From Coriobacteriia bacterium (lineage in GTDB: Bacteria > Actinomycetota > Coriobacteriia > Anaerosomatales > PHET01): 64,000 nt of DNA. Of the stretch, positions 1 through 64,000 are shown piece by piece. The notes under the pieces are model-generated. The model searched no databases. It was not told the origin of the DNA and saw only the letters and a program-made list of their open reading frames with translations. The stretch's first letter is position 1. Every line of letters starts with the position of its first letter. The translations under genes and the position numbers were made by a program. The stretch is from contig JAXMKZ010000051.1 of the NCBI GenBank assembly GCA_034370385.1, positions 62,001-126,000 of the forward strand, read 5' to 3'.

Positions 1-159
1 GAGGGAATGAACGTCAAGGTGACGTCTGGCCCCTTCGCCGAGTTCGATGGAACCATCGCCGAGGTCAATCTCGATCGCTCCACCCTCAAGGTCATGGTCA
101 CGATCTTCGGGCGCGAGACGCCCGTGGAGCTCGAGTTCGGGCAGGTCGCCCGGCACTGA
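1..159 (+). CDS. nusG: Transcription termination/antitermination protein NusG (C-terminal fragment)
   Basis: Only the last 52 codons are in the window; the gene is cut by the left edge. The visible part ([15 protein letters not shown] onward, ending in GQVARH) is the KOW domain of NusG: a 'V-TSGPFA-F-G' strand, then '[22 protein letters not shown]'. NusG binds RNA polymerase and, through this KOW domain, links it to Rho or ribosomal protein S10. Its position directly before rplK matches the widespread secE-nusG-rplK-rplA order. About 137 nt separate it from rplK. Identification is firm from sequence and position; nothing can be said about the N-terminal NGN domain. Confidence 0.93.
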
Positions 160-296
160 TAGAGGAAACGATCGGTCTTCATACAGCCGTGCCGGGGTGA
201 ACCGGGGCTTCTCACGGCGGACCGTGACGATACGAGGAACGAAACGGACCAGCGGCCCGAAAGCCGCGTGAGACGACAGGGATGTGTCAGCCAAAG

Positions 297-722
297 ATGG
301 CCAAGAAGGTTGCAGGCTACATCAAGCTCCAGATCCCGGGCGGTCAGGCAAACCCGGCACCTCCGGTTGGCCCTGCGCTCGGTCAGCATCAGGTCAACAT
401 CATGCAGTTCTGCCAAGCGTTCAACGCGGACACGCAGGACCGTCAGGGCATCGTGTTGCCCGTTGAGATCACGGTCTACGAGGACCGTAGCATCACGTAC
501 ATCATCAAGAAGCCGCCCGCGGCGGTTCTGTTGAAGATGGCTGCGGGCATCGAGAGCGGCTCGGGTACGCCGAACCGCACCAAAGTGGCTACCATCACAA
601 GCGATCAGCTCCGCGAGATCGCTGAGACCAAGATGGACGACCTGAACGCGAACGATGTCGAGGCGGCCATGAAGGTCATCGCCGGCACCGCTCGCTCGAT
701 GGGCATCGAGATCGCCGGCTAG
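297..722 (+). CDS. rplK: 50S ribosomal protein L11
   Basis: L11 forms the GTPase-associated stalk base with 23S rRNA and L10/L12. The protein runs [20 protein letters not shown] with the invariant '[20 protein letters not shown]' block, and the C-terminal rRNA-binding domain has the conserved '[17 protein letters not shown]' end. An in-frame ATG at 282 would add five residues (MCQPK). I chose 297 because it gives 141 aa, the family's normal length, and begins with the canonical MAKK. The Shine-Dalgarno signal here is weak (AGGG at 278-281), so the start is a judgement. It is followed by rplA as one transcription unit. L1 autoregulates this leader in other bacteria, but I cannot identify its site here. 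Confidence 0.96.
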
Positions 723-815
723 CCTCGGCAAGCTCGATATGAAGGTGCGACCACGATGGTCGTGCCGTGGGAGGGCAACCGCGAGTTGCCCGCTACGACC
801 ACAGGAGGTCAGGTA

Positions 816-1523
816 ATGGCTAAGGCAGGAAAGAAGTATCGCGATTCGATCGCACGGATCGAGAAGCACCGCATCTATACGCCGCTCGAGGCCATGCGCC
901 TTGTCAAGGAGAGCGCGAAAGCCAACTTCGACGAGAGCGTGGAAGTCCATTTCCGTCTCGGTGTCGATACGCGGCAGGCCGATCAGCAGGTCCGTGGCAG
1001 CATCTCTTTGCCGCACGGTACCGGCAAGGATGTCAGGGTTGCCGTGTTCGCCGAAGGCGACAAAGCCCGTGAGGCTGAGGCCGCCGGCGCCGACATCGTC
1101 GGCAGCGACGACCTCGTGGCCAAGATCGAGGGCGGCTTTTTCGATTTCGATGCCGCCGTGGCCACGCCGGACATGATGGGCAAGGTCGGTAAGCTGGGTA
1201 AGGCGCTTGGCCCCCGGGGTCTCATGCCCAACCCGAAGCTTGGCACCGTTACCATGAACGTCGGTCAGATAATCGGCGAGCTCAAGGCGGGGCGTGTCGA
1301 GTATCGCGCTGACAAGTTCGGCATCGCGCACGTGCCGGTGGGCAAGGCCTCCTTCGACGAGGCGAAGCTTGTCGAGAACTACGGCGCACTGCTCGAGGAG
1401 TTGGTGCGCGTGAAGCCTTCCTCGTCGAAGGGCAAGTACCTCAAGTCGATCACCGTAGCCTCCACGATGGGGCCCGGCGTGAAGGTCGACGGCACCATCC
1501 AGCGCAACCTGCTCGAGGGCTAG
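816..1523 (+). CDS. rplA: 50S ribosomal protein L1
   Basis: L1 builds the mobile stalk at the ribosomal E site and represses the rplK-rplA mRNA in well-studied bacteria. The sequence shows the family signature blocks '[20 protein letters not shown]', 'GTVTMNVGQ' and '[19 protein letters not shown]', and a C-terminal '[10 protein letters not shown]'. The start at 816 follows a clear AGGAGG (803-808) and gives 235 aa, normal for bacteria. An upstream in-frame ATG at 756 would add 20 non-conserved residues and lacks a ribosome binding site. It lies 93 nt downstream of rplK and probably shares its transcript. Confidence 0.97.
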
Positions 1524-1547
1524 ACGCCCCTGAGCGTGTGCGGTCGC

Positions 1548-1576
1548 TTGACAGCGGCAGGCGAGCACGCCAAAAT
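1548..1576 (+). promoter_or_regulatory. Probable sigma-70-type promoter of rplJ-rplL
   Basis: A perfect -35 box TTGACA (1548-1553) is followed after 17 nt by CAAAAT (1571-1576) as -10. Transcription starting near 1583 would give a leader of about 280 nt before rplJ. Just upstream, at 1524-1538, is the element ACGCCC-N4-GCGTG, which is also present at the rpsL and rplM promoters. Confidence 0.7.
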
Positions 1577-1864
1577 GGCGCCTCGCGTTGAGAATCGAAG
1601 AGCGTTTCCATCCCGCTGCCGAAGACAGCCGGTGCCCGAAGAATCATCGTTCGGGCTCAAAGGGGTATTCGACCCCGCCTGCCGAGGTGGTCGCACACGA
1701 GCATGATGTAGCTATCGCTCGCGGCCTCCGATGCCTTCACGGCTCGGGGGCCGCGTTTTGTTTTCGGCTCGACATGCCGAAAACAGCGCGGCCCGACCGA
1801 AAGAGCGCCCGCAACCGCGGCGCTTGTCGGCCGGGTGTCGCGCTCATGGAAGGGAGGTGTGTGT
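1577..1864 (+). ncRNA. Structured mRNA leader of rplJ-rplL (probable L10 leader)
   Basis: This non-coding stretch between the promoter and rplJ holds at least three hairpins. The first has a 7-bp stem GCCCGAA/TTCGGGC (1634-1656). The second is a small GGGGT/ACCCC hairpin (1662-1676). The third is long: GGGCCGCG (1748-1755) pairs with CGCGGCCC (1787-1794), and inside it GTTTTCGGC (1760-1768) pairs with GCCGAAAAC (1776-1784) around a 7-nt loop. In many bacteria the L10-L12 complex binds such a leader and represses translation or elongation. Position and structure fit; I could not run a covariance model, so the family assignment is inference. Confidence 0.55.
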
Positions 1865-2383
1865 ATGCCCACTGCAAACAAGGAAGCTCGCGTCGTCGAG
1901 ATCAAGGATCGCTTCGACAGCGCAGAGGCGGTCATCCTGATCGACTACCGCGGTCTTTCTGTACAGGAACTCGAGGACCTGCGTCGCAAGACCAGGGCCG
2001 CCGGCGGCGAGATCAAGGTCTACAAGAACTCGCTCACCGAGATCGCCATCCGTGAGCTGGCTCTGCCGAACATGGACGAGTACCTCGACGGACCGACGGC
2101 ATTCGTGTTCATCGGCGCTGATCCGGTTGCGCCCGCCAAGGCGCTGAGCGTGTTCGCGAAGGCGCATCAGGCTCTCGAGCTCAAGGGAGGTCTGGTCGCT
2201 GGTCGGGTCGTCAGCGCCGCTGACGTCAAGGCGATTGCGCTGCTCCCGTCCCGCGAAGAGCTCATCGCCAAGCTTCTGGGTACGATGCAGAACCCGGTCC
2301 GCGGCACCGTCACGGTGCTTTCCGGACCAGCACGGGCGTTTGCGACCGTCTTGGACGCCATCGCCAAGCAGAAGGCCGCCTGA
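1865..2383 (+). CDS. rplJ: 50S ribosomal protein L10
   Basis: L10 anchors the L7/L12 dimers to L11 and 23S rRNA and is the usual autoregulator of this operon. The protein starts MPTANKEARVVEIKDRF and has the typical 'AVILIDYRGLSVQELEDLRR', 'VYKNSLTEIAIRE' and 'DGPTAFVFIGADPV' segments; the alanine/lysine-rich C-terminal helix that binds L12 ends '...AKQKAA'. The start at 1865 follows GGGAGG (1851-1856) and gives 172 aa. An upstream ATG at 1835 would place codons across the Shine-Dalgarno and is rejected. rplL follows after 72 nt. Confidence 0.96.
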   Translation: MPTANKEARVVEIKDRFDSAEAVILIDYRGLSVQELEDLRRKTRAAGGEIKVYKNSLTEIAIRELALPNMDEYLDGPTAFVFIGADPVAPAKALSVFAKAHQALELKGGLVAGRVVSAADVKAIALLPSREELIAKLLGTMQNPVRGTVTVLSGPARAFATVLDAIAKQKAA

Positions 2384-2455
2384 CGAACGGGCGCCTGGTA
2401 ACCCTGGTGGCGCAGCATCGTGCGAGCGCCGCGTGAAACGAAGAAGGAGTATGAA

Positions 2456-2839
2456 ATGGCTGTAAGCAAGGATGAGATCATCGAAGCTCTGAAGGAGATG
2501 CCCGCTCTCGAACTGTCCGAGCTCGTGAAGGAGCTTGAGGAGATCTTCGGCGTGTCCGCCGCCGCTCCCGTCATGATGGGTGGCGCGATGCCCGCCGCCG
2601 GTGGCGAGGCCGCTGTCGAGGAAGAGAAGGACTCGTTCGACGTGGTCCTCGAGGGCTTCGGAGACAACAAGATCGCCGTCATCAAGGTCGTGCGTGAGCT
2701 CACCAGCCTGGGCCTGAAGGAGGCCAAGGACCTCGTCGAGGGTGCGCCGAAGGCCGTGGTCGAGGGTGCTGCGAAGGATAAGGCCGAAGAGGCCAAGACC
2801 AAGCTCGAGGATGCCGGCGCAGCCGTCAGCCTCAAGTAA
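2456..2839 (+). CDS. rplL: 50S ribosomal protein L7/L12
   Basis: This is the acidic multi-copy stalk protein that recruits translational GTPases. The N-terminal dimerisation helix ([20 protein letters not shown]) is followed by the flexible Ala/Gly/Met hinge (around residues 35-55) and the globular C-terminal domain with the EF-G/EF-Tu binding '[20 protein letters not shown]' helix and '[10 protein letters not shown]'. It is 127 aa, normal length. The start at 2456 follows AAGGAG (2444-2449); an upstream in-frame ATG at 2420 is ignored because it overlaps that site. It ends the operon before a double hairpin. Confidence 0.97.
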
Positions 2840-2855
2840 TCGTGCTGAACGGTCG

Positions 2856-2925
2856 GACCGCGCAGCCATTGCGCGGTCGGCCGAGAACGGACGGCCGGGA
2901 CCCTGTGACGGGTCCCGGCCTTCCG
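2856..2925 (+). terminator. Tandem hairpins between rplL and rpoB
   Basis: Two perfect stem-loops follow rplL. The first is GACCGCGCA (2856-2864) with TGCGCGGTC (2870-2878), loop 5 nt. The second is GGCCGGGACCC (2893-2903) with GGGTCCCGGCC (2910-2920), loop 6 nt, then TTCCG. The U-tract is weak, so this may be a partial terminator that lowers rpoBC expression relative to rplJL, as an attenuator does there in E. coli. Confidence 0.65.
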
Positions 2926-2962
2926 CGTCTAGTCGATTGTGGGTCCACCAAAGCGAAAGTTC

Positions 2963-3010
2963 TTGACGCGAAGCCCGGCATTGACTAGCCTACTATTTTG
3001 CGACTATTGT
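2963..3010 (+). promoter_or_regulatory. Probable promoter region of rpoB-rpoC
   Basis: TTGACG (2963-2968) with TAGCCT (2986-2991) at 17 nt spacing is one candidate. A second, TTGACT (2981-2986) with TATTGT (3005-3010) at 18 nt, overlaps it. Both lie between the rplL terminator-like hairpins and the rpoB ribosome binding site. I cannot tell which is used. Confidence 0.5.
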
Positions 3011-3044
3011 CGGTAGCTTCATCCCTTGAAGGAGGAATCGCCTG

Positions 3045-6557
<3,513 letters not shown>

Positions 6558-6558
6558 G

Positions 6559-10848
<4,290 letters not shown>

Positions 10849-10871
10849 CCCGTTTGACTCTCTGTGTGAAC

Positions 10872-10908
10872 GCGGCGTCCGGGCTCTCTTGTCCGGACGC
10901 CGCTTCAT
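10872..10908 (+). terminator. Terminator after rpoC
   Basis: A perfect 11-bp stem, GCGGCGTCCGG (10872-10882) with CCGGACGCCGC (10893-10903), has a 10-nt loop and is followed by TTC. It separates rpoC from the rpsL promoter. The U-run is short, as is common in GC-rich genomes. Confidence 0.75.
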
Positions 10909-10936
10909 GCGAGGGTGACAGGGAGAGGGCCGGGTA

Positions 10937-10987
10937 GATACGCCCGGGTGCGTGGCGTTTGACACCGCCCTCAACGCTTGTTAGAGT
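10937..10987 (+). promoter_or_regulatory. rpsL-rpsG-fusA promoter with upstream ACGCCC-N4-GCGTG element
   Basis: The -35 box TTGACA (10959-10964) and -10 box TAGAGT (10982-10987) are spaced 17 nt apart. Four bases upstream of the -35 lies GATACGCCCGGGTGCGTG (10937-10954), containing the dyad ACGC-N6-GCGT. Seventeen of these 18 bases recur upstream of the rplM promoter, and the ACGCCC-N4-GCGTG core recurs at the rplJ promoter. The promoter call is firm; the regulator that would read the element is unknown. Confidence 0.85.
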
Positions 10988-11069
10988 TCCTCTTTGCGAC
11001 TTCATGCTCGGGGCCGTGCGAATAGCATGCACCCGGGCAGGTTAGTGAAACGAACCGAAGGAGAGTGCG

Positions 11070-11441
<372 letters not shown>

Positions 11442-11457
11442 CAGCGACGTAGTAGTC

Positions 11458-11483
11458 CGACCCGCGCGACACGTCGCGGGTCG
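11458..11483 (+). other. Intercistronic hairpin between rpsL and rpsG
   Basis: A perfect 9-bp inverted repeat, CGACCCGCG (11458-11466) and CGCGGGTCG (11475-11483), has an 8-nt loop. It sits in the 66-nt gap before rpsG. In E. coli S7 represses its own operon by binding the rpsL-rpsG junction, so a similar role is possible here but not shown. It lacks a U-tract and is unlikely to be a terminator. Confidence 0.5.
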
Positions 11484-11507
11484 ACCGTTTCGGAGGGACG
11501 AGGTCTA

Positions 11508-11978
11508 ATGCCCAGGCGCGCAGCAGCAGTCCGGCGTGAAGTCATGGCGGACGCCGTATACAACAACCGTCTCGTCACGCAGCTCATCAACAAGGTGCTG
11601 CTTGACGGCAAGAAGTCGACCGCCGAGCGCATCGTGTACGGCGCGTTCGACATGATCGAGCAGCGCACAAGCACCGATCCGCTGTCGGTCTTCAAGAAGG
11701 CGATGGACAACGTGCGCCCTGCGCTCGAAGTCCGTCCGAAGCGTGTCGGTGGCGCGACCTACCAGGTACCGGTCGAGGTCAACGCCCGCCGCTCCACTAC
11801 GCTTGCGATCCGCTGGATCGTCGGGTTCTCGCGCAAGCGTCGCGAGAAGACGATGACCGAGCGCCTTGCCGGCGAGATCATGGATGCCGCAAACGGAACC
11901 GGTTCCGCGGTCAAGAAGCGCGAGGACCTGTACAAGATGGCAGAATCGAACCGCGCGTTCTCGCACTACCGCTGGTAG
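11508..11978 (+). CDS. rpsG: 30S ribosomal protein S7
   Basis: S7 nucleates assembly of the 30S head and contacts the E-site tRNA. It is 156 aa, the standard length, beginning [20 protein letters not shown] with the conserved '[20 protein letters not shown]', '[20 protein letters not shown]' and '[20 protein letters not shown]' blocks. The start at 11508 follows GGAGGGACGAGG. It lies between rpsL and fusA in the usual str order. Confidence 0.97.
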
Positions 11979-12022
11979 TCGAGCCGCTCCGCTGACGAGA
12001 GACGACAGAGGTCACCACTTCC

Positions 12023-14113
12023 ATGGCCCAGAAGACGTATTCGCTCGAGATGACTCGCAATATCGGCATCATGGCTCACATCGATGCCGGTAAGACGACG
12101 ACGACCGAGCGCATCCTGTTCTACACAGGTAAGACACACAAGATCGGTGAAGTGCACGACGGTGCTGCAACCATGGACTGGATGGTCCAGGAGCAGGAGC
12201 GCGGCATCACGATCACGTCCGCCGCGACCACGTCGTTCTGGAAGGACTGTCGTATCCAGATTATCGACACGCCCGGGCACGTGGACTTCACGGTCGAGGT
12301 AGAGCGTTCGCTCCGCGTCCTCGACGGCGCGTGCGCGGTGTTCTGTGCCGTGGGTGGCGTCGAGCCACAGTCTGAGACGGTGTGGCGCCAGGCGGACACG
12401 TACGGTGTTCCCCGCATGGCCTACATCAACAAGATGGACCGCTCGGGCGCGGACTTCTACAACGTCCTCCAGATGATGCGCGACCGACTCGGTGCGCGTC
12501 CGGTGCCGATCCAGCTTCCCATCGGGGCCGAGACCGAGTTCATCGGGCTTGTCGACCTCATGGAGATGAACGCCGTCTTCTTCAACGAGGATGACAACGG
12601 CATCAACCCCACGACCGGGGAGATTCCGGCCGAGCTCAAGGACGATGCAGAGATGTATCGCCATGACATGATCGAGGCTGCGGCCGAGCACGACGACGAC
12701 CTCATGATGAAGTTCCTCGAGGATGAGGACATCACGGTCGACGAGATCAAGGCCGCCATGCGCAAGGCGTGCATCGCCAACGCGATCACCCCCGTGGTGT
12801 GTGGCGCCTCCTTCAAGAACAAGGGCGTTCAGCCGCTCCTCGACGCCGTCATCGACTTTCTGCCCTCGCCGCTCGATATCGCGGCGATCAAGGGCATCGA
12901 CTTGAAGACCGATGAGGAGGTCGAGCGTCCGGCGGATGCCAAGGCCCCGTTCGCGGCCCTCGCCTTCAAGGTCATGACCGATCCGTTCGTCGGCAAGTTG
13001 ACCTACTTCCGTGTGTACTCCGGCAGCCTCAGCTCCGGGTCCTATGTCTTGAACTCCACCAAGGGCAACAAGGAGCGCATCGGTCGTCTGCTTCAGATGC
13101 ACGCCAATCACCGCGAGGATATCGACGTCGCGTCTGCTGGCGATATCGTCGCTGCGGTGGGCCTGAAGAACACCACGACCGGTGACACGCTGTGTGCCGA
13201 GGATGCCCCCGTGCTGCTCGAGTCCATGGTGTTCCCGGACCCGGTCATCGACATCGCCATCGAGCCCAAGACCAAGGCTGAGCAGGACAAGCTCGGTCAG
13301 GGACTTGCCAAGCTCGCCGAAGAGGATCCGACGTTCCGTGTCCGCACGGACTCAGAGACCGGCCAGACCATCATCGCCGGTATGGGCGAGCTGCACCTCG
13401 AAGTGATCGTCGACCGCCTCCTTCGCGAGTTCAAGGTCGAGGCGAACGTCGGCAAGCCGCAGGTCGCCTACCGCGAGACCGCGGGCAAGCGGGCTGATCG
13501 TGTCGACATGAAGTTCTCTCGCCAGACCGGCGGCCGCGGCCAGTACGGGCACGTCGTCATCAACGTTGTGCCGCAGAAGCCGGGCGAGGGCTACGTCTTC
13601 GACTCCAAGATCGTCGGTGGATCGATTCCCAAGGAGTATGTGCCGTCGGTCGACAAGGGCATCCAGGAGGCGCTTGGCTCCGGTGTGCTGGCCGGCTTCC
13701 CGGTCGTCGACGTCAAGGTAGAGCTTATCGACGGCTCGTACCACGAGGTTGACTCCTCGGAGATGGCATTCAAGATCGCGGGCTCTATGGCGATCAAGGA
13801 GGGCCTGCGCAAGGCCGGCCCCATCCTTCTCGAGCCGATGATGGCCGTCGAGGTCAATACGCCCGAGGATTTCATGGGCGATGTCATCGGTGACCTGAAC
13901 CGTCGCCGCGGCCACATCGACAAGATGGAGCCGCGCGGCAACGCGCACGTCGTCACCGCGAAGGTGCCGCTGTCCGAGATGTTCGGCTACGCGACCGACC
14001 TGCGGTCCAAGACCCAGGGTCGCGCAGCTTACACGATGCAGTTCAAGGCCTACGAGCAGGTTCCGAAGTCCGTGGCCGAAGAGATCGTCAGCAAGGTCGG
14101 CGGCAACGCCTAA
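12023..14113 (+). CDS. fusA: Elongation factor G
   Basis: EF-G is the translocation GTPase; it also acts in ribosome recycling. It has 696 aa. GTP-binding motifs are visible in the first 150 residues: the P-loop [13 protein letters not shown], the switch-I region '[20 protein letters not shown]', the DTPGHVDF box and NKMD. Domain IV carries '[11 protein letters not shown]', and the C-terminal domain has '[20 protein letters not shown]'. It lies 44 nt downstream of rpsG. In most bacteria tuf follows in this operon; here the next gene is rpsJ. Confidence 0.98.
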
Positions 14114-14182
14114 CCGAGGAAGATTCAAGCCGGCCTGTGAGCTCGGTAGTACCGGGCGCCGGATCGACGGAGGGTGAAAGAG

Positions 14183-14491
14183 TTGGCGAACCAGAAGATC
14201 AGGATCCGCCTCAAGGGCTACGACCATGAGATCGTCGATCAGTCGACGAAGCTCATCGTCGAGACCGCCCAGAAGAACGGCGCAAAGGTGTCGGGTCCCA
14301 TCCCGCTGCCTACCGAGCGCAATCTGTACTGTGTGATCCGCTCGCCGCACGTGAACAAGGACAGCCGCGAGCAGTTCGAGATGAAGACCCACAAGCGGCT
14401 TATCGACATCCTCGAGCCGAACCCGAAGGTGGTCGACTCGCTGATGCGCCTCGATCTTCCGGCGGGCGTCGACATCGAGATCAAGCTCTAG
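14183..14491 (+). CDS. rpsJ: 30S ribosomal protein S10 (NusE)
   Basis: S10 is a 30S head protein and, as NusE, partners NusB/NusG in antitermination. The sequence [20 protein letters not shown] and the C-terminal '[16 protein letters not shown]' are diagnostic. I place the start at TTG 14183 behind GGAGGG (14169-14174), which gives 102 aa, the family's usual size. An in-frame GTG at 14174 overlaps that Shine-Dalgarno and would add three residues. It opens the S10 ribosomal protein cluster and lies only 69 nt after fusA, with no clear promoter or terminator between. Confidence 0.95.
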
Positions 14492-14610
14492 TCTGGTATC
14501 ATCGCCGCTTCGTGCATGCGCAGGGAGCGGTGTGGAGTCGCGGTCCGCTGGGGACGGTGTCACGAGGGCACCGATAAGTCCCATGACCGCACGGAAGTAA
14601 GGATGGACGT

Positions 14611-15231
14611 ATGGTCACCACGATCCTTGGCAGGAAGCTGGGGATGACGCAGGTATGGAGCGAGGATGACAGGCTCCTGCCCGTAACCGTCATCGAGGCA
14701 GGTCCCTGCGTGATCACTCAGATCAAGACCGACAAGGCCGACGGCTACAACGCGGTCCAGATCGGCTTTGGCGACATCGCCGAGCGTAAGGTGAACAAGC
14801 CGATGGCCGGTCACTTCAGCAAGGCCGGCGTTGAGGCGAAACGTCACCTGATGGAGGTTCGCCTCGATGGATCCGAGTCGGTCAAGCTCGGAGATGCCAT
14901 CACCGTAGAGTCCCTCGCCGATGCGAAGTCCGTGCACGTAAGCGGCGTGAGCAAGGGCAAGGGTTTCGCCGGTGTCATGAAGCGCCACAACTTCAAGGGC
15001 GGCCCTGGTGGCCACGGTTCGCACTCGCACCGTATCCCGGGCTCCGTGGGCCAGTGCGCTACCCCGTCTCGGGTGTTCCGAGGCAAGAAGATGCCGGGAC
15101 ACATGGGCTCGGAGACCGTGACCGTTCGCAATCTGGACGTCGTGCGCATCGACGCGGAGCAGAACCTGCTTCTCGTCAAGGGCGCCGTCCCCGGCGCAAA
15201 GGGTGCGCTGCTGACCATCCGTATGGCGTAA
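14611..15231 (+). CDS. rplC: 50S ribosomal protein L3
   Basis: L3 is an early-assembly 50S protein reaching the peptidyl-transferase centre. It is 206 aa, starting MVTTILGRKLGMTQVW. The central loop 'GVSKGKGFAGVMKRHNFKGG', followed by 'PGGHGSHSHRIPGSVGQ' and 'RVFRGKKMPGHMG', is the family signature. It is preceded by 119 nt that contain no recognisable gene; that gap may carry leader structure for the S10 operon, but I could not define one. Confidence 0.97.
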   Translation: MVTTILGRKLGMTQVWSEDDRLLPVTVIEAGPCVITQIKTDKADGYNAVQIGFGDIAERKVNKPMAGHFSKAGVEAKRHLMEVRLDGSESVKLGDAITVESLADAKSVHVSGVSKGKGFAGVMKRHNFKGGPGGHGSHSHRIPGSVGQCATPSRVFRGKKMPGHMGSETVTVRNLDVVRIDAEQNLLLVKGAVPGAKGALLTIRMA

Positions 15232-15269
15232 GCGCGCCCTACCGTAAGACACGAGGAGAGTAAAGAGAC

Positions 15270-15893
15270 ATGGCTAGCATCGAGATCAAGGACGCCAAGG
15301 GCGGCAAGGTCGGTACCGCCGATCTAACCGACGGCGTCTTCGGCATCGAGCCGAACACATTCGTGGTTCACCAGGTCGTGCGCAGCCAGATGGCCGCGCG
15401 CAGGTCCGGCACGCACGACACCAAGACCCGCGGCCTGGTTCGCGGCGGCGGCAGGAAGCCGTGGCGGCAGAAAGGCACCGGTCGGGCTCGGCAGGGTACG
15501 ATTCGGGCCCCCCAGTGGGCAGGCGGCGGCGTGGTCTTCGGACCGCATCCGCGCAGCTACGCGTTCAAGGTTCCGAACAAGGTCGTGAAGCTGGCGATGC
15601 GCTCGGCGCTCTCAGCCAAGCTGGCCGATGAGGTCATCTACGTCGTCGACGGTTTCGACTTCGCGGTCCCTTCAACGAAGAGTGCCGTCCAGGTGCTCGC
15701 CGCTCTGGGTATCACCGGTCGCGTCACCGTCATCGTGGCCAACGATGACATCAACGCGCTGCTGTCGTTCCGCAATATCCCCAAGGCCCGTGTGCTCACG
15801 GCGTCGGAGGCTAACACCTACGACCTCGTCGACAACACCGCGGTGCTCTTTACCCAGCCGGCCCTGACCTGGCTCGAGGGGGTGCTGTCCTAA
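15270..15893 (+). CDS. rplD: 50S ribosomal protein L4
   Basis: L4 lines the nascent-peptide exit tunnel and, in E. coli, regulates the S10 operon. It is 207 aa with the basic extended loop '[20 protein letters not shown]' followed by '[19 protein letters not shown]', and the C-terminal fold '[19 protein letters not shown]'. GAGGAG (15252-15257) lies just upstream of the ATG. The stop overlaps the rplW start by one base (TAATG), so the pair is translationally coupled. Confidence 0.97.
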
Positions 15894-16180
15894 TGTATGA
15901 TCCTCGCGATGTCATCCTGCGCCCGATCATCTCGGAGAAGTCCTACGATCTGATCGAGCAGAATCGGTACACTTTCGAAGTGGCCAAGTCGGCAAACAAG
16001 ACCCAGATCGCTCAGGCGGTCTCGGATGTCTTCAAGGTGACTGTCACCAACGTGAACACCATGAATGTCACGGGTAAGCCGCGTCGTCTTCGCCTTGCGA
16101 AAGGCAAGACCCGCGATTGGAAGAAGGCCGTTGTCACCCTCAAGAGCGGTGACACGATAGATATCTTCCCGAGTATGTAG
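15893..16180 (+). CDS. rplW: 50S ribosomal protein L23
   Basis: L23 sits at the tunnel exit and is the docking site for trigger factor and SRP. It is 95 aa, [20 protein letters not shown] at the start and 'RRLRLAKGKTRDWKKAVVTL' near the end, with the conserved 'KSANKTQIAQAVSDVFKVTV' helix. It overlaps rplD by one base. A 139-nt gap separates it from rplB. Confidence 0.96.
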   Translation: MYDPRDVILRPIISEKSYDLIEQNRYTFEVAKSANKTQIAQAVSDVFKVTVTNVNTMNVTGKPRRLRLAKGKTRDWKKAVVTLKSGDTIDIFPSM

Positions 16181-16319
16181 TCAGCCGGCGGGGCGTGTGA
16201 GCCCTGTCGGGTAGGGTGCTTAGTGCGGCGCAAGATGGAGCCGCCCGGCACCGTGGTAGTCCGGAGTCGGAGCGCGTACGTCCCTCGCGCAGGCCGGCAA
16301 TCGGACGGAAGGAGTACGG

Positions 16320-17150
<831 letters not shown>

Positions 17151-17168
17151 CGAGAGGAGTCAAGCCAC

Positions 17169-17447
17169 ATGAGCCGCAGCCTCAAGAAAGGGCCGTTCGT
17201 TCAGCCTCGCCTCCTCGAGCGCATCCACGCGATGAACGAGGTTGGCGAGAAGAAGGTAATCAAGACCTGGTCGCGGTCATCCACTATCTTCCCGGAGATG
17301 GTGGGTCACACGATCGCGGTGCACGACGGCCGCAAGCACGTTCCGGTCTACGTCACCGAGTCGATGGTCGGCCACAAGCTCGGCGAGTTCTCGCCGACGC
17401 GGACCTTCCGTGGCCACAAGGCCTCCGATAAGAAGGGCAAGAGGTAA
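17169..17447 (+). CDS. rpsS: 30S ribosomal protein S19
   Basis: S19 is a 30S head protein that forms bridges to the 50S subunit with S13. It is 92 aa beginning [19 protein letters not shown], with '[20 protein letters not shown]' and '[18 protein letters not shown]', all classic S19 motifs. GAGAGGAG (17152-17159) lies 9 nt before the ATG. It is in the invariant rplB-rpsS-rplV-rpsC order, 3 nt from rplV. Confidence 0.97.
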
Positions 17448-17450
17448 GCG

Positions 17451-17792
17451 ATGGAAGCCAAGGCAATCGCACGGTTCCAGCGAGTGAGCCCCCGCAAGGC
17501 TCGTCTCGTCGTCGACCTCATCCGCGGCAAGTCCGTGGGAGAGGCCCGGACCATACTGCAGTTCTCGCCTCGCGCCGCCGCGGAGATCGTGGAGAAGACC
17601 CTCAACAGCGCGGTCGCCAATGCGGAGCGCAATCTCCACATCAAGGCCGAGGATCTGTTCGTGGGCTCCACCTTCGTGGATGAGGGCCCGACCATGAAGC
17701 GCATCCAGCCGCGCGCGATGGGCAGGGCGTTTCGCATCAACAAGCGCACGAGTCATATCACGGTCATCGTCAAGCAGCGAGAGGGGGCGTAG
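17451..17792 (+). CDS. rplV: 50S ribosomal protein L22
   Basis: L22 has a beta-hairpin in the exit tunnel near the macrolide site. It is 113 aa, [20 protein letters not shown], with '[15 protein letters not shown]' and the hairpin region '[20 protein letters not shown]'. The hairpin appears of normal length. It is close-packed between rpsS (3 nt) and rpsC (6 nt). Confidence 0.97.
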
Positions 17793-17798
17793 GCGCAC

Positions 17799-18524
17799 AT
17801 GGGACAGAAGGTACAGCCGATCGGTTTCCGGCTCGGCATCGTCGAGAACTGGCGTAGCCGCTGGTACGCCGACAAGGACTACGCCAAGACGCTCGCCAAT
17901 GACATCGAGATTCGCCGGTACTTGCAGGCCAAGCTCAAGCGTGCGGCCCTGTCGCGCATCGAGATCGAGCGCAAGGGTGATCGCACCAAGGTGGAGCTGT
18001 GGACGGCGCGTCCGGGCATCGTCATCGGCAAGAAGGGCTCCGAGGTCGACGTGCTCCGCAAGGAGCTCGAGCGTGTCACCGGCGGCCCCGTGCAGGTCGA
18101 CATCGTCGAGATCAAGCGCCCCGAGATCGATGCGGTACTGGTCGCCCAGTCCGTGGCGGAGCAGCTTGAGGGTCGCGTGGCGTTCCGCCGCGCGATGCGT
18201 AAGGCCGTCGCGTCGGCAATGAAGAGCGGCGCGCTTGGCATCAGGATCCAGTGTTCGGGTCGTCTCGGCGGCGCCGAGATGGGCCGACGTGAGTGGTACC
18301 GCGAGGGCCGCGTGCCTCTGCACACCCTGCGCGCCAAGATCGACTACGGCACCGCAGACGCCCGTACGACCATGGGCGCCATCGGCGTCAAGGTCTGGAT
18401 CTTCCATGGCGAGGTCCTTCCCGGCCAGGAGCCTCCGCGCCCGGCCATCGAGGGTCCGAGCCGTCCCCCGCGCCAGCGCCGCGAGGGTGGCCGTGACAAC
18501 CGCGACCGCACAGGGAGGCGTTAG
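17799..18524 (+). CDS. rpsC: 30S ribosomal protein S3
   Basis: S3 is part of the mRNA entry tunnel helicase. It is 241 aa, [20 protein letters not shown], with the KH-domain GxxG-type loop '[14 protein letters not shown]' and the C-terminal '[20 protein letters not shown]', '[20 protein letters not shown]'. A basic, disordered tail ([19 protein letters not shown]) ends the protein, as in other actinobacteria. The rplP start codon follows immediately. Confidence 0.97.
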
Positions 18525-18950
18525 ATGCTGCTTCCGAAGCGCGTAAAGCACCGCAAGGTGCAGCGCGGCTCCATGAAGGGGGCCGCGAAGGGTGGCACGC
18601 AGATCCATTTCGGCGAGTACGGGCTGAAGGCGCTCGAGGGCGCATGGATCACCAACCGCCAGATAGAGGCGGCGCGTGTTGCGATGACCAGGTACATGAA
18701 GCGTGGCGGTAAGGTCTGGATCAACATCTTCCCGGACAAGCCCATCACGCAGAAGCCGGCCGAGACCCGCATGGGTTCCGGTAAGGGTAACCCCGAGAAG
18801 TGGGTCGCCGTGGTCAAGCCTGGCAGAGTCATGTTCGAGGTCGCTGGTGTGTCCGAGGAGGTCGCCAAGGAGGCGATGAGGCTCGCTGCACACAAGCTTC
18901 CGATCCGGTGCAAGTTCGTATCCCGTGCTGACAGCGGCGGGGAGGCATAA
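18525..18950 (+). CDS. rplP: 50S ribosomal protein L16
   Basis: L16 helps position the A-site tRNA. It is 141 aa, [19 protein letters not shown], with '[20 protein letters not shown]' and '[20 protein letters not shown]', and the conserved arginine/histidine patches of the family. It begins directly after the rpsC stop and ends directly before rpmC, with no intergenic bases on either side. Confidence 0.97.
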
Positions 18951-19166
18951 GTGAATACGACTGAGATCAGCCAGCTCAACGATACCGAGCTCGCAGACAA
19001 GCTGAAGGCCACGCGTGCGGAACTGTTCAACCTGCGGTTCCAGCTCGCCACCGGCCAGCTCGACAATACGGGCCGCATCCCTGCGGTCAAGAAGGATATC
19101 GCACGCCTGCACACCGAGATGCGTGCCCGCGAGATCGCGGCGCAACGCGACGCGGCCGTGTCGTAG
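18951..19166 (+). CDS. rpmC: 50S ribosomal protein L29
   Basis: L29 is a small all-helical protein beside L23 at the tunnel exit. It is 71 aa, starting at GTG 18951 (MNTTEISQLNDTELADKL) with the core 'ATRAELFNLRFQLATGQLDN' and the second helix 'IARLHTEMRAREI'. GGGGAGG (18939-18945) lies within the end of rplP, just upstream. It is coupled to both neighbours. Confidence 0.94.
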   Translation: MNTTEISQLNDTELADKLKATRAELFNLRFQLATGQLDNTGRIPAVKKDIARLHTEMRAREIAAQRDAAVS

Positions 19167-19184
19167 GTGAGTGGAGGAGACGGA

Positions 19185-19445
19185 ATGACTACCGAGCGCA
19201 ACCGCCGCAAGGTCCGCCAGGGTGTCGTCGTATCGACGGCCGCCGAGAAGACCTGTGTGGTCCAGATCCAAGAACGCAAGAAGCACCCGATGTACGGCAA
19301 GATGATCACCCAGACCACCAAGCTTCATGCCCACGACGAAGAGAACACGTGCGGCGTCGGTGACACCGTCGTCATCATGGAGACGCGTCCGCTCTCCAAG
19401 ATGAAGCGGTGGCGCCTCGTCGAAGTGGTCGAGCGGGCCAAGTAA
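19185..19445 (+). CDS. rpsQ: 30S ribosomal protein S17
   Basis: S17 is a primary 16S rRNA-binding OB-fold protein. The sequence [20 protein letters not shown], '[19 protein letters not shown]' and '[20 protein letters not shown]' is typical. The ATG at 19185 follows GGAGGAG (19172-19178) and gives 86 aa. An in-frame GTG at 19167, right after rpmC, would put the Shine-Dalgarno inside the coding region and is rejected. A gap of 81 nt precedes rplN. Confidence 0.95.
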
Positions 19446-19526
19446 CCACGCCGACCGCGCACGTGCGTCTGCATCCGGCAGGGACGCACCTCTCGCGAAT
19501 CGGACGAGACGAAGGAAAGCGAAGAG

Positions 19527-19895
19527 ATGATCCAGGCAGAGACTCGACTCAAGGTCGCCGACAACTCCGGCGCCCGCAAGGTCGCGTGCATCAAGGTGCT
19601 CGGCGGCTCGAAGCGCCGCTACGCGTACGTGGGCGACGTCATCGTCTGCAGCGTCAAGGAGGCCACGCCGAATGGCGCGGTGAAGAAGGGCGAGGTCGTT
19701 CGTGCGGTCGTCGTCCGTACCAAGAAGGAAGTCCGCCGTCCGGACGGAAGCTACATCCGGTTCGATGACAACGCGGCGGTCATCATCGACTTGCAGGGCA
19801 ATCCGCGGGGCACGCGTATCTTCGGTCCGGTGGCTCGCGAACTTCGCGACCGCCGCTACATGAAGATCGTCTCGCTCGCGCCCGAGGTTCTGTGA
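19527..19895 (+). CDS. rplN: 50S ribosomal protein L14
   Basis: L14 is at the subunit interface and is the target of the RsfS silencing factor. It is 122 aa, exactly the common length: [20 protein letters not shown], '[20 protein letters not shown]', '[19 protein letters not shown]', '[19 protein letters not shown]'. GAAGGAAAGCGAAGAG precedes the ATG. It is followed within 17 nt by rplX. Confidence 0.97.
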
Positions 19896-19912
19896 AAGGA
19901 GGCATGGGGAAC

Positions 19913-20233
19913 ATGGCAAAGCTGAGCATTCGTACCGGCGACAAGGTCAAGATCATCGCCGGCAAGGACAAGGGCAAGGAGGCCAAGGTCCTCGCGACCG
20001 TGCCTTACAAGGAGCGCGTGGTCGTCGAGCGTATCAACATGGTCAAGAAGGCGGCTCGCCCGACGAAGCGCAACCCGAAAGGCGGCATCCTCGAGATCGA
20101 GGCGCCGATCCACGTGAGCAACCTGATGCTGGTATGCCCGAGCTGTTCGCAGCCGACGCGCATCGGTCGCAAGCGTGAGGGCGGCATGCGCGTGCGCGTG
20201 TGCAAGAAGTGCGGCAACGACATCGACAAGTAG
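19913..20233 (+). CDS. rplX: 50S ribosomal protein L24
   Basis: L24 is a KOW-domain assembly-initiator protein. Its sequence is MAKLSIRTGDKVKIIAGKDK, then 'GKEAKVLATVPYKERVVVER'. A C-terminal pair of CxxC motifs (VCPSCSQPT and VCKKCGND) suggests a zinc ribbon, seen in some bacterial L24. I chose ATG 19913, 10 nt after AAAGGAGG (19895-19902), giving 106 aa. The upstream GTG 19892 and ATG 19904 overlap or abut the Shine-Dalgarno. Confidence 0.95.
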   Translation: MAKLSIRTGDKVKIIAGKDKGKEAKVLATVPYKERVVVERINMVKKAARPTKRNPKGGILEIEAPIHVSNLMLVCPSCSQPTRIGRKREGGMRVRVCKKCGNDIDK

Positions 20234-20250
20234 TCGATGCGCATAGATGG

Positions 20251-20274
20251 CTCCTCGCTACCGATGGCGAGGAG
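20251..20274 (+). other. Intercistronic hairpin between rplX and rplE
   Basis: A perfect 8-bp stem, CTCCTCGC (20251-20258) with GCGAGGAG (20267-20274), has an 8-nt loop. It lies in the 94-nt gap before rplE. There is no U-tract. It could be an RNA-processing or protein-binding site; function unknown. Confidence 0.4.
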
Positions 20275-20327
20275 GTGCAGGGTCAGGAATCTTGCACTGA
20301 GAACCCCAGATGGAGGAAGTAAGGCAC

Positions 20328-20870
20328 ATGGCACCGAGACTGAAAGAGAAGTACCTGAAGGAAGTGGCCCCCCAGCTGCTCGATCAACTGGGATACGCCA
20401 ACGTCAACCAGGTACCGCGGCTTGAGAAGATCGTCGTCAACATGGGCGTCGGCGCTGCTGTCGCCGACATCAAGCAGCTCGACGCCGCGGTCGAGGACCT
20501 GCGCACGGTGACGGGTCAGCAGCCCACCATCACCCGCGCGAAGAAGTCGATCGCCAACTTCAAGATTCGCCAGGGTATGCCCATCGGCGCGAAGGTGACG
20601 CTGAGGGGCGACCGGATGTGGGAGTTCTTCGACCGCCTGGTTGCGGCCGCTATCCCGCGCATCCGCGACTTCCGTGGCCTGTCTGCCAAGAGCTTCGATG
20701 GCCGTGGCAACTACTCCATGGGCGTCACAGAGCAGCTCATCTTCCCCGAGGTCGACTACGACAAGATAGATCGCACCAGGGGCATGGACATCACGTTCGT
20801 CACCACTGCGAAAACAGACGAAGAGGCCAAAGCCCTGCTCGACGGCTTCGGCTTCCCGTTCAAGCATTAG
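20328..20870 (+). CDS. rplE: 50S ribosomal protein L5
   Basis: L5 belongs to the 5S rRNP. The sequence [20 protein letters not shown], '[20 protein letters not shown]', '[20 protein letters not shown]' and '[19 protein letters not shown]' is diagnostic. ATG 20328 gives 180 aa, the normal length. An in-frame ATG at 20310 adds MEEVRH, which reads through the likely ribosome-binding AAGG and is less probable. It is followed by rpsN after 69 nt. Confidence 0.96.
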
Positions 20871-20939
20871 AGCGCGTCTCTCAATTAGGATCGTTCGGCG
20901 GAAGTCAGCTGTTCCGCCGCGAAACGGAGGAAAAGGAAC

Positions 20940-21125
20940 GTGGCAAAGAAGTCGATGATCGCCAAGGCGAAGCGGGCACCGAAGTTCAGTGTTCGCCAGC
21001 ACAACCGCTGCAGTCGCTGCGGCAGGCCCCGCGGGTTCTACCGCCATTTCGGCCTGTGCCGCATCTGCCTGCGCGAGATGGCAAGCCGAGGCGAGCTCCC
21101 CGGCGTGCGTAAGGCTAGCTGGTAA
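20940..21125 (+). CDS. rpsN: 30S ribosomal protein S14, type Z (zinc-binding)
   Basis: This is the short, zinc-binding form of S14: 61 aa starting at GTG 20940 behind GGAGGAAAAGG. The zinc ribbon is '[20 protein letters not shown]', a CxxC-x12-CxxC arrangement, followed by '[18 protein letters not shown]'. Many actinobacteria carry both this form in the spc operon and a zinc-free paralog elsewhere under Zur control; only the zinc form is visible here. Confidence 0.96.
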
Positions 21126-21231
21126 GCCAGCCGGAACCACGCTAGGAGAGGCCCTTCCGGACAGGCGTGACGGCCACGGGTCGTCGCGAACCGCGGAATG
21201 GGAGCATCCCGGACCATAGGAGGAATGAATC

Positions 21232-21630
21232 GTGAGCATGACCGATCCGATTGCAGACATGTTGACTCGTGTGCGAAACGCAAACTCCGCGCACAAGGCA
21301 GCTACAACGATGCCTTCGAGCACCAAGCTCGTTGAGATCGCGCGCGTTCTCAAGGAAGAGGGCTACATCGCTGGCTACGACGTCGTCGAGAGCGAGCCCC
21401 AGAACACCCTTGAGATCACGCTTAAGTACGGAGCTCGCAAGGAGCGCACGATCACGGGCCTGCGCCGCATCAGCAAGCCCGGCCTGCGCGTGTACGCAAA
21501 GAAGGACGAGCTGCCGCGTGTGCTGGGCGGCCTCGGTATCGCTGTGATTTCGACATCAGCCGGCGTGATGACCGACCGCGACGCCAAGAAGGCCGGCGTC
21601 GGCGGCGAAGTCGTCGCGTACGTCTGGTAG
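21232..21630 (+). CDS. rpsH: 30S ribosomal protein S8
   Basis: S8 is a primary 16S-binding protein and the known autoregulator of the spc operon in E. coli. It is 132 aa: [20 protein letters not shown] and the C-terminal '[20 protein letters not shown]' region with 'GGEVVAYVW'. The GTG at 21232 lies 8 nt after AGGAGG (21218-21223), better placed than the ATG at 21238 (14 nt). A gap of 106 nt precedes it. Confidence 0.96.
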
Positions 21631-21663
21631 TCGGACGGGACCCAGGAAAGGAGCGGAAGAGCC

Positions 21664-22200
21664 GTGTCACGTATCGGCAAGCAGCCCATCCCGGTACCGT
21701 CCGGGATAGATGTGAAGATCGACGGCTCGACAGTTGTCGTAAAGGGGCCCAAGGGCGAACTGACCCGTACGTTCCCTGACATCATGTCGATCAAGCTTGA
21801 TGAAGGTGTGTTGTATGTCGAGAGGCCCGATGAGACTCGTGAAGCACGTTCGCTTCACGGGCTGTCTCGGACCCTTCTGTCGAACATGATCGTCGGGGTG
21901 TCCGAGGGCTACTCGAAGAACCTCGAGATCGTCGGGGTCGGTTACCGTGCGGTTCTCAAGGGCAGCGACCTTGAGCTCGCGCTCGGATTCTCGCATCCGG
22001 TGGTCGTGGTTCCTGAGCCCGGTATCTCCTTCGAGGTGCCGGCGCCCACCAAGATCACCGTAAGCGGTATCGACAAGCAGCGCGTGGGTCAGGTTGCTGC
22101 CGACATCCGCAAGTGGCGTAAGCCCGAGCCCTACAAGGGCAAGGGAATCCGTTACGAAGGCGAGCACGTTCGCCGCAAGCTCGGTAAGGCCGCGAAGTAA
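21664..22200 (+). CDS. rplF: 50S ribosomal protein L6
   Basis: L6 lies beside the sarcin-ricin loop. It is 178 aa from GTG 21664: [20 protein letters not shown], '[16 protein letters not shown]', and the C-terminal '[20 protein letters not shown]' signature with a basic end. AAGGAGCGG (21648-21656) provides the ribosome binding site. It lies 33 nt after rpsH and 59 nt before rplR. Confidence 0.97.
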
Positions 22201-22259
22201 TCGTAGAGACCATCGGTTCGGGAATCCCCCGGACCGCTTGAAGCGAGGAGATCGACGTC

Positions 22260-22628
22260 ATGGACAAGCTCAAGGCGAAGCAGGCAGCGCTAGCCCGCCG
22301 CCACCGCCGGGTTCGCGGTAAGGTCAGCGGGACCGCCGAGCGCCCGCGGCTGTGTGTTAACCGCAGCAATGCGCACATCTACGCGCAGATCATCGACGAT
22401 GCAAGCGGTCGGACCATCGCCGCTGCCTCGAGCGTCGATGCCGAATTGAAGGGCTCGATGAAGTCTGGTTCCAACAGCGACGCCGCGAAGACCGTCGGCG
22501 AGGCTGTCGGACGGCGTGCGGTCGAGGCGGGCGTGACCGAGGTGGTCTTCGACCGCGGCGGTCGCCTCTATCACGGTCGGGTCAAGGCTCTGGCGGACGG
22601 TGCCCGCAGCGCCGGCCTGAAGTTCTAA
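22260..22628 (+). CDS. rplR: 50S ribosomal protein L18
   Basis: L18 binds 5S rRNA with L5. It is 122 aa: [20 protein letters not shown], '[20 protein letters not shown]', '[18 protein letters not shown]' and the final '[20 protein letters not shown]'. GCGAGGAG (22243-22250) precedes the ATG. rpsE follows after 13 nt. Confidence 0.96.
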
Positions 22629-22641
22629 GAGAGGACGAGGA

Positions 22642-23157
22642 ATGGCGCGCAGAGAAGCCCCGGTTTCGGAGCTCCAGGAGAAGGTTGTTTACATCAATCG
22701 CGTCTCGAAGGTCGTCAAGGGTGGACGGCGCTTCGCGCTGACCGCGCTTGTCGTCGTCGGTGACGGTGCCGGCAATGTCGGTGTGGGCATGGGCAAGTCC
22801 CAGGAAGTGCCCATCGCCATCAAAAAGGGCATCGAGGACGCGAAGAAGAACATGTTCAAGGTTCCGGTTGTCCACGGGACGATCCCGCACGAGGTGTACG
22901 GCGTCTTCGGCGCCGGTCGCGTCATGCTCAAGCCGGCCGCTCCCGGTACCGGTATCATCGCCGGTGGCCCGGTTCGCGCACTGCTCGAGCTGGTGGGAAT
23001 CACCGACGTGCTGAGCAAGTCGCTCGGAACGGACAACGCCCTCAACATCGTCAAGGCGGCAGCGGAGGGCCTCAAGTCGCTCAGCAGCGCCGATGAGATT
23101 GCCCGCCGTCGAGGCAAGACGGTTGCCGAGATCTACGGCTGGGAGGAGAAGGTTTAA
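22642..23157 (+). CDS. rpsE: 30S ribosomal protein S5
   Basis: S5 acts with S4 and S12 in decoding fidelity. It is 171 aa, with the N-terminal double-stranded-RNA-binding fold ('[20 protein letters not shown]') and '[20 protein letters not shown]', plus '[13 protein letters not shown]'-type C-terminal segments (here [16 protein letters not shown]). GAGAGGACGAGG precedes the ATG. Its stop overlaps the rpmD start by one base (TAATG). Confidence 0.97.
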
Positions 23158-23363
23158 TGCCGGCGAAAAAGGCCGCCCCGGTCAAGAAGCTCAAGGTGAC
23201 CCAGGTCAGGAGCGGCATCAGCTGCCCCGCGGACCAGAAGGCCACCATCAAGGCTCTGGGGCTCAAGCGCATCCGCCACTCGGTCGAGCACGCGGATAAC
23301 CCGACCATTCGCGGGATGATCTTCAAGGTGAAGCATCTGGTGAATGTCGAGGAGATCGACTAG
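23157..23363 (+). CDS. rpmD: 50S ribosomal protein L30
   Basis: L30 is 68 aa here: a lysine/alanine-rich N-terminus (PAKKAAPVKK), then the family core 'LKVTQVRSGISCPADQKATI', 'KALGLKRIRHSVEHADNPTI', 'RGMIFKVKHLVNVEEID'. The start overlaps the rpsE stop by one base. The N-terminal extension of about seven residues over the shortest L30 proteins is the only oddity. A hairpin follows. Confidence 0.94.
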   Translation: MPAKKAAPVKKLKVTQVRSGISCPADQKATIKALGLKRIRHSVEHADNPTIRGMIFKVKHLVNVEEID

Positions 23364-23374
23364 ATCAGCTGGTC

Positions 23375-23400
23375 GGCCCGGGGCATCTGCGCCGGGCCTT
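23375..23400 (+). terminator. Hairpin after rpmD, possible internal attenuator
   Basis: A perfect 7-bp GC stem, GGCCCGG (23375-23381) with CCGGGCC (23392-23398), has a 10-nt loop, followed by TTCGG. It lies in a 141-nt gap in the middle of the spc cluster. The U-run is very short, so it is more likely a partial terminator or processing site than the end of an operon. Confidence 0.4.
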
Positions 23401-23504
23401 CGGCGTCCGATCAGGGCGGCGAGTATCGAAGTCAGCCGGCGGCGAGCGGCCGGCAGCGGCGGGGAATCCGCCGTGAAGCGAACAAGAAAGGGACGATCAG
23501 AACC

Positions 23505-23954
23505 ATGCAGATTCACGATCTCTTCCCGGCTCCGGGATCGCGCAAGCCGCGCAAGCGCGTCGGCCGCGGTAACGGCAGCGGTCACGGCAGTACGGCCGGT
23601 CGCGGCGACAAGGGCCAGAACTCCCGCGCAGGCGGAGGCAAGGGTCCGGGCTTCGAGGGTGGCCAGAACCCGATGCACATGCGCCTTCCCAAGCTCCCCG
23701 GATTCAAGAACCGCAACCGCGTCGAGTATGCCGTGGTAAACGTTTCGAGGCTCGACGCCCTGTTCGCGGAGGGCGACGAGGTCACGGGCGAGTCGCTCAT
23801 GCAAAAGGGCGTCATCAAGTCCGCCTCCGAGCCCGTGAAGGTGCTCGGTGACGGTGAGCTCTCGAAGAAGCTCACGGTCAAGGTCGACAAGGTGTCCGGC
23901 CCGGCGAAGACCAAGATCGAGGCAGCAGGAGGGACGGTCGAGACGCTGTGCTAA
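23505..23954 (+). CDS. rplO: 50S ribosomal protein L15
   Basis: L15 is a late-assembly 50S protein. It is 149 aa with the glycine/arginine-rich N-terminus typical of the family ('[20 protein letters not shown]', '[20 protein letters not shown]', '[14 protein letters not shown]') and a C-terminal '[19 protein letters not shown]' domain. AAGAAAGGG lies upstream of the ATG. Its last 7 bases overlap the secY start, indicating translational coupling. Confidence 0.96.
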
Positions 23955-25213
23955 CCGCAATCGCGAATGCATTTCGCGTCCCGGAGCTCCGCCGTAAGAT
24001 ACTGTTCACCCTGGCCATCATCGGTCTGTACCGGGTTGGCTCGTTCATCCCGGTGCCGGGCGTGAACATCGACGTCATCAAGAGCCAGGTTGAGAACGCA
24101 GCGACTCTCGGTCTTCTGAACCTCTTCTCCGGCGGTGCGCTCGAGCAGTTCGCGGTGTTCTCGCTCGGAATCATGCCCTACATCACATCGTCGATCATCA
24201 TGCAGCTGCTGCAGGGCGTCATCCCGCAGCTTGAGCGGTGGCAGAAGGAAGGCGAGTCCGGTCAGCGCAGGATCACCCAGATCACGCGCTACCTGACTCT
24301 GGGTATCGCCTTGCTGCAGTCGTTCGGTCTGCTGACGGTGTTCCGCCCTGCTCTCGCCGTGGCCTCCGGCGCCAACTCGGTGCCGCTGTGGTTCACGAAC
24401 CTCGTCATCGTGATCTCCCTCATCGCGGGTACAGCGCTCATCATGTGGTTTGGCGAGCTGATCACTCAGCGGGGCATCGGAAACGGCATGTCGCTGATCA
24501 TCTTCACGAGCATCGTGGCGCAGTTCCCGATCGCGATCGTGCAGTCGATCCAGTTCGGCAGCGGTCTGTTCACTGTCGCGATGGTGGTGATCATCCTGTT
24601 CGTGATCGCGGCCATCGTCACGATCGAGCGGGGACAGCGCCGTATCCCGGTCCAGTACGCCAAGCGCGTCGTGGGTCGCAAGGTCTACGGCGGATCGGGT
24701 ACCTATATCCCGCTCAAGATCAACGGCGCGAACGTGGTCCCGATCATCTTCGCCTCGGCGCTGCTGTTCTTCCCCAGCCAGCTGGTCTACTTCTTCCCGA
24801 ATCAGCAGTGGCTCCAGTCCAGCGCCAATGCACTCGCGAACGGGCCGGTCAACTGGATCACGATGTTTGTCCTCATCGTGTTCTTCACCTACTTCTACAC
24901 CGCACTCGTCTTCAACCCCATCGACCTTTCGGACAACCTGCGCAAGAGCGGTGGGTTCATCCCCGGGGTGCGTCCTGGCGCGACGACGGTGCGCTACATC
25001 GAGAACGTCCTGAACCGCATCACGTTGCCCGGCGCATTCTTCCTGGGAGCGATCGCGGTCATCCCGTCGATGGTCTTCAGCGTCACACAGAACCAGCTGG
25101 TGCAGCAGTTCGGTGGCACGTCCATCCTCATCATGGTGGGTGTCGCGCTCGAGACCATGACGCAGGTGGAGAGCCAGCTCAAGATGCGCCACTACGAGGG
25201 CTTCTTCAAGTAG
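23948..25213 (+). CDS. secY: Preprotein translocase subunit SecY
   Basis: SecY is the channel of the Sec translocon in the cytoplasmic membrane. It is 421 aa from GTG 23948, inside the end of rplO. About ten hydrophobic helices are visible, starting with '[20 protein letters not shown]' and the plug-region 'PGVNIDV'. The '[20 protein letters not shown]' segment follows, and the cytoplasmic loop '[20 protein letters not shown]' and '[20 protein letters not shown]' are present. It is slightly shorter than the 435-440 aa seen in many relatives. Its place between rplO and adk is conserved. Confidence 0.97.
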
Positions 25214-25235
25214 GAACAAGGGGAGGTTGCCAGCG

Positions 25236-25865
25236 ATGAACATCGTCTTGCTCGGTGCACCGGGCGCAGGAAAGGGCACGCAGGCCGCGAGCATCATCGA
25301 GGCTTACGGTGTGCCGCACATCTCGACCGGTGACATTCTGCGCGCATCCGTTGCGGCGGGCACGCCGCTCGGTCTGGAGGCCAAGCGGTTCATGGATGCC
25401 GGGGAGCTCGTTCCCGACTCCGTGGTGATCGGGCTCGTGAAGACTCGGTTGCAGGAGCCTGACACCGAGCCAGGGTTCATCTTGGACGGCTTTCCTCGGA
25501 CCACGGCTCAGGCCGAGGCCCTTGACGTTGAGCTCGACACGCTCGACAAGCAGATTGGTGCAGCGATCGCGATCACCGTCGACCCTGAGGTCATCGTCGG
25601 TCGCCTGACGTCTCGGCGCACGTGTCGTGCGTGTGGGCGGATCACGAGCGCCTCTGAGGGCGACACCTGCGCCACCTGCGCCGGCGAACTCTACCAGCGT
25701 GACGACGACAACGAGGCGACGGTACGCAATCGGCTCGCCGTCTACGAGAAGTCGACAGCACCTCTGATCGACTACTACCGTTCGCGCGGCGTGCTGAGCG
25801 AGATCGACGGCGATCGTCCCGTAGATGTCGTGTGGGCTGACGTTCGTGCGGCGCTGGAGGCGTAG
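25236..25865 (+). CDS. adk: Adenylate kinase
   Basis: Adenylate kinase converts AMP + ATP to 2 ADP in the cytoplasm. It is 209 aa. The P-loop GAPGAGKGTQ is at residues 7-16, the AMP-binding 'HISTGDILRASVAAGTPLG' follows, then 'GFILDGFPRTTAQAEAL'. The LID domain carries two CxxC pairs (CRAC and CATC), which predicts a structural zinc site rather than the His/Asp form. ATG 25236 follows GGGGAGG (25220-25226); a TTG at 25227 would add three residues. It lies between secY and map as in many bacteria. Confidence 0.97.
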   Translation: MNIVLLGAPGAGKGTQAASIIEAYGVPHISTGDILRASVAAGTPLGLEAKRFMDAGELVPDSVVIGLVKTRLQEPDTEPGFILDGFPRTTAQAEALDVELDTLDKQIGAAIAITVDPEVIVGRLTSRRTCRACGRITSASEGDTCATCAGELYQRDDDNEATVRNRLAVYEKSTAPLIDYYRSRGVLSEIDGDRPVDVVWADVRAALEA

Positions 25866-25873
25866 GACCTCAC

Positions 25874-26623
25874 GTGATCGTCCGCAAGTCGGCTTCTGAG
25901 ATAGAGATCATGCGAGAGGCCGGGCGCATCAGCGCCCGGGCTCTTCGTCTTGTAGGAGAGGGCGTTCGTCCGGGTGTCACCACGCGTGAGCTCGACGAGA
26001 TCGCGGAGGCGGCCATCGTTGACGCGGGCGCGACCCCAGCCTTCAAGGGCTACCATGGGTTCCCCGCGACGTTGTGCACGTCGCTCAACAACCAGGTCGT
26101 CCACGGGATTCCGTCGAAGACGTGCAGATTGACTGAGGGCGATATCGTGTCGGTCGACGTCGGGGCCATCTTCGATGGCTACTACGGCGACAACGCAGCC
26201 ACGTTTGCGGTAGGTCGCATCTCGGATGAGGCGACGCGGCTGCTGGAGACGACCGAGCGCTCGCTTTACGCCGGAATCGCCGCCTGCGTCGTCGGCGGCC
26301 ACCTGTACGACATTGGAGCGGCGGTGCAAGGGGTCGCAGAAGCCGCTGGATTCGGCGTCGTGCGTGAGTACGTCGGGCACGGAATCGGAAGTGCGATGCA
26401 CGAAGATCCCAACGTCCCGAACTACGGGGTGGCCGGCACGGGAACGGTTCTGCGTTCGGGTATGGTGTTCGCCATCGAGCCGATGATCAACGCTGGCGGA
26501 TTCCCCGTGGACGCGCTCTCTGATGGCTGGACGGTCGTGACACGGGACGGCTCGTTGTCGGCCCACTTCGAGCATACCGTGGCGATAACCGACGACGGAC
26601 CGATGGTTCTTACGCTCGAGTGA
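25874..26623 (+). CDS. map: Methionine aminopeptidase, type I
   Basis: It removes the initiator methionine from nascent proteins. It is 249 aa from GTG 25874 (MIVRKSASEIEIMREAGRIS). The dinuclear metal ligands of the pita-bread fold are visible in 'GDIVSVDVGAIFDGYYGDNA' (two Asp), 'GHGIGSAMHEDPNVPNYG' (His), 'FAIEPMI' (Glu) and the last 'SAHFEHTVAI' (Glu). It has no N-terminal SH3-binding extension, unlike the long actinobacterial MetAP1c. Eight nt separate it from adk, 93 nt from infA. Confidence 0.96.
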   Translation: MIVRKSASEIEIMREAGRISARALRLVGEGVRPGVTTRELDEIAEAAIVDAGATPAFKGYHGFPATLCTSLNNQVVHGIPSKTCRLTEGDIVSVDVGAIFDGYYGDNAATFAVGRISDEATRLLETTERSLYAGIAACVVGGHLYDIGAAVQGVAEAAGFGVVREYVGHGIGSAMHEDPNVPNYGVAGTGTVLRSGMVFAIEPMINAGGFPVDALSDGWTVVTRDGSLSAHFEHTVAITDDGPMVLTLE

Positions 26624-26716
26624 AGGGCCCCGATTAATAGTTGTGGACTGTGGGGTACTGCTGAGTTACCATGTTCACTTGCGGATTGATGACCCACGAC
26701 GAGGAGCTGCCGCTTA

Positions 26717-26938
26717 GTGGTAAAGAAGGACGATGCCATAGAGCTTGAGGGCACGGTGGTTGAGCCGCTGCCCAACGCGATGTTTCGTGTAGAGCTCGAG
26801 AACGGCCACAAAGTCCTCGCTCATATCTCCGGAAAGATGCGAATGCACTACATCCGTATCCTGCCCGGAGACAAGGTCGTCGTGGAGCTCTCCCCGTACG
26901 ACTTGTCCCGAGGGCGCATCACGTACCGGTACAAGTGA
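26717..26938 (+). CDS. infA: Translation initiation factor IF-1
   Basis: IF-1 occupies the ribosomal A site during initiation. It is 73 aa, a single OB fold: [20 protein letters not shown], '[20 protein letters not shown]', '[20 protein letters not shown]', '[13 protein letters not shown]'. The start is GTG 26717 with GAGGAGC (26701-26707) upstream. Initiation from a separate promoter in the 93-nt gap after map is possible, but no convincing -35/-10 pair was found. Confidence 0.97.
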
Positions 26939-27046
26939 CCGAGGGTAATGGATACTCCCGGAAGCGTGTGAAGACCGCTCGATGACAACATTTCGCCTGC
27001 GGCTGGGCGTGCAGATAGATCGGCATCACCGAAAGGACCGAGAACC

Positions 27047-27160
27047 ATGAAGGTACGTCCTTCAGTCAAGAAGATGTGTGACAAGTGCAAGGTCATCCGG
27101 CGCCATGGTCGGGTCCTCGTGATCTGCGAGAACCCGCGCCACAAGCAGCGCCAGGGCTAG
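27047..27160 (+). CDS. rpmJ: 50S ribosomal protein L36 (zinc-binding form)
   Basis: This is a 37-residue protein: [20 protein letters not shown] followed by [17 protein letters not shown]. The zinc ligands C11, C14, C27 and H32 are all present, so this is the 'C+' form. GAAAGGACCGAG lies upstream of the ATG. It occupies the standard place between infA and rpsM, 12 nt before rpsM. Confidence 0.97.
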
Positions 27161-27172
27161 GAGGGAGCACGC

Positions 27173-27547
27173 GTGGCCCGTATCGCAGGTGTCGACCTTC
27201 CGCGCGAGAAGCGCGTTGAGATCGGCCTGACCTACATATTCGGCATCGGTCTTACGACCAGCCAGCTCATCGTGCGTGAGACCGGGGTCAACCCGGACAC
27301 GCGCGTCCGCGACCTCACTGAGGAGGAAGTCGTCCGCCTCCGTGAGTTCATCGACAAGAATCTCAAGATCGAGGGTGACCTCCGTCGCGAGACGGCGCAG
27401 AACATCAAGCGCCTCATGGAGATCGGCTGCTACCGCGGCCTGCGCCACCGTAAGGGCCTGCCCGTTCGCGGACAGCGGACCCATACGAACGCTCGCACCC
27501 GCAAGGGTCCGCGACGCCAGATCGGCGCCAAGAAGAAGGGCAAGTAA
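27173..27547 (+). CDS. rpsM: 30S ribosomal protein S13
   Basis: S13 is a 30S head protein that contacts the P-site tRNA and bridges to the 50S. It is 124 aa from GTG 27173 behind GGAGGGAG (27160-27167): [20 protein letters not shown], '[13 protein letters not shown]' and the basic tail '[20 protein letters not shown]' with 'TRKGPRR'. rpsK follows after 4 nt. Confidence 0.97.
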
Positions 27548-27551
27548 CCGC

Positions 27552-27953
27552 ATGGCCGCCAAGAAGAAGAATGTGCGCACTCGTCTCAAGCGCAGCGAGC
27601 GCAAGAATATCGCTGTGGGCCAGGCGCACATCAAGAGCACGTTCAACAACACCATCGTGAGCATCACCGACCCCTCGGGCAACGTCATCGCGTGGCAGTC
27701 GGCCGGTACTGTGGGCTTCAAGGGTTCGCGTAAGTCGACCCCGTTCGCCGCCCAGCTTGCCGCCGAAGCCTGCGCAAAGATGGCCCAGGAGCACGGTCTC
27801 AAGAAGGTCACGGTCTTCGTCAAGGGTCCGGGTTCGGGCCGCGAGACCGCGATTCGCTCACTGCAGGCCGCTGGGCTCGAGATCGCGAGCATCCAGGACT
27901 GCACCCCTGTTCCGCACAACGGCTGCCGGCCGCGCAAGCGCCGTCGCGTCTAG
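27552..27953 (+). CDS. rpsK: 30S ribosomal protein S11
   Basis: S11 is a 30S platform protein beside the Shine-Dalgarno helix. It is 133 aa from ATG 27552: [20 protein letters not shown], '[20 protein letters not shown]', '[20 protein letters not shown]', and '[20 protein letters not shown]' with the final 'RKRRRV'. The frame is open further upstream inside rpsM, but only this start gives the family N-terminus. Confidence 0.97.
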
Positions 27954-27979
27954 CCGATACCTGAAGGGATCCGAAGAAG

Positions 27980-28606
27980 ATGGCACGTTATACCGGGGCA
28001 GACTGTCGTCTGTGCCGCCGCGAAGGTATCAAGCTCTTCCTCAAGGGTGACCGCTGCTATGGCGATAAGTGCGCCATCGAGCGTCGCCCCTATCCGCCGG
28101 GTATGGCGGGGAAGAAGCGGCCGCGCGACAGTGAGTACCGCGTTCAGTTGCGCGAGAAGCAGCGCACCAAGCGCATCTACGGCCTGCTCGAGAAGCAGTT
28201 CCGTTCGTACTATGAGACCGCGAGCCGCCAGTCCGGCATCACGGGCGAGAACCTTCTTCGCCTGCTTGAGAGCCGTCTGGACAACGTCGTCTACCGTCTT
28301 GGCTTCGCCAAGTCGCGTGATGAGGCGCGTCAGGTCGTGCGTCACGGTCACATCACCGTGAACGGTCGCCGGGTGGATATCCCGTCGTACCGCGTTCGTC
28401 CGGGCGAGATCATCGCCGTGGGGCCGAAGGCCAGGGACATGCTCGTGATCAAGACGGCACTCATCGTGTCCGAGAAGATCTCGGTTCCGGGTTGGCTCGA
28501 GGTTGATATCGAGAAGCTGCAGGGCAAGATACTGTCGCTGCCGACGCGCGAGATGATCGACGCACCGGTTCGCGAGCAGCTTATCGTCGAGCTTTACTCG
28601 AAGTAG
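27980..28606 (+). CDS. rpsD: 30S ribosomal protein S4
   Basis: S4 is a primary 16S-binding protein, an antitermination factor, and the regulator of the alpha operon in E. coli. It is 208 aa: [20 protein letters not shown] with four cysteines (C9, C12, C26, C31), the zinc-binding version of the N-terminal domain. The S4 RNA-binding domain '[20 protein letters not shown]', '[20 protein letters not shown]' follows. It lies 26 nt after rpsK and 31 nt before rpoA. Confidence 0.97.
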
Positions 28607-28637
28607 TGACCGTACTGTTAGCCAGGGAGGCTGCTTG

Positions 28638-29576
28638 ATGACAGAGTTCATGAGGCCCCAGGTCACGGTCGACCAGGTCGATGACCGGGTTGCTCGCTAC
28701 ATCGTGGAGCCGCTGGAGCGTGGCTTTGGCTACACGCTGGGCAACTGCATGCGACGCGTTCTGCTGTCGTCTCTGCAGGGTGCGGCCGCGACCTCAATCC
28801 GGGTCGAGGGAATACAGCACGAGTTCGCGTCGATCGAGGGCGTCCGCGAGGACGTCACCGACGTCGTGCTCAATGTGAAGGGCCTTGTCTTCCGTGACTC
28901 CGGCGTAGGTGCCGGCGACGCGGTCGCCACGCTCAATGTCGCGGGTCCGGCAACGATCACCGGTGCCGACCTGAAGGTTCCCACCGAGTTCGAACTGGTG
29001 AACCCGGAGCACGTGATCGCGAACCTGAACGACAAGGGCAAGCTCGAGATGAGCATCCGCATCGGTGTTGGACGCGGCTACGTGTCGGCTGATCGCAACA
29101 AGCGTGCTGAAGACCCGATCGGGGTCATCAACATCGACTCGTTGTTCTCGCCGGTCAACCGCTGCACCTACGTTGTGGAGAACACCCGAGTCGGTCAGCG
29201 CACCGACTACGATCGTCTGACCCTCGAGGTTGAGACGAACGGAGCCATCGACCCCGGCGAAGCCGTAGCTCGCGCCGGGCACATCATCGATGAGCACATG
29301 ATGTTGTTCGTCGACCAGGCATCGGGCGTCATGCCCGAAGAGGGCATCTTCCTCGCGCCCGACGACAACGACGAAGGCATGCTCGACACGCCGATCGAAG
29401 AGCTGGACCTTTCCGTCCGCTCGTACAACTGCTTGAAGCGCCAGGGTGTCAACACGATCGGCCAGTTGACGGAGTGTTCCGAGCAGGATCTGCTCAACAT
29501 TCGAAACTTCGGCGCCAAGTCCATCGAAGAAGTCAAGGACAAGCTCCAGGGCATGGGCCTGGGCTTGAAGCCGTAG
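28638..29576 (+). CDS. rpoA: DNA-directed RNA polymerase subunit alpha
   Basis: Alpha dimerises to nucleate RNA polymerase assembly, and its C-terminal domain binds UP-element DNA and activators. It is 312 aa from ATG 28638, 7 nt after GGGAGG (28625-28630); a TTG at 28635 is less well placed. The N-terminal domain has 'ERGFGYTLGNCMRRVLLSSL' and 'VKGLVFRD'. The C-terminal domain (253-308) is 'IEELDLSVRSYNCLKRQGVN...' with the DNA-contact equivalents of E. coli R265, N268, N294, G296, K298 and S299 at R261, N264, N290, G292, K294 and S295. rplQ follows after 12 nt. Confidence 0.98.
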   Translation: MTEFMRPQVTVDQVDDRVARYIVEPLERGFGYTLGNCMRRVLLSSLQGAAATSIRVEGIQHEFASIEGVREDVTDVVLNVKGLVFRDSGVGAGDAVATLNVAGPATITGADLKVPTEFELVNPEHVIANLNDKGKLEMSIRIGVGRGYVSADRNKRAEDPIGVINIDSLFSPVNRCTYVVENTRVGQRTDYDRLTLEVETNGAIDPGEAVARAGHIIDEHMMLFVDQASGVMPEEGIFLAPDDNDEGMLDTPIEELDLSVRSYNCLKRQGVNTIGQLTECSEQDLLNIRNFGAKSIEEVKDKLQGMGLGLKP

Positions 29577-29588
29577 GAGAAGCGCCAG

Positions 29589-29939
29589 ATGAGACACCTC
29601 AAGAAGGGCCGCAAGCTCGGCACCGACGCGTCGCACACCAAGGCGATGCTCAAGAGCCTAGCGATCGCGGTGCTCGCCAATGACCGTATCAAGACGACTG
29701 AGACCCGCGCCAAGGAGGTTCGTCCTCTCGTCGAGAAGACGATCACCTGGGCGAAGAAGGGTGACGTGCACTCGCGTCGCCTCGCCATGGCGGCGCTCAG
29801 CAACAAAGAGGTCGTCACCAAGATCTTCGCCGAGAAGGATCGGTTCGAAGGTCGCGAAGGCGGCTACACCCGCATTCTGAAGCTCGGCCCGCGCAAGGGC
29901 GACGCCGCTCCCATGGTCATCATGGAGCTTGTCGACTAG
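29589..29939 (+). CDS. rplQ: 50S ribosomal protein L17
   Basis: L17 is 116 aa: MRHLKKGRKLGTDASHTKAM, 'LKSLAIAVLANDRIKTTETR', 'AKEVRPLVEKTITWAKKGDV' and the end 'RKGDAAPMVIMELVD'. The compact bacterial form is complete. It is the last gene of the alpha operon; a strong terminator lies 33 nt downstream. Confidence 0.97.
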   Translation: MRHLKKGRKLGTDASHTKAMLKSLAIAVLANDRIKTTETRAKEVRPLVEKTITWAKKGDVHSRRLAMAALSNKEVVTKIFAEKDRFEGREGGYTRILKLGPRKGDAAPMVIMELVD

Positions 29940-29972
29940 AAGCGTCGCGGTTCGCGTAACGAGCGGTACCAT

Positions 29973-30010
29973 GTGAGGGCCTCTTTCGCGGAGGCCCTCA
30001 CTGCGTTGTC
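29973..30010 (+). terminator. Terminator of the S10-spc-alpha cluster
   Basis: A perfect 11-bp stem, GTGAGGGCCTC (29973-29983) with GAGGCCCTCAC (29991-30001), has a 7-nt loop and is followed by TGCGTTGTCGT. It is the first strong terminator-like structure downstream of rpsJ and separates the alpha operon from ecfA1. Confidence 0.85.
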
Positions 30011-30037
30011 GTGTCCTTTGATGGTCAGGGGAGTGGC

Positions 30038-30853
30038 GTGATCCGGTTCGACGGCGTTAGCTACACGTATGCTCAGGGGTCGGTGGATCGCCGTGCGGTC
30101 GACGACGTCTCGCTCACGGTGGACGAGGGCGAGCTGGTCGCGTTGGTCGGGGCCAATGGCTCAGGCAAGTCGACGCTCGCCCGGCTGGGGAACGGCATCC
30201 TTCTTCCCACCGAGGGATCGGTGAAGGTCGATGGCATCGACACGCGCGAGCGAAGTCGGGCGCGCGAGCTCCACACAAGGGTCGGGATCGTCTTCCAGAG
30301 TCCGGACGACCAGATCGTGTCGACCTCTGTTGAGGACGACGTGGCGTTCGGTCCGGAGAACCTTTGTCTGCCGCGAGAGGAGATCCGTGCTCGCGTCGAT
30401 CAGGCGTTGGCGACTGTTGGCCTGACAGGGCTTGAGCAGCGTGAGCCGCACCTCTTGTCCGGCGGCCAGAAGCAGCGTCTGGCACTGGCGGGGGCACTGG
30501 CCCTCGGTCCACGCTACCTCATCCTCGATGAGCCGACCTCGATGATCGACCCGCAGGGTCGCGATGACGTACTGAGCATCGTGGACGACCTCAGAGAGTC
30601 GGGGCATGGCATTCTCCTTGTCACCCATGACCTGGCTGAGGCGTATCGTGCGGACCGCGTCGTCGTCATGGCGCGTGGGGCCGTTGCCTTCTCGGGGGCC
30701 CCGAGCGAGCTCTACGAGAGCATCGATGCGGATGCTGTCGGCATCGAGGTACCATCACTGATTCGCCTCGTCAATGAGCTCAGAGATGCCGGCGTGCCCG
30801 TCGGAGAGGGTCAGACGACCGTCCCGGGCGTGATCGAGGCGCTATGCCGCTGA
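30038..30853 (+). CDS. ecfA1: ECF transporter energy-coupling ATPase A1
   Basis: This is one of the two ABC ATPases that power ECF (energy-coupling factor) vitamin and metal uptake. Walker A is GANGSGKST, the Q-loop 'GIVFQSPDDQIVSTSVEDD' is typical of EcfA, the signature is 'LLSGGQKQRLALAGAL' and Walker B 'YLILDEPTSMIDP', followed by the H-loop 'LVTHDLAEA'. I chose GTG 30038 behind AGGGGAG (about 271 aa). GTG 30011 would add nine residues but follows the terminator with no ribosome binding site. It overlaps ecfA2 by 10 nt. rplQ-ecfA1-ecfA2-ecfT-truA-rplM-rpsI is also the order in Firmicutes. Confidence 0.93.
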   Translation: MIRFDGVSYTYAQGSVDRRAVDDVSLTVDEGELVALVGANGSGKSTLARLGNGILLPTEGSVKVDGIDTRERSRARELHTRVGIVFQSPDDQIVSTSVEDDVAFGPENLCLPREEIRARVDQALATVGLTGLEQREPHLLSGGQKQRLALAGALALGPRYLILDEPTSMIDPQGRDDVLSIVDDLRESGHGILLVTHDLAEAYRADRVVVMARGAVAFSGAPSELYESIDADAVGIEVPSLIRLVNELRDAGVPVGEGQTTVPGVIEALCR

Positions 30854-31677
30854 ACCTGACCGGCGTGTCATACACGTACGACCGCGTGCAGCCGGCGGTC
30901 GCGGCGCTTTCCTGTGCGGATGTCGAAGTCGGCTCCGGTGAGCTGGTGCTCGTGTTGGGAACCACCGGCTCGGGCAAGTCCACCCTGCTGCGCGTCGCAG
31001 GTGGGCTTCTGAGCCCTACCGCAGGTACGGTGCTCATCGATGAGAGGCCCCTGGACCGCACCGACGTGGGAGGCGAGGTAGGCCTTGTCTTCCAAGACGC
31101 GGAGGCACAGCTCTTCGCGGACACCATCCTCGAAGACGTCGCGTTCGGGCCATCGAACAAGGGCCTGTCGAAGAGCGCTGCTCACGACCGCGCACGCGAG
31201 GCGCTTCGCTCAGTCGGCCTGGAACCGGATGAGTTCGGCGGACGGTCGCCGTTCTCGCTATCGGGCGGGGAGGCGCGCCGCGCCGCCATCGCCGGGGTGA
31301 TCGCCATGCGGCCGCGCTACCTGCTTGCTGATGAGCCTACGGCCGGGCTCGATGCAGGGGGTCGCAGCAGCATACGTTCGCTCTTGCTCGATTCCCGTTC
31401 GCGAGGTGGCGTGATGGTCGTGAGCCACTCCGCCGACGAGTTTCTGGCCGATGCCGATAGGGTGCTCATCCTGCGCGACGGAGGTGTGGAGTGGTGGGGT
31501 CGGGCGACTGAACTCATCGATGATCCGACGCCCTTGACACATGCCGGCCTCAAGCCGCCTCCGATTCTCGACATCCAGGCGAGAATGCGAGAGATCACCG
31601 GCGGTCGGGATGCGTTCACCCTCGACCCGGTGGCGGCGGCCCGTTCGCTCGCTTCCGGGCGGAGGCGGTGTCCGTGA
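30844..31677 (+). CDS. ecfA2: ECF transporter energy-coupling ATPase A2
   Basis: This is the second ECF ATPase, 277 aa. Walker A is GTTGSGKST, the Q-loop 'GLVFQDAEAQLFADTILEDV', the signature 'LSGGEARRAAIAGV', Walker B 'YLLADEPTAGLDA' and the switch histidine is in 'MVVSHSADEF'. The A1/A2 pair forms a heterodimer that couples to EcfT. The start overlaps ecfA1 by 10 nt, and its stop overlaps ecfT by 4 nt (GTGA), so the three subunits are translationally coupled. No substrate-binding S component is adjacent. Confidence 0.93.
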   Translation: MPLNLTGVSYTYDRVQPAVAALSCADVEVGSGELVLVLGTTGSGKSTLLRVAGGLLSPTAGTVLIDERPLDRTDVGGEVGLVFQDAEAQLFADTILEDVAFGPSNKGLSKSAAHDRAREALRSVGLEPDEFGGRSPFSLSGGEARRAAIAGVIAMRPRYLLADEPTAGLDAGGRSSIRSLLLDSRSRGGVMVVSHSADEFLADADRVLILRDGGVEWWGRATELIDDPTPLTHAGLKPPPILDIQARMREITGGRDAFTLDPVAAARSLASGRRRCP

Positions 31678-32465
31678 GTGCCCCGGTCCCTTTCGGGCAG
31701 TACGTCGGCGGTGACTCGCCGGTCCACCGCCTCGAGCCGCGCGTGAAGATCGGCGTGACGGCGGCGTTCACCGTCGCTCTGTTCGCCTTCGACACCTGGG
31801 CGGGGCTCTTGGCTGCCACGCTCGTCGTCGTCGGGGCTGTGGCGCTGTCGGGTGTTGCGCCACGCCTCGTGGTGCGCGGCCTCGTCCCGGTCGCATGGCT
31901 GCTGGTGTTCACGGTCGTGGCCAACGCCGTGGTGCTCGAGGCCGAGGGCGCGCTGGTGACGCTGGGGCCGTTGAGCATCGAGCTGGAGGGGTTGCTGCGC
32001 GGTCTCTTCTTCGCCGGGCGGATCCTCGTGCTGGTCGCGGGCACGTCGCTTGTGACCCTGACCACCTCGCCGGTCGACCTCACGGACGCGCTCGCGCGGC
32101 TCATGCGACCCCTGCGGGTGGTGCGGTTTCCCGCCGACGATGCCGCGATGATGCTTTCGCTCGCCCTGCGCTTCATCCCCACGACCGCGGAGGAGGGTGA
32201 GCGCATCATCATCGCGCAGACCGCTCGTGGAGCCAGTTTCGACAAGGGAGGGCCGATCACGAGGGCGCGAGCCTGGGTCCCGGTCCTCGTCCCCCTGTTT
32301 GTCCGGCTGTTTCGCCGGGCGGATGATCTGGCCATCGCGATGGAGTCACGCTGCTACACGGGCGTGGGACGCACGAGGCTCAGGGAGTCGCGGATCCGGT
32401 TGACCGACTGGACAGTGCTGGTTGTCAGCATCATTCTCGCGATTGGTGCGGCGGTGTATCTGTGA
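31674..32465 (+). CDS. ecfT: ECF transporter transmembrane scaffold protein T
   Basis: EcfT is the membrane protein that links EcfA1/A2 to interchangeable S components. It is 263 aa from GTG 31674 (8 nt after GGGCGGAGG); GTG 31668 is possible. Hydrophobic helices are visible at 'IGVTAAFTVALFAFDTWAGL', 'LLAATLVVVGAVAL', 'PVAWLLVFTVVANAVVL', 'GRILVLVAGTSLVTLTT' and the last 'WTVLVVSIILAIGAAVYL'. The coupling helices carry the diagnostic arginine motifs AQTARGA and 'AMESRCYTG' (Ala-Arg-Gly type). An S component must be encoded elsewhere. Confidence 0.92.
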   Translation: MSAPVPFGQYVGGDSPVHRLEPRVKIGVTAAFTVALFAFDTWAGLLAATLVVVGAVALSGVAPRLVVRGLVPVAWLLVFTVVANAVVLEAEGALVTLGPLSIELEGLLRGLFFAGRILVLVAGTSLVTLTTSPVDLTDALARLMRPLRVVRFPADDAAMMLSLALRFIPTTAEEGERIIIAQTARGASFDKGGPITRARAWVPVLVPLFVRLFRRADDLAIAMESRCYTGVGRTRLRESRIRLTDWTVLVVSIILAIGAAVYL

Positions 32466-32478
32466 GAAGGCGAGACAG

Positions 32479-33273
32479 ATGAGCGAATCGAGGACAGACT
32501 CACTGCTTGCCATCGCGGTCGAGGTCGCCTACGACGGCGCGCCGTTCAGCGGCTTCGCGCGGCAGCCGGGGCTCGATACGGTGCAGGGACGCCTCGAGTC
32601 GGCGCTCGCGACGATCCTTCGCCGGGAAGTTGTCACGACCGGTGCCGGCAGGACCGATGCCGGGGTGCACGCACTCGGGCAGGTAGTCAGTTTCGATGCG
32701 CGGGGCGACGAGCCGAACATGACCAGTATGCGACGCTCGCTTGAGGCGCTGTCGGGCGAAGGCATCGCGATACGTGGTGTGCGTGCGGCTCGACCCGGAT
32801 TCTCGGCGCGCTTCGACGCGCTCGCTCGCGAGTACCGGTACCGCATCGTCTCCGGGCCGGTCGAGCCGCTCTTCCTCGACCGCTTCGCTTGGCACGTCCC
32901 GTCGACGCTCGATGTGGAGGCCATGGCCGCATCGGCGGCGATCTTGATCGGCGAGCATGACTTTCGCTCCTTCACCGTTTCCGACTCGGTCGAGGGGAAG
33001 ACGACGATGCGTCGCATCGAGGCTCTCCAGCTGACGCGCGAGACGCAGCTCGGCGAGGAGTGCCTGATGATCCGCGTGGTGGGCAACGCGTTCCTCCATT
33101 CGATGGTTCGGGTGATCGTCGGATCGCTCGTCGAGATAGGGGTCGGTCGACGGGACCCGGAGTGGCTCGAGGCGGCGCTGGCGGCCCGGGAGCGTTCGGC
33201 TGCCGGACCCACGGCGCCGGCGTTCGGACTCGTGCTTCACGCGGTCAGCTACCCCGACTCCGTCTGGCTGTGA
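32479..33273 (+). CDS. truA: tRNA pseudouridine(38-40) synthase TruA
   Basis: TruA isomerises uridines 38-40 in tRNA anticodon stems. It is 264 aa. The catalytic aspartate D60 is in the motif 'GAGRTDAGVHALGQV'. Also seen are 'YDGAPFSGFARQPGLDTVQG', 'FDALAREYRYRI' and 'GNAFLHSMVRVIVGSLVEIG', all typical. ATG 32479 gives the proper N-terminus; in-frame codons further upstream overlap ecfT. It lies 13 nt after ecfT, probably in the same transcript, and is followed by the rplM promoter region. Confidence 0.95.
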   Translation: MSESRTDSLLAIAVEVAYDGAPFSGFARQPGLDTVQGRLESALATILRREVVTTGAGRTDAGVHALGQVVSFDARGDEPNMTSMRRSLEALSGEGIAIRGVRAARPGFSARFDALAREYRYRIVSGPVEPLFLDRFAWHVPSTLDVEAMAASAAILIGEHDFRSFTVSDSVEGKTTMRRIEALQLTRETQLGEECLMIRVVGNAFLHSMVRVIVGSLVEIGVGRRDPEWLEAALAARERSAAGPTAPAFGLVLHAVSYPDSVWL

Positions 33274-33324
33274 AGGCGCACGCGCAGGTGACAGAGGGCA
33301 GCGACGGGGCAGAACCGGAGGGTG

Positions 33325-33377
33325 GATACGCCCGGGCGCGTGTATTGTTTGACGCCCTCAGCTGGCGCGGATAGAAT
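33325..33377 (+). promoter_or_regulatory. rplM-rpsI promoter with upstream ACGCCC-N4-GCGTG element
   Basis: TTGACG (33349-33354) and TAGAAT (33372-33377) are spaced 17 nt apart. Six bases upstream of the -35 is GATACGCCCGGGCGCGTG (33325-33342), which matches the rpsL upstream element in 17 of 18 positions and contains the palindrome CGCCCGGGCG. The leader to rplM would be about 60 nt. Confidence 0.85.
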
Positions 33378-33444
33378 GGCAGGGTTCGTTTCCGCCAGCC
33401 CCGTGACGCGAACAAATGCTATCCACGCACAGTTGGAGGACCCG

Positions 33445-33879
33445 TTGAAGACCTACCATGCCAAGCCCGGCGAAGTCGAGCGCGAGTGGTTGCTCGTCGA
33501 CGCTACGGACATGGTGCTCGGCCGGCTCGCAAGCGAGATTGCCCAGATTCTCAAGGGTAAGCGCAAGCCGGTCTACACACCCCACGTCGACACTGGTGAC
33601 TTCGTCGTCGTCATCAATGCCGAGAAGATCCGTTTGACCGGCAACAAGGCGAACACCAAGAACTACTACTCGCACTCGGGCTACCCCGGTGGCCTCAAGG
33701 AGGTTTCGTTCCAGCGCATGCTGGCGAAGCACCCCGAGCGCATCATCGAGAAGGCCGTTCGGGGCATGCTCCCGAAGAACTCGCTCGGTCGCACCATGGG
33801 CAAGAAGCTCAAGGTGTACGCGGGAACCGAGCACCCCCACGAGGCTCAGAAGCCGCGTCAGATCACGCTGGAGGCATAG
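33445..33879 (+). CDS. rplM: 50S ribosomal protein L13
   Basis: L13 is an early 50S assembly protein. It starts at TTG 33445 after GGAGGA (33435-33440): [20 protein letters not shown], '[19 protein letters not shown]', '[20 protein letters not shown]', and '[20 protein letters not shown]'. The length is 144 aa, normal. The in-frame ATG at 33322 lies in the promoter and is rejected. rpsI follows after 3 nt. Confidence 0.95.
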
Positions 33880-33882
33880 CGC

Positions 33883-34281
<399 letters not shown>

Positions 34282-34307
34282 TACGCGGCCGCAGACACGG
34301 AATCGAG

Positions 34308-34348
34308 ACGAAGGCTCGCCGACATGCGGCGGGCCTTCGTTCCTTGTT
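34308..34348 (+). terminator. Terminator after rpsI
   Basis: A 14-bp stem with one G-U pair, ACGAAGGCTCGCCG (34308-34321) with CGGCGGGCCTTCGT (34327-34340), has a 5-nt loop and is followed by TCCTTGTT. It ends the rplM-rpsI unit just before the glmM ribosome binding site, so glmM may depend partly on read-through. Confidence 0.85.
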
Positions 34349-34363
34349 ACGAGGGGAGCACTC

Positions 34364-35713
34364 ATGAGCACGCGACTCTTCGGCACCGACGGTGTGCGCG
34401 GCGTGGCCAACGCCGAGCTGACGCCTGAACTGACTTTCCGGTTGGGCGAGGCCGCGGGTCACTTCCTCGGTGATCACGGCGCCGGGCGCATCGTGGTGGG
34501 GCGCGACACGCGCCGCAGCGGCGAGATGCTCGAGGCCGCACTGGTCGCGGGGATCACCGCAGGCGGGGGCGACGCGCTCCTTGCGGGGATCGTCCCGACT
34601 CCTGCGGTGGCGCTGCTCGTGCGCGAGCTCTCCGCCGACGGGGGCGTGGTCATCTCGGCAAGCCACAATGCTCCCGAGTACAACGGCATCAAGCTATTCA
34701 GCCGGGAGGGCCTGAAGCTCCCCGACGAGCTCGAGGATGAGATCGAGACGTTCTGTCTGTCGGAGCGCGACTGGGAGCGGCCGACGGGCGCCGACATCGG
34801 TCGCTGCGAGCGCATCCCCGATGCCGTCGAGCGCTACGTCGCGCATGCCTGCACTACGGTGAAGGGCGACTTGGATGGCATCCGTGTGGCTATCGATTGT
34901 GGTCACGGGGCCGCCGCCGTTGCATCACGGGCGGCCTTCGAGCGCCTCGGGGCCCACGTGACAGAGATCAACGCGGATTTCGACGGCACCGACATCAACG
35001 TCGGGTGCGGGTCGACCCACCTGGGACAACTGGCCCGGCTCGTCTCGGGCGGCGACTTCCATCTGGGCGTCGCTCACGACGGGGACGCGGACCGCGTCTT
35101 GGCCGTTGATGAGTTGGGGGCCGAGGTCGACGGCGACCAGATCATGGCGGTCACAGCGGTGAAGCTTCACGACGCCGGCGAGCTTGTGGGTGACACGGTC
35201 ATCTCGACGGTGATGTGCAACCTCGGATTCGAGGTCGCCATGCGTGAGCACGGCATCGCGGTGGTCAAGACCAAGGTCGGCGATCGCTACGTGCTCGAGC
35301 AGATGCAGGCCATGGGTGCGGTTCTGGGCGGCGAGCAGTCGGGGCACATCATCTTCCTCGAGCACAACACCACCGGCGATGGCCTCGTCACCGCGTTGCA
35401 GCTTGCTGCCGCGGTGCGTGACAGTGGCGTCCCGCTGTCAGTGCTCGCACAGGTCATGAAGCGCTACCCGCAGGTTCTGGTCAACGTGAGAGTCGCGGAC
35501 AAGTCTCGCCTGGCCACGAGCGCGGCAATCTCGCAGTCCGTTCATGCGGCTGAGCTGAGACTCGGTGATGAAGGCCGGGTGCTGGTGCGCGCTTCGGGTA
35601 CCGAACCGGTCGTGCGCGTGATGGCGGAGGCCGCGGACGCAGCCGCCGCGCGCGAGGTCGTCGACGGCATCGTTGACGTGGTCGTCTCTGAGCTGGGCGC
35701 CGAGCGCAGATGA
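34364..35713 (+). CDS. glmM: Phosphoglucosamine mutase
   Basis: It converts glucosamine-6-phosphate to glucosamine-1-phosphate, the second step towards UDP-GlcNAc for the cell wall. It is 449 aa: MSTRLFGTDGVRGVANAELT. The active-site serine is S100 in 'VISASHNAPEYNGIKLF'. The Mg2+ loop 'GVAHDGDADRVLAVD', the sugar-binding 'GGEQSGHIIF' and the phosphate-binding 'VRASGTEPVVRVMAE' are all present. ATG 34364 follows GAGGGGAG (34351-34358). Its stop overlaps the next gene by 4 nt (ATGA). Confidence 0.97.
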   Translation: MSTRLFGTDGVRGVANAELTPELTFRLGEAAGHFLGDHGAGRIVVGRDTRRSGEMLEAALVAGITAGGGDALLAGIVPTPAVALLVRELSADGGVVISASHNAPEYNGIKLFSREGLKLPDELEDEIETFCLSERDWERPTGADIGRCERIPDAVERYVAHACTTVKGDLDGIRVAIDCGHGAAAVASRAAFERLGAHVTEINADFDGTDINVGCGSTHLGQLARLVSGGDFHLGVAHDGDADRVLAVDELGAEVDGDQIMAVTAVKLHDAGELVGDTVISTVMCNLGFEVAMREHGIAVVKTKVGDRYVLEQMQAMGAVLGGEQSGHIIFLEHNTTGDGLVTALQLAAAVRDSGVPLSVLAQVMKRYPQVLVNVRVADKSRLATSAAISQSVHAAELRLGDEGRVLVRASGTEPVVRVMAEAADAAAAREVVDGIVDVVVSELGAERR

Positions 35714-37155
35714 TCGGGTCCCTCGAACAGGAGAGGGCTGCGTTCGAGTCCGCGCATCCTGCCTACGATGCGGCAGCCGTCGCGCTCCTGCGGGCCGGAG
35801 AGTACGCCCGGCTGGACGCTCGTGGTCAGACCTACCTCGATTACACGGGCGGCGGGCTCTACGCCGCATCACAGGTTGAGAAGCACGCAGCCATCCTTGC
35901 CAACGGTGTGTTCGGAAACCCGCACTCCAATAACCCCACTTCGCTCGCGTCCACGGCGCTCGTCGAAGCGGCTCGCGATGCGGTTCTGCGCCACCTCAAC
36001 GCCGATTCCGCCGAGTACGACGTGGTGTTCACGCAGAACGCGAGCGGCGCGCTCAAACTGGTCGGCGAAGCGTATCCGTTCTCAGATGACTCCTGCTACA
36101 TGATCAGCTTCGACAACCACAACTCCGTCAACGGCATTCGTGAGTATGCTCACCGGGCCGGCGCGATGGTCTCCTATCTTTCGGTGCACAAGCCCGAGCT
36201 GCGACTCGATGACGTGGTGGTCGCCCGCGAGATCACGCGCCCGGCGTGCGGGAATCGGCTCTTCGCCTATCCTGCCCAGTCCAACTTCAGCGGTGTCAAG
36301 CACTCGCTCGACTGGGTCGATCTGGCCCGCCGGCGCGGGTGGGACGTGCTGCTGGACTGCGCCGCGTTCGCGCCCACGAACCGGCTGGACCTCTCAGTGG
36401 TGAAACCTGACTACGTGCCGCTGTCCTTCTACAAGATGTTCGGCTATCCCACCGGGGTCGGGGCGCTGGTCGCGCGACACGAAGCGCTTGCCAAGCTGTG
36501 TCGCCCGTGGTTCGCCGGAGGAACCATCACGCTGGCCTCCGTGCAGAGCGGGCAGCACCAGCTGGCCCCCGGTCACACCGGGTTCGAGGACGGCACGGTC
36601 GACTACCTAGGGCTTCCCGCGGTCACACTCGGACTTGCGCACCTCGCAGCGGTCGGCATGGACTCCATCCAAGACCGCGTGATGGCGCTCGCGTCGTGGC
36701 TGCTGCGGTGGATGCGCGATACCACCCATGCGAACGGCGCTCCGTTGGTGCGTGTCTTCGGTCCGTCGACGACAGATGCGCGCGGCTCCACGATAGCGTT
36801 CTACCTGCTCGACCCGGAAGGTGATGTCCACGATGTCGATGCCATCGAGGCGCGCGCCGGCGAGGAGGGCATCTCTGTTCGCACGGGCTGCTTCTGCAAT
36901 CCCGGCGATGGCGAGATCGCGCACAACATCACCGCGTCTGACATGGAAGCATGCTTCGACCACCCGCAGACCGAGCCCACCCAGCCCGTGACCCTCCAGC
37001 AGTGCCAGAGGCTCATCGAGGACGCAAGCGGCAAGGTGCCCAACACGATCAGGGCGTCGCTGGGCATCGCGAGTGACTTCGGTGACGTCTGGAGGTTCGC
37101 TCGCTTCGCCGAAGGGTATCTCGATAGGCCGGTAGGCCCGCGTCCCGTCCGCTAG
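35710..37155 (+). CDS. Molybdenum-cofactor-sulfurase-like PLP-dependent cysteine desulfurase (class V aminotransferase fold)
   Basis: This 481-aa protein resembles the NifS-like N-terminal half of eukaryotic MoCo sulfurases (ABA3/MOCOS). Shared features are 'YLDYTGGGLYAASQ', 'GNPHSNNPTS', 'VVFTQNASGALKLVGEAYPF', 'AYPAQSNFSGVKHSLDW' and the PLP-lysine motif 'SFYKMFGYPTGVGALV' (K242). The motif 'RTGCFCNPG' with C394 and C396 corresponds to the sulfur-carrying cysteine region. No MOSC domain follows, so it is a stand-alone desulfurase-like enzyme. Its start overlaps the glmM stop (ATGA). Substrate and partner are unknown; sulfuration of a molybdenum or tungsten cofactor is inference from family. 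Confidence 0.85.
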   Translation: MIGSLEQERAAFESAHPAYDAAAVALLRAGEYARLDARGQTYLDYTGGGLYAASQVEKHAAILANGVFGNPHSNNPTSLASTALVEAARDAVLRHLNADSAEYDVVFTQNASGALKLVGEAYPFSDDSCYMISFDNHNSVNGIREYAHRAGAMVSYLSVHKPELRLDDVVVAREITRPACGNRLFAYPAQSNFSGVKHSLDWVDLARRRGWDVLLDCAAFAPTNRLDLSVVKPDYVPLSFYKMFGYPTGVGALVARHEALAKLCRPWFAGGTITLASVQSGQHQLAPGHTGFEDGTVDYLGLPAVTLGLAHLAAVGMDSIQDRVMALASWLLRWMRDTTHANGAPLVRVFGPSTTDARGSTIAFYLLDPEGDVHDVDAIEARAGEEGISVRTGCFCNPGDGEIAHNITASDMEACFDHPQTEPTQPVTLQQCQRLIEDASGKVPNTIRASLGIASDFGDVWRFARFAEGYLDRPVGPRPVR

Positions 37156-37267
37156 CTAGGCGACGTCACCCGTTCGTCATCGGCGAGTTGTGTCCCAAGC
37201 GGTACAATGGTCGTGCAGTGACCGCACGGGAAGGGGAGTGGGCCGCGTCATCTGATCAGCACTGACA

Positions 37268-37470
37268 AGCGCCAGGACTGGCGAGACGCCGCCGCAACGG
37301 TGTCGAGGGCGAAAGCCCGCATACCAGTCGACGAGGAGAGGGCCGATCGAAGGATTCGGCGGATGGCCCTCCGGCCCAACCGGTGGTCGTGACGTTGCCG
37401 ACAAAGCCTGCAGGCGACTGCGGGGACAAAGCGGCGACGGTGACCGGTTCAACGAGGTCCGGCGGAGCGC
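37268..37470 (+). ncRNA. glmS ribozyme (glucosamine-6-phosphate-dependent self-cleaving riboswitch)
   Basis: The RNA starts with the cleavage-site consensus A|GCGCC (cut predicted between A37268 and G37269). P1 pairs GACTGG with CCAGTC, closing just before GACGAGG. Then come GAGGGCC/GGCCCTC (P2.1-like) around the conserved 'ATCGAAGGATTCGGCGG' and, later, 'AAAGCCTGCAGGCGACTGCG', matching the P4 region of characterised glmS ribozymes. It lies 5' of glmS. In known examples GlcN6P acts as coenzyme for self-cleavage, and the cleaved mRNA is degraded. A TACAAT -10-like box lies at 37203-37208, without a clear -35. Confidence 0.93.
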
Positions 37471-37542
37471 ACGCCACACGTTCAGCTGACGTGCCCGCGG
37501 ACCGATCAACCTACACCCTCACCGAAAGGTCGGTGCTCGCCC

Positions 37543-39366
<1,824 letters not shown>

Positions 39367-39373
39367 GCCTCAC

Positions 39374-39838
39374 ATGAGCATCCTCGGGTTGGGCGTGGAT
39401 ATCGTCGAGATCGAGCGGATGGCAGCGGCGCTGGAGCGCAGGCCGCGCCTGAAGGAGAGGCTCTTCTCCGAGGACGAGCGGCACTATTGCGACAAACGTT
39501 CCCGGCCCGAGGTTCACTACGCGCTGCGGTTCGCCGCCAAGGAGGCGGTGCTCAAGGCGCTCGGGACCGGCTTTTCGGGCATGAGGTTCCGCGATGTCGA
39601 GGTGGCCCGGGATGCCACGGGCCGTCCGATACCGATTCTGCACGGTGCCGCCGCGGCTCGCGCGGCCGAGTTGGGTATCGTGGAGATGCACCTATCGTTG
39701 TCGTTCACGCACACGACGGCGGTGGCGTCAGCCGTGGCGATCACCGAGGACGCCCGTCCTCGCAAGGAAGAGAAGGCCGATCCGATGGCGGAACTCGCCA
39801 GATCGTTCAAGGACGCCCGGGCGCTGCTCGACGAGTGA
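39374..39838 (+). CDS. acpS: Holo-[acyl-carrier-protein] synthase
   Basis: AcpS transfers 4'-phosphopantetheine from CoA to ACP. The Mg2+/CoA motif 'GLGVDIVEIERM' is at the N-terminus, and 'FAAKEAVLKALGTGF' with 'LSLSFTHTTAVASAVA' completes the active site. It is 154 aa. The last 30 or so residues (KEEKADPMAELARSF onward) extend beyond the usual AcpS end and look like an amphipathic helix of unknown role. It lies 7 nt after glmS and just before nnrE/nnrD, a frequent pairing. Confidence 0.94.
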   Translation: MSILGLGVDIVEIERMAAALERRPRLKERLFSEDERHYCDKRSRPEVHYALRFAAKEAVLKALGTGFSGMRFRDVEVARDATGRPIPILHGAAAARAAELGIVEMHLSLSFTHTTAVASAVAITEDARPRKEEKADPMAELARSFKDARALLDE

Positions 39839-39887
39839 GAGGTGCTGGCCCGAGGGTGATTGCCCGACGCTGATGGGAAGGTGGCTG

Positions 39888-41468
39888 ATGGAGCGGGTCC
39901 TCACGTCCGACCAGACCAAGGCCATCGAGCAACGCGTGGTCGCCGAGGGTGTGGCCTCTCTGGATACCCTCATGCGGCGCGCGGGCGAGGCCATCGCGGC
40001 CGAGGTCGTGGCTCACGTGGCAGATGGCGACATTGCCGTGGCTTGTGGCCCGGGCAACAACGGTGGCGATGGGTGGGTAGCAGCTCACCTGCTTCTGCAG
40101 GCGGGACGTCGGGTGCGTGTGGTGGCGATGCGCGATCCGGCCCGACTGCCAGAGCCGGCCGCCTCAGCTGCGAAGGCGGCGCTCGCGGCCGGGGTCGAGG
40201 TCGTTGTCGAGCCCGAGGGGAGTCTGACTGAGGGAGCTTTCACGGGGGCTGCCTGCGTCGTGGACGCGTTGCTCGGTACGGGGTCGTCGCTTCCCCTACG
40301 CGATCCGTTCCCCTTGTGGTGTCGCAGCATCAACCGGAGCGGAGCGTACGTCGTGAGCGCGGACATCCCCACCGGGGTGGAAACCGACACGGGTGCCACG
40401 AGCGATGATGCCATTCGGGCCGACCTGACCGTCGCACTGCTGGCGTTCAAGCGCGGACACGTCATCTACCCCGCTGCCGATGCGTGTGGTGACGTGGTGC
40501 TCGACACGCTCGCGGTGCCCGACGCGCTCCGTGAGGTCGAGGGCGCGCCGGAGGTCTGGGACGAGGGCGAGTACTCGTCGCTTCTCGTGGCTCCGCCGTC
40601 AGATGCTCACAAGAACTCACGGGGGCGCGTTCTGGTGGTTGCGGGAAGTGGCCGCTATCCGGGGGCGGCGGTACTCGCGGCGCGCGGTGCCATGCGAGCG
40701 GGGGCGGGGTACGTGACGCTTGCCGTCCCGGAGCCGATCGTGGGAGTGGCGCAGTGCCACCTCACAGCCGCCCCGGTCATCGGGCTACCCAGCAGCCGAA
40801 CGAAGGCCTTGTCCTCGGGTGCCGGCACGGTAGTGATCGATCTGGCGCGCGACTTTGACGCGGTCGTCTTGGGACCGGGATTGACCTTGGCCGACGGTGC
40901 CGTGGCGGCGGTGAGGGCGATCGTCGCGCGTATCAGCGGCCCACTCGTCATCGATGCCGATGCCCTCAACGCACTCGTCGATGCGGAGGAGTTCATCACG
41001 CGACGCACCGACCCGACCCTGCTCTCGCCGCACCCCGGGGAGCTCGCCCGTCTGCTCGACACGACGGTCTCGTCGGTGCAATCGGATAGGGTATCCTCAT
41101 CCGCAAGGCTTGCCGGACCTGGCAGGGCGGTTGTGCTCAAGGGAGCTGGCACCGTCGTGCACGGCGAGGGCCGCTGGGTGATCAACACGTCGGGTACGCC
41201 GGCACTCGCGACTGCAGGGACGGGAGATGTGCTCGCGGGCATGCTCGGTGCGCTGCTTGCCCGGGGGATGTCGCCTTTGGAGGCCGGAGCACTTGGCGCG
41301 TATCTGCATGGTCTCGCAGGCGAGGCGGCGGCGGCCGAGCTCACGCCGCTCGGCGTGACAGCCGAGGATCTGCCGGGATACGTGCCGGTGGCCATGCGGC
41401 GGGTGATGTATCGAGATGCGGCGCGTGGCGCCGATGCGAATGAGGATGGTGCGAGATGGCAGATGTGA
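39888..41468 (+). CDS. nnrDE: Bifunctional NAD(P)H-hydrate epimerase / ADP-dependent NAD(P)H-hydrate dehydratase
   Basis: It repairs damaged (hydrated) NADH and NADPH. The N-terminal YjeF_N epimerase domain (about 1-210) has 'VACGPGNNGGDGWVAAHLL' and 'SADIPTGVETDTG'. The C-terminal ribokinase-like dehydratase (about 225-515) has 'VAGSGRYPGAAVLAARGAMR', 'VIDADALNAL', 'LSPHPGELARLL' and the ADP-binding 'ATAGTGDVLAGMLGALLARG'. I chose ATG 39888 after GGAAGG, giving 526 aa; ATG 39873 is possible. The end overlaps the CBS-domain gene by 13 nt. Confidence 0.95.
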   Translation: MERVLTSDQTKAIEQRVVAEGVASLDTLMRRAGEAIAAEVVAHVADGDIAVACGPGNNGGDGWVAAHLLLQAGRRVRVVAMRDPARLPEPAASAAKAALAAGVEVVVEPEGSLTEGAFTGAACVVDALLGTGSSLPLRDPFPLWCRSINRSGAYVVSADIPTGVETDTGATSDDAIRADLTVALLAFKRGHVIYPAADACGDVVLDTLAVPDALREVEGAPEVWDEGEYSSLLVAPPSDAHKNSRGRVLVVAGSGRYPGAAVLAARGAMRAGAGYVTLAVPEPIVGVAQCHLTAAPVIGLPSSRTKALSSGAGTVVIDLARDFDAVVLGPGLTLADGAVAAVRAIVARISGPLVIDADALNALVDAEEFITRRTDPTLLSPHPGELARLLDTTVSSVQSDRVSSSARLAGPGRAVVLKGAGTVVHGEGRWVINTSGTPALATAGTGDVLAGMLGALLARGMSPLEAGALGAYLHGLAGEAAAAELTPLGVTAEDLPGYVPVAMRRVMYRDAARGADANEDGARWQM

Positions 41469-41923
41469 CGGCACGCGACATCATGACTCCCGATCCGGTG
41501 ACTATCGCTCCGGAGGCAGGCGTCACCGAGGCAGCTCGCCTGATGACTGACAGGTCGGTCGGGGCGCTGCCGGTGATTGATGCGGCAGGTCGACTGATCG
41601 GGCTCGTCACCGAAGGCGACCTCATCATGCAAGACGTGAAGTTGGAGTACCCCACCTATATCCAACTGCTCGACGGGTTCATCATGTATCCCCCCGCGCA
41701 CGCGCGGTTCGAGCATGAACTCAAGAAGGCCGTCGCCGCCACGGTCAAGGACGTGATGTCGGAAGACCCGATCACCGTGACGGTCGATACCTCCATCGAG
41801 GACGTCGCAACGCTTCTGGCCGATGAACGCGTTTCGCGTCTCCCGGTTCTCGACGGCGGACGCCTCGTGGGAATCGTGAGCAAGAGAGACATCGTGAAGG
41901 CCATAGCCGGAGGCCTGAGCTAG
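41456..41923 (+). CDS. CBS-domain-pair protein
   Basis: This is a 155-aa soluble protein made of two CBS domains. The first is 'VTARDIMTPDPVTIAPEAGV' to about residue 62 and the second starts 'TVKDVMSEDPITVTVDTSIE'; each ends in the pattern 'LIGLVTEGDL' or 'LVGIVSKRDI'. Such pairs bind adenosine nucleotides and act as energy or ligand sensors. No effector domain is attached, and the partner is not identifiable. It overlaps nnrDE by 13 nt and abuts alr with no gap, so the three are likely co-translated. Confidence 0.9.
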   Translation: MADVTARDIMTPDPVTIAPEAGVTEAARLMTDRSVGALPVIDAAGRLIGLVTEGDLIMQDVKLEYPTYIQLLDGFIMYPPAHARFEHELKKAVAATVKDVMSEDPITVTVDTSIEDVATLLADERVSRLPVLDGGRLVGIVSKRDIVKAIAGGLS

Positions 41924-43042
41924 ATGACCGGGCAGCGCTGGGCGTGGGTCGAGGTCGATCTCGACGCGGTCCGGCACAACGTCTCGACGCTCAAGGGGCT
42001 GACGTCTCAGGGGACCCTGTTCATGGCTGTCGTGAAGGCGGACGGCTACGGGCACGGCGCAGTCGAAGTCGCGCGGGCCGCACTCGACGCAGGAGCGGAT
42101 CGGCTGGGCGTTGCCACGATCGCCGAAGGCGCCGAACTCCGTGCTGCCGGGATCACTGCACCCGTGCAGCTGCTGTCCGAGCCTCCGGCAGACGGCGCGG
42201 ACGCCGTCTTGGATCATGAGCTGATCCCGACGGTCACGACGCGGGAGTTTGCCGGGGCTTTGGGAAGAGCAGCCATCGCTCGGGGCACCGAGGCGCGCTT
42301 CCACCTCAAAGTGGACACGGGGATGAACCGCATTGGCGTTCCCATCGATGAAGCCCCGGTGTTCGCTGCGATGCTCGCTGAGTTCCCCGGGCTCATGCAC
42401 GAGGGGACCTTCACGCATTTCGCAACGGCCGATGTACCCGGCGACTGGGAGTTCGGACGCCAGCTTGCGCGCTTCTCGTCCGTGCTCGAGGCGATGCGGG
42501 CTGAGGGGGTCTCGCCCGGAATCGTGCATGCCGCGAACAGCCCCGCGACGATACTGTCAGATGAGTCGCACTTCGACATGGTCCGGTGTGGGATAGCGAT
42601 CTACGGACTGGCCCCGTCTCCGCAGACCAGAGGCGTCGTGCCTCTACGACCCGCAATGTCAGTGCGGGCGCGAGCCACGCTCGTTAAGCGGATCGGGATG
42701 GGCGAGGGCGTGAGCTACGGCCTTACCTGGCACGCCGGCTCGCCGACGACCATCGCGACGTTGCCGCTGGGCTACGCGGACGGCGTGCACCGCGTGCTCT
42801 CGAACAAGATGAGCGTGCTTGGGGGCGGTGCGCGCCTGCAGCAGGTGGGACGCATCTGCATGGATCAGTTCATGGTGGAAGTCCCCCGCGGCGCGGTGTT
42901 CTCGCGCGGAGACCAGGTGGTGCTTGTCGGCCAACACGCGGATGAGGTCCAGAGTATGGATGATCTCGCGGACCTCGCAGGCACCATCAACTACGAGATG
43001 GCTTGCTCCTTCGGCATGAGGCTGCCGCGCCTCTATCTCTAG
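41924..43042 (+). CDS. alr: Alanine racemase
   Basis: It interconverts L- and D-alanine for peptidoglycan. It is 372 aa: an N-terminal PLP barrel with K38 in 'VVKADGYGHGA', 'MNRIGVP' and 'GIAIYGLAPS', then a C-terminal beta domain with the second catalytic tyrosine segment 'VSYGLTWHAG' and 'VGRICMDQFMVEVP'. It starts at the base after the CBS-gene stop. In many bacteria alr sits next to acpS/nnrE and tsaE; here the ATP synthase operon lies between alr and tsaE. Confidence 0.96.
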   Translation: MTGQRWAWVEVDLDAVRHNVSTLKGLTSQGTLFMAVVKADGYGHGAVEVARAALDAGADRLGVATIAEGAELRAAGITAPVQLLSEPPADGADAVLDHELIPTVTTREFAGALGRAAIARGTEARFHLKVDTGMNRIGVPIDEAPVFAAMLAEFPGLMHEGTFTHFATADVPGDWEFGRQLARFSSVLEAMRAEGVSPGIVHAANSPATILSDESHFDMVRCGIAIYGLAPSPQTRGVVPLRPAMSVRARATLVKRIGMGEGVSYGLTWHAGSPTTIATLPLGYADGVHRVLSNKMSVLGGGARLQQVGRICMDQFMVEVPRGAVFSRGDQVVLVGQHADEVQSMDDLADLAGTINYEMACSFGMRLPRLYL

Positions 43043-43155
43043 GTCTGCCCGCTACTTCTCACGAAGACGTGCAGGAGCCCCCCTCGCGATGACGAATAGG
43101 GAAGACGAGGGTTTGAATCGCACCTTGTTTCGCTTCACGTGTTGAGGGGGTCGGC

Positions 43156-43524
43156 GTGGAAGATCACGATGTTCAGGAACTCGAGTTCCATCGAGAGACG
43201 ATGAACAAGGACGGCTCATCGCCGCTCCATCTCATTCGTGAGAAGGAGATTGAGATTTCGGCGCGCATCCTGACTGCGAAGCGCGCGGCTGACTCCGTCG
43301 TTTCAGACGCGCGCAAGCGTGCGACCGAGGTCGTCGTGGAAGCGCAAGGCGATGCTGCAAGACTCGCCGAAGATCAAGACAGGAAGATCAGCGAGGTGAC
43401 CAATCGCGAGGTCGCCGATGTCGGAGCCTCCGCCGCCGCCGAGATGGCGGAACTCGAGCAGGCCTTGGCAGGGCGCCGCGAAGCGGCGGTCGCCTTTATT
43501 CTGGAGTCCGTACTGAAGGTGTGA
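43156..43524 (+). CDS. ntpF: V/A-type ATP synthase peripheral-stalk subunit (G/H-like)
   Basis: This 122-aa protein is highly charged and helical ('IREKEIEISARILTAKRAAD', then 'RKRATEVVVEAQGDAARLAE'), typical of the coiled-coil stalk subunit that pairs with subunit E (called G or H, NtpF in Enterococcus hirae). GTG 43156 follows AGGGGG; an ATG at 43201 is an alternative, and the first 15 residues are non-conserved in type. It is the first gene of the nine-gene operon, 113 nt after alr. No clear promoter was found in that gap. Assignment rests on position and composition more than on motif. Confidence 0.75.
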   Translation: MEDHDVQELEFHRETMNKDGSSPLHLIREKEIEISARILTAKRAADSVVSDARKRATEVVVEAQGDAARLAEDQDRKISEVTNREVADVGASAAAEMAELEQALAGRREAAVAFILESVLKV

Positions 43525-43569
43525 TGTCGTCGTGCCCGGCACGACGATGGGGAGTGAGGGGGGTGCGGC

Positions 43570-45555
43570 ATGCTCATCCCGATGGCGAAGATTGAGATCA
43601 TCGGACCGCGTGGTCTGTTCTCTGACGTGCTGAGCCTTGTGCACGAGCAGGGGCGACTGCACATCGAGGACCTCTCCAACAAGATCAACAGGGGCGATGT
43701 GCCCCTGAACCGCATGGAGTTGCAGCCAGGCGTTCTCAAGGAGCGCGAGGAGATGGAGGACCTGCTCATACGGGTCCGCTCCATCCTCAAGGCGCTCGAC
43801 CGCGGATCGAACACAACGCATGTGTCGAGCAAGGCCGACTACGATCGCCTCTACGATCTGGATCCCGCCGAACTCTCGGGTGAAGTGAGTCTGGTGATAG
43901 CCGAGGTCGAGGACCGCACAGCCTCTCTGGCGGCAGAGCACGCCGAACTCGAGTCGGAGATGTCTCTGCTCGCGCGCTACGAGCCCATCCTCCAGAAGAT
44001 CCAGCCGCTGGCCAGCCAGATCGTCACCACCGGTCAGTACGACTCCGTCGCGCTGTTGTTCGAGCGTCGCTACAAGGGGGCCCTCGACGCGCTGAAGGAG
44101 GAGCTGGATCGCATCACCCAGAAGCAGTACGAAATCGTGTCGACCGATGTCGACGAGGACACCACAGCGGCCATTCTGGTGTTCGGGCGTCAGCATTCGG
44201 ATGCCGTCCACAAGTTCCTCACCATGGAGAACGTCAATCAGATTCGGCTGCCGGACGCGTTCGAGGGGATGCCCTTCGATAGCGCCTACACCGAAGTGCG
44301 TGCGCGCCGCGCAGCCATGCCCGGGGAGATAGAGGCCACCCGCGCGGAGCTCGAGAAGATGTCGGCAGCGTGGGCGTCGAGGCTGGGCGCGATTCGTGAT
44401 GTACTGATCGACCGCTCGGCGGAGATAGAGGCCATTCCCAAGTTCGGCCGCACTGAGTACGCGTTCGTCATCAACGGCTGGATGCCGTGCAGCGACGTGT
44501 CGGCGTTCGAGAAGGATGTCTCAGCGCGGTGGAAAGACGACATCATCGTGTCGCAGCTTGAGATGTGCGAGCGCGACTATGCTGATACGCCGGTCGCCTT
44601 CAAGAACCGCCCCCAGGTCGCACCGTTCCAGGCGATGATCGGCGCGTACGGCATGCCGCGTTATGGCACGCTCGATCCGACGATCTTCCTGTTCATCTTC
44701 TTCCCGCTGTTCTTCGGCATGATCGTCGGTGACATCGCCTACGGCATGATCAATCTCAGCATAGTGCTCTGGCTTCGGATGAAGTTCAAGGAGAACCAGC
44801 TCGTCCAGGGGGCTACGGCGATCCTGGGTCCCGCAGCCACCATGGTGATTGTGTTCGGATTCCTGTACGGAGAGTTCTTCGGCAACGTGCTGGGAACCAG
44901 GTACCTTGACTGGATCCAGACCATCCAGGTTGGCCCCGTAGCGTTGCCCTTCGATCGTGTCCACGCAGTCGAGACATTCATGATCGTCGCGGTGGCCGTC
45001 GGGGTCGTTCACGTGATCTTGAGTCTCATCCTGGGCATCGTCAACGCGGTTCGCACCAAGAATCGGCACCACCTGTGGGAGAAGGGCGGGATTCTGACGT
45101 TCGTACTCGCGATCGGTGTCGTGGTTCTTCTGGCGGTCGTGGCCCAGAACTACGGGTCATGGGCGATCTGGGGACAGGTTCTGTTTGCGCTGGTTGCGTT
45201 CGGCGGCTTCATCTTCGCCGTACGCGGTGGCGGAATCATGGGTGTCATCGAGACGCTCGAGGTGTTCACCGGGATGGCGAGCTACATCCGAATCATGGCA
45301 GTGGGCCTCGCTGGCGCCATCTTCGCCGACGCGATAAACGAGATTGTGGCTGATATGGCCACGAACCCGGCGATGATAGTGGTGGCGATCATCATCGGTG
45401 TCGTCCTTCACACACTCAACTTCATCATTGCAACCTTCAGCCCTGCCATCCATGCAGCACGTCTGAACTTCCTGGAGTTCTTCAGGGGGTTCTACGAGTC
45501 AGGTGGTTTGAAGTACAGCCCGTTCACGAAGACCGGAGGTGAGTGGATCGCATGA
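43570..45555 (+). CDS. ntpI: V/A-type ATP synthase subunit I (a-subunit homologue)
   Basis: This is the membrane stator subunit that forms the ion path with the K ring. It is 661 aa. The N-terminal half (to about 355) is soluble and coiled-coil rich. The C-terminal half has about seven or eight hydrophobic helices, beginning 'PTIFLFIFFPLFFGMIVGDI' and including 'VFGFLYGEFFGNVLG', 'GILTFVLAIGVVVLLAVV' and 'YIRIMAVGLAGAIFADAINE'. The segment 'RIMAVGLAGA' contains the essential arginine of the family. The end 'HAARLNFLEFFRGFYESGG' is also diagnostic. Confidence 0.95.
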   Translation: MLIPMAKIEIIGPRGLFSDVLSLVHEQGRLHIEDLSNKINRGDVPLNRMELQPGVLKEREEMEDLLIRVRSILKALDRGSNTTHVSSKADYDRLYDLDPAELSGEVSLVIAEVEDRTASLAAEHAELESEMSLLARYEPILQKIQPLASQIVTTGQYDSVALLFERRYKGALDALKEELDRITQKQYEIVSTDVDEDTTAAILVFGRQHSDAVHKFLTMENVNQIRLPDAFEGMPFDSAYTEVRARRAAMPGEIEATRAELEKMSAAWASRLGAIRDVLIDRSAEIEAIPKFGRTEYAFVINGWMPCSDVSAFEKDVSARWKDDIIVSQLEMCERDYADTPVAFKNRPQVAPFQAMIGAYGMPRYGTLDPTIFLFIFFPLFFGMIVGDIAYGMINLSIVLWLRMKFKENQLVQGATAILGPAATMVIVFGFLYGEFFGNVLGTRYLDWIQTIQVGPVALPFDRVHAVETFMIVAVAVGVVHVILSLILGIVNAVRTKNRHHLWEKGGILTFVLAIGVVVLLAVVAQNYGSWAIWGQVLFALVAFGGFIFAVRGGGIMGVIETLEVFTGMASYIRIMAVGLAGAIFADAINEIVADMATNPAMIVVAIIIGVVLHTLNFIIATFSPAIHAARLNFLEFFRGFYESGGLKYSPFTKTGGEWIA

Positions 45556-45881
45556 GTAGGAAGCGGCTCGCAAAATGGGTGTGTGGCAGTACGTTCGTGC
45601 TGTCAGTTCTGGTGCCGATGGTGGCACTCGCTGAAGAGGCGGCAGGCGCTGGTACTGCGCCTGAGGCGTGGCAAGTGCCCGTGGCCAGGTCGATATCGGC
45701 AGGTTTGGCGATGGGGTTGTCAGCGCTAGCTGCTGGCTACGCACAGGCCAAGATCGGCTCGGCAGGCGCTGGAACCCTGGCGGAACGGCCTGAGGTCTCG
45801 ATCTGGATCATCACGCTTCAGGCGCTTCCGGAGGTCATCGTGCTTCTGGGCTTCGTCTCCGCGATTCTCATCAGCGGTTAG
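45552..45881 (+). CDS. ntpK: V/A-type ATP synthase subunit K (membrane ring proteolipid)
   Basis: This is the rotor-ring proteolipid, 109 aa. A leader-like hydrophobic segment (WVCGSTFVLSVLVPMVALAE) precedes two transmembrane helices: 'SISAGLAMGLSALAAGYAQA' with a polar loop 'GSAGAGTLAERPE', and 'ALPEVIVLLGFVSAILISG' carrying the ion-binding glutamate (LPE). It is the two-helix form. Neither H+ nor Na+ specificity can be decided with confidence; the glutamate is followed by V rather than S/T. ATG 45552 overlaps the end of ntpI by 4 nt; a GTG at 45543 would add three residues. Confidence 0.92.
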   Translation: MSRKRLAKWVCGSTFVLSVLVPMVALAEEAAGAGTAPEAWQVPVARSISAGLAMGLSALAAGYAQAKIGSAGAGTLAERPEVSIWIITLQALPEVIVLLGFVSAILISG

Positions 45882-45931
45882 TCCGCAGCTCGCACGTCAT
45901 ATGATGCAGCGGGGCGGAAGGAGCCAAAGGC

Positions 45932-46510
45932 GTGGCACTCGAAGATATCTTCAAAGCACTCGAGGAACAGGCTGATCGGGATATTGTCGCGGTGACCGCG
46001 GAGGCACGGGAGCACGCCGCCGCGATTCTCGATGAGGCCGAACGTGAGGCCGACACGCTCAAGCGGTCACGTGTTGAGGAGGCTGAGCGACTCTCGCAAG
46101 CGCGTGGACGGCAGACGGTGAACACCGCTCGGCTCGAAGCTCGCAAAGAGGTCGCGTCAGTGAAGGATCGGGCCGTTGTCGCCGCCTTCGCGGATGCTCG
46201 CGAGGCTCTGGCTGATGTGCGGACGCGTGACGACTACGACACGCTGTTCCGCGGACTGCTTCGCGAGGCCGTGGAGGGCGTCGGAGACGGTGGAGCGGTA
46301 CTCGTCGATTCCGCCGACGTGGAGCGTGCACGCGGCGCTCTTGATGAGTTCGGAATCGTCGCCGAGGTGCGCGGCGAGATGCACTGCGCCGGCGGCGTAG
46401 TGGTCGAGCTCGAGGGGGGACGCGTTCTGCGCCGCAACACGCTCGAAGACCGCCTCGATAAGTTCGCGGGCGTCGCTCAGGCTAGCGTTGCTGAGATTCT
46501 GTTCGCATGA
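45932..46510 (+). CDS. ntpE: V/A-type ATP synthase subunit E (peripheral stalk)
   Basis: Subunit E links the A3B3 head to the membrane stator. It is 192 aa from GTG 45932 behind GGAAGGAG (45916-45923). The N-terminal half is a long charged helix ('ADRDIVAVTAEAREHAAAIL', 'DEAEREADTLKRSRVEEAER'). The C-terminal domain has 'GGVVVELEGGRVLRRNTLED', the NTLE/RL pattern of the family. It overlaps ntpC by 4 nt (ATGA). Confidence 0.9.
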   Translation: MALEDIFKALEEQADRDIVAVTAEAREHAAAILDEAEREADTLKRSRVEEAERLSQARGRQTVNTARLEARKEVASVKDRAVVAAFADAREALADVRTRDDYDTLFRGLLREAVEGVGDGGAVLVDSADVERARGALDEFGIVAEVRGEMHCAGGVVVELEGGRVLRRNTLEDRLDKFAGVAQASVAEILFA

Positions 46511-47604
46511 GCCCGACAGCCGCTCCGAAGAGCGCCGAACCCGGCATCGCGAAGAAGGAGTACGGGTACCCCAACGCGAGACTGCGTGGGATGCGCTCGC
46601 GACTTCTGCGTCGCGACCGCCTCGAGCAGTTCGCCGAGTACACCGATCTTCACCAGCTGATCCAGGAGCTGTTGCAGACCGAGTACGCTCCGGACCTTGA
46701 GGAGGCACTCCTGCAGGGGCGCGGTGCGGCTGAGGTCGGCGAAGCGCTGCGACTCAACCTTGTGCGCACCTACCGCAAGGTGTTCGGGTTTCTGAATGGC
46801 GAAGCTGCCGACATATGCAGCATCGTCTTGGGGAGATGGGACGTCTTCAACATGAAGACGATCCTGCGTGGAAAGCAAGCTCATCTCCCGAACGATGAGA
46901 TCGCGGCGGGCCTGTTGCCCGTCGGTGCGCTCAGCCAGTCGGACCTCGACGGGCTCTTGAGGCAGCCTGATATTCGCGCAGTGGTGAACACGGCGACTAC
47001 CTGGGGATTGCCTGAGGCGACCGCCCTGAGAGCAGGGTTCGTCGAGTTCCAGCGGTCCGGGGATATGGCGGACTTCGAACTCGAACTAGACCGCCATTTC
47101 GCCGAGCGCGCGAAACGCGAGCTTGGAAAGCGCAACCGCAACTACCAGATGGCCCAGCGTATCTTGGGGATGCAGGTGGATATCCAGAACCTGCTCATGG
47201 TGTTCCGTGTGGCGCGGGCGAACCTCGGCGCGGAGCAGGCGGTTCGCTACTTCCTTCCGGGAGGCGCCGATCTGACTCTCGAAACGTATCAGCGCTTGTC
47301 GGCCTGCTCCGACATCGACGAGATCCTCGATGGTTTGAGAGGTACGCGCTTCGGGACCGTGCTTGAAGAGGTGGCCACCAACTACCTCGAAACGCTCTCG
47401 ATCGCGACGTTTGAGCGGGCGCTGGAGGACTACCTGATGCGCAAGGTCATCGCGATGGGTGGAACCGATCCACTGGGGGTGGGTATCCCGCTTGCCTACC
47501 TCTGGAGCAAGCTGAACGAGGTCACCAACGTACGCATCATCGCCAAGGGTATCGCGATGGGCGTGCCGGTCGAGCGCATGAGGAGGGAGCTCATCCTTGT
47601 ATAA
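46507..47604 (+). CDS. ntpC: V/A-type ATP synthase subunit C (d-subunit homologue)
   Basis: Subunit C caps the proteolipid ring and couples it to the central shaft. It is 365 aa. It has 'YGYPNARLRGMRSRLLRRDR', 'DVFNMKTILRGK' and the C-terminal 'GIPLAYLWSKLNEVTNVRII' followed by 'AKGIAMGVPVERMRRELI', features of the AtpC/VatC family. The start overlaps ntpE by 4 nt, and the end overlaps the subunit-F gene by 8 nt. Confidence 0.94.
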   Translation: MSPTAAPKSAEPGIAKKEYGYPNARLRGMRSRLLRRDRLEQFAEYTDLHQLIQELLQTEYAPDLEEALLQGRGAAEVGEALRLNLVRTYRKVFGFLNGEAADICSIVLGRWDVFNMKTILRGKQAHLPNDEIAAGLLPVGALSQSDLDGLLRQPDIRAVVNTATTWGLPEATALRAGFVEFQRSGDMADFELELDRHFAERAKRELGKRNRNYQMAQRILGMQVDIQNLLMVFRVARANLGAEQAVRYFLPGGADLTLETYQRLSACSDIDEILDGLRGTRFGTVLEEVATNYLETLSIATFERALEDYLMRKVIAMGGTDPLGVGIPLAYLWSKLNEVTNVRIIAKGIAMGVPVERMRRELILV

Positions 47605-47929
47605 GCTCATCGTCCTCACTGACGCTGACAACGCTGATGGGTTTCGCCTCGCGGGCGTGGACGTCGTTGTGGTCGACAGCCACGATGGCGTGCGCGAGCG
47701 ACTGAACCATCTGCTCGACGACGAGGACGCGGGAATCATCGCCGTGAACGAGCAGATGATGGCGGCGGTGGACGAGCGCACTCAACGGCGGATCGACTCG
47801 ATCTACCGACCACTTGTAATCTCCCTTCCGATTCGCGAGAAGCTCGCGTTCGGAGAGGACCACAGGGCGTATCTCGCGCGTCTGATTCGTCGCGCGATCG
47901 GATTCGACATCACACTGAGGCGGGATTAG
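47597..47929 (+). CDS. ntpG: V/A-type ATP synthase subunit F
   Basis: Subunit F is a small Rossmann-like protein of the central shaft (NtpG in E. hirae naming). It is 110 aa from TTG 47597, 9 nt after AGGAGGG (47581-47587). Typical features are 'IVLTDADNADGFRLAGVDVV' at the N-terminus, 'DEDAGIIAVNEQMM' and the C-terminal helix 'AYLARLIRRAIGFDI'. The next gene, ntpA, starts at the following base. Confidence 0.92.
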   Translation: MYKLIVLTDADNADGFRLAGVDVVVVDSHDGVRERLNHLLDDEDAGIIAVNEQMMAAVDERTQRRIDSIYRPLVISLPIREKLAFGEDHRAYLARLIRRAIGFDITLRRD

Positions 47930-49687
47930 ATGATTGCCGGAACCATATCCAAGATCACAGGACCTGTCGTCGTTGGCGAAGGCATGGTCGGTGCGCGAAT
48001 GTATGACATCGTCAGGGTCGGCGGTGAAGGCCTCATGGGTGAGGTCATCCGTCTCGAGGGCGATACGGCGACCATCCAGGTCTACGAGGACACCTCGGGC
48101 CTGATGGTCGGAGAGCGCGTCGAGTCAACCGACGGACCGCTCACCGTTGAACTCGGCCCCGGGCTGCTGACGTCGATCTACGACGGCGTCCAGCGTCCAC
48201 TGCCGGTCATCGCCGAGGGCGGGGACTTCATCGAGCGAGGCACCGTGGCTGCCGCTCTCGATCCGGACAAGCGGTGGAGCTTCACCCCCGCCATCGCGGT
48301 GGGCGATGAGGTCGCGGCCGGGGCGGTCGTCGGGACGGTGCCTGAGGGCAAGACCATCGTTCACAAGGTGATGATTCCGCCTGAGCGCAGACCGGCAAAG
48401 GTCAAGACCATCGCGCCGGCGGGTGAGTACACGATCACAGACGTCATCGCGGTGCTCGATGACGGCACCGAGATCAAGCTCGCACAGAAGTGGCCGGTAC
48501 GGCGCGGACGCCCGTATCTGCGCAAGCTCGACCCGACGACCCCGTTCACGACGGGCATGCGGATCCTCGACACGTTCTTCCCGATCGCTCTAGGCGGAAA
48601 CGCGATCATCCCGGGAGGCTTCGGTACGGGTAAGACCGTAACGCAGCAGTCGCTTGCGAAGTGGGCCGACGTCGACATCATCGTCTACATCGGGTGTGGA
48701 GAGCGCGGCAACGAGATGACCGAGGTGCTCACTGAGTTCCCGCACCTGGATGACCCTCGCAACGACGCGCCGCTGATGGACCGAACCGTGCTTGTGGCTA
48801 ACACATCCAACATGCCGGTGGCCGCTCGCGAGGCGTCGATCTACGTGGGAGCCACTCTTGCCGAGTACTACCGCGATATGGGCTACAACGTCGCGATGAT
48901 GGCCGACTCCACAAGCCGGTGGGGTGAGGCACTCCGTGAGGTGTCGGGTCGGCTCGAAGAGATGCCCGGCGAGGAAGGCTATCCCGCCTATCTGGCCACG
49001 CGGCTCGCAGCGTTCTACGAGCGTAGTGGGCGGGTCAAGCCGCTTGGATCCGAGGGTGACGATCGGGTCGGATCCGTCACGATGGTCGGCGCGGTCTCGC
49101 CTGCCGGCGGAGACATGTCCGAGCCCATGACGCAGAACTCCTTGCGAGTGACGGGTGCCTTCTGGGCGCTCGATACCTCGCTTGCCCATAGGCGGCACTT
49201 CCCGGCCATCAGTTGGACGAAGAGCTACACGCTGTTCCTCGGTCAGGTGAGTGGTTGGTACTACGACAACGTCGCGCCCGACTGGAGTGAGTACCGCGAG
49301 CGGGCGATGTCGGTGCTTCAGAAGGAGACGGAGCTGCAAGAGATCGTGCAGCTTGTCGGGCCGGATGCCTTGCCCGAGTCTGAGAAGCTCATCCTTGAGA
49401 TCGCGCGTATGTTGCGCGAGGACTTCCTCCAGCAGTTCGCGTTCGATGAAGTGGATGCCTACTGCCCACCGTCGAAGGCATACTGGCTGCTCAAGACGAT
49501 CCTGAGCTTCCACGACGCTGCGTCCACCGCCCTGAACCAAGGGGTGGCTCTCCATCAGTTGCTCGAACTGCCTATGCGCGATGAGATCGCAGTATTGAAG
49601 ACAACCCCGCATGAGGCCGCGATCGAGCGCATGCAAGAGATGTGCGCTGAGGTCACGGACCGCTTCGCCGGAATCGAGGTGTATTAG
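47930..49687 (+). CDS. ntpA: V/A-type ATP synthase catalytic subunit A
   Basis: This is the catalytic nucleotide-binding subunit, 585 aa. The P-loop is '[18 protein letters not shown]' (K235). The family-specific non-homologous region lies at about residues 110-190, followed by '[20 protein letters not shown]'. '[20 protein letters not shown]' and '[20 protein letters not shown]' contain the catalytic glutamate and the Walker B region. '[13 protein letters not shown]' and the C-terminal helical bundle are complete. It follows the subunit-F gene without a gap and abuts ntpB. Confidence 0.98.
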
Positions 49688-51130
49688 ATGGCCGAGCTTG
49701 AAACTGGCGCTGCGAAGCAGTCACTGCTTTCCGTCGACTACCGGACGCTCAACTACGTCACGGGCCCGCTGATCTTCGTCGAGGATGTCCACGGCGTCGC
49801 ATACAACGAGATGGTTGCCGTCCACATGCCCGACGGCGCGCGGCGCAGCGGTCAGGTGCTGGAGGTTTCCGGTTCGACCGCCGTCATCCAGGTGTTCGAG
49901 GGCACGCAGGGAATCGACATCGCCAAGACAGAGGTCCGCTTCATGGAGGAAGTGGCCAAGATCGACGTCTCATCCGAGCTGCTCGGTCGCGTACTGAACG
50001 GCACGGGCAAGCCTATCGACGGCGGCGCGCCCATCATCCCCGAGAAGCGTCTCGACATCACCGGCGCACCCATCAACCCGTACACGCGCGAGCAGCCGGC
50101 GGACTTCATCGAGACCGGCATCAGCGCCATTGATGGTCTCAACACCCTCGTACGCGGGCAGAAGCTTCCGATCTTCTCGGGCTCCGGTCTTCCGGCGAAC
50201 GAGCTTGCTGCGCAGATCATTCGTCAAGCGCGGGTCAAGTCGGGCGAGGAGTTCGCCATCGTCTTCGGTGCGATGGGCATCACCCACCGCGAGGCGAGTT
50301 ACTTCATGAGCCAGTTCGAGGAGACGGGCGCGCTGGAACGCGTTGTCTTCTTCCTGAACCTGGCCGATGACCCGACCGTCGAGCGCCTGCTGACTCCGCG
50401 CTGCGCGCTGACGGTCGCCGAGTATCTGGCCTTCGAGAAGGACCTTCAGGTGCTCGTCGTTCTGTCTGACATGACGAACTACTGCGAGGCGCTGCGCGAA
50501 GTCTCCACCGCGCGCGAGGAAGTGCCGGGACGCCGAGGCTATCCGGGCTACATGTACACGGACCTCTCCACCATCTACGAGCGTGCCGGCCGCATCAAGG
50601 GCCGCAAGGGCTCGGTCACGCAGCTTCCGATCCTGTCCATGCCTGACGATGACATCACGCACCCGATCCCCGACCTGACGGGCTACATCACCGAGGGCCA
50701 GATCGTGCTCTCGCGCCAGCTGCATCGCCGGGGAGTCTACCCTCCGATCGACACGCTCCCGTGCCTGAGTCGGCTCATGAACCTTGGCATCGGGGAGGGC
50801 AAGACACGGGAGGACCACCGCGCGGTGGCCAACCAGCTCTACGCCGCGTACGCCCAGGGCCGCGACCTGCGCAAACTCGTTGCGATCGTCGGTGAAGAGG
50901 CGCTGTCGGACATCGACCGCAGCCACCTGCGCTTCGCTGACGAGTTCGAATCGCGCATCGTCGGCCAGGGTCAGGAGGGTCGCTCCATTGAAGAGACCCT
51001 CTCCATCGGATGGGAGCTCATGGCCGGGCTGCCTATCGGTGAGTTGAAGCGCGTGCGAGACTTCATCGAAACGTATCACCCGGACCGCGCCGGCGCATCG
51101 AAAGCCGACGAACTCGCTGAGAGCGCGTAA
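49688..51130 (+). CDS. ntpB: V/A-type ATP synthase regulatory subunit B
   Basis: This is the non-catalytic partner of subunit A in the hexameric head. It is 480 aa. It has the B-type sequence '[20 protein letters not shown]' where catalytic subunits have a P-loop. '[20 protein letters not shown]' and '[20 protein letters not shown]' follow, then '[20 protein letters not shown]' and '[19 protein letters not shown]'. The start is adjacent to the ntpA stop. ntpD follows after 9 nt. Confidence 0.98.
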
Positions 51131-51139
51131 GGGGGGACC

Positions 51140-51790
51140 ATGGAAGAGGTTCGTCCAACTAGAGCCGAGCTCCTCGAGCGGCGGGCGCAGATCGGGCTCG
51201 CTCAGCAGGGCATGGACTTGCTCAAACAGAAGCGGGACGCGCTGCTCATCGAGTTCATGGGTGTCATGGACGAAACGCTGCGCCTCTCGGAGTCCTTGCA
51301 GAAGAACGTCGCTGAGGCGCAGTACTCACTGACCATCGCCAAGGCGGTTGACGGCGCGGTCGCCGTGAGGTCGGCGTCGCTGGCGACGACCGGCGAGGTC
51401 GTCGTCGACATGTCAGGAACGAAGATTATGGGCGTGGCGGTCCCGGTGGTGACGAAGGGCGACAGCCCCATCAAGTCCTCGTTCACCCGTGGGTACTCCG
51501 TCACCGGGGTTTCGTCTCGCGTCGATGAGACGGCCGACAAGTTCGAGCGGATACTCGATGTCATCATCGAGTATGCCGACATCGAGACGCGCCTCAAGCG
51601 CCTCGGCGAGGAGATCAACAAGACGAACCGCCGCGTGAATGCGCTCGAGCAGGTCACCGTGCCGGCGCTTCGAGAGCAGGTCGCCTATATCAGGCAGACC
51701 CTCGACGAGCGTGCTCGCGAGGATCTGTTTCGCCTGAAGAAGGTCAAGAAGAAGATCGAGGCTAAGAAGCGGGCCGCGCTCTCCGGGTGA
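51140..51790 (+). CDS. ntpD: V/A-type ATP synthase subunit D (central shaft)
   Basis: Subunit D is the rotating coiled-coil shaft. It is 216 aa: 'VRPTRAELLERRAQIGLAQQ', 'GMDLLKQKRDALLIEFM' and the C-terminal 'EINKTNRRVNALEQVTVPAL', 'RLKKVKKKIEAKKRAAL' are characteristic. GGGGGGACC precedes the ATG. It ends the operon; its stop codon abuts the stop codon of a convergent gene with no base between. Confidence 0.96.
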   Translation: MEEVRPTRAELLERRAQIGLAQQGMDLLKQKRDALLIEFMGVMDETLRLSESLQKNVAEAQYSLTIAKAVDGAVAVRSASLATTGEVVVDMSGTKIMGVAVPVVTKGDSPIKSSFTRGYSVTGVSSRVDETADKFERILDVIIEYADIETRLKRLGEEINKTNRRVNALEQVTVPALREQVAYIRQTLDERAREDLFRLKKVKKKIEAKKRAALSG

Positions 51791-52150
51791 TCACTCCGCC
51801 GTGTGGTCGGCGGTACCCTCTGCGCGTACGATCGCCTCAACATCACGCAGCACCTCGACACTCGGACGCGAGTGGCGTCTGAGTTGGCTGCCGAGGGTCA
51901 GGATGCGGATCACATCGCTCATGGTCAGGCGCCCGAAGTGGAGGTCGTCCCAGTCAGCGCGCGCCGCGTACGCCCACAGCTCGCCCATCACCCACTCGAG
52001 TTCCTCGATCTCGTCGTTGGTGAGGTCCTTCCACGACGGACCGAGACCGTGGCGCAGCCGTTCTGCGGCGCGCTCGACCGCCTTGGCCCGTTGGAGCTTG
52101 AACGCTCGGATACCGAGGTTCTCGTCGGTGACATCAGGCTGGTTGTGCAT
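51791..52150 (-). CDS. Hypothetical protein, 119 aa
   Basis: I do not recognise this protein. It reads MHNQPDVTDENLGIRAFKLQ, has a central acidic segment 'LTNDEIEELEWVMGELWAYA' and ends 'EAIVRAEGTADHTAE'. It is soluble, mixed charged and probably mostly helical, with no signal peptide or membrane helix. An excellent ribosome binding site AAAGGAGG lies just upstream of the ATG on the - strand, which argues that it is a real gene. It is the only - strand gene inside the window's gene array apart from the right-end methyltransferase, and it converges on ntpD with zero spacing. Function unknown. Confidence 0.7.
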   Translation of the reverse strand: MHNQPDVTDENLGIRAFKLQRAKAVERAAERLRHGLGPSWKDLTNDEIEELEWVMGELWAYAARADWDDLHFGRLTMSDVIRILTLGSQLRRHSRPSVEVLRDVEAIVRAEGTADHTAE

Positions 52151-52291
52151 CACGTACCTCCTTTGTCGGAAGTGTTCGACGCGTTTCCGGTAGTCCCTGC
52201 CTGTCATCGGCAGGGCGTGGGTTCGGATAGAATGGCGTTCGACACGGACCAGGCTGCCTGAGGGCGGTCGACGCGACAACAGGAGCAGCTG

Positions 52292-52807
52292 GTGGAGTTC
52301 TCCGAGGTGATTGCGAAGCGCCGGAGTGTCCGGCATTTCAACGCGAAGCTCGACGTGCCTGAGGCTGAGGTTCGCAAACTGCTTGAGGCTGCCGTTTCGG
52401 CGCCCTCCGCCGGCAACGTGCAGCCGTGGCGGTTCACCGTCGTACGCAGTCTGGAGGCTCGAGAGCGACTTGCCACCGCGCTTCATCAGAGGTGGGCGAC
52501 GGCAGCACCGGTGATCATCGTGGTCTCGGTGGATCCGCGACCATGTGCCGCGCGCTACGGGGATCGCGGTGAGATGCTCTACGCGATTCAAGACACCGCC
52601 GCTGCCGCGCAGAACATCTTGCTGACAGCGGTGGACCTAGGGCTGGCGTCGTGTTGGATCGGCGCCTTTGACGAGGAGGCTGTTCGCTCGGCGCTCGGCC
52701 TGTCGAGACCGATCACGCCGGTCGCCGTGTTGCCCGTCGGGTACTCGGCTGAGTCAGCCGGACGACCTGCGCGCAGGCCGCTCGACGAAATCGCCACGTG
52801 GATCTAA
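52292..52807 (+). CDS. Nitroreductase family protein
   Basis: This is a 171-aa FMN-binding nitroreductase-fold protein, probably NAD(P)H-dependent. The start motif 'VIAKRRSVRHFNAKLDVPEA' and 'LLEAAVSAPSAGNVQPWRF' are the family's FMN phosphate-binding segments. 'AAAAQNILLTAVDLGLASCW' and 'LPVGYSAESAGRPARRPLDE' follow. GTG 52292 lies 6 nt after AGGAG. A TAGAAT -10-like box is at 52228-52233 with no good -35. The substrate cannot be predicted. Confidence 0.9.
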   Translation: MEFSEVIAKRRSVRHFNAKLDVPEAEVRKLLEAAVSAPSAGNVQPWRFTVVRSLEARERLATALHQRWATAAPVIIVVSVDPRPCAARYGDRGEMLYAIQDTAAAAQNILLTAVDLGLASCWIGAFDEEAVRSALGLSRPITPVAVLPVGYSAESAGRPARRPLDEIATWI

Positions 52808-52823
52808 AGGGGGCGCGACCGCT

Positions 52824-53402
52824 ATGACCGGCTTGGGCTGCGCCGACCTCGACGAGATTCGTGATCTCATCGGAGATTGCCGCCGGTGCACGCTGGCACA
52901 GACGCGCACCAGCCTGGTGTTCGGATCCGGCAACCCTGCAGCGCGCGTGGTCATCATCGGTGAGGCGCCGGGCAGGAACGAGGACCTCAAGGGAGAGCCG
53001 TTCGTGGGTGCTGCCGGCAAACTCCTCGACGAACTGCTCGCCCACGCAGGTATGCAGCGCGCCGACGTGTTCATCGCCAACGTGCTGAAGTGCAGGCCGC
53101 CGGGCAACCGTGATCCGCTGGCTGATGAGATCGAGACGTGCACGCCGTTTCTTCGCGAGCAGATCAGGGTGATCGCGCCTGACGTGCTCGTGACGCTCGG
53201 GAACTTCGCGACCAGGTTCATCCTCAAGACCGACGCTTCGATATCGCAGCTCCGTGGCCAGCTCGCGCATGCGGGTCGGTTCTCGGTGTTTCCCGTCTAT
53301 CATCCGGCGGCCGCGATCTACGACCGCACGAAGCGAGATGTGATGTTTGCCGACTTCGCCGCGCTGGGGGAGCTCGTCGCCCGCCTTGAGGCGTCGGCAT
53401 GA
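52824..53402 (+). CDS. Uracil-DNA glycosylase, family 4 (4Fe-4S)
   Basis: It removes uracil from DNA. It is 192 aa. Family 4 features are four cysteines for an iron-sulfur cluster (the CRRC pair near residue 17, then 'VLKCRPPGNRDP' and 'IETCTPFLREQI'), the catalytic 'IGEAPGRNEDLKGEPFVGAA' and the C-terminal 'VYHPAAAIYD' loop. ATG 52824 follows AAAGGGGGCG. Its stop overlaps tsaE by 4 nt (ATGA), so the DNA-repair gene is coupled to the t6A tRNA-modification genes. Confidence 0.95.
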   Translation: MTGLGCADLDEIRDLIGDCRRCTLAQTRTSLVFGSGNPAARVVIIGEAPGRNEDLKGEPFVGAAGKLLDELLAHAGMQRADVFIANVLKCRPPGNRDPLADEIETCTPFLREQIRVIAPDVLVTLGNFATRFILKTDASISQLRGQLAHAGRFSVFPVYHPAAAIYDRTKRDVMFADFAALGELVARLEASA

Positions 53403-53899
53403 TGGGCGGGCGCTCCATCGCCACGGTCTCCGCTGAGCAGACCATGCGAATCGGTCAGCTGCTGGCGCCCCTGCTCGTCGCGGCCGACGTGGTGCTGCTA
53501 TCCGGTGACCTCGGCGCGGGCAAGACGCAGCTCACCAAGGGCATAGCCGAGGGCTTGGGGGTCATCGAGCCCGTGACCAGCCCGACCTTCAACATGCTGC
53601 TCGTGCATGAAGGGCGGATTCCCCTCTATCACTTCGATCTGTACCGGCTTGATGAGGCGGTCCAGCTCGAGGATCTCGACTACTACGCGACGCTCGAGGC
53701 CGACGGAGTCGCCGTCGTCGAATGGGGCGATCGTTTCGCCGAGGCACTGCCTTTGGACGGAATCGCCGTGACCGTACGCCTGGTGAGCGATGAAGGCCGC
53801 CGCTTTGAAGTGCGGCCGCTCGGTCCGCGGGGCGAAGTGCTGGCTGCAGCGTGGATCGCGGCGTGCGAAGCTGCGACGTCGGGGGAGGCCAGACGGTGA
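53399..53899 (+). CDS. tsaE: tRNA threonylcarbamoyladenosine biosynthesis ATPase TsaE
   Basis: TsaE is the ATPase that resets the bacterial TsaB-TsaD complex making t6A37 in ANN-decoding tRNAs. It is 166 aa. The P-loop is 'LSGDLGAGKTQLTKGIAEG', followed by 'TSPTFNMLLVHEGRIPLYHF' and 'DLYRLDEAVQLEDLDY', with 'GVAVVEWGDRF' as the Walker B-like strand. It overlaps the glycosylase gene by 4 nt and the following fusion gene by 4 nt (GTGA). Confidence 0.95.
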   Translation: MMGGRSIATVSAEQTMRIGQLLAPLLVAADVVLLSGDLGAGKTQLTKGIAEGLGVIEPVTSPTFNMLLVHEGRIPLYHFDLYRLDEAVQLEDLDYYATLEADGVAVVEWGDRFAEALPLDGIAVTVRLVSDEGRRFEVRPLGPRGEVLAAAWIAACEAATSGEARR

Positions 53900-56247
53900 G
53901 CGAGCGTCGGCTACTGCTGCTGGATACGGCGACTGAGACCGTTGCGGTGGGGGTCGCCCACGCCGAGAGCTCCGGGCGCGTGGTCGTGCTCTCAGATGTG
54001 TCCCGCGTGGCTCCGCGCAAGGCGAACACGGTGCTGCTGTCGTGGGTGCTCGAGGCGCTCGAGGCCGCCGATTGCGCCATCGGCGAACTCGAGGGGATCG
54101 CGGTGGGTCGAGGGCCGGGCTCCTTCACGGGGGTGCGCATAGGTGTGGCGACAGCCAAGGGGCTCGCGCATGGACTCGGTGTTCCCCTCTGGGGCACGTC
54201 GACGCTCGACGCGATCGCCTGGCAAGCGGCTATCGGCGGCGTCGAAGGACGCCTGGGCGTGATCGGTGACGCGATGCGCGGAGAGGTCTACCCGGCCCTC
54301 TACGAGCTGCACGGCGGACGAGCGCGTCGGCTGACGCCGGACACCGTCGCCGCTCCCGAAGCGGTTGCGGCCCAGTGGGGGGCGGGCGAGGACATACCGA
54401 CCGTGCTCGCAGGCAACGGGCTCCTCAAGCACCATGAGGCCTTCCGGGCCCAGCTTCCCGACGCGCGCGTGCTCACGGAGGAGCTGTGGCACCCGGACGC
54501 CACGGGGCTGATTGCCGCGTGGGTCGATGATCGCGCCCGGCAGGGGTGGGGCGAGGGAGACCCCGCGACGGTCCTGCCGGTGTACACCCGTCTGTCGGAT
54601 GCCGAGGAGAACGAGCGAGCCCGTGCTGGTCTGCCTCAGGCGGACCCGCCGGATTCGGGCGTTGCTGCCGCCAGCGACGGCCCTGCTGACTCGATGCATT
54701 CCACCGTTGAGGGTGTCGACGGGGTGTGGCTGAGGCCCCTGCGAGCGACTGACATCCCCGGGATACTCGCCATCGAGGACGCCTCGTTCACGGATGCATG
54801 GACCGTGGGCATGTTCACCGACGAGCTGAACGCCCCCCGGCGGGCCTGGTTCGTGGCCGATTCGGATGGCGCAGTCATCGGCTACGGGGGCGTCGCGCTC
54901 CTCGACGACGAGGCGCATCTGTTGAATCTGGCGGTTGACGCGCCGTTTCGCCGTCGTGGTGTCGGGCGAGCGCTGTTCGCACGGCTCTCTCAACAGGCGG
55001 CCGTGATGGGGGCGCTGCGGATCACGCTGGAGTGCCGCGCTGGCAATCAGACCGCTATCGACCTCTACCTGGCGGTGGGCATGGAGCAGGTCGGCCTGCG
55101 CCCGGGCTACTACTCTGACACGGGCGAGGACGCGGTCATCATGGGGGGGCGGGCAGGCGTCGAGGGGGAGCTGCCGACACCCGCACGCGCCGAACTGCCG
55201 CCGGGCGACGACCGGTACCTGCTTGCGATAGAGACCTCATGTGACGAAACGGCCGCCGCTGTCGTGACGACCGACGGCGTCCTGGTCTCCAACGTCGTGG
55301 CAAGCCAGATAGACTTCCACGCGCGGTTCGGCGGCGTGGTGCCCGAGATCGCAAGCCGCAAGCACGCCGAGGCGATCGTGGGCGTCATCGACGACGCGCT
55401 GGTGCGGGCGGGCGAGACCCTCGGGGCGCCGGGGGTGATGCCGTTTGCGGCGCTCGACGGCATCGCGGTGACCTACGGACCCGGTCTGGTCGGGGCGCTC
55501 GTGGTCGGGCTCGCCTACGCGAAGGGGCTCTCGCTCGCCACGGGGGTGCCGTTGGTGGGCGTCAACCACCTGGAGGGTCACATCTTTGCCAACGTGCTGG
55601 CCGATCCGCTGGTGCAGCCTCCGCTGGTGGCTCTCCTGGTGAGTGGGGGCCACACGTCGCTCGTGCACATGCCCGAGTGGGGCGTGTACCGCACGATGGG
55701 CGAGACTCTCGATGACGCTGCCGGCGAGGCGTTTGACAAGGTCGCCAAGGTGCTCGGCCTCGGATATCCCGGCGGCCCGGTACTGTCTCGCATGGCGGTG
55801 GATGGCGATCCGACGGCCATCGACTTTCCCCGCGCCATGATGAAGAGCGGCGACTACGCGTTCTCGCTTTCGGGATTGAAGACCGCCGTGATCAACCACA
55901 TCCGCCACGAGCGCGAGGCAGGACGAGAGATCGACGTGCCCGATCTCGCCGCGAGCTTTCAGGCGGCGGTGGTGGACGTTCAGGTCTCCAAGGCGGTGCG
56001 TGCGGTCAAGGAGACGGGCGCGCAGGCGTTCTGTCTGGCCGGTGGGGTGGCGGCCAACCCGTCGCTGCGCGAGGCGCTGCGCGCGGCCATCGAGCCACTG
56101 GGCGTGCACGTCAGCGTCCCACCCTTCCATCTGTGCACCGACAACGCGGCCATGATCGCCGCTGCCGCCCTGCCGCGGCTGCGGCGCGGCGAATTCCTCA
56201 GCATCGACGCCGATGCGGTTCCCGGTCTGCGCCTCGATACGACGTGA
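53896..56247 (+). CDS. tsaB-rimI-tsaD: Trifunctional TsaB-RimI-TsaD fusion protein
   Basis: This is a 783-aa fusion of three normally separate proteins. Residues 1 to about 250 are TsaB ('LLLLDTATETVAVGVAHAES', 'GRGPGSFTGVRIGVATAKGL'). After a Pro/Ala-rich linker, about 276-425 is a GNAT acetyltransferase of the RimI type with the acetyl-CoA loop 'RRRGVGRALF' and 'ECRAGNQTAIDLYLAVGMEQ'. Residues 439-783 are TsaD ('LLAIETSCDETAAAVV', metal ligands H558 and H562 in 'NHLEGH', 'LLVSGGHTSLVHM', D749 in 'CTDNAAMI'). TsaB/TsaD make t6A37; RimI acetylates the N-terminus of S18 and other proteins. The frame is open throughout. GTG 53896 overlaps the tsaE stop. Confidence 0.95.
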   Translation: MSERRLLLLDTATETVAVGVAHAESSGRVVVLSDVSRVAPRKANTVLLSWVLEALEAADCAIGELEGIAVGRGPGSFTGVRIGVATAKGLAHGLGVPLWGTSTLDAIAWQAAIGGVEGRLGVIGDAMRGEVYPALYELHGGRARRLTPDTVAAPEAVAAQWGAGEDIPTVLAGNGLLKHHEAFRAQLPDARVLTEELWHPDATGLIAAWVDDRARQGWGEGDPATVLPVYTRLSDAEENERARAGLPQADPPDSGVAAASDGPADSMHSTVEGVDGVWLRPLRATDIPGILAIEDASFTDAWTVGMFTDELNAPRRAWFVADSDGAVIGYGGVALLDDEAHLLNLAVDAPFRRRGVGRALFARLSQQAAVMGALRITLECRAGNQTAIDLYLAVGMEQVGLRPGYYSDTGEDAVIMGGRAGVEGELPTPARAELPPGDDRYLLAIETSCDETAAAVVTTDGVLVSNVVASQIDFHARFGGVVPEIASRKHAEAIVGVIDDALVRAGETLGAPGVMPFAALDGIAVTYGPGLVGALVVGLAYAKGLSLATGVPLVGVNHLEGHIFANVLADPLVQPPLVALLVSGGHTSLVHMPEWGVYRTMGETLDDAAGEAFDKVAKVLGLGYPGGPVLSRMAVDGDPTAIDFPRAMMKSGDYAFSLSGLKTAVINHIRHEREAGREIDVPDLAASFQAAVVDVQVSKAVRAVKETGAQAFCLAGGVAANPSLREALRAAIEPLGVHVSVPPFHLCTDNAAMIAAAALPRLRRGEFLSIDADAVPGLRLDTT

Positions 56248-56313
56248 GGTTGAGCCAGCAGTCCGGGCGGGTCCGGCGACCCGCGCGATTCCCGGCTGCG
56301 CCCCTGTCCTCGT

Positions 56314-56340
56314 AAATCTGAGCGACTGACACTCAGATTT
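56314..56340 (+). repeat. 9-9-9 inverted repeat upstream of groESL
   Basis: A perfect inverted repeat, AAATCTGAG (56314-56322) and CTCAGATTT (56332-56340), with a 9-nt spacer, lies 67 nt after the tsaB-rimI-tsaD stop and 25 nt before the groES -35 box. It may be the terminator of the upstream gene (TCTCGATTTCT follows). It also has the same arm and spacer geometry as CIRCE and could be a second operator. Confidence 0.55.
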
Positions 56341-56364
56341 CTCGATTTCTCCACACGCAACCCC

Positions 56365-56393
56365 TTGAATCATGAGTGGTACGTGGCTACAAT
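56365..56393 (+). promoter_or_regulatory. groES-groEL promoter
   Basis: TTGAAT (56365-56370) and TACAAT (56388-56393) are spaced 17 nt apart, a strong vegetative promoter. Transcription would start around 56400, inside or at the edge of the CIRCE operator, leaving a 5' untranslated region of about 175 nt. Confidence 0.88.
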
Positions 56394-56400
56394 CGCTCTT

Positions 56401-56429
56401 GCTGGCACTCGAGGCGTGTGAGTGCCAGC
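56401..56429 (+). promoter_or_regulatory. CIRCE operator (HrcA binding site)
   Basis: A perfect inverted repeat GCTGGCACTC (56401-56410) - N9 - GAGTGCCAGC (56420-56429). It matches the CIRCE consensus TTAGCACTC-N9-GAGTGCTAA in geometry and in the GCACTC/GAGTGC core. It begins 8 nt after the -10 box, so HrcA bound here would block initiation. Predicts heat-inducible groESL repression by HrcA, whose gene is not in the window. Confidence 0.95.
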
Positions 56430-56576
56430 ACTCGGAGGGTGGGGTGCGCTGACAGCGCGCGGAGGTGGGTACGTACTCCTTCGCGCAACGGGGGCGCGCT
56501 TAAGCCGAACCGTGACCAACGGGTGCAGCCGCGCCCGCAGTCGTAGACCGTCGAGAAGGAAGCAGGAGGGATGTCA

Positions 56577-56870
56577 ATGAATCTGAAGCCGCTGGGCGAT
56601 CGCGTGATCGTGAAGCAGGCCGAGGCCGAGACTCAGACGAAGTCGGGCCTCATCATCGCCGACACCGCGAAGGAGAAGCCCACCAAGGGCACGGTCATCG
56701 CCGTGGGCGAGGGCAAGTGGGACGACGAGGGCGAGAACCGCATTCCGCTCGACGTCAAGGCGGGCGACACCGTCGTCTACAGCAAGTACGGCGGCACTGA
56801 GGTCAAGGTCGATGGCGAGGACTACCTGATCCTTCGCGCCGACGACATCTACGCCGTCGTCGAAGACTAG
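56577..56870 (+). CDS. groES: Co-chaperonin GroES
   Basis: GroES is the heptameric lid of the GroEL chamber. It is 97 aa: [20 protein letters not shown], '[20 protein letters not shown]' (mobile loop with GLII), '[20 protein letters not shown]', '[20 protein letters not shown]'. ATG 56577 lies 7 nt after AGGAGG (56564-56569); the ATG at 56571 is too close to it. groEL follows after 58 nt. Confidence 0.97.
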
Positions 56871-56892
56871 CCACAACGCTTCGCCAACCTGA

Positions 56893-58563
<1,671 letters not shown>

Positions 58564-58600
58564 CACCTGCGCATCCGCGCAACGCGTTCCGCAACACAGG

Positions 58601-58634
58601 GAGGCCCTCGGCGATCGCCGGGGGCCTCTGTTGT
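58601..58634 (+). terminator. Terminator after groEL
   Basis: A 12-bp stem with one G-U pair, GAGGCCCTCGGC (58601-58612) with GCCGGGGGCCTC (58617-58628), has a GATC loop and is followed by TGTTGT. It cleanly separates groESL from the toxin-antitoxin genes. Confidence 0.85.
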
Positions 58635-58682
58635 GCATTGGATGGGATTCACCGCTGGCGGCGCTTCCGAGGGGTAGTTGCA

Positions 58683-58703
58683 GATGTATGGACGATGTAT
58701 ATT
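58683..58703 (+). promoter_or_regulatory. Possible promoter/operator of the toxin-antitoxin pair
   Basis: A direct repeat GATGTAT (58683-58689 and 58694-58700), one helical turn apart (11 bp), overlaps a TATATT -10-like box (58698-58703). TTGCAG (58678-58683) is a poorly spaced -35. RHH antitoxins commonly repress their own promoter by binding tandem short half-sites, which this could be. Weak evidence. Confidence 0.35.
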
Positions 58704-58773
58704 TGAGAGGCGGTGCCGTCACCTGCGAGACGGTTGGGTTTCCTTTGGATTCCGGTAAGGGAGGTGGTCGAGC

Positions 58774-59142
58774 ATGGGGCGCATGATTCGCAAACAGCTC
58801 AACATCGACCCCGAACAGGATCGCGCGCTCAAGGAGCTCGCTTCGGAGCGCGGCGTGTCGGAATCAGAGCTTGTGCGCGATGCGCTGACGTTGCTCACGC
58901 GAAGTGCCTCAGATGAGCGTCTGCGCAAGGAGCGAACCGCGCGACTCACTCGAATGCTCGAGGAGTGGAGGGAGCTATCCGCGCATGAAGCCAAGGCCTC
59001 GCACCCGTGGAGCCGGGATGAGATCTACGACCGAAACGACCGCTTTCTTCGACACGAACATCCTGTTGTACGCGAGGCTGGGCGACGATGCGGGCAAACA
59101 GGCACGGGCAGCCCAGATGATGATTGCCCTGAGTGCGACTGA
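58774..59142 (+). CDS. Ribbon-helix-helix (CopG/Arc-type) antitoxin
   Basis: This is a 122-aa protein with an N-terminal RHH DNA-binding domain: 'IRKQLNIDPEQDRALKELAS' (strand and helix 1) and 'RGVSESELVRDALTLLTRS' (turn and helix 2). A charged helix ('LRKERTARLTRMLEEWRELS') and 'HPWSRDEIYDRN' follow, the latter typical of antitoxin segments that wrap the PIN toxin. Beyond this, residues about 84-122 (FLRHEHPVV to the Cys-rich end) are read in the +1 frame over the start of the toxin gene. GGGAGG (58759-58764) precedes the ATG. It probably represses its own promoter and neutralises the PIN protein. Confidence 0.82.
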   Translation: MGRMIRKQLNIDPEQDRALKELASERGVSESELVRDALTLLTRSASDERLRKERTARLTRMLEEWRELSAHEAKASHPWSRDEIYDRNDRFLRHEHPVVREAGRRCGQTGTGSPDDDCPECD

Positions 59143-59479
59143 CCGCGGCTACATCAGCACTCAGGTGCTCGCCGAGATGTTCGACACTCTCGTCAGACGC
59201 CTTGGCGTCGGATCGCGGTTCCACGTGCTCGAGCACGTTCATGGAACTGCGGACGCGTTTCGTGTGCTCCCCACGGGGCCCCAAGTCTCACTGATGGCGG
59301 CAGAAGTAGCCGCGCGGCGTGGGCTGCGAATCTACGATGCCCTGATCTGGGCGTCCGCCTGGCAGGCAGGACTCCCCGTAGTGCTCTCTGAGGATTTCGC
59401 GCATCGACAAGAGATCGAGGGAGTGACGTTCCTGAATCCGTTCGCGTCCGACTTCGAACTCGCCGAGATCGGTTGCTGA
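59018..59479 (+). CDS. PIN-domain ribonuclease toxin (VapC-like)
   Basis: This is a 153-aa PIN-fold protein, a predicted Mg2+-dependent RNase. The four acidic active-site positions are D12 ('FFDTNILLYARLGDD'), E53 ('STQVLAEMFDTL'), D107 ('RIYDALIWASA') and D126 ('LSEDFAHRQEIEG'). The start is uncertain: ATG 59018 (used here) or ATG 58985, which has the better-placed GGAGGG but would add 11 residues. Either way it overlaps the antitoxin gene by 125 nt or more, in the +1 frame. All catalytic residues are intact, so the toxin is likely functional. Confidence 0.85.
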   Translation: MRSTTETTAFFDTNILLYARLGDDAGKQARAAQMMIALSATDRGYISTQVLAEMFDTLVRRLGVGSRFHVLEHVHGTADAFRVLPTGPQVSLMAAEVAARRGLRIYDALIWASAWQAGLPVVLSEDFAHRQEIEGVTFLNPFASDFELAEIGC

Positions 59480-59565
59480 GCGACAATCCGAAGTCCGTGA
59501 TCTCCACTGAGGCGACCCTCCGCGCACGACTCATGCGGGGTACCGGGGAATCTCGGGGTGGGGCC

Positions 59566-59594
59566 TTGACCGATTCCCTGAACAGGTCTATATA
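59566..59594 (+). promoter_or_regulatory. Promoter of the padR-ABC transporter operon
   Basis: TTGACC (59566-59571) and TATATA (59589-59594) are spaced 17 nt apart; TATACT (59591-59596) is an alternative -10. The -10 overlaps the repeat elements that follow, which suits repression by the PadR protein encoded next. Confidence 0.8.
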
Positions 59595-59621
59595 CTGGGT
59601 ATGTAGATACTCGGTGTATAG
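59588..59621 (+). promoter_or_regulatory. Probable PadR operator
   Basis: Two patterns overlap. One is an inverted repeat CTATATAC (59588-59595) and GTGTATAG (59614-59621) with one mismatch and an 18-nt spacer. The other is a direct repeat ATACTGGGTATGTA (59592-59605) and ATACTCGGTGTATA (59607-59620), 11 of 14 identical with a 15-nt period. The site covers the -10 box and ends 10 nt before padR. Autoregulation is inference from family habit and position. Confidence 0.6.
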
Positions 59622-59631
59622 GTGGTAGCGG

Positions 59632-60246
59632 ATGAGTGTGAAGTATGGACTCTTGGCAGCATTGGATCGGCGCTCCATGCACGGGTACGAGCTGCGTCGG
59701 GAGCTGGAGGACGCGCTCGGGGCGGAGTGGAGCGTCAACTACGGGCAGGTCTACTCGACGCTCGAGCGGCTCGTTCGTGCCGGGTTGTGCGTGCAGTCGG
59801 AGACGGTGTCGGTGGCCGACGCTCCGGATCGCAAGCTCTACACGGTGACACCGGCGGGGCGTGCGGAGCTACGACGCTGGTTTCTCTCGCCGACAGATGG
59901 GTGTGAGGCTGGTCGCGACGAGCTGTTCGCGAAGGTCGTCCTCGGGCTGACCGGAGACGTAGAGGTGTTCGACGTCATTCAGGCGCAGCGCAAGGGACTG
60001 CTGCGGCGAATCGGTTCGTTGACCGGCCTCAAGGAGGAGCTCGATGCGGAGCTCGACTTCACCGAGGTGCTGCAGGTCGACCTGTCGATTGCGAAGACCG
60101 AAGCGGTCATTCACTGGTTAGACGCGGCCGAGGCCAGGATCGGTCGGGCACAGGCGAGTCCGGTGTCAGGGGTTGCAGGGGGCCGCGTGCGGGTTCAGGC
60201 CAGTTCGGCCGAGCTCGCCGCAGCGCGGGAGGAGGAGTTGACGTGA
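59632..60246 (+). CDS. PadR-family transcriptional regulator
   Basis: This is a 204-aa regulator. The N-terminal winged helix 'KYGLLAALDRRSMHGYELRR' and 'NYGQVYSTLERLVRAGLCVQ', 'RKLYTVTPAGRAELRRWF' is the PadR domain (1 to about 85). The C-terminal part (about 100-180) is a helical dimerisation region ('ELFAKVVLGLTGDVEVFDVI', 'LKEELDAELDFTEV'). PadR proteins usually repress a linked efflux or transporter operon and respond to small toxic molecules. It overlaps the first permease by 4 nt (GTGA), so it is encoded in the operon it probably controls. Confidence 0.93.
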   Translation: MSVKYGLLAALDRRSMHGYELRRELEDALGAEWSVNYGQVYSTLERLVRAGLCVQSETVSVADAPDRKLYTVTPAGRAELRRWFLSPTDGCEAGRDELFAKVVLGLTGDVEVFDVIQAQRKGLLRRIGSLTGLKEELDAELDFTEVLQVDLSIAKTEAVIHWLDAAEARIGRAQASPVSGVAGGRVRVQASSAELAAAREEELT

Positions 60247-61406
60247 GCGTGTTGCGAGACATCTTCCGGCGCAAGGGGCGCTCGATTCTGACGATCACGG
60301 GCGTCGGAATCGGGGTGTTCGCGCTCGTGGTGCTGGGGGCGGTGGCTGAGAACATGAACGTCCTGCTGAACACGAGCAGTGGCTACTACGACAACTTCAT
60401 CACGGTCGTGGAGGCGGAGACATCGAACTTCGTTGGGATGTCGCTCGGATCGAGGCCGCTTGCGAAGGAAATCGTCGATGAGATTCGGGCCTACCCTGGC
60501 GTTCGCAGGGTCAGCCCGCAGGTGAACATCATGATCGAGGACGAGTTCACCGGCATCCCGCCGATGATTCTGGGCGCCGAGGCGAGCAGCCCCGACTTCG
60601 CCAGCTTCGAGACCGTCGAGGGCCGCCGCTTGAAGGCCGGGGAGCGGGGTGCGGCGGTGCTCGGCACGGACATGGCGAAGAAGAGCGGTCTTGAGGTAGG
60701 CGACAACGTCACCCTGCGCGATGCCAGGTTTGTCGTGGTGGGCATCTACGGGCGGACGTATATGACGGCCCTCGATGCGGGGGCGTTTGTGCCCCTCGCC
60801 GATGCGCAGCAGATCTACCACAGACGTCTATCCGAGGCCTTCAGGGACGACGTCAGGCCCTCAGACCTCGTGCTCCAGGCCAACGTGTACGGCGACGAGG
60901 GGGTCGATCTCGACCGCCTCTCCGAGCAGCTGACGCGCGACGTCGATGGCGTGCTCGCCTCCGGGCCGACGAAGATGAAGGAGGCGCAGGCCCAGATCAT
61001 CGATCTGGTCAACGCGGTGCTGTGGAGCCTCGCGGTGGTCGCGCTCATCGTCGGCACCGTCTCAGTAGTGAACACGATGACCATGGCTGTGGGCGAGCGT
61101 ACGCGCGAGATAGGCGTGAAGCGCGCACTGGGGGCGACTCGCCGAAGGGTCAGGCGTGACGTGCTTGCCGAATCTGCGCTGATGGCCGCCTTGGGTGGCA
61201 TCGGAGGGCTCGTACTCGGAGTGCTCGTGGCGCTGGGTCTCAACGCAGCGACCGTGGCCGGCACCGGCACCTCGATGTTCCTCGTGACTCCGCGGCTGGT
61301 GGTCGGAACACTGGCGTTCGCCGTCGTGCTGGGTATCGTCGGGGGGCTGTGGCCTGCACGAAACGCGGCCCGACTCGATCCGTCGGCGGCACTCGTCGCG
61401 CGGTAG
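60243..61406 (+). CDS. ABC transporter permease, MacB/FtsX type (first)
   Basis: This is a 387-aa permease of the MacB/LolC/FtsX superfamily. An N-terminal transmembrane helix ('SILTITGVGIGVFALVVLGA') is followed by a large extracytoplasmic domain (about 40-250) and three C-terminal helices ('LWSLAVVALIVGTVSVVNTM', 'LGGIGGLVLGVLVALGL', 'VVGTLAFAVVLGIVGGLWPA'). The 'VGERTREIGVKRALGATRR' loop is the coupling element of this family. GTG 60243 overlaps padR. It is clearly paralogous to the next gene, so the two probably form a heterodimer. Substrate unknown. Confidence 0.92.
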   Translation: MSVLRDIFRRKGRSILTITGVGIGVFALVVLGAVAENMNVLLNTSSGYYDNFITVVEAETSNFVGMSLGSRPLAKEIVDEIRAYPGVRRVSPQVNIMIEDEFTGIPPMILGAEASSPDFASFETVEGRRLKAGERGAAVLGTDMAKKSGLEVGDNVTLRDARFVVVGIYGRTYMTALDAGAFVPLADAQQIYHRRLSEAFRDDVRPSDLVLQANVYGDEGVDLDRLSEQLTRDVDGVLASGPTKMKEAQAQIIDLVNAVLWSLAVVALIVGTVSVVNTMTMAVGERTREIGVKRALGATRRRVRRDVLAESALMAALGGIGGLVLGVLVALGLNAATVAGTGTSMFLVTPRLVVGTLAFAVVLGIVGGLWPARNAARLDPSAALVAR

Positions 61407-61431
61407 CGCATAGGACTTTGGGGGAGGGACC

Positions 61432-62601
61432 ATGGGTATTCTGCGTGATGTGTTTCGCCGGAGGGGACGCTCGATTCTGACAGTCATCGGCGTGGCCATC
61501 GGGGTGTTCGCGCTCGTCGTGCTCGGTTCGGCGGCTGAGAACAACCGCGTGTACATGGACCGGCTTACCGGCTACTTCAACGGCGTCGTCACCGTGATAG
61601 ACGAGCGGGAGACGACCGTCATCGGTATGGCCACTGGCGAGCGGCCCCTCCTTATGGACCTCAAGCCCGAACTTGACGCCTATCCCGGCGTCCGGGAGGC
61701 GTTCCCCCTCGTATCCACCCTCATCGATGATGACTACCTCGCTGTGATCCCGCCCGTTGTCATCAGCGTCTCGCCGGGTATCTGGGAAGATTATCTCGAC
61801 GTCAACGCGGCCGAGGGCCGTCTCACCGAGGGCACCACGCGCGGAGAGGTGGTGCTTGGCAGCGACCTCGCCCGAGGCAGGAAGCTCGGCGTGGGCGACG
61901 TGATGGAGATTCGAGACAAGAGGTTCACGGTCGTAGGCATTCTCGACCGCACGTTCGTGAACGTCTCTGACTCCGCCGCCTACGTGGCCTTGGCCGACGC
62001 GCAAGATCTCTTCTGGATGAACCTGCCCAAGACGTTCCAAGACAGCGTGCGGCCCGATGAGCTCGCCGTGCAGTACACGGTTGTCATCGATGAAGGCGTG
62101 GATGGTGACGCGCTCGCCGCCAGGCTCGAGCGAGACGTCGAGGGCATCAAGGCGACCGGTCCGACCGAGATGCTGGGGACTGCGACGGGCCTCGTCGAAC
62201 TGCTTACAGCGGTCGTCTTCGGCATCTCAGCGATCGCGCTTCTGGTGTGCACGCTCTCGGTCGTAAACACCATGACGATGTCGGTGGGCGAGCGGACGCG
62301 CGAGATCGGCCTCAAGCGAGCGTTCGGTGCGTCGCGATCTCGGGTCGCGCGCGACGTGCTTGCCGAATCCGCGGTCATGAGCCTCATCGGCGGGCTTGTG
62401 GGCGTTGCGTTCGGCGCCCTTACCGTGACCGTTGTGAACTCCGCAATCGTGGCGTCAACCGGAACCTCGTCGCTTCTCATGACGGGGAGACTCGTATTCA
62501 TCGCGCTTGGAATGTCAGTGGTGCTCGGCCTGATCGGCGGTCTATGGCCCGCACGTCATGCGTCGCGGCTCGATCCGGCCGCCGCGCTCGCCTACGAGTA
62601 G
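61432..62601 (+). CDS. ABC transporter permease, MacB/FtsX type (second)
   Basis: This is a 389-aa paralog of the preceding permease: same N-terminus ('GILRDVFRRRGRSILTVIGV'), periplasmic-type domain, coupling loop 'VGERTREIGLKRAFGASRSR' and end 'GLIGGLWPARHASRLDPAAA'. The two share a clear common pattern along their whole length and differ most in the extracytoplasmic domain, as expected for a heteromeric pair with divided labour. It lies 25 nt downstream of the first permease, behind GGGGGAGGG (61420-61428). Confidence 0.92.
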   Translation: MGILRDVFRRRGRSILTVIGVAIGVFALVVLGSAAENNRVYMDRLTGYFNGVVTVIDERETTVIGMATGERPLLMDLKPELDAYPGVREAFPLVSTLIDDDYLAVIPPVVISVSPGIWEDYLDVNAAEGRLTEGTTRGEVVLGSDLARGRKLGVGDVMEIRDKRFTVVGILDRTFVNVSDSAAYVALADAQDLFWMNLPKTFQDSVRPDELAVQYTVVIDEGVDGDALAARLERDVEGIKATGPTEMLGTATGLVELLTAVVFGISAIALLVCTLSVVNTMTMSVGERTREIGLKRAFGASRSRVARDVLAESAVMSLIGGLVGVAFGALTVTVVNSAIVASTGTSSLLMTGRLVFIALGMSVVLGLIGGLWPARHASRLDPAAALAYE

Positions 62602-62610
62602 GGAGACGAC

Positions 62611-63306
62611 ATGTCATCGATCTCAGTGCAGGGCGTCGAGCAGCTGTTCCACATGGGCAAGCGCAACGTGGTGCATGCGCTGCGCGGCACCGACCTCGAG
62701 GTGAGGGACGGCGAGTTCCTTGCGGTCATGGGGCCGTCGGGCTCGGGGAAGTCGACGCTACTGAACGTCATTGGCTGCCTCGCGCGGCCGACCGCCGGCC
62801 ACGTGGTGCTCGACGGACGTGACGTCACGAAGCTGAAGGACAGCGAACTCGACGCGATCCGGGCCAACGAGGTCGGCTTCATCTTTCAGGGCTATAGCCT
62901 GATTCCCACGCGCACCGCGCTCGAGAACGTCATGCTCGCGGCAGAGTACGCCGGCGTCCCGCGGGCGGAACGCAAGACGCGTTCGCTTGAGATTCTGGGG
63001 AAGGTGGGGCTGTCTGACCGGGTCGATCAGCTTGCCTCGGAGCTGTCAGGTGGCGAACAGCAGCGCGTGGCGATCGCACGGGCGCTCGTGAAGAATCCGC
63101 AGCTCGTGCTGGCCGACGAGCCCACCGGCAATCTCGACTCGGTAAGCGCCGAGGAGATCATGGCGCTTGTGAAGGGGCTGCGCTCGGATGGACAGACGGT
63201 CGTCATGGTCACTCACGACCCGCGGATGGCGGGTTACGCTGATCGCATCGTGTTCTTAAGGGACGGGCGCGTCGTGGATGAAGAGACGATTCGCGCCGTG
63301 TCGTAG
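62611..63306 (+). CDS. ABC transporter ATP-binding protein, MacB/LolD type
   Basis: This is a 231-aa ABC ATPase: Walker A 'GPSGSGKSTLLNVIGCL', Q-loop 'VGFIFQGYSLIPTRTALENV', signature 'ELSGGEQQRVAIARALVKNP', Walker B 'LVLADEPTGNLDS', H-loop 'VMVTHDPRMAGYADRIV'. 'GNLDS' and the overall pattern are typical of the MacB/LolD class that works with FtsX-type permeases. It lies 9 nt after the second permease and completes the four-gene PadR operon. Confidence 0.95.
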   Translation: MSSISVQGVEQLFHMGKRNVVHALRGTDLEVRDGEFLAVMGPSGSGKSTLLNVIGCLARPTAGHVVLDGRDVTKLKDSELDAIRANEVGFIFQGYSLIPTRTALENVMLAAEYAGVPRAERKTRSLEILGKVGLSDRVDQLASELSGGEQQRVAIARALVKNPQLVLADEPTGNLDSVSAEEIMALVKGLRSDGQTVVMVTHDPRMAGYADRIVFLRDGRVVDEETIRAVS

Positions 63307-63375
63307 GGCGTGGTCCGTCAGGAGCCTCGCCGTCGAAGGGTTTGTCCAGAGGCGCCGTTCGGCCCGATGGACTCG

Positions 63376-64000
63376 TCAGGCCCGTACGCCTACTGCACCT
63401 TCGTACGTCAGGGGGATGCGGCGCAGGCGTTTGAGCGGCACGTCTCTCACCCCGACGAAGCCGTGGCCGGTCAGGGCCGAGCGGAGCTCGTCTGCTGTGC
63501 GCAGGTGGTCCGTGGGGATGCCGAAGCGTTTCGGCGGGAACAACGTGGTCTGGATGGCGATCGGTCTTCCGAAGTCCGCGACGGCGATGCAGCCGCCCGG
63601 CGCAAGCACCCGGCGCGCCTCGCGTAGGAACTCAGACAGCGCTGCATCGTCGAGGTACTTCACGACGCCGTTACACAGCACCGCATCGAACGACCCATCG
63701 GCGAAGGGCAGTGCCGTGGCCGACGCCTCAAGCAGTTCCACGTTGGCGCCGGCGCGCGTTGCGTCTTCAAGCCGTCGGGCCGCCTCGCTCAGAAGCTGCG
63801 GACTCACGTCGATCCCGGCCAGTATCTCGGCGCCCAGTCCGTGCTCGAAGGCCCACAACAGATAGAAGCCGGTCGCACAGCCCACGTCGAGAACGCGGGG
63901 GAGCTCGACCCGCCGCATCGCCGCAAACAGGGGTGGCGCGTACCGCGCGCCACCGTGCCGCAAGTACCACCTCACGTAGAGGGACACGGGGGTCCAGCCC
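63376..64000 (-). CDS. SAM-dependent methyltransferase, class I (5' end outside window)
   Basis: The gene is on the - strand, and its frame stays open to the right edge, so the start is probably outside. A GTG at 63987 could begin a 203-aa protein, but the upstream codons (GWTPV) continue the same style of sequence. Visible motifs are I 'VLDVGCATGFYLLWAFEHG', acidic 'LAGIDVSPQLLSEAARRL', 'LEASATALPFADGSFDAVLC', 'REARRVLAPGGCIAVADFGR'. This is a methyltransferase type 11 domain; the substrate is unknown. It converges on the ABC transporter operon. Confidence 0.88.
   Translation of the reverse strand, partial: GWTPVSLYVRWYLRHGGARYAPPLFAAMRRVELPRVLDVGCATGFYLLWAFEHGLGAEILAGIDVSPQLLSEAARRLEDATRAGANVELLEASATALPFADGSFDAVLCNGVVKYLDDAALSEFLREARRVLAPGGCIAVADFGRPIAIQTTLFPPKRFGIPTDHLRTADELRSALTGHGFVGVRDVPLKRLRRIPLTYEGAVGVRA

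Follow-up and report, generated by a model that had tools for sequence, protein, structure and literature searches.

The glmS locus

The window (the whole 64-kb stretch of DNA analyzed) contains glmS, preceded by a glmS ribozyme and, further upstream, by glmM. It encodes the following features.

34370..35713, + strand: glmM, phosphoglucosamine mutase, the next pathway enzyme (TIGR01455, 531.6 bits; cut-off, 447.6)
37203..37208, + strand: -10-like TACAAT, the presumed glmS promoter, at a position that fits the extended -10 of the order (TGnTAtaaT)
37228..37238, + strand: purine box GGGAAGGGGAG, RRRGGRG type, 30 to 40 nt before the cleavage site
37268..37269, + strand: predicted self-cleavage site A(-1)/G1, from the register of RF00234 and the core numbering of PMC7125110
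37270..37361, + strand: P2.2 pseudoknot, 37270-37273 and 37275 with 37357-37361 (5 of 5 pairs invariant, n = 28)
37276..37329, + strand: P1, 37276-37281 with 37324-37329, a three-way junction on top (97.6% paired, 3 doubly changed pairs)
37332..37349, + strand: P2.1, CGA 37332-37334 with UCG 37347-37349 (invariant, n = 28)
37338..37371, + strand: P2, 37338-37343 with 37366-37371 (98.8% paired, 3 doubly changed pairs)
37372..37389, + strand: P3, 37372-37376 with 37385-37389 (99.3% paired)
37378..37449, + strand: P3.1 pseudoknot, L3 AACCGGU 37378-37384 with tail ACCGGUU 37443-37449 (7 contiguous Watson-Crick pairs)
37393..37439, + strand: P4, 37393-37399 with 37433-37439, and P4.1, 37407-37413 with 37418-37424 (12 doubly changed pairs in the two)
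37414-37417, + strand: L4 loop GCGA (GNRA; L4 is GNRA in all aligned relatives)
37543..39366, + strand: glmS, glutamine--fructose-6-phosphate transaminase, 607 aa, starting MCGIVGY (TIGR01135, 848 bits)

The glmS gene is the only full-length copy in the genome. A sequence-only reading had placed a glmS ribozyme before glmS in an actinobacterial genome. The TIGR01135 match identifies the downstream gene as that reading named it, and the closest relatives by GlmS are Anaerosomatales and Coriobacteriia MAGs (Actinomycetota). The ribozyme ends 93 nt upstream of the glmS start. Of 29 actinobacterial loci picked by GlmS similarity, 26 have the ribozyme directly before glmS. A hairpin at 37520-37535 (CACCG-AAAGGU-CGGUG) likely holds the glmS SD in its loop; it has a similar counterpart in L002 and none in L003.

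The glmM gene is one gene upstream of glmS, with a class V aminotransferase gene (35710-37155) in between. The encoded aminotransferase is SufS-like, with a score far under the SufS cut-off. Because a glmM-like gene directly precedes glmS at another locus (L075), the aminotransferase gene looks inserted here.

The ribozyme and its structure

The glmS ribozyme is an RNA switch that cuts its own mRNA once glucosamine-6-phosphate suffices. The sequence-only reading had named a search with the RF00234 covariance model as its check. Run with cmscan on the 64-kb window, the search returned a glmS match at 37257-37449 on the + strand with 89.8 bits, far over the gathering score of 37. The match is full length (model positions 1-167 of 167), with E = 1.1e-20 for 3.5 kb searched and 2e-19 for the whole window. 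It is the sole Rfam match in the window above its gathering score and the only RF00234 copy in the 2.69-Mb genome. A chance match is ruled out by the E value of 2e-19 and by covariation. Matches to CRISPR-DR29 and sR42 were under their cut-offs and are noise. No similar DNA was found among plasmids that would point to a plasmid-borne ribozyme. The GC content of the ribozyme is 67%. By its sequence, structure, covariation, and placement, the element is a glmS ribozyme with predicted self-cleavage and an ordinary member of the known class; the element itself is textbook, an already-known RNA switch.

The core was numbered as in PMC7125110, with G1 at 37269. In the class, P2.2 comprises C2-G56, G3-C55, C4-G54, C5-G53, and G7-C52 with A6 bulged, and P2.1 pairs 28-30 with 43-45 and builds the active site and cofactor pocket (PMC7125110). 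A37274 is bulged in P2.2 and is the counterpart of A6. The motifs read from the letters are in place: the cleavage consensus as A37268/GCGCC, the P1 pairing as GACTGG (37276-37281) with CCAGTC (37324-37329), and the core as GACGAGG (37330-37336), ATCGA (37346-37350), and TCGGCGG (37356-37362), in order. The segment read as P4-type, CAGGCGACTGCG at 37411-37422, corresponds to the end of P4.1 and includes the GCGA loop. The proposed extent of 37268-37470 holds for the ribozyme and fails at its 3' limit, since the structure stops at 37449, the end of the P3.1 3' strand.

IL4 has ACAAAG on both sides of P4, facing each other, and its adenines are conserved. These segments correspond to the IL4 adenines found to be particularly mutation-sensitive (PMC11602151). 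With the GCGA loop also present, the window has the class elements by which L4 would dock on P1. The P3.1 pairing recurs in many relatives in an ACCGG/CCGGU-type form with the same offset.

Covariation was assessed in 28 ribozymes, 27 from the order and one from Heliorestis acidaminivorans, aligned with MAFFT on a structure of 45 pairs. Of all cells, 90.1% were paired. Double changes occurred in 23 pairs and 114 cells, compared with 13.6 and 38.7 in shuffles, and 0 of 500 shuffles reached 114 doubly changed cells. When the 3' partners were slid by 1 to 3 columns, pairing was only 26 to 44%. The active-site helices P2.1 and P2.2 showed zero variation among the 28, as expected because their pairs are catalytic. 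MAFFT misregistered P3.1 (45% paired there), and its pairing was checked apart from the alignment.

The GC-rich P1 extension read at 37282-37314 exists, at about 37282-37323; it is branched and not the single long helix that had been supposed. The P1 top consists of two hairpins, 37285-37304 and 37307-37318 (GAAA loop), which makes a three-way junction. The extension has a minimum free energy of -27.8 kcal/mol (z, -3.86 versus dinucleotide shuffles). The same branching is seen in the two closest relatives that have the ribozyme (L002 and L003, same genome family), in which the stem sequences differ; the window, L002, and L003 make three sequences, too small a set for a formal covariation count. 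Five more members have a branched P1 top (L012, L013, L016, L019, and L024).

The studied examples of RF00234 are from B. subtilis, B. anthracis, and T. tengcongensis. The window ribozyme is like the class in its cleavage site, double pseudoknot core, P1 to P4.1, IL4 adenines, GNRA L4, P3.1, and place before glmS. It differs in its branched P1 top, its high GC content, and a conserved purine box located before the cut. The Heliorestis ribozyme (L028, Bacillota, 107 bits) has the same core and also an enlarged P1 region of 56 nt. However, its P1 top folds differently, no purine box was seen in its leader, and its GlmS is 54% identical.

Proposed feedback control and the leader

The best explanation, to which we give a probability of about 0.96, is that a glmS ribozyme in the 5' UTR of glmS exerts feedback control of GlmS by self-cleavage dependent on glucosamine-6-phosphate. 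The glmS mRNA would start about 50 nt upstream of the ribozyme, from the -10-like site, about 7 nt downstream of TACAAT. In the folded RNA, P3, P3.1, and P4 would brace the double pseudoknot formed by P2.1 and P2.2. Abundant glucosamine-6-phosphate would occupy the pocket and serve as catalytic cofactor, and the chain would break between A37268 and G37269. The 5'-OH glmS fragment would then be degraded, probably by the RNase J of this genome. Less GlmS would be produced, which would close the negative feedback loop.

Sequence, structure, covariation, and placement are observed here, as is an RNase J family protein encoded in the genome (TIGR00649, 560 bits). TIGR00649 also matched 13 of the 14 control genomes, 9 of them with scores that exceeded the cut-off, and the presence of an RNase J-like protein is little specific to this decay route. 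Binding of glucosamine-6-phosphate, cleavage, and mRNA decay are carried over from the class, in which cofactor-assisted cleavage is established (PMC7125110) and, in B. subtilis, RNase J1 breaks down the 5'-OH fragment (PMC3997798). The absence of the ribozyme from several close relatives was counted against this explanation, as was the weakness of the promoter.

The promoter was placed by comparison within the order. Of 49 leaders from the order, 36 have an extended -10 (TGnTAtaaT) at 48 to 78 nt ahead of the cut, compared with 0.3 in shuffles. The window copy has no TG and is weak by consensus, and a generic sigma-70 scan found no promoter in the window leader. The leaders also contain the purine box. 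As descriptive counts, the motifs having been noticed and counted in the same related sequences, an RRRGGRG box lies 18 to 48 nt before the cut in 38 of 49 leaders (6.7 in shuffles), and in 32 of 44 a GCC comes within the next 9 nt (10.5 expected). No such box occurs in the adjacent upstream 30 nt of these leaders, or between promoter and SD in any of seven ribozyme-less sisters. In most ribozyme leaders, it is GAGAGGAG-like, then nTGCC. The box is SD-like in composition. It is outside the Rfam model and is a testable addition to the ribozyme class.

We tentatively suggest, as a fairly improbable extension, that the ribozyme of Anaerosomatales, and perhaps of other Actinomycetota, has an undescribed leader module. 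It would consist of an extended -10, about 20 to 30 nt, and GAGAGGAG-nTGCC, would be present or absent together with the ribozyme, and could serve in ribosome binding or mRNA stabilization until cleavage removes it. If true, the module would be a second arm of the switch.

A rival explanation that gives the leader a part in the control is unlikely. Cleavage would proceed as usual, but its effect on glmS in this lineage would depend on loss of the leader as much as on decay of the 5'-OH fragment; the box would stabilize the mRNA or bind ribosomes and be removed by the cut. The box and GCC counts, the box-free upstream stretches and sisters, and the SD-like composition all fit. Against it, start codons and open reading frame lengths are not conserved, and the related sequences are not independent. 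The box was also not seen in Heliorestis, and therefore it is not needed by the class. In 23 of 44 leaders, a start codon occurs close to the box (about 10 expected). A leader open reading frame in the window, GTG GGC CGC GTC ATC TGA (37238-37255), was rejected; its coding is unsupported, with starts not conserved and lengths of 2 to 143 codons.

It is very unlikely that the box is an alternative partner that blocks ribozyme folding by pairing with the P2 3' strand (GGCYCUCC) or the tail after P3.1. Partial complementarity is seen by eye in many members, and in family f26 the box matches the CUCCUCUC tail with a helix score of 17.6, compared with 14.2 for shuffled tails. However, the f26 swap test was not significant (P = 0.28), and in the order, pairing with a leader's own partner did not exceed pairing with swapped or shuffled partners (leader by tail, P = 0.89, the cleaner test). 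Whole-stretch duplex tests gave P = 0.47 for leader by tail and P = 0.90 for leader by P2; these used 40- to 50-nt stretches and are noisy, with some f26 and f18 tail starts wrong.

In family f26 (L127-L131 and L133-L136), GAGAGGA in the leader lies opposite a CUCCUCUC-type tail located right after P3.1. An extra helix enclosing the whole ribozyme is possible there.

Distribution and apparent loss

Of the 69 genomes from the order, 49 have an RF00234 match. Among 298 genomes of the class there were 55 matches: these 49, 5 in family f18 that pass the cut-off, and 1 in family f19 that falls under it. Across the phylum, 75 of 396 sampled genomes matched, mostly in a few families (f26, f36, f42, f47, and f51). 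Within the class, the ribozyme is common in this order and rare outside it; several families elsewhere in the phylum also have it commonly. The actinobacterial assignment of the sequence-only reading thus stands, and the rarity it implied does not. The result firmly establishes glmS ribozymes in Anaerosomatales, a lesser-studied order of the Coriobacteriia (Actinomycetota). No paper was found that pairs "glmS ribozyme" with "Coriobacteri"; two class surveys by McCown and colleagues were outside this search, so earlier actinobacterial reports are possible.

Twenty genomes of the order had no match. Seven of these (L073-L079; genomes G055, G053, G010, G011, G008, G009, and G065) encode an orthologous full-length GlmS, 74 to 81% identical. 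In an eighth (G056), the orthologous GlmS is split over contig ends and its upstream region was outside the comparison. Another six encode a divergent GlmS with about 49% identity, which is interrupted in one of the six. The remainder have GlmS fragments, distant amidotransferase matches, or none.

In the seven sisters, the extended -10 is only 32 to 114 nt before the glmS ATG. No ribozyme or recognizable remnant was found between the -10 and glmS, and no other Rfam element was found in its place. A cspA match in one ribozyme-less sister lies downstream and under its cut-off and is not a replacement element. By parsimony count, at least 5 changes between presence and absence are required on the GlmS tree; the long branch of L029 is an artefact of a wrongly excised sequence. 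Because the ribozyme-less sisters keep the extended -10 close before glmS, the ribozyme has apparently been lost several times in the order. Deletion of the ribozyme with the promoter kept would be the simplest reading. Through these apparent losses, nature offers leaders with and without a metabolite-sensing ribozyme for comparison.

Repeated loss might also suggest that the window ribozyme is a decayed, inactive relic. We regard this as extremely improbable; all of its active-site positions are intact, the helices covary, and where the ribozyme is lost it is wholly absent.

The L081-L086 sequences (genera g5, g6, g10, and part of g14) encode GlmS about 49% identical to that of the window, in genomes with no ribozyme match. 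Their glmS is possibly a replaced gene.

Extra-stem variants occur in Actinomycetota families f26, f42, and f47, and all match RF00234 over the cut-off. One or two hairpins are inserted between the P2.1 and P2.2 strands (L122-L125 in f47, L066 and L139 in f42, and L127-L134 in f26), where the corresponding linker in the window is short and plain. McCown et al. 2011 reportedly described core extra-stem variants of this kind for Deinococcus-Thermus. The f47 ribozymes also diverge at P2.2, with GCGCAUG or GCGAAUG paired with CAGCG.
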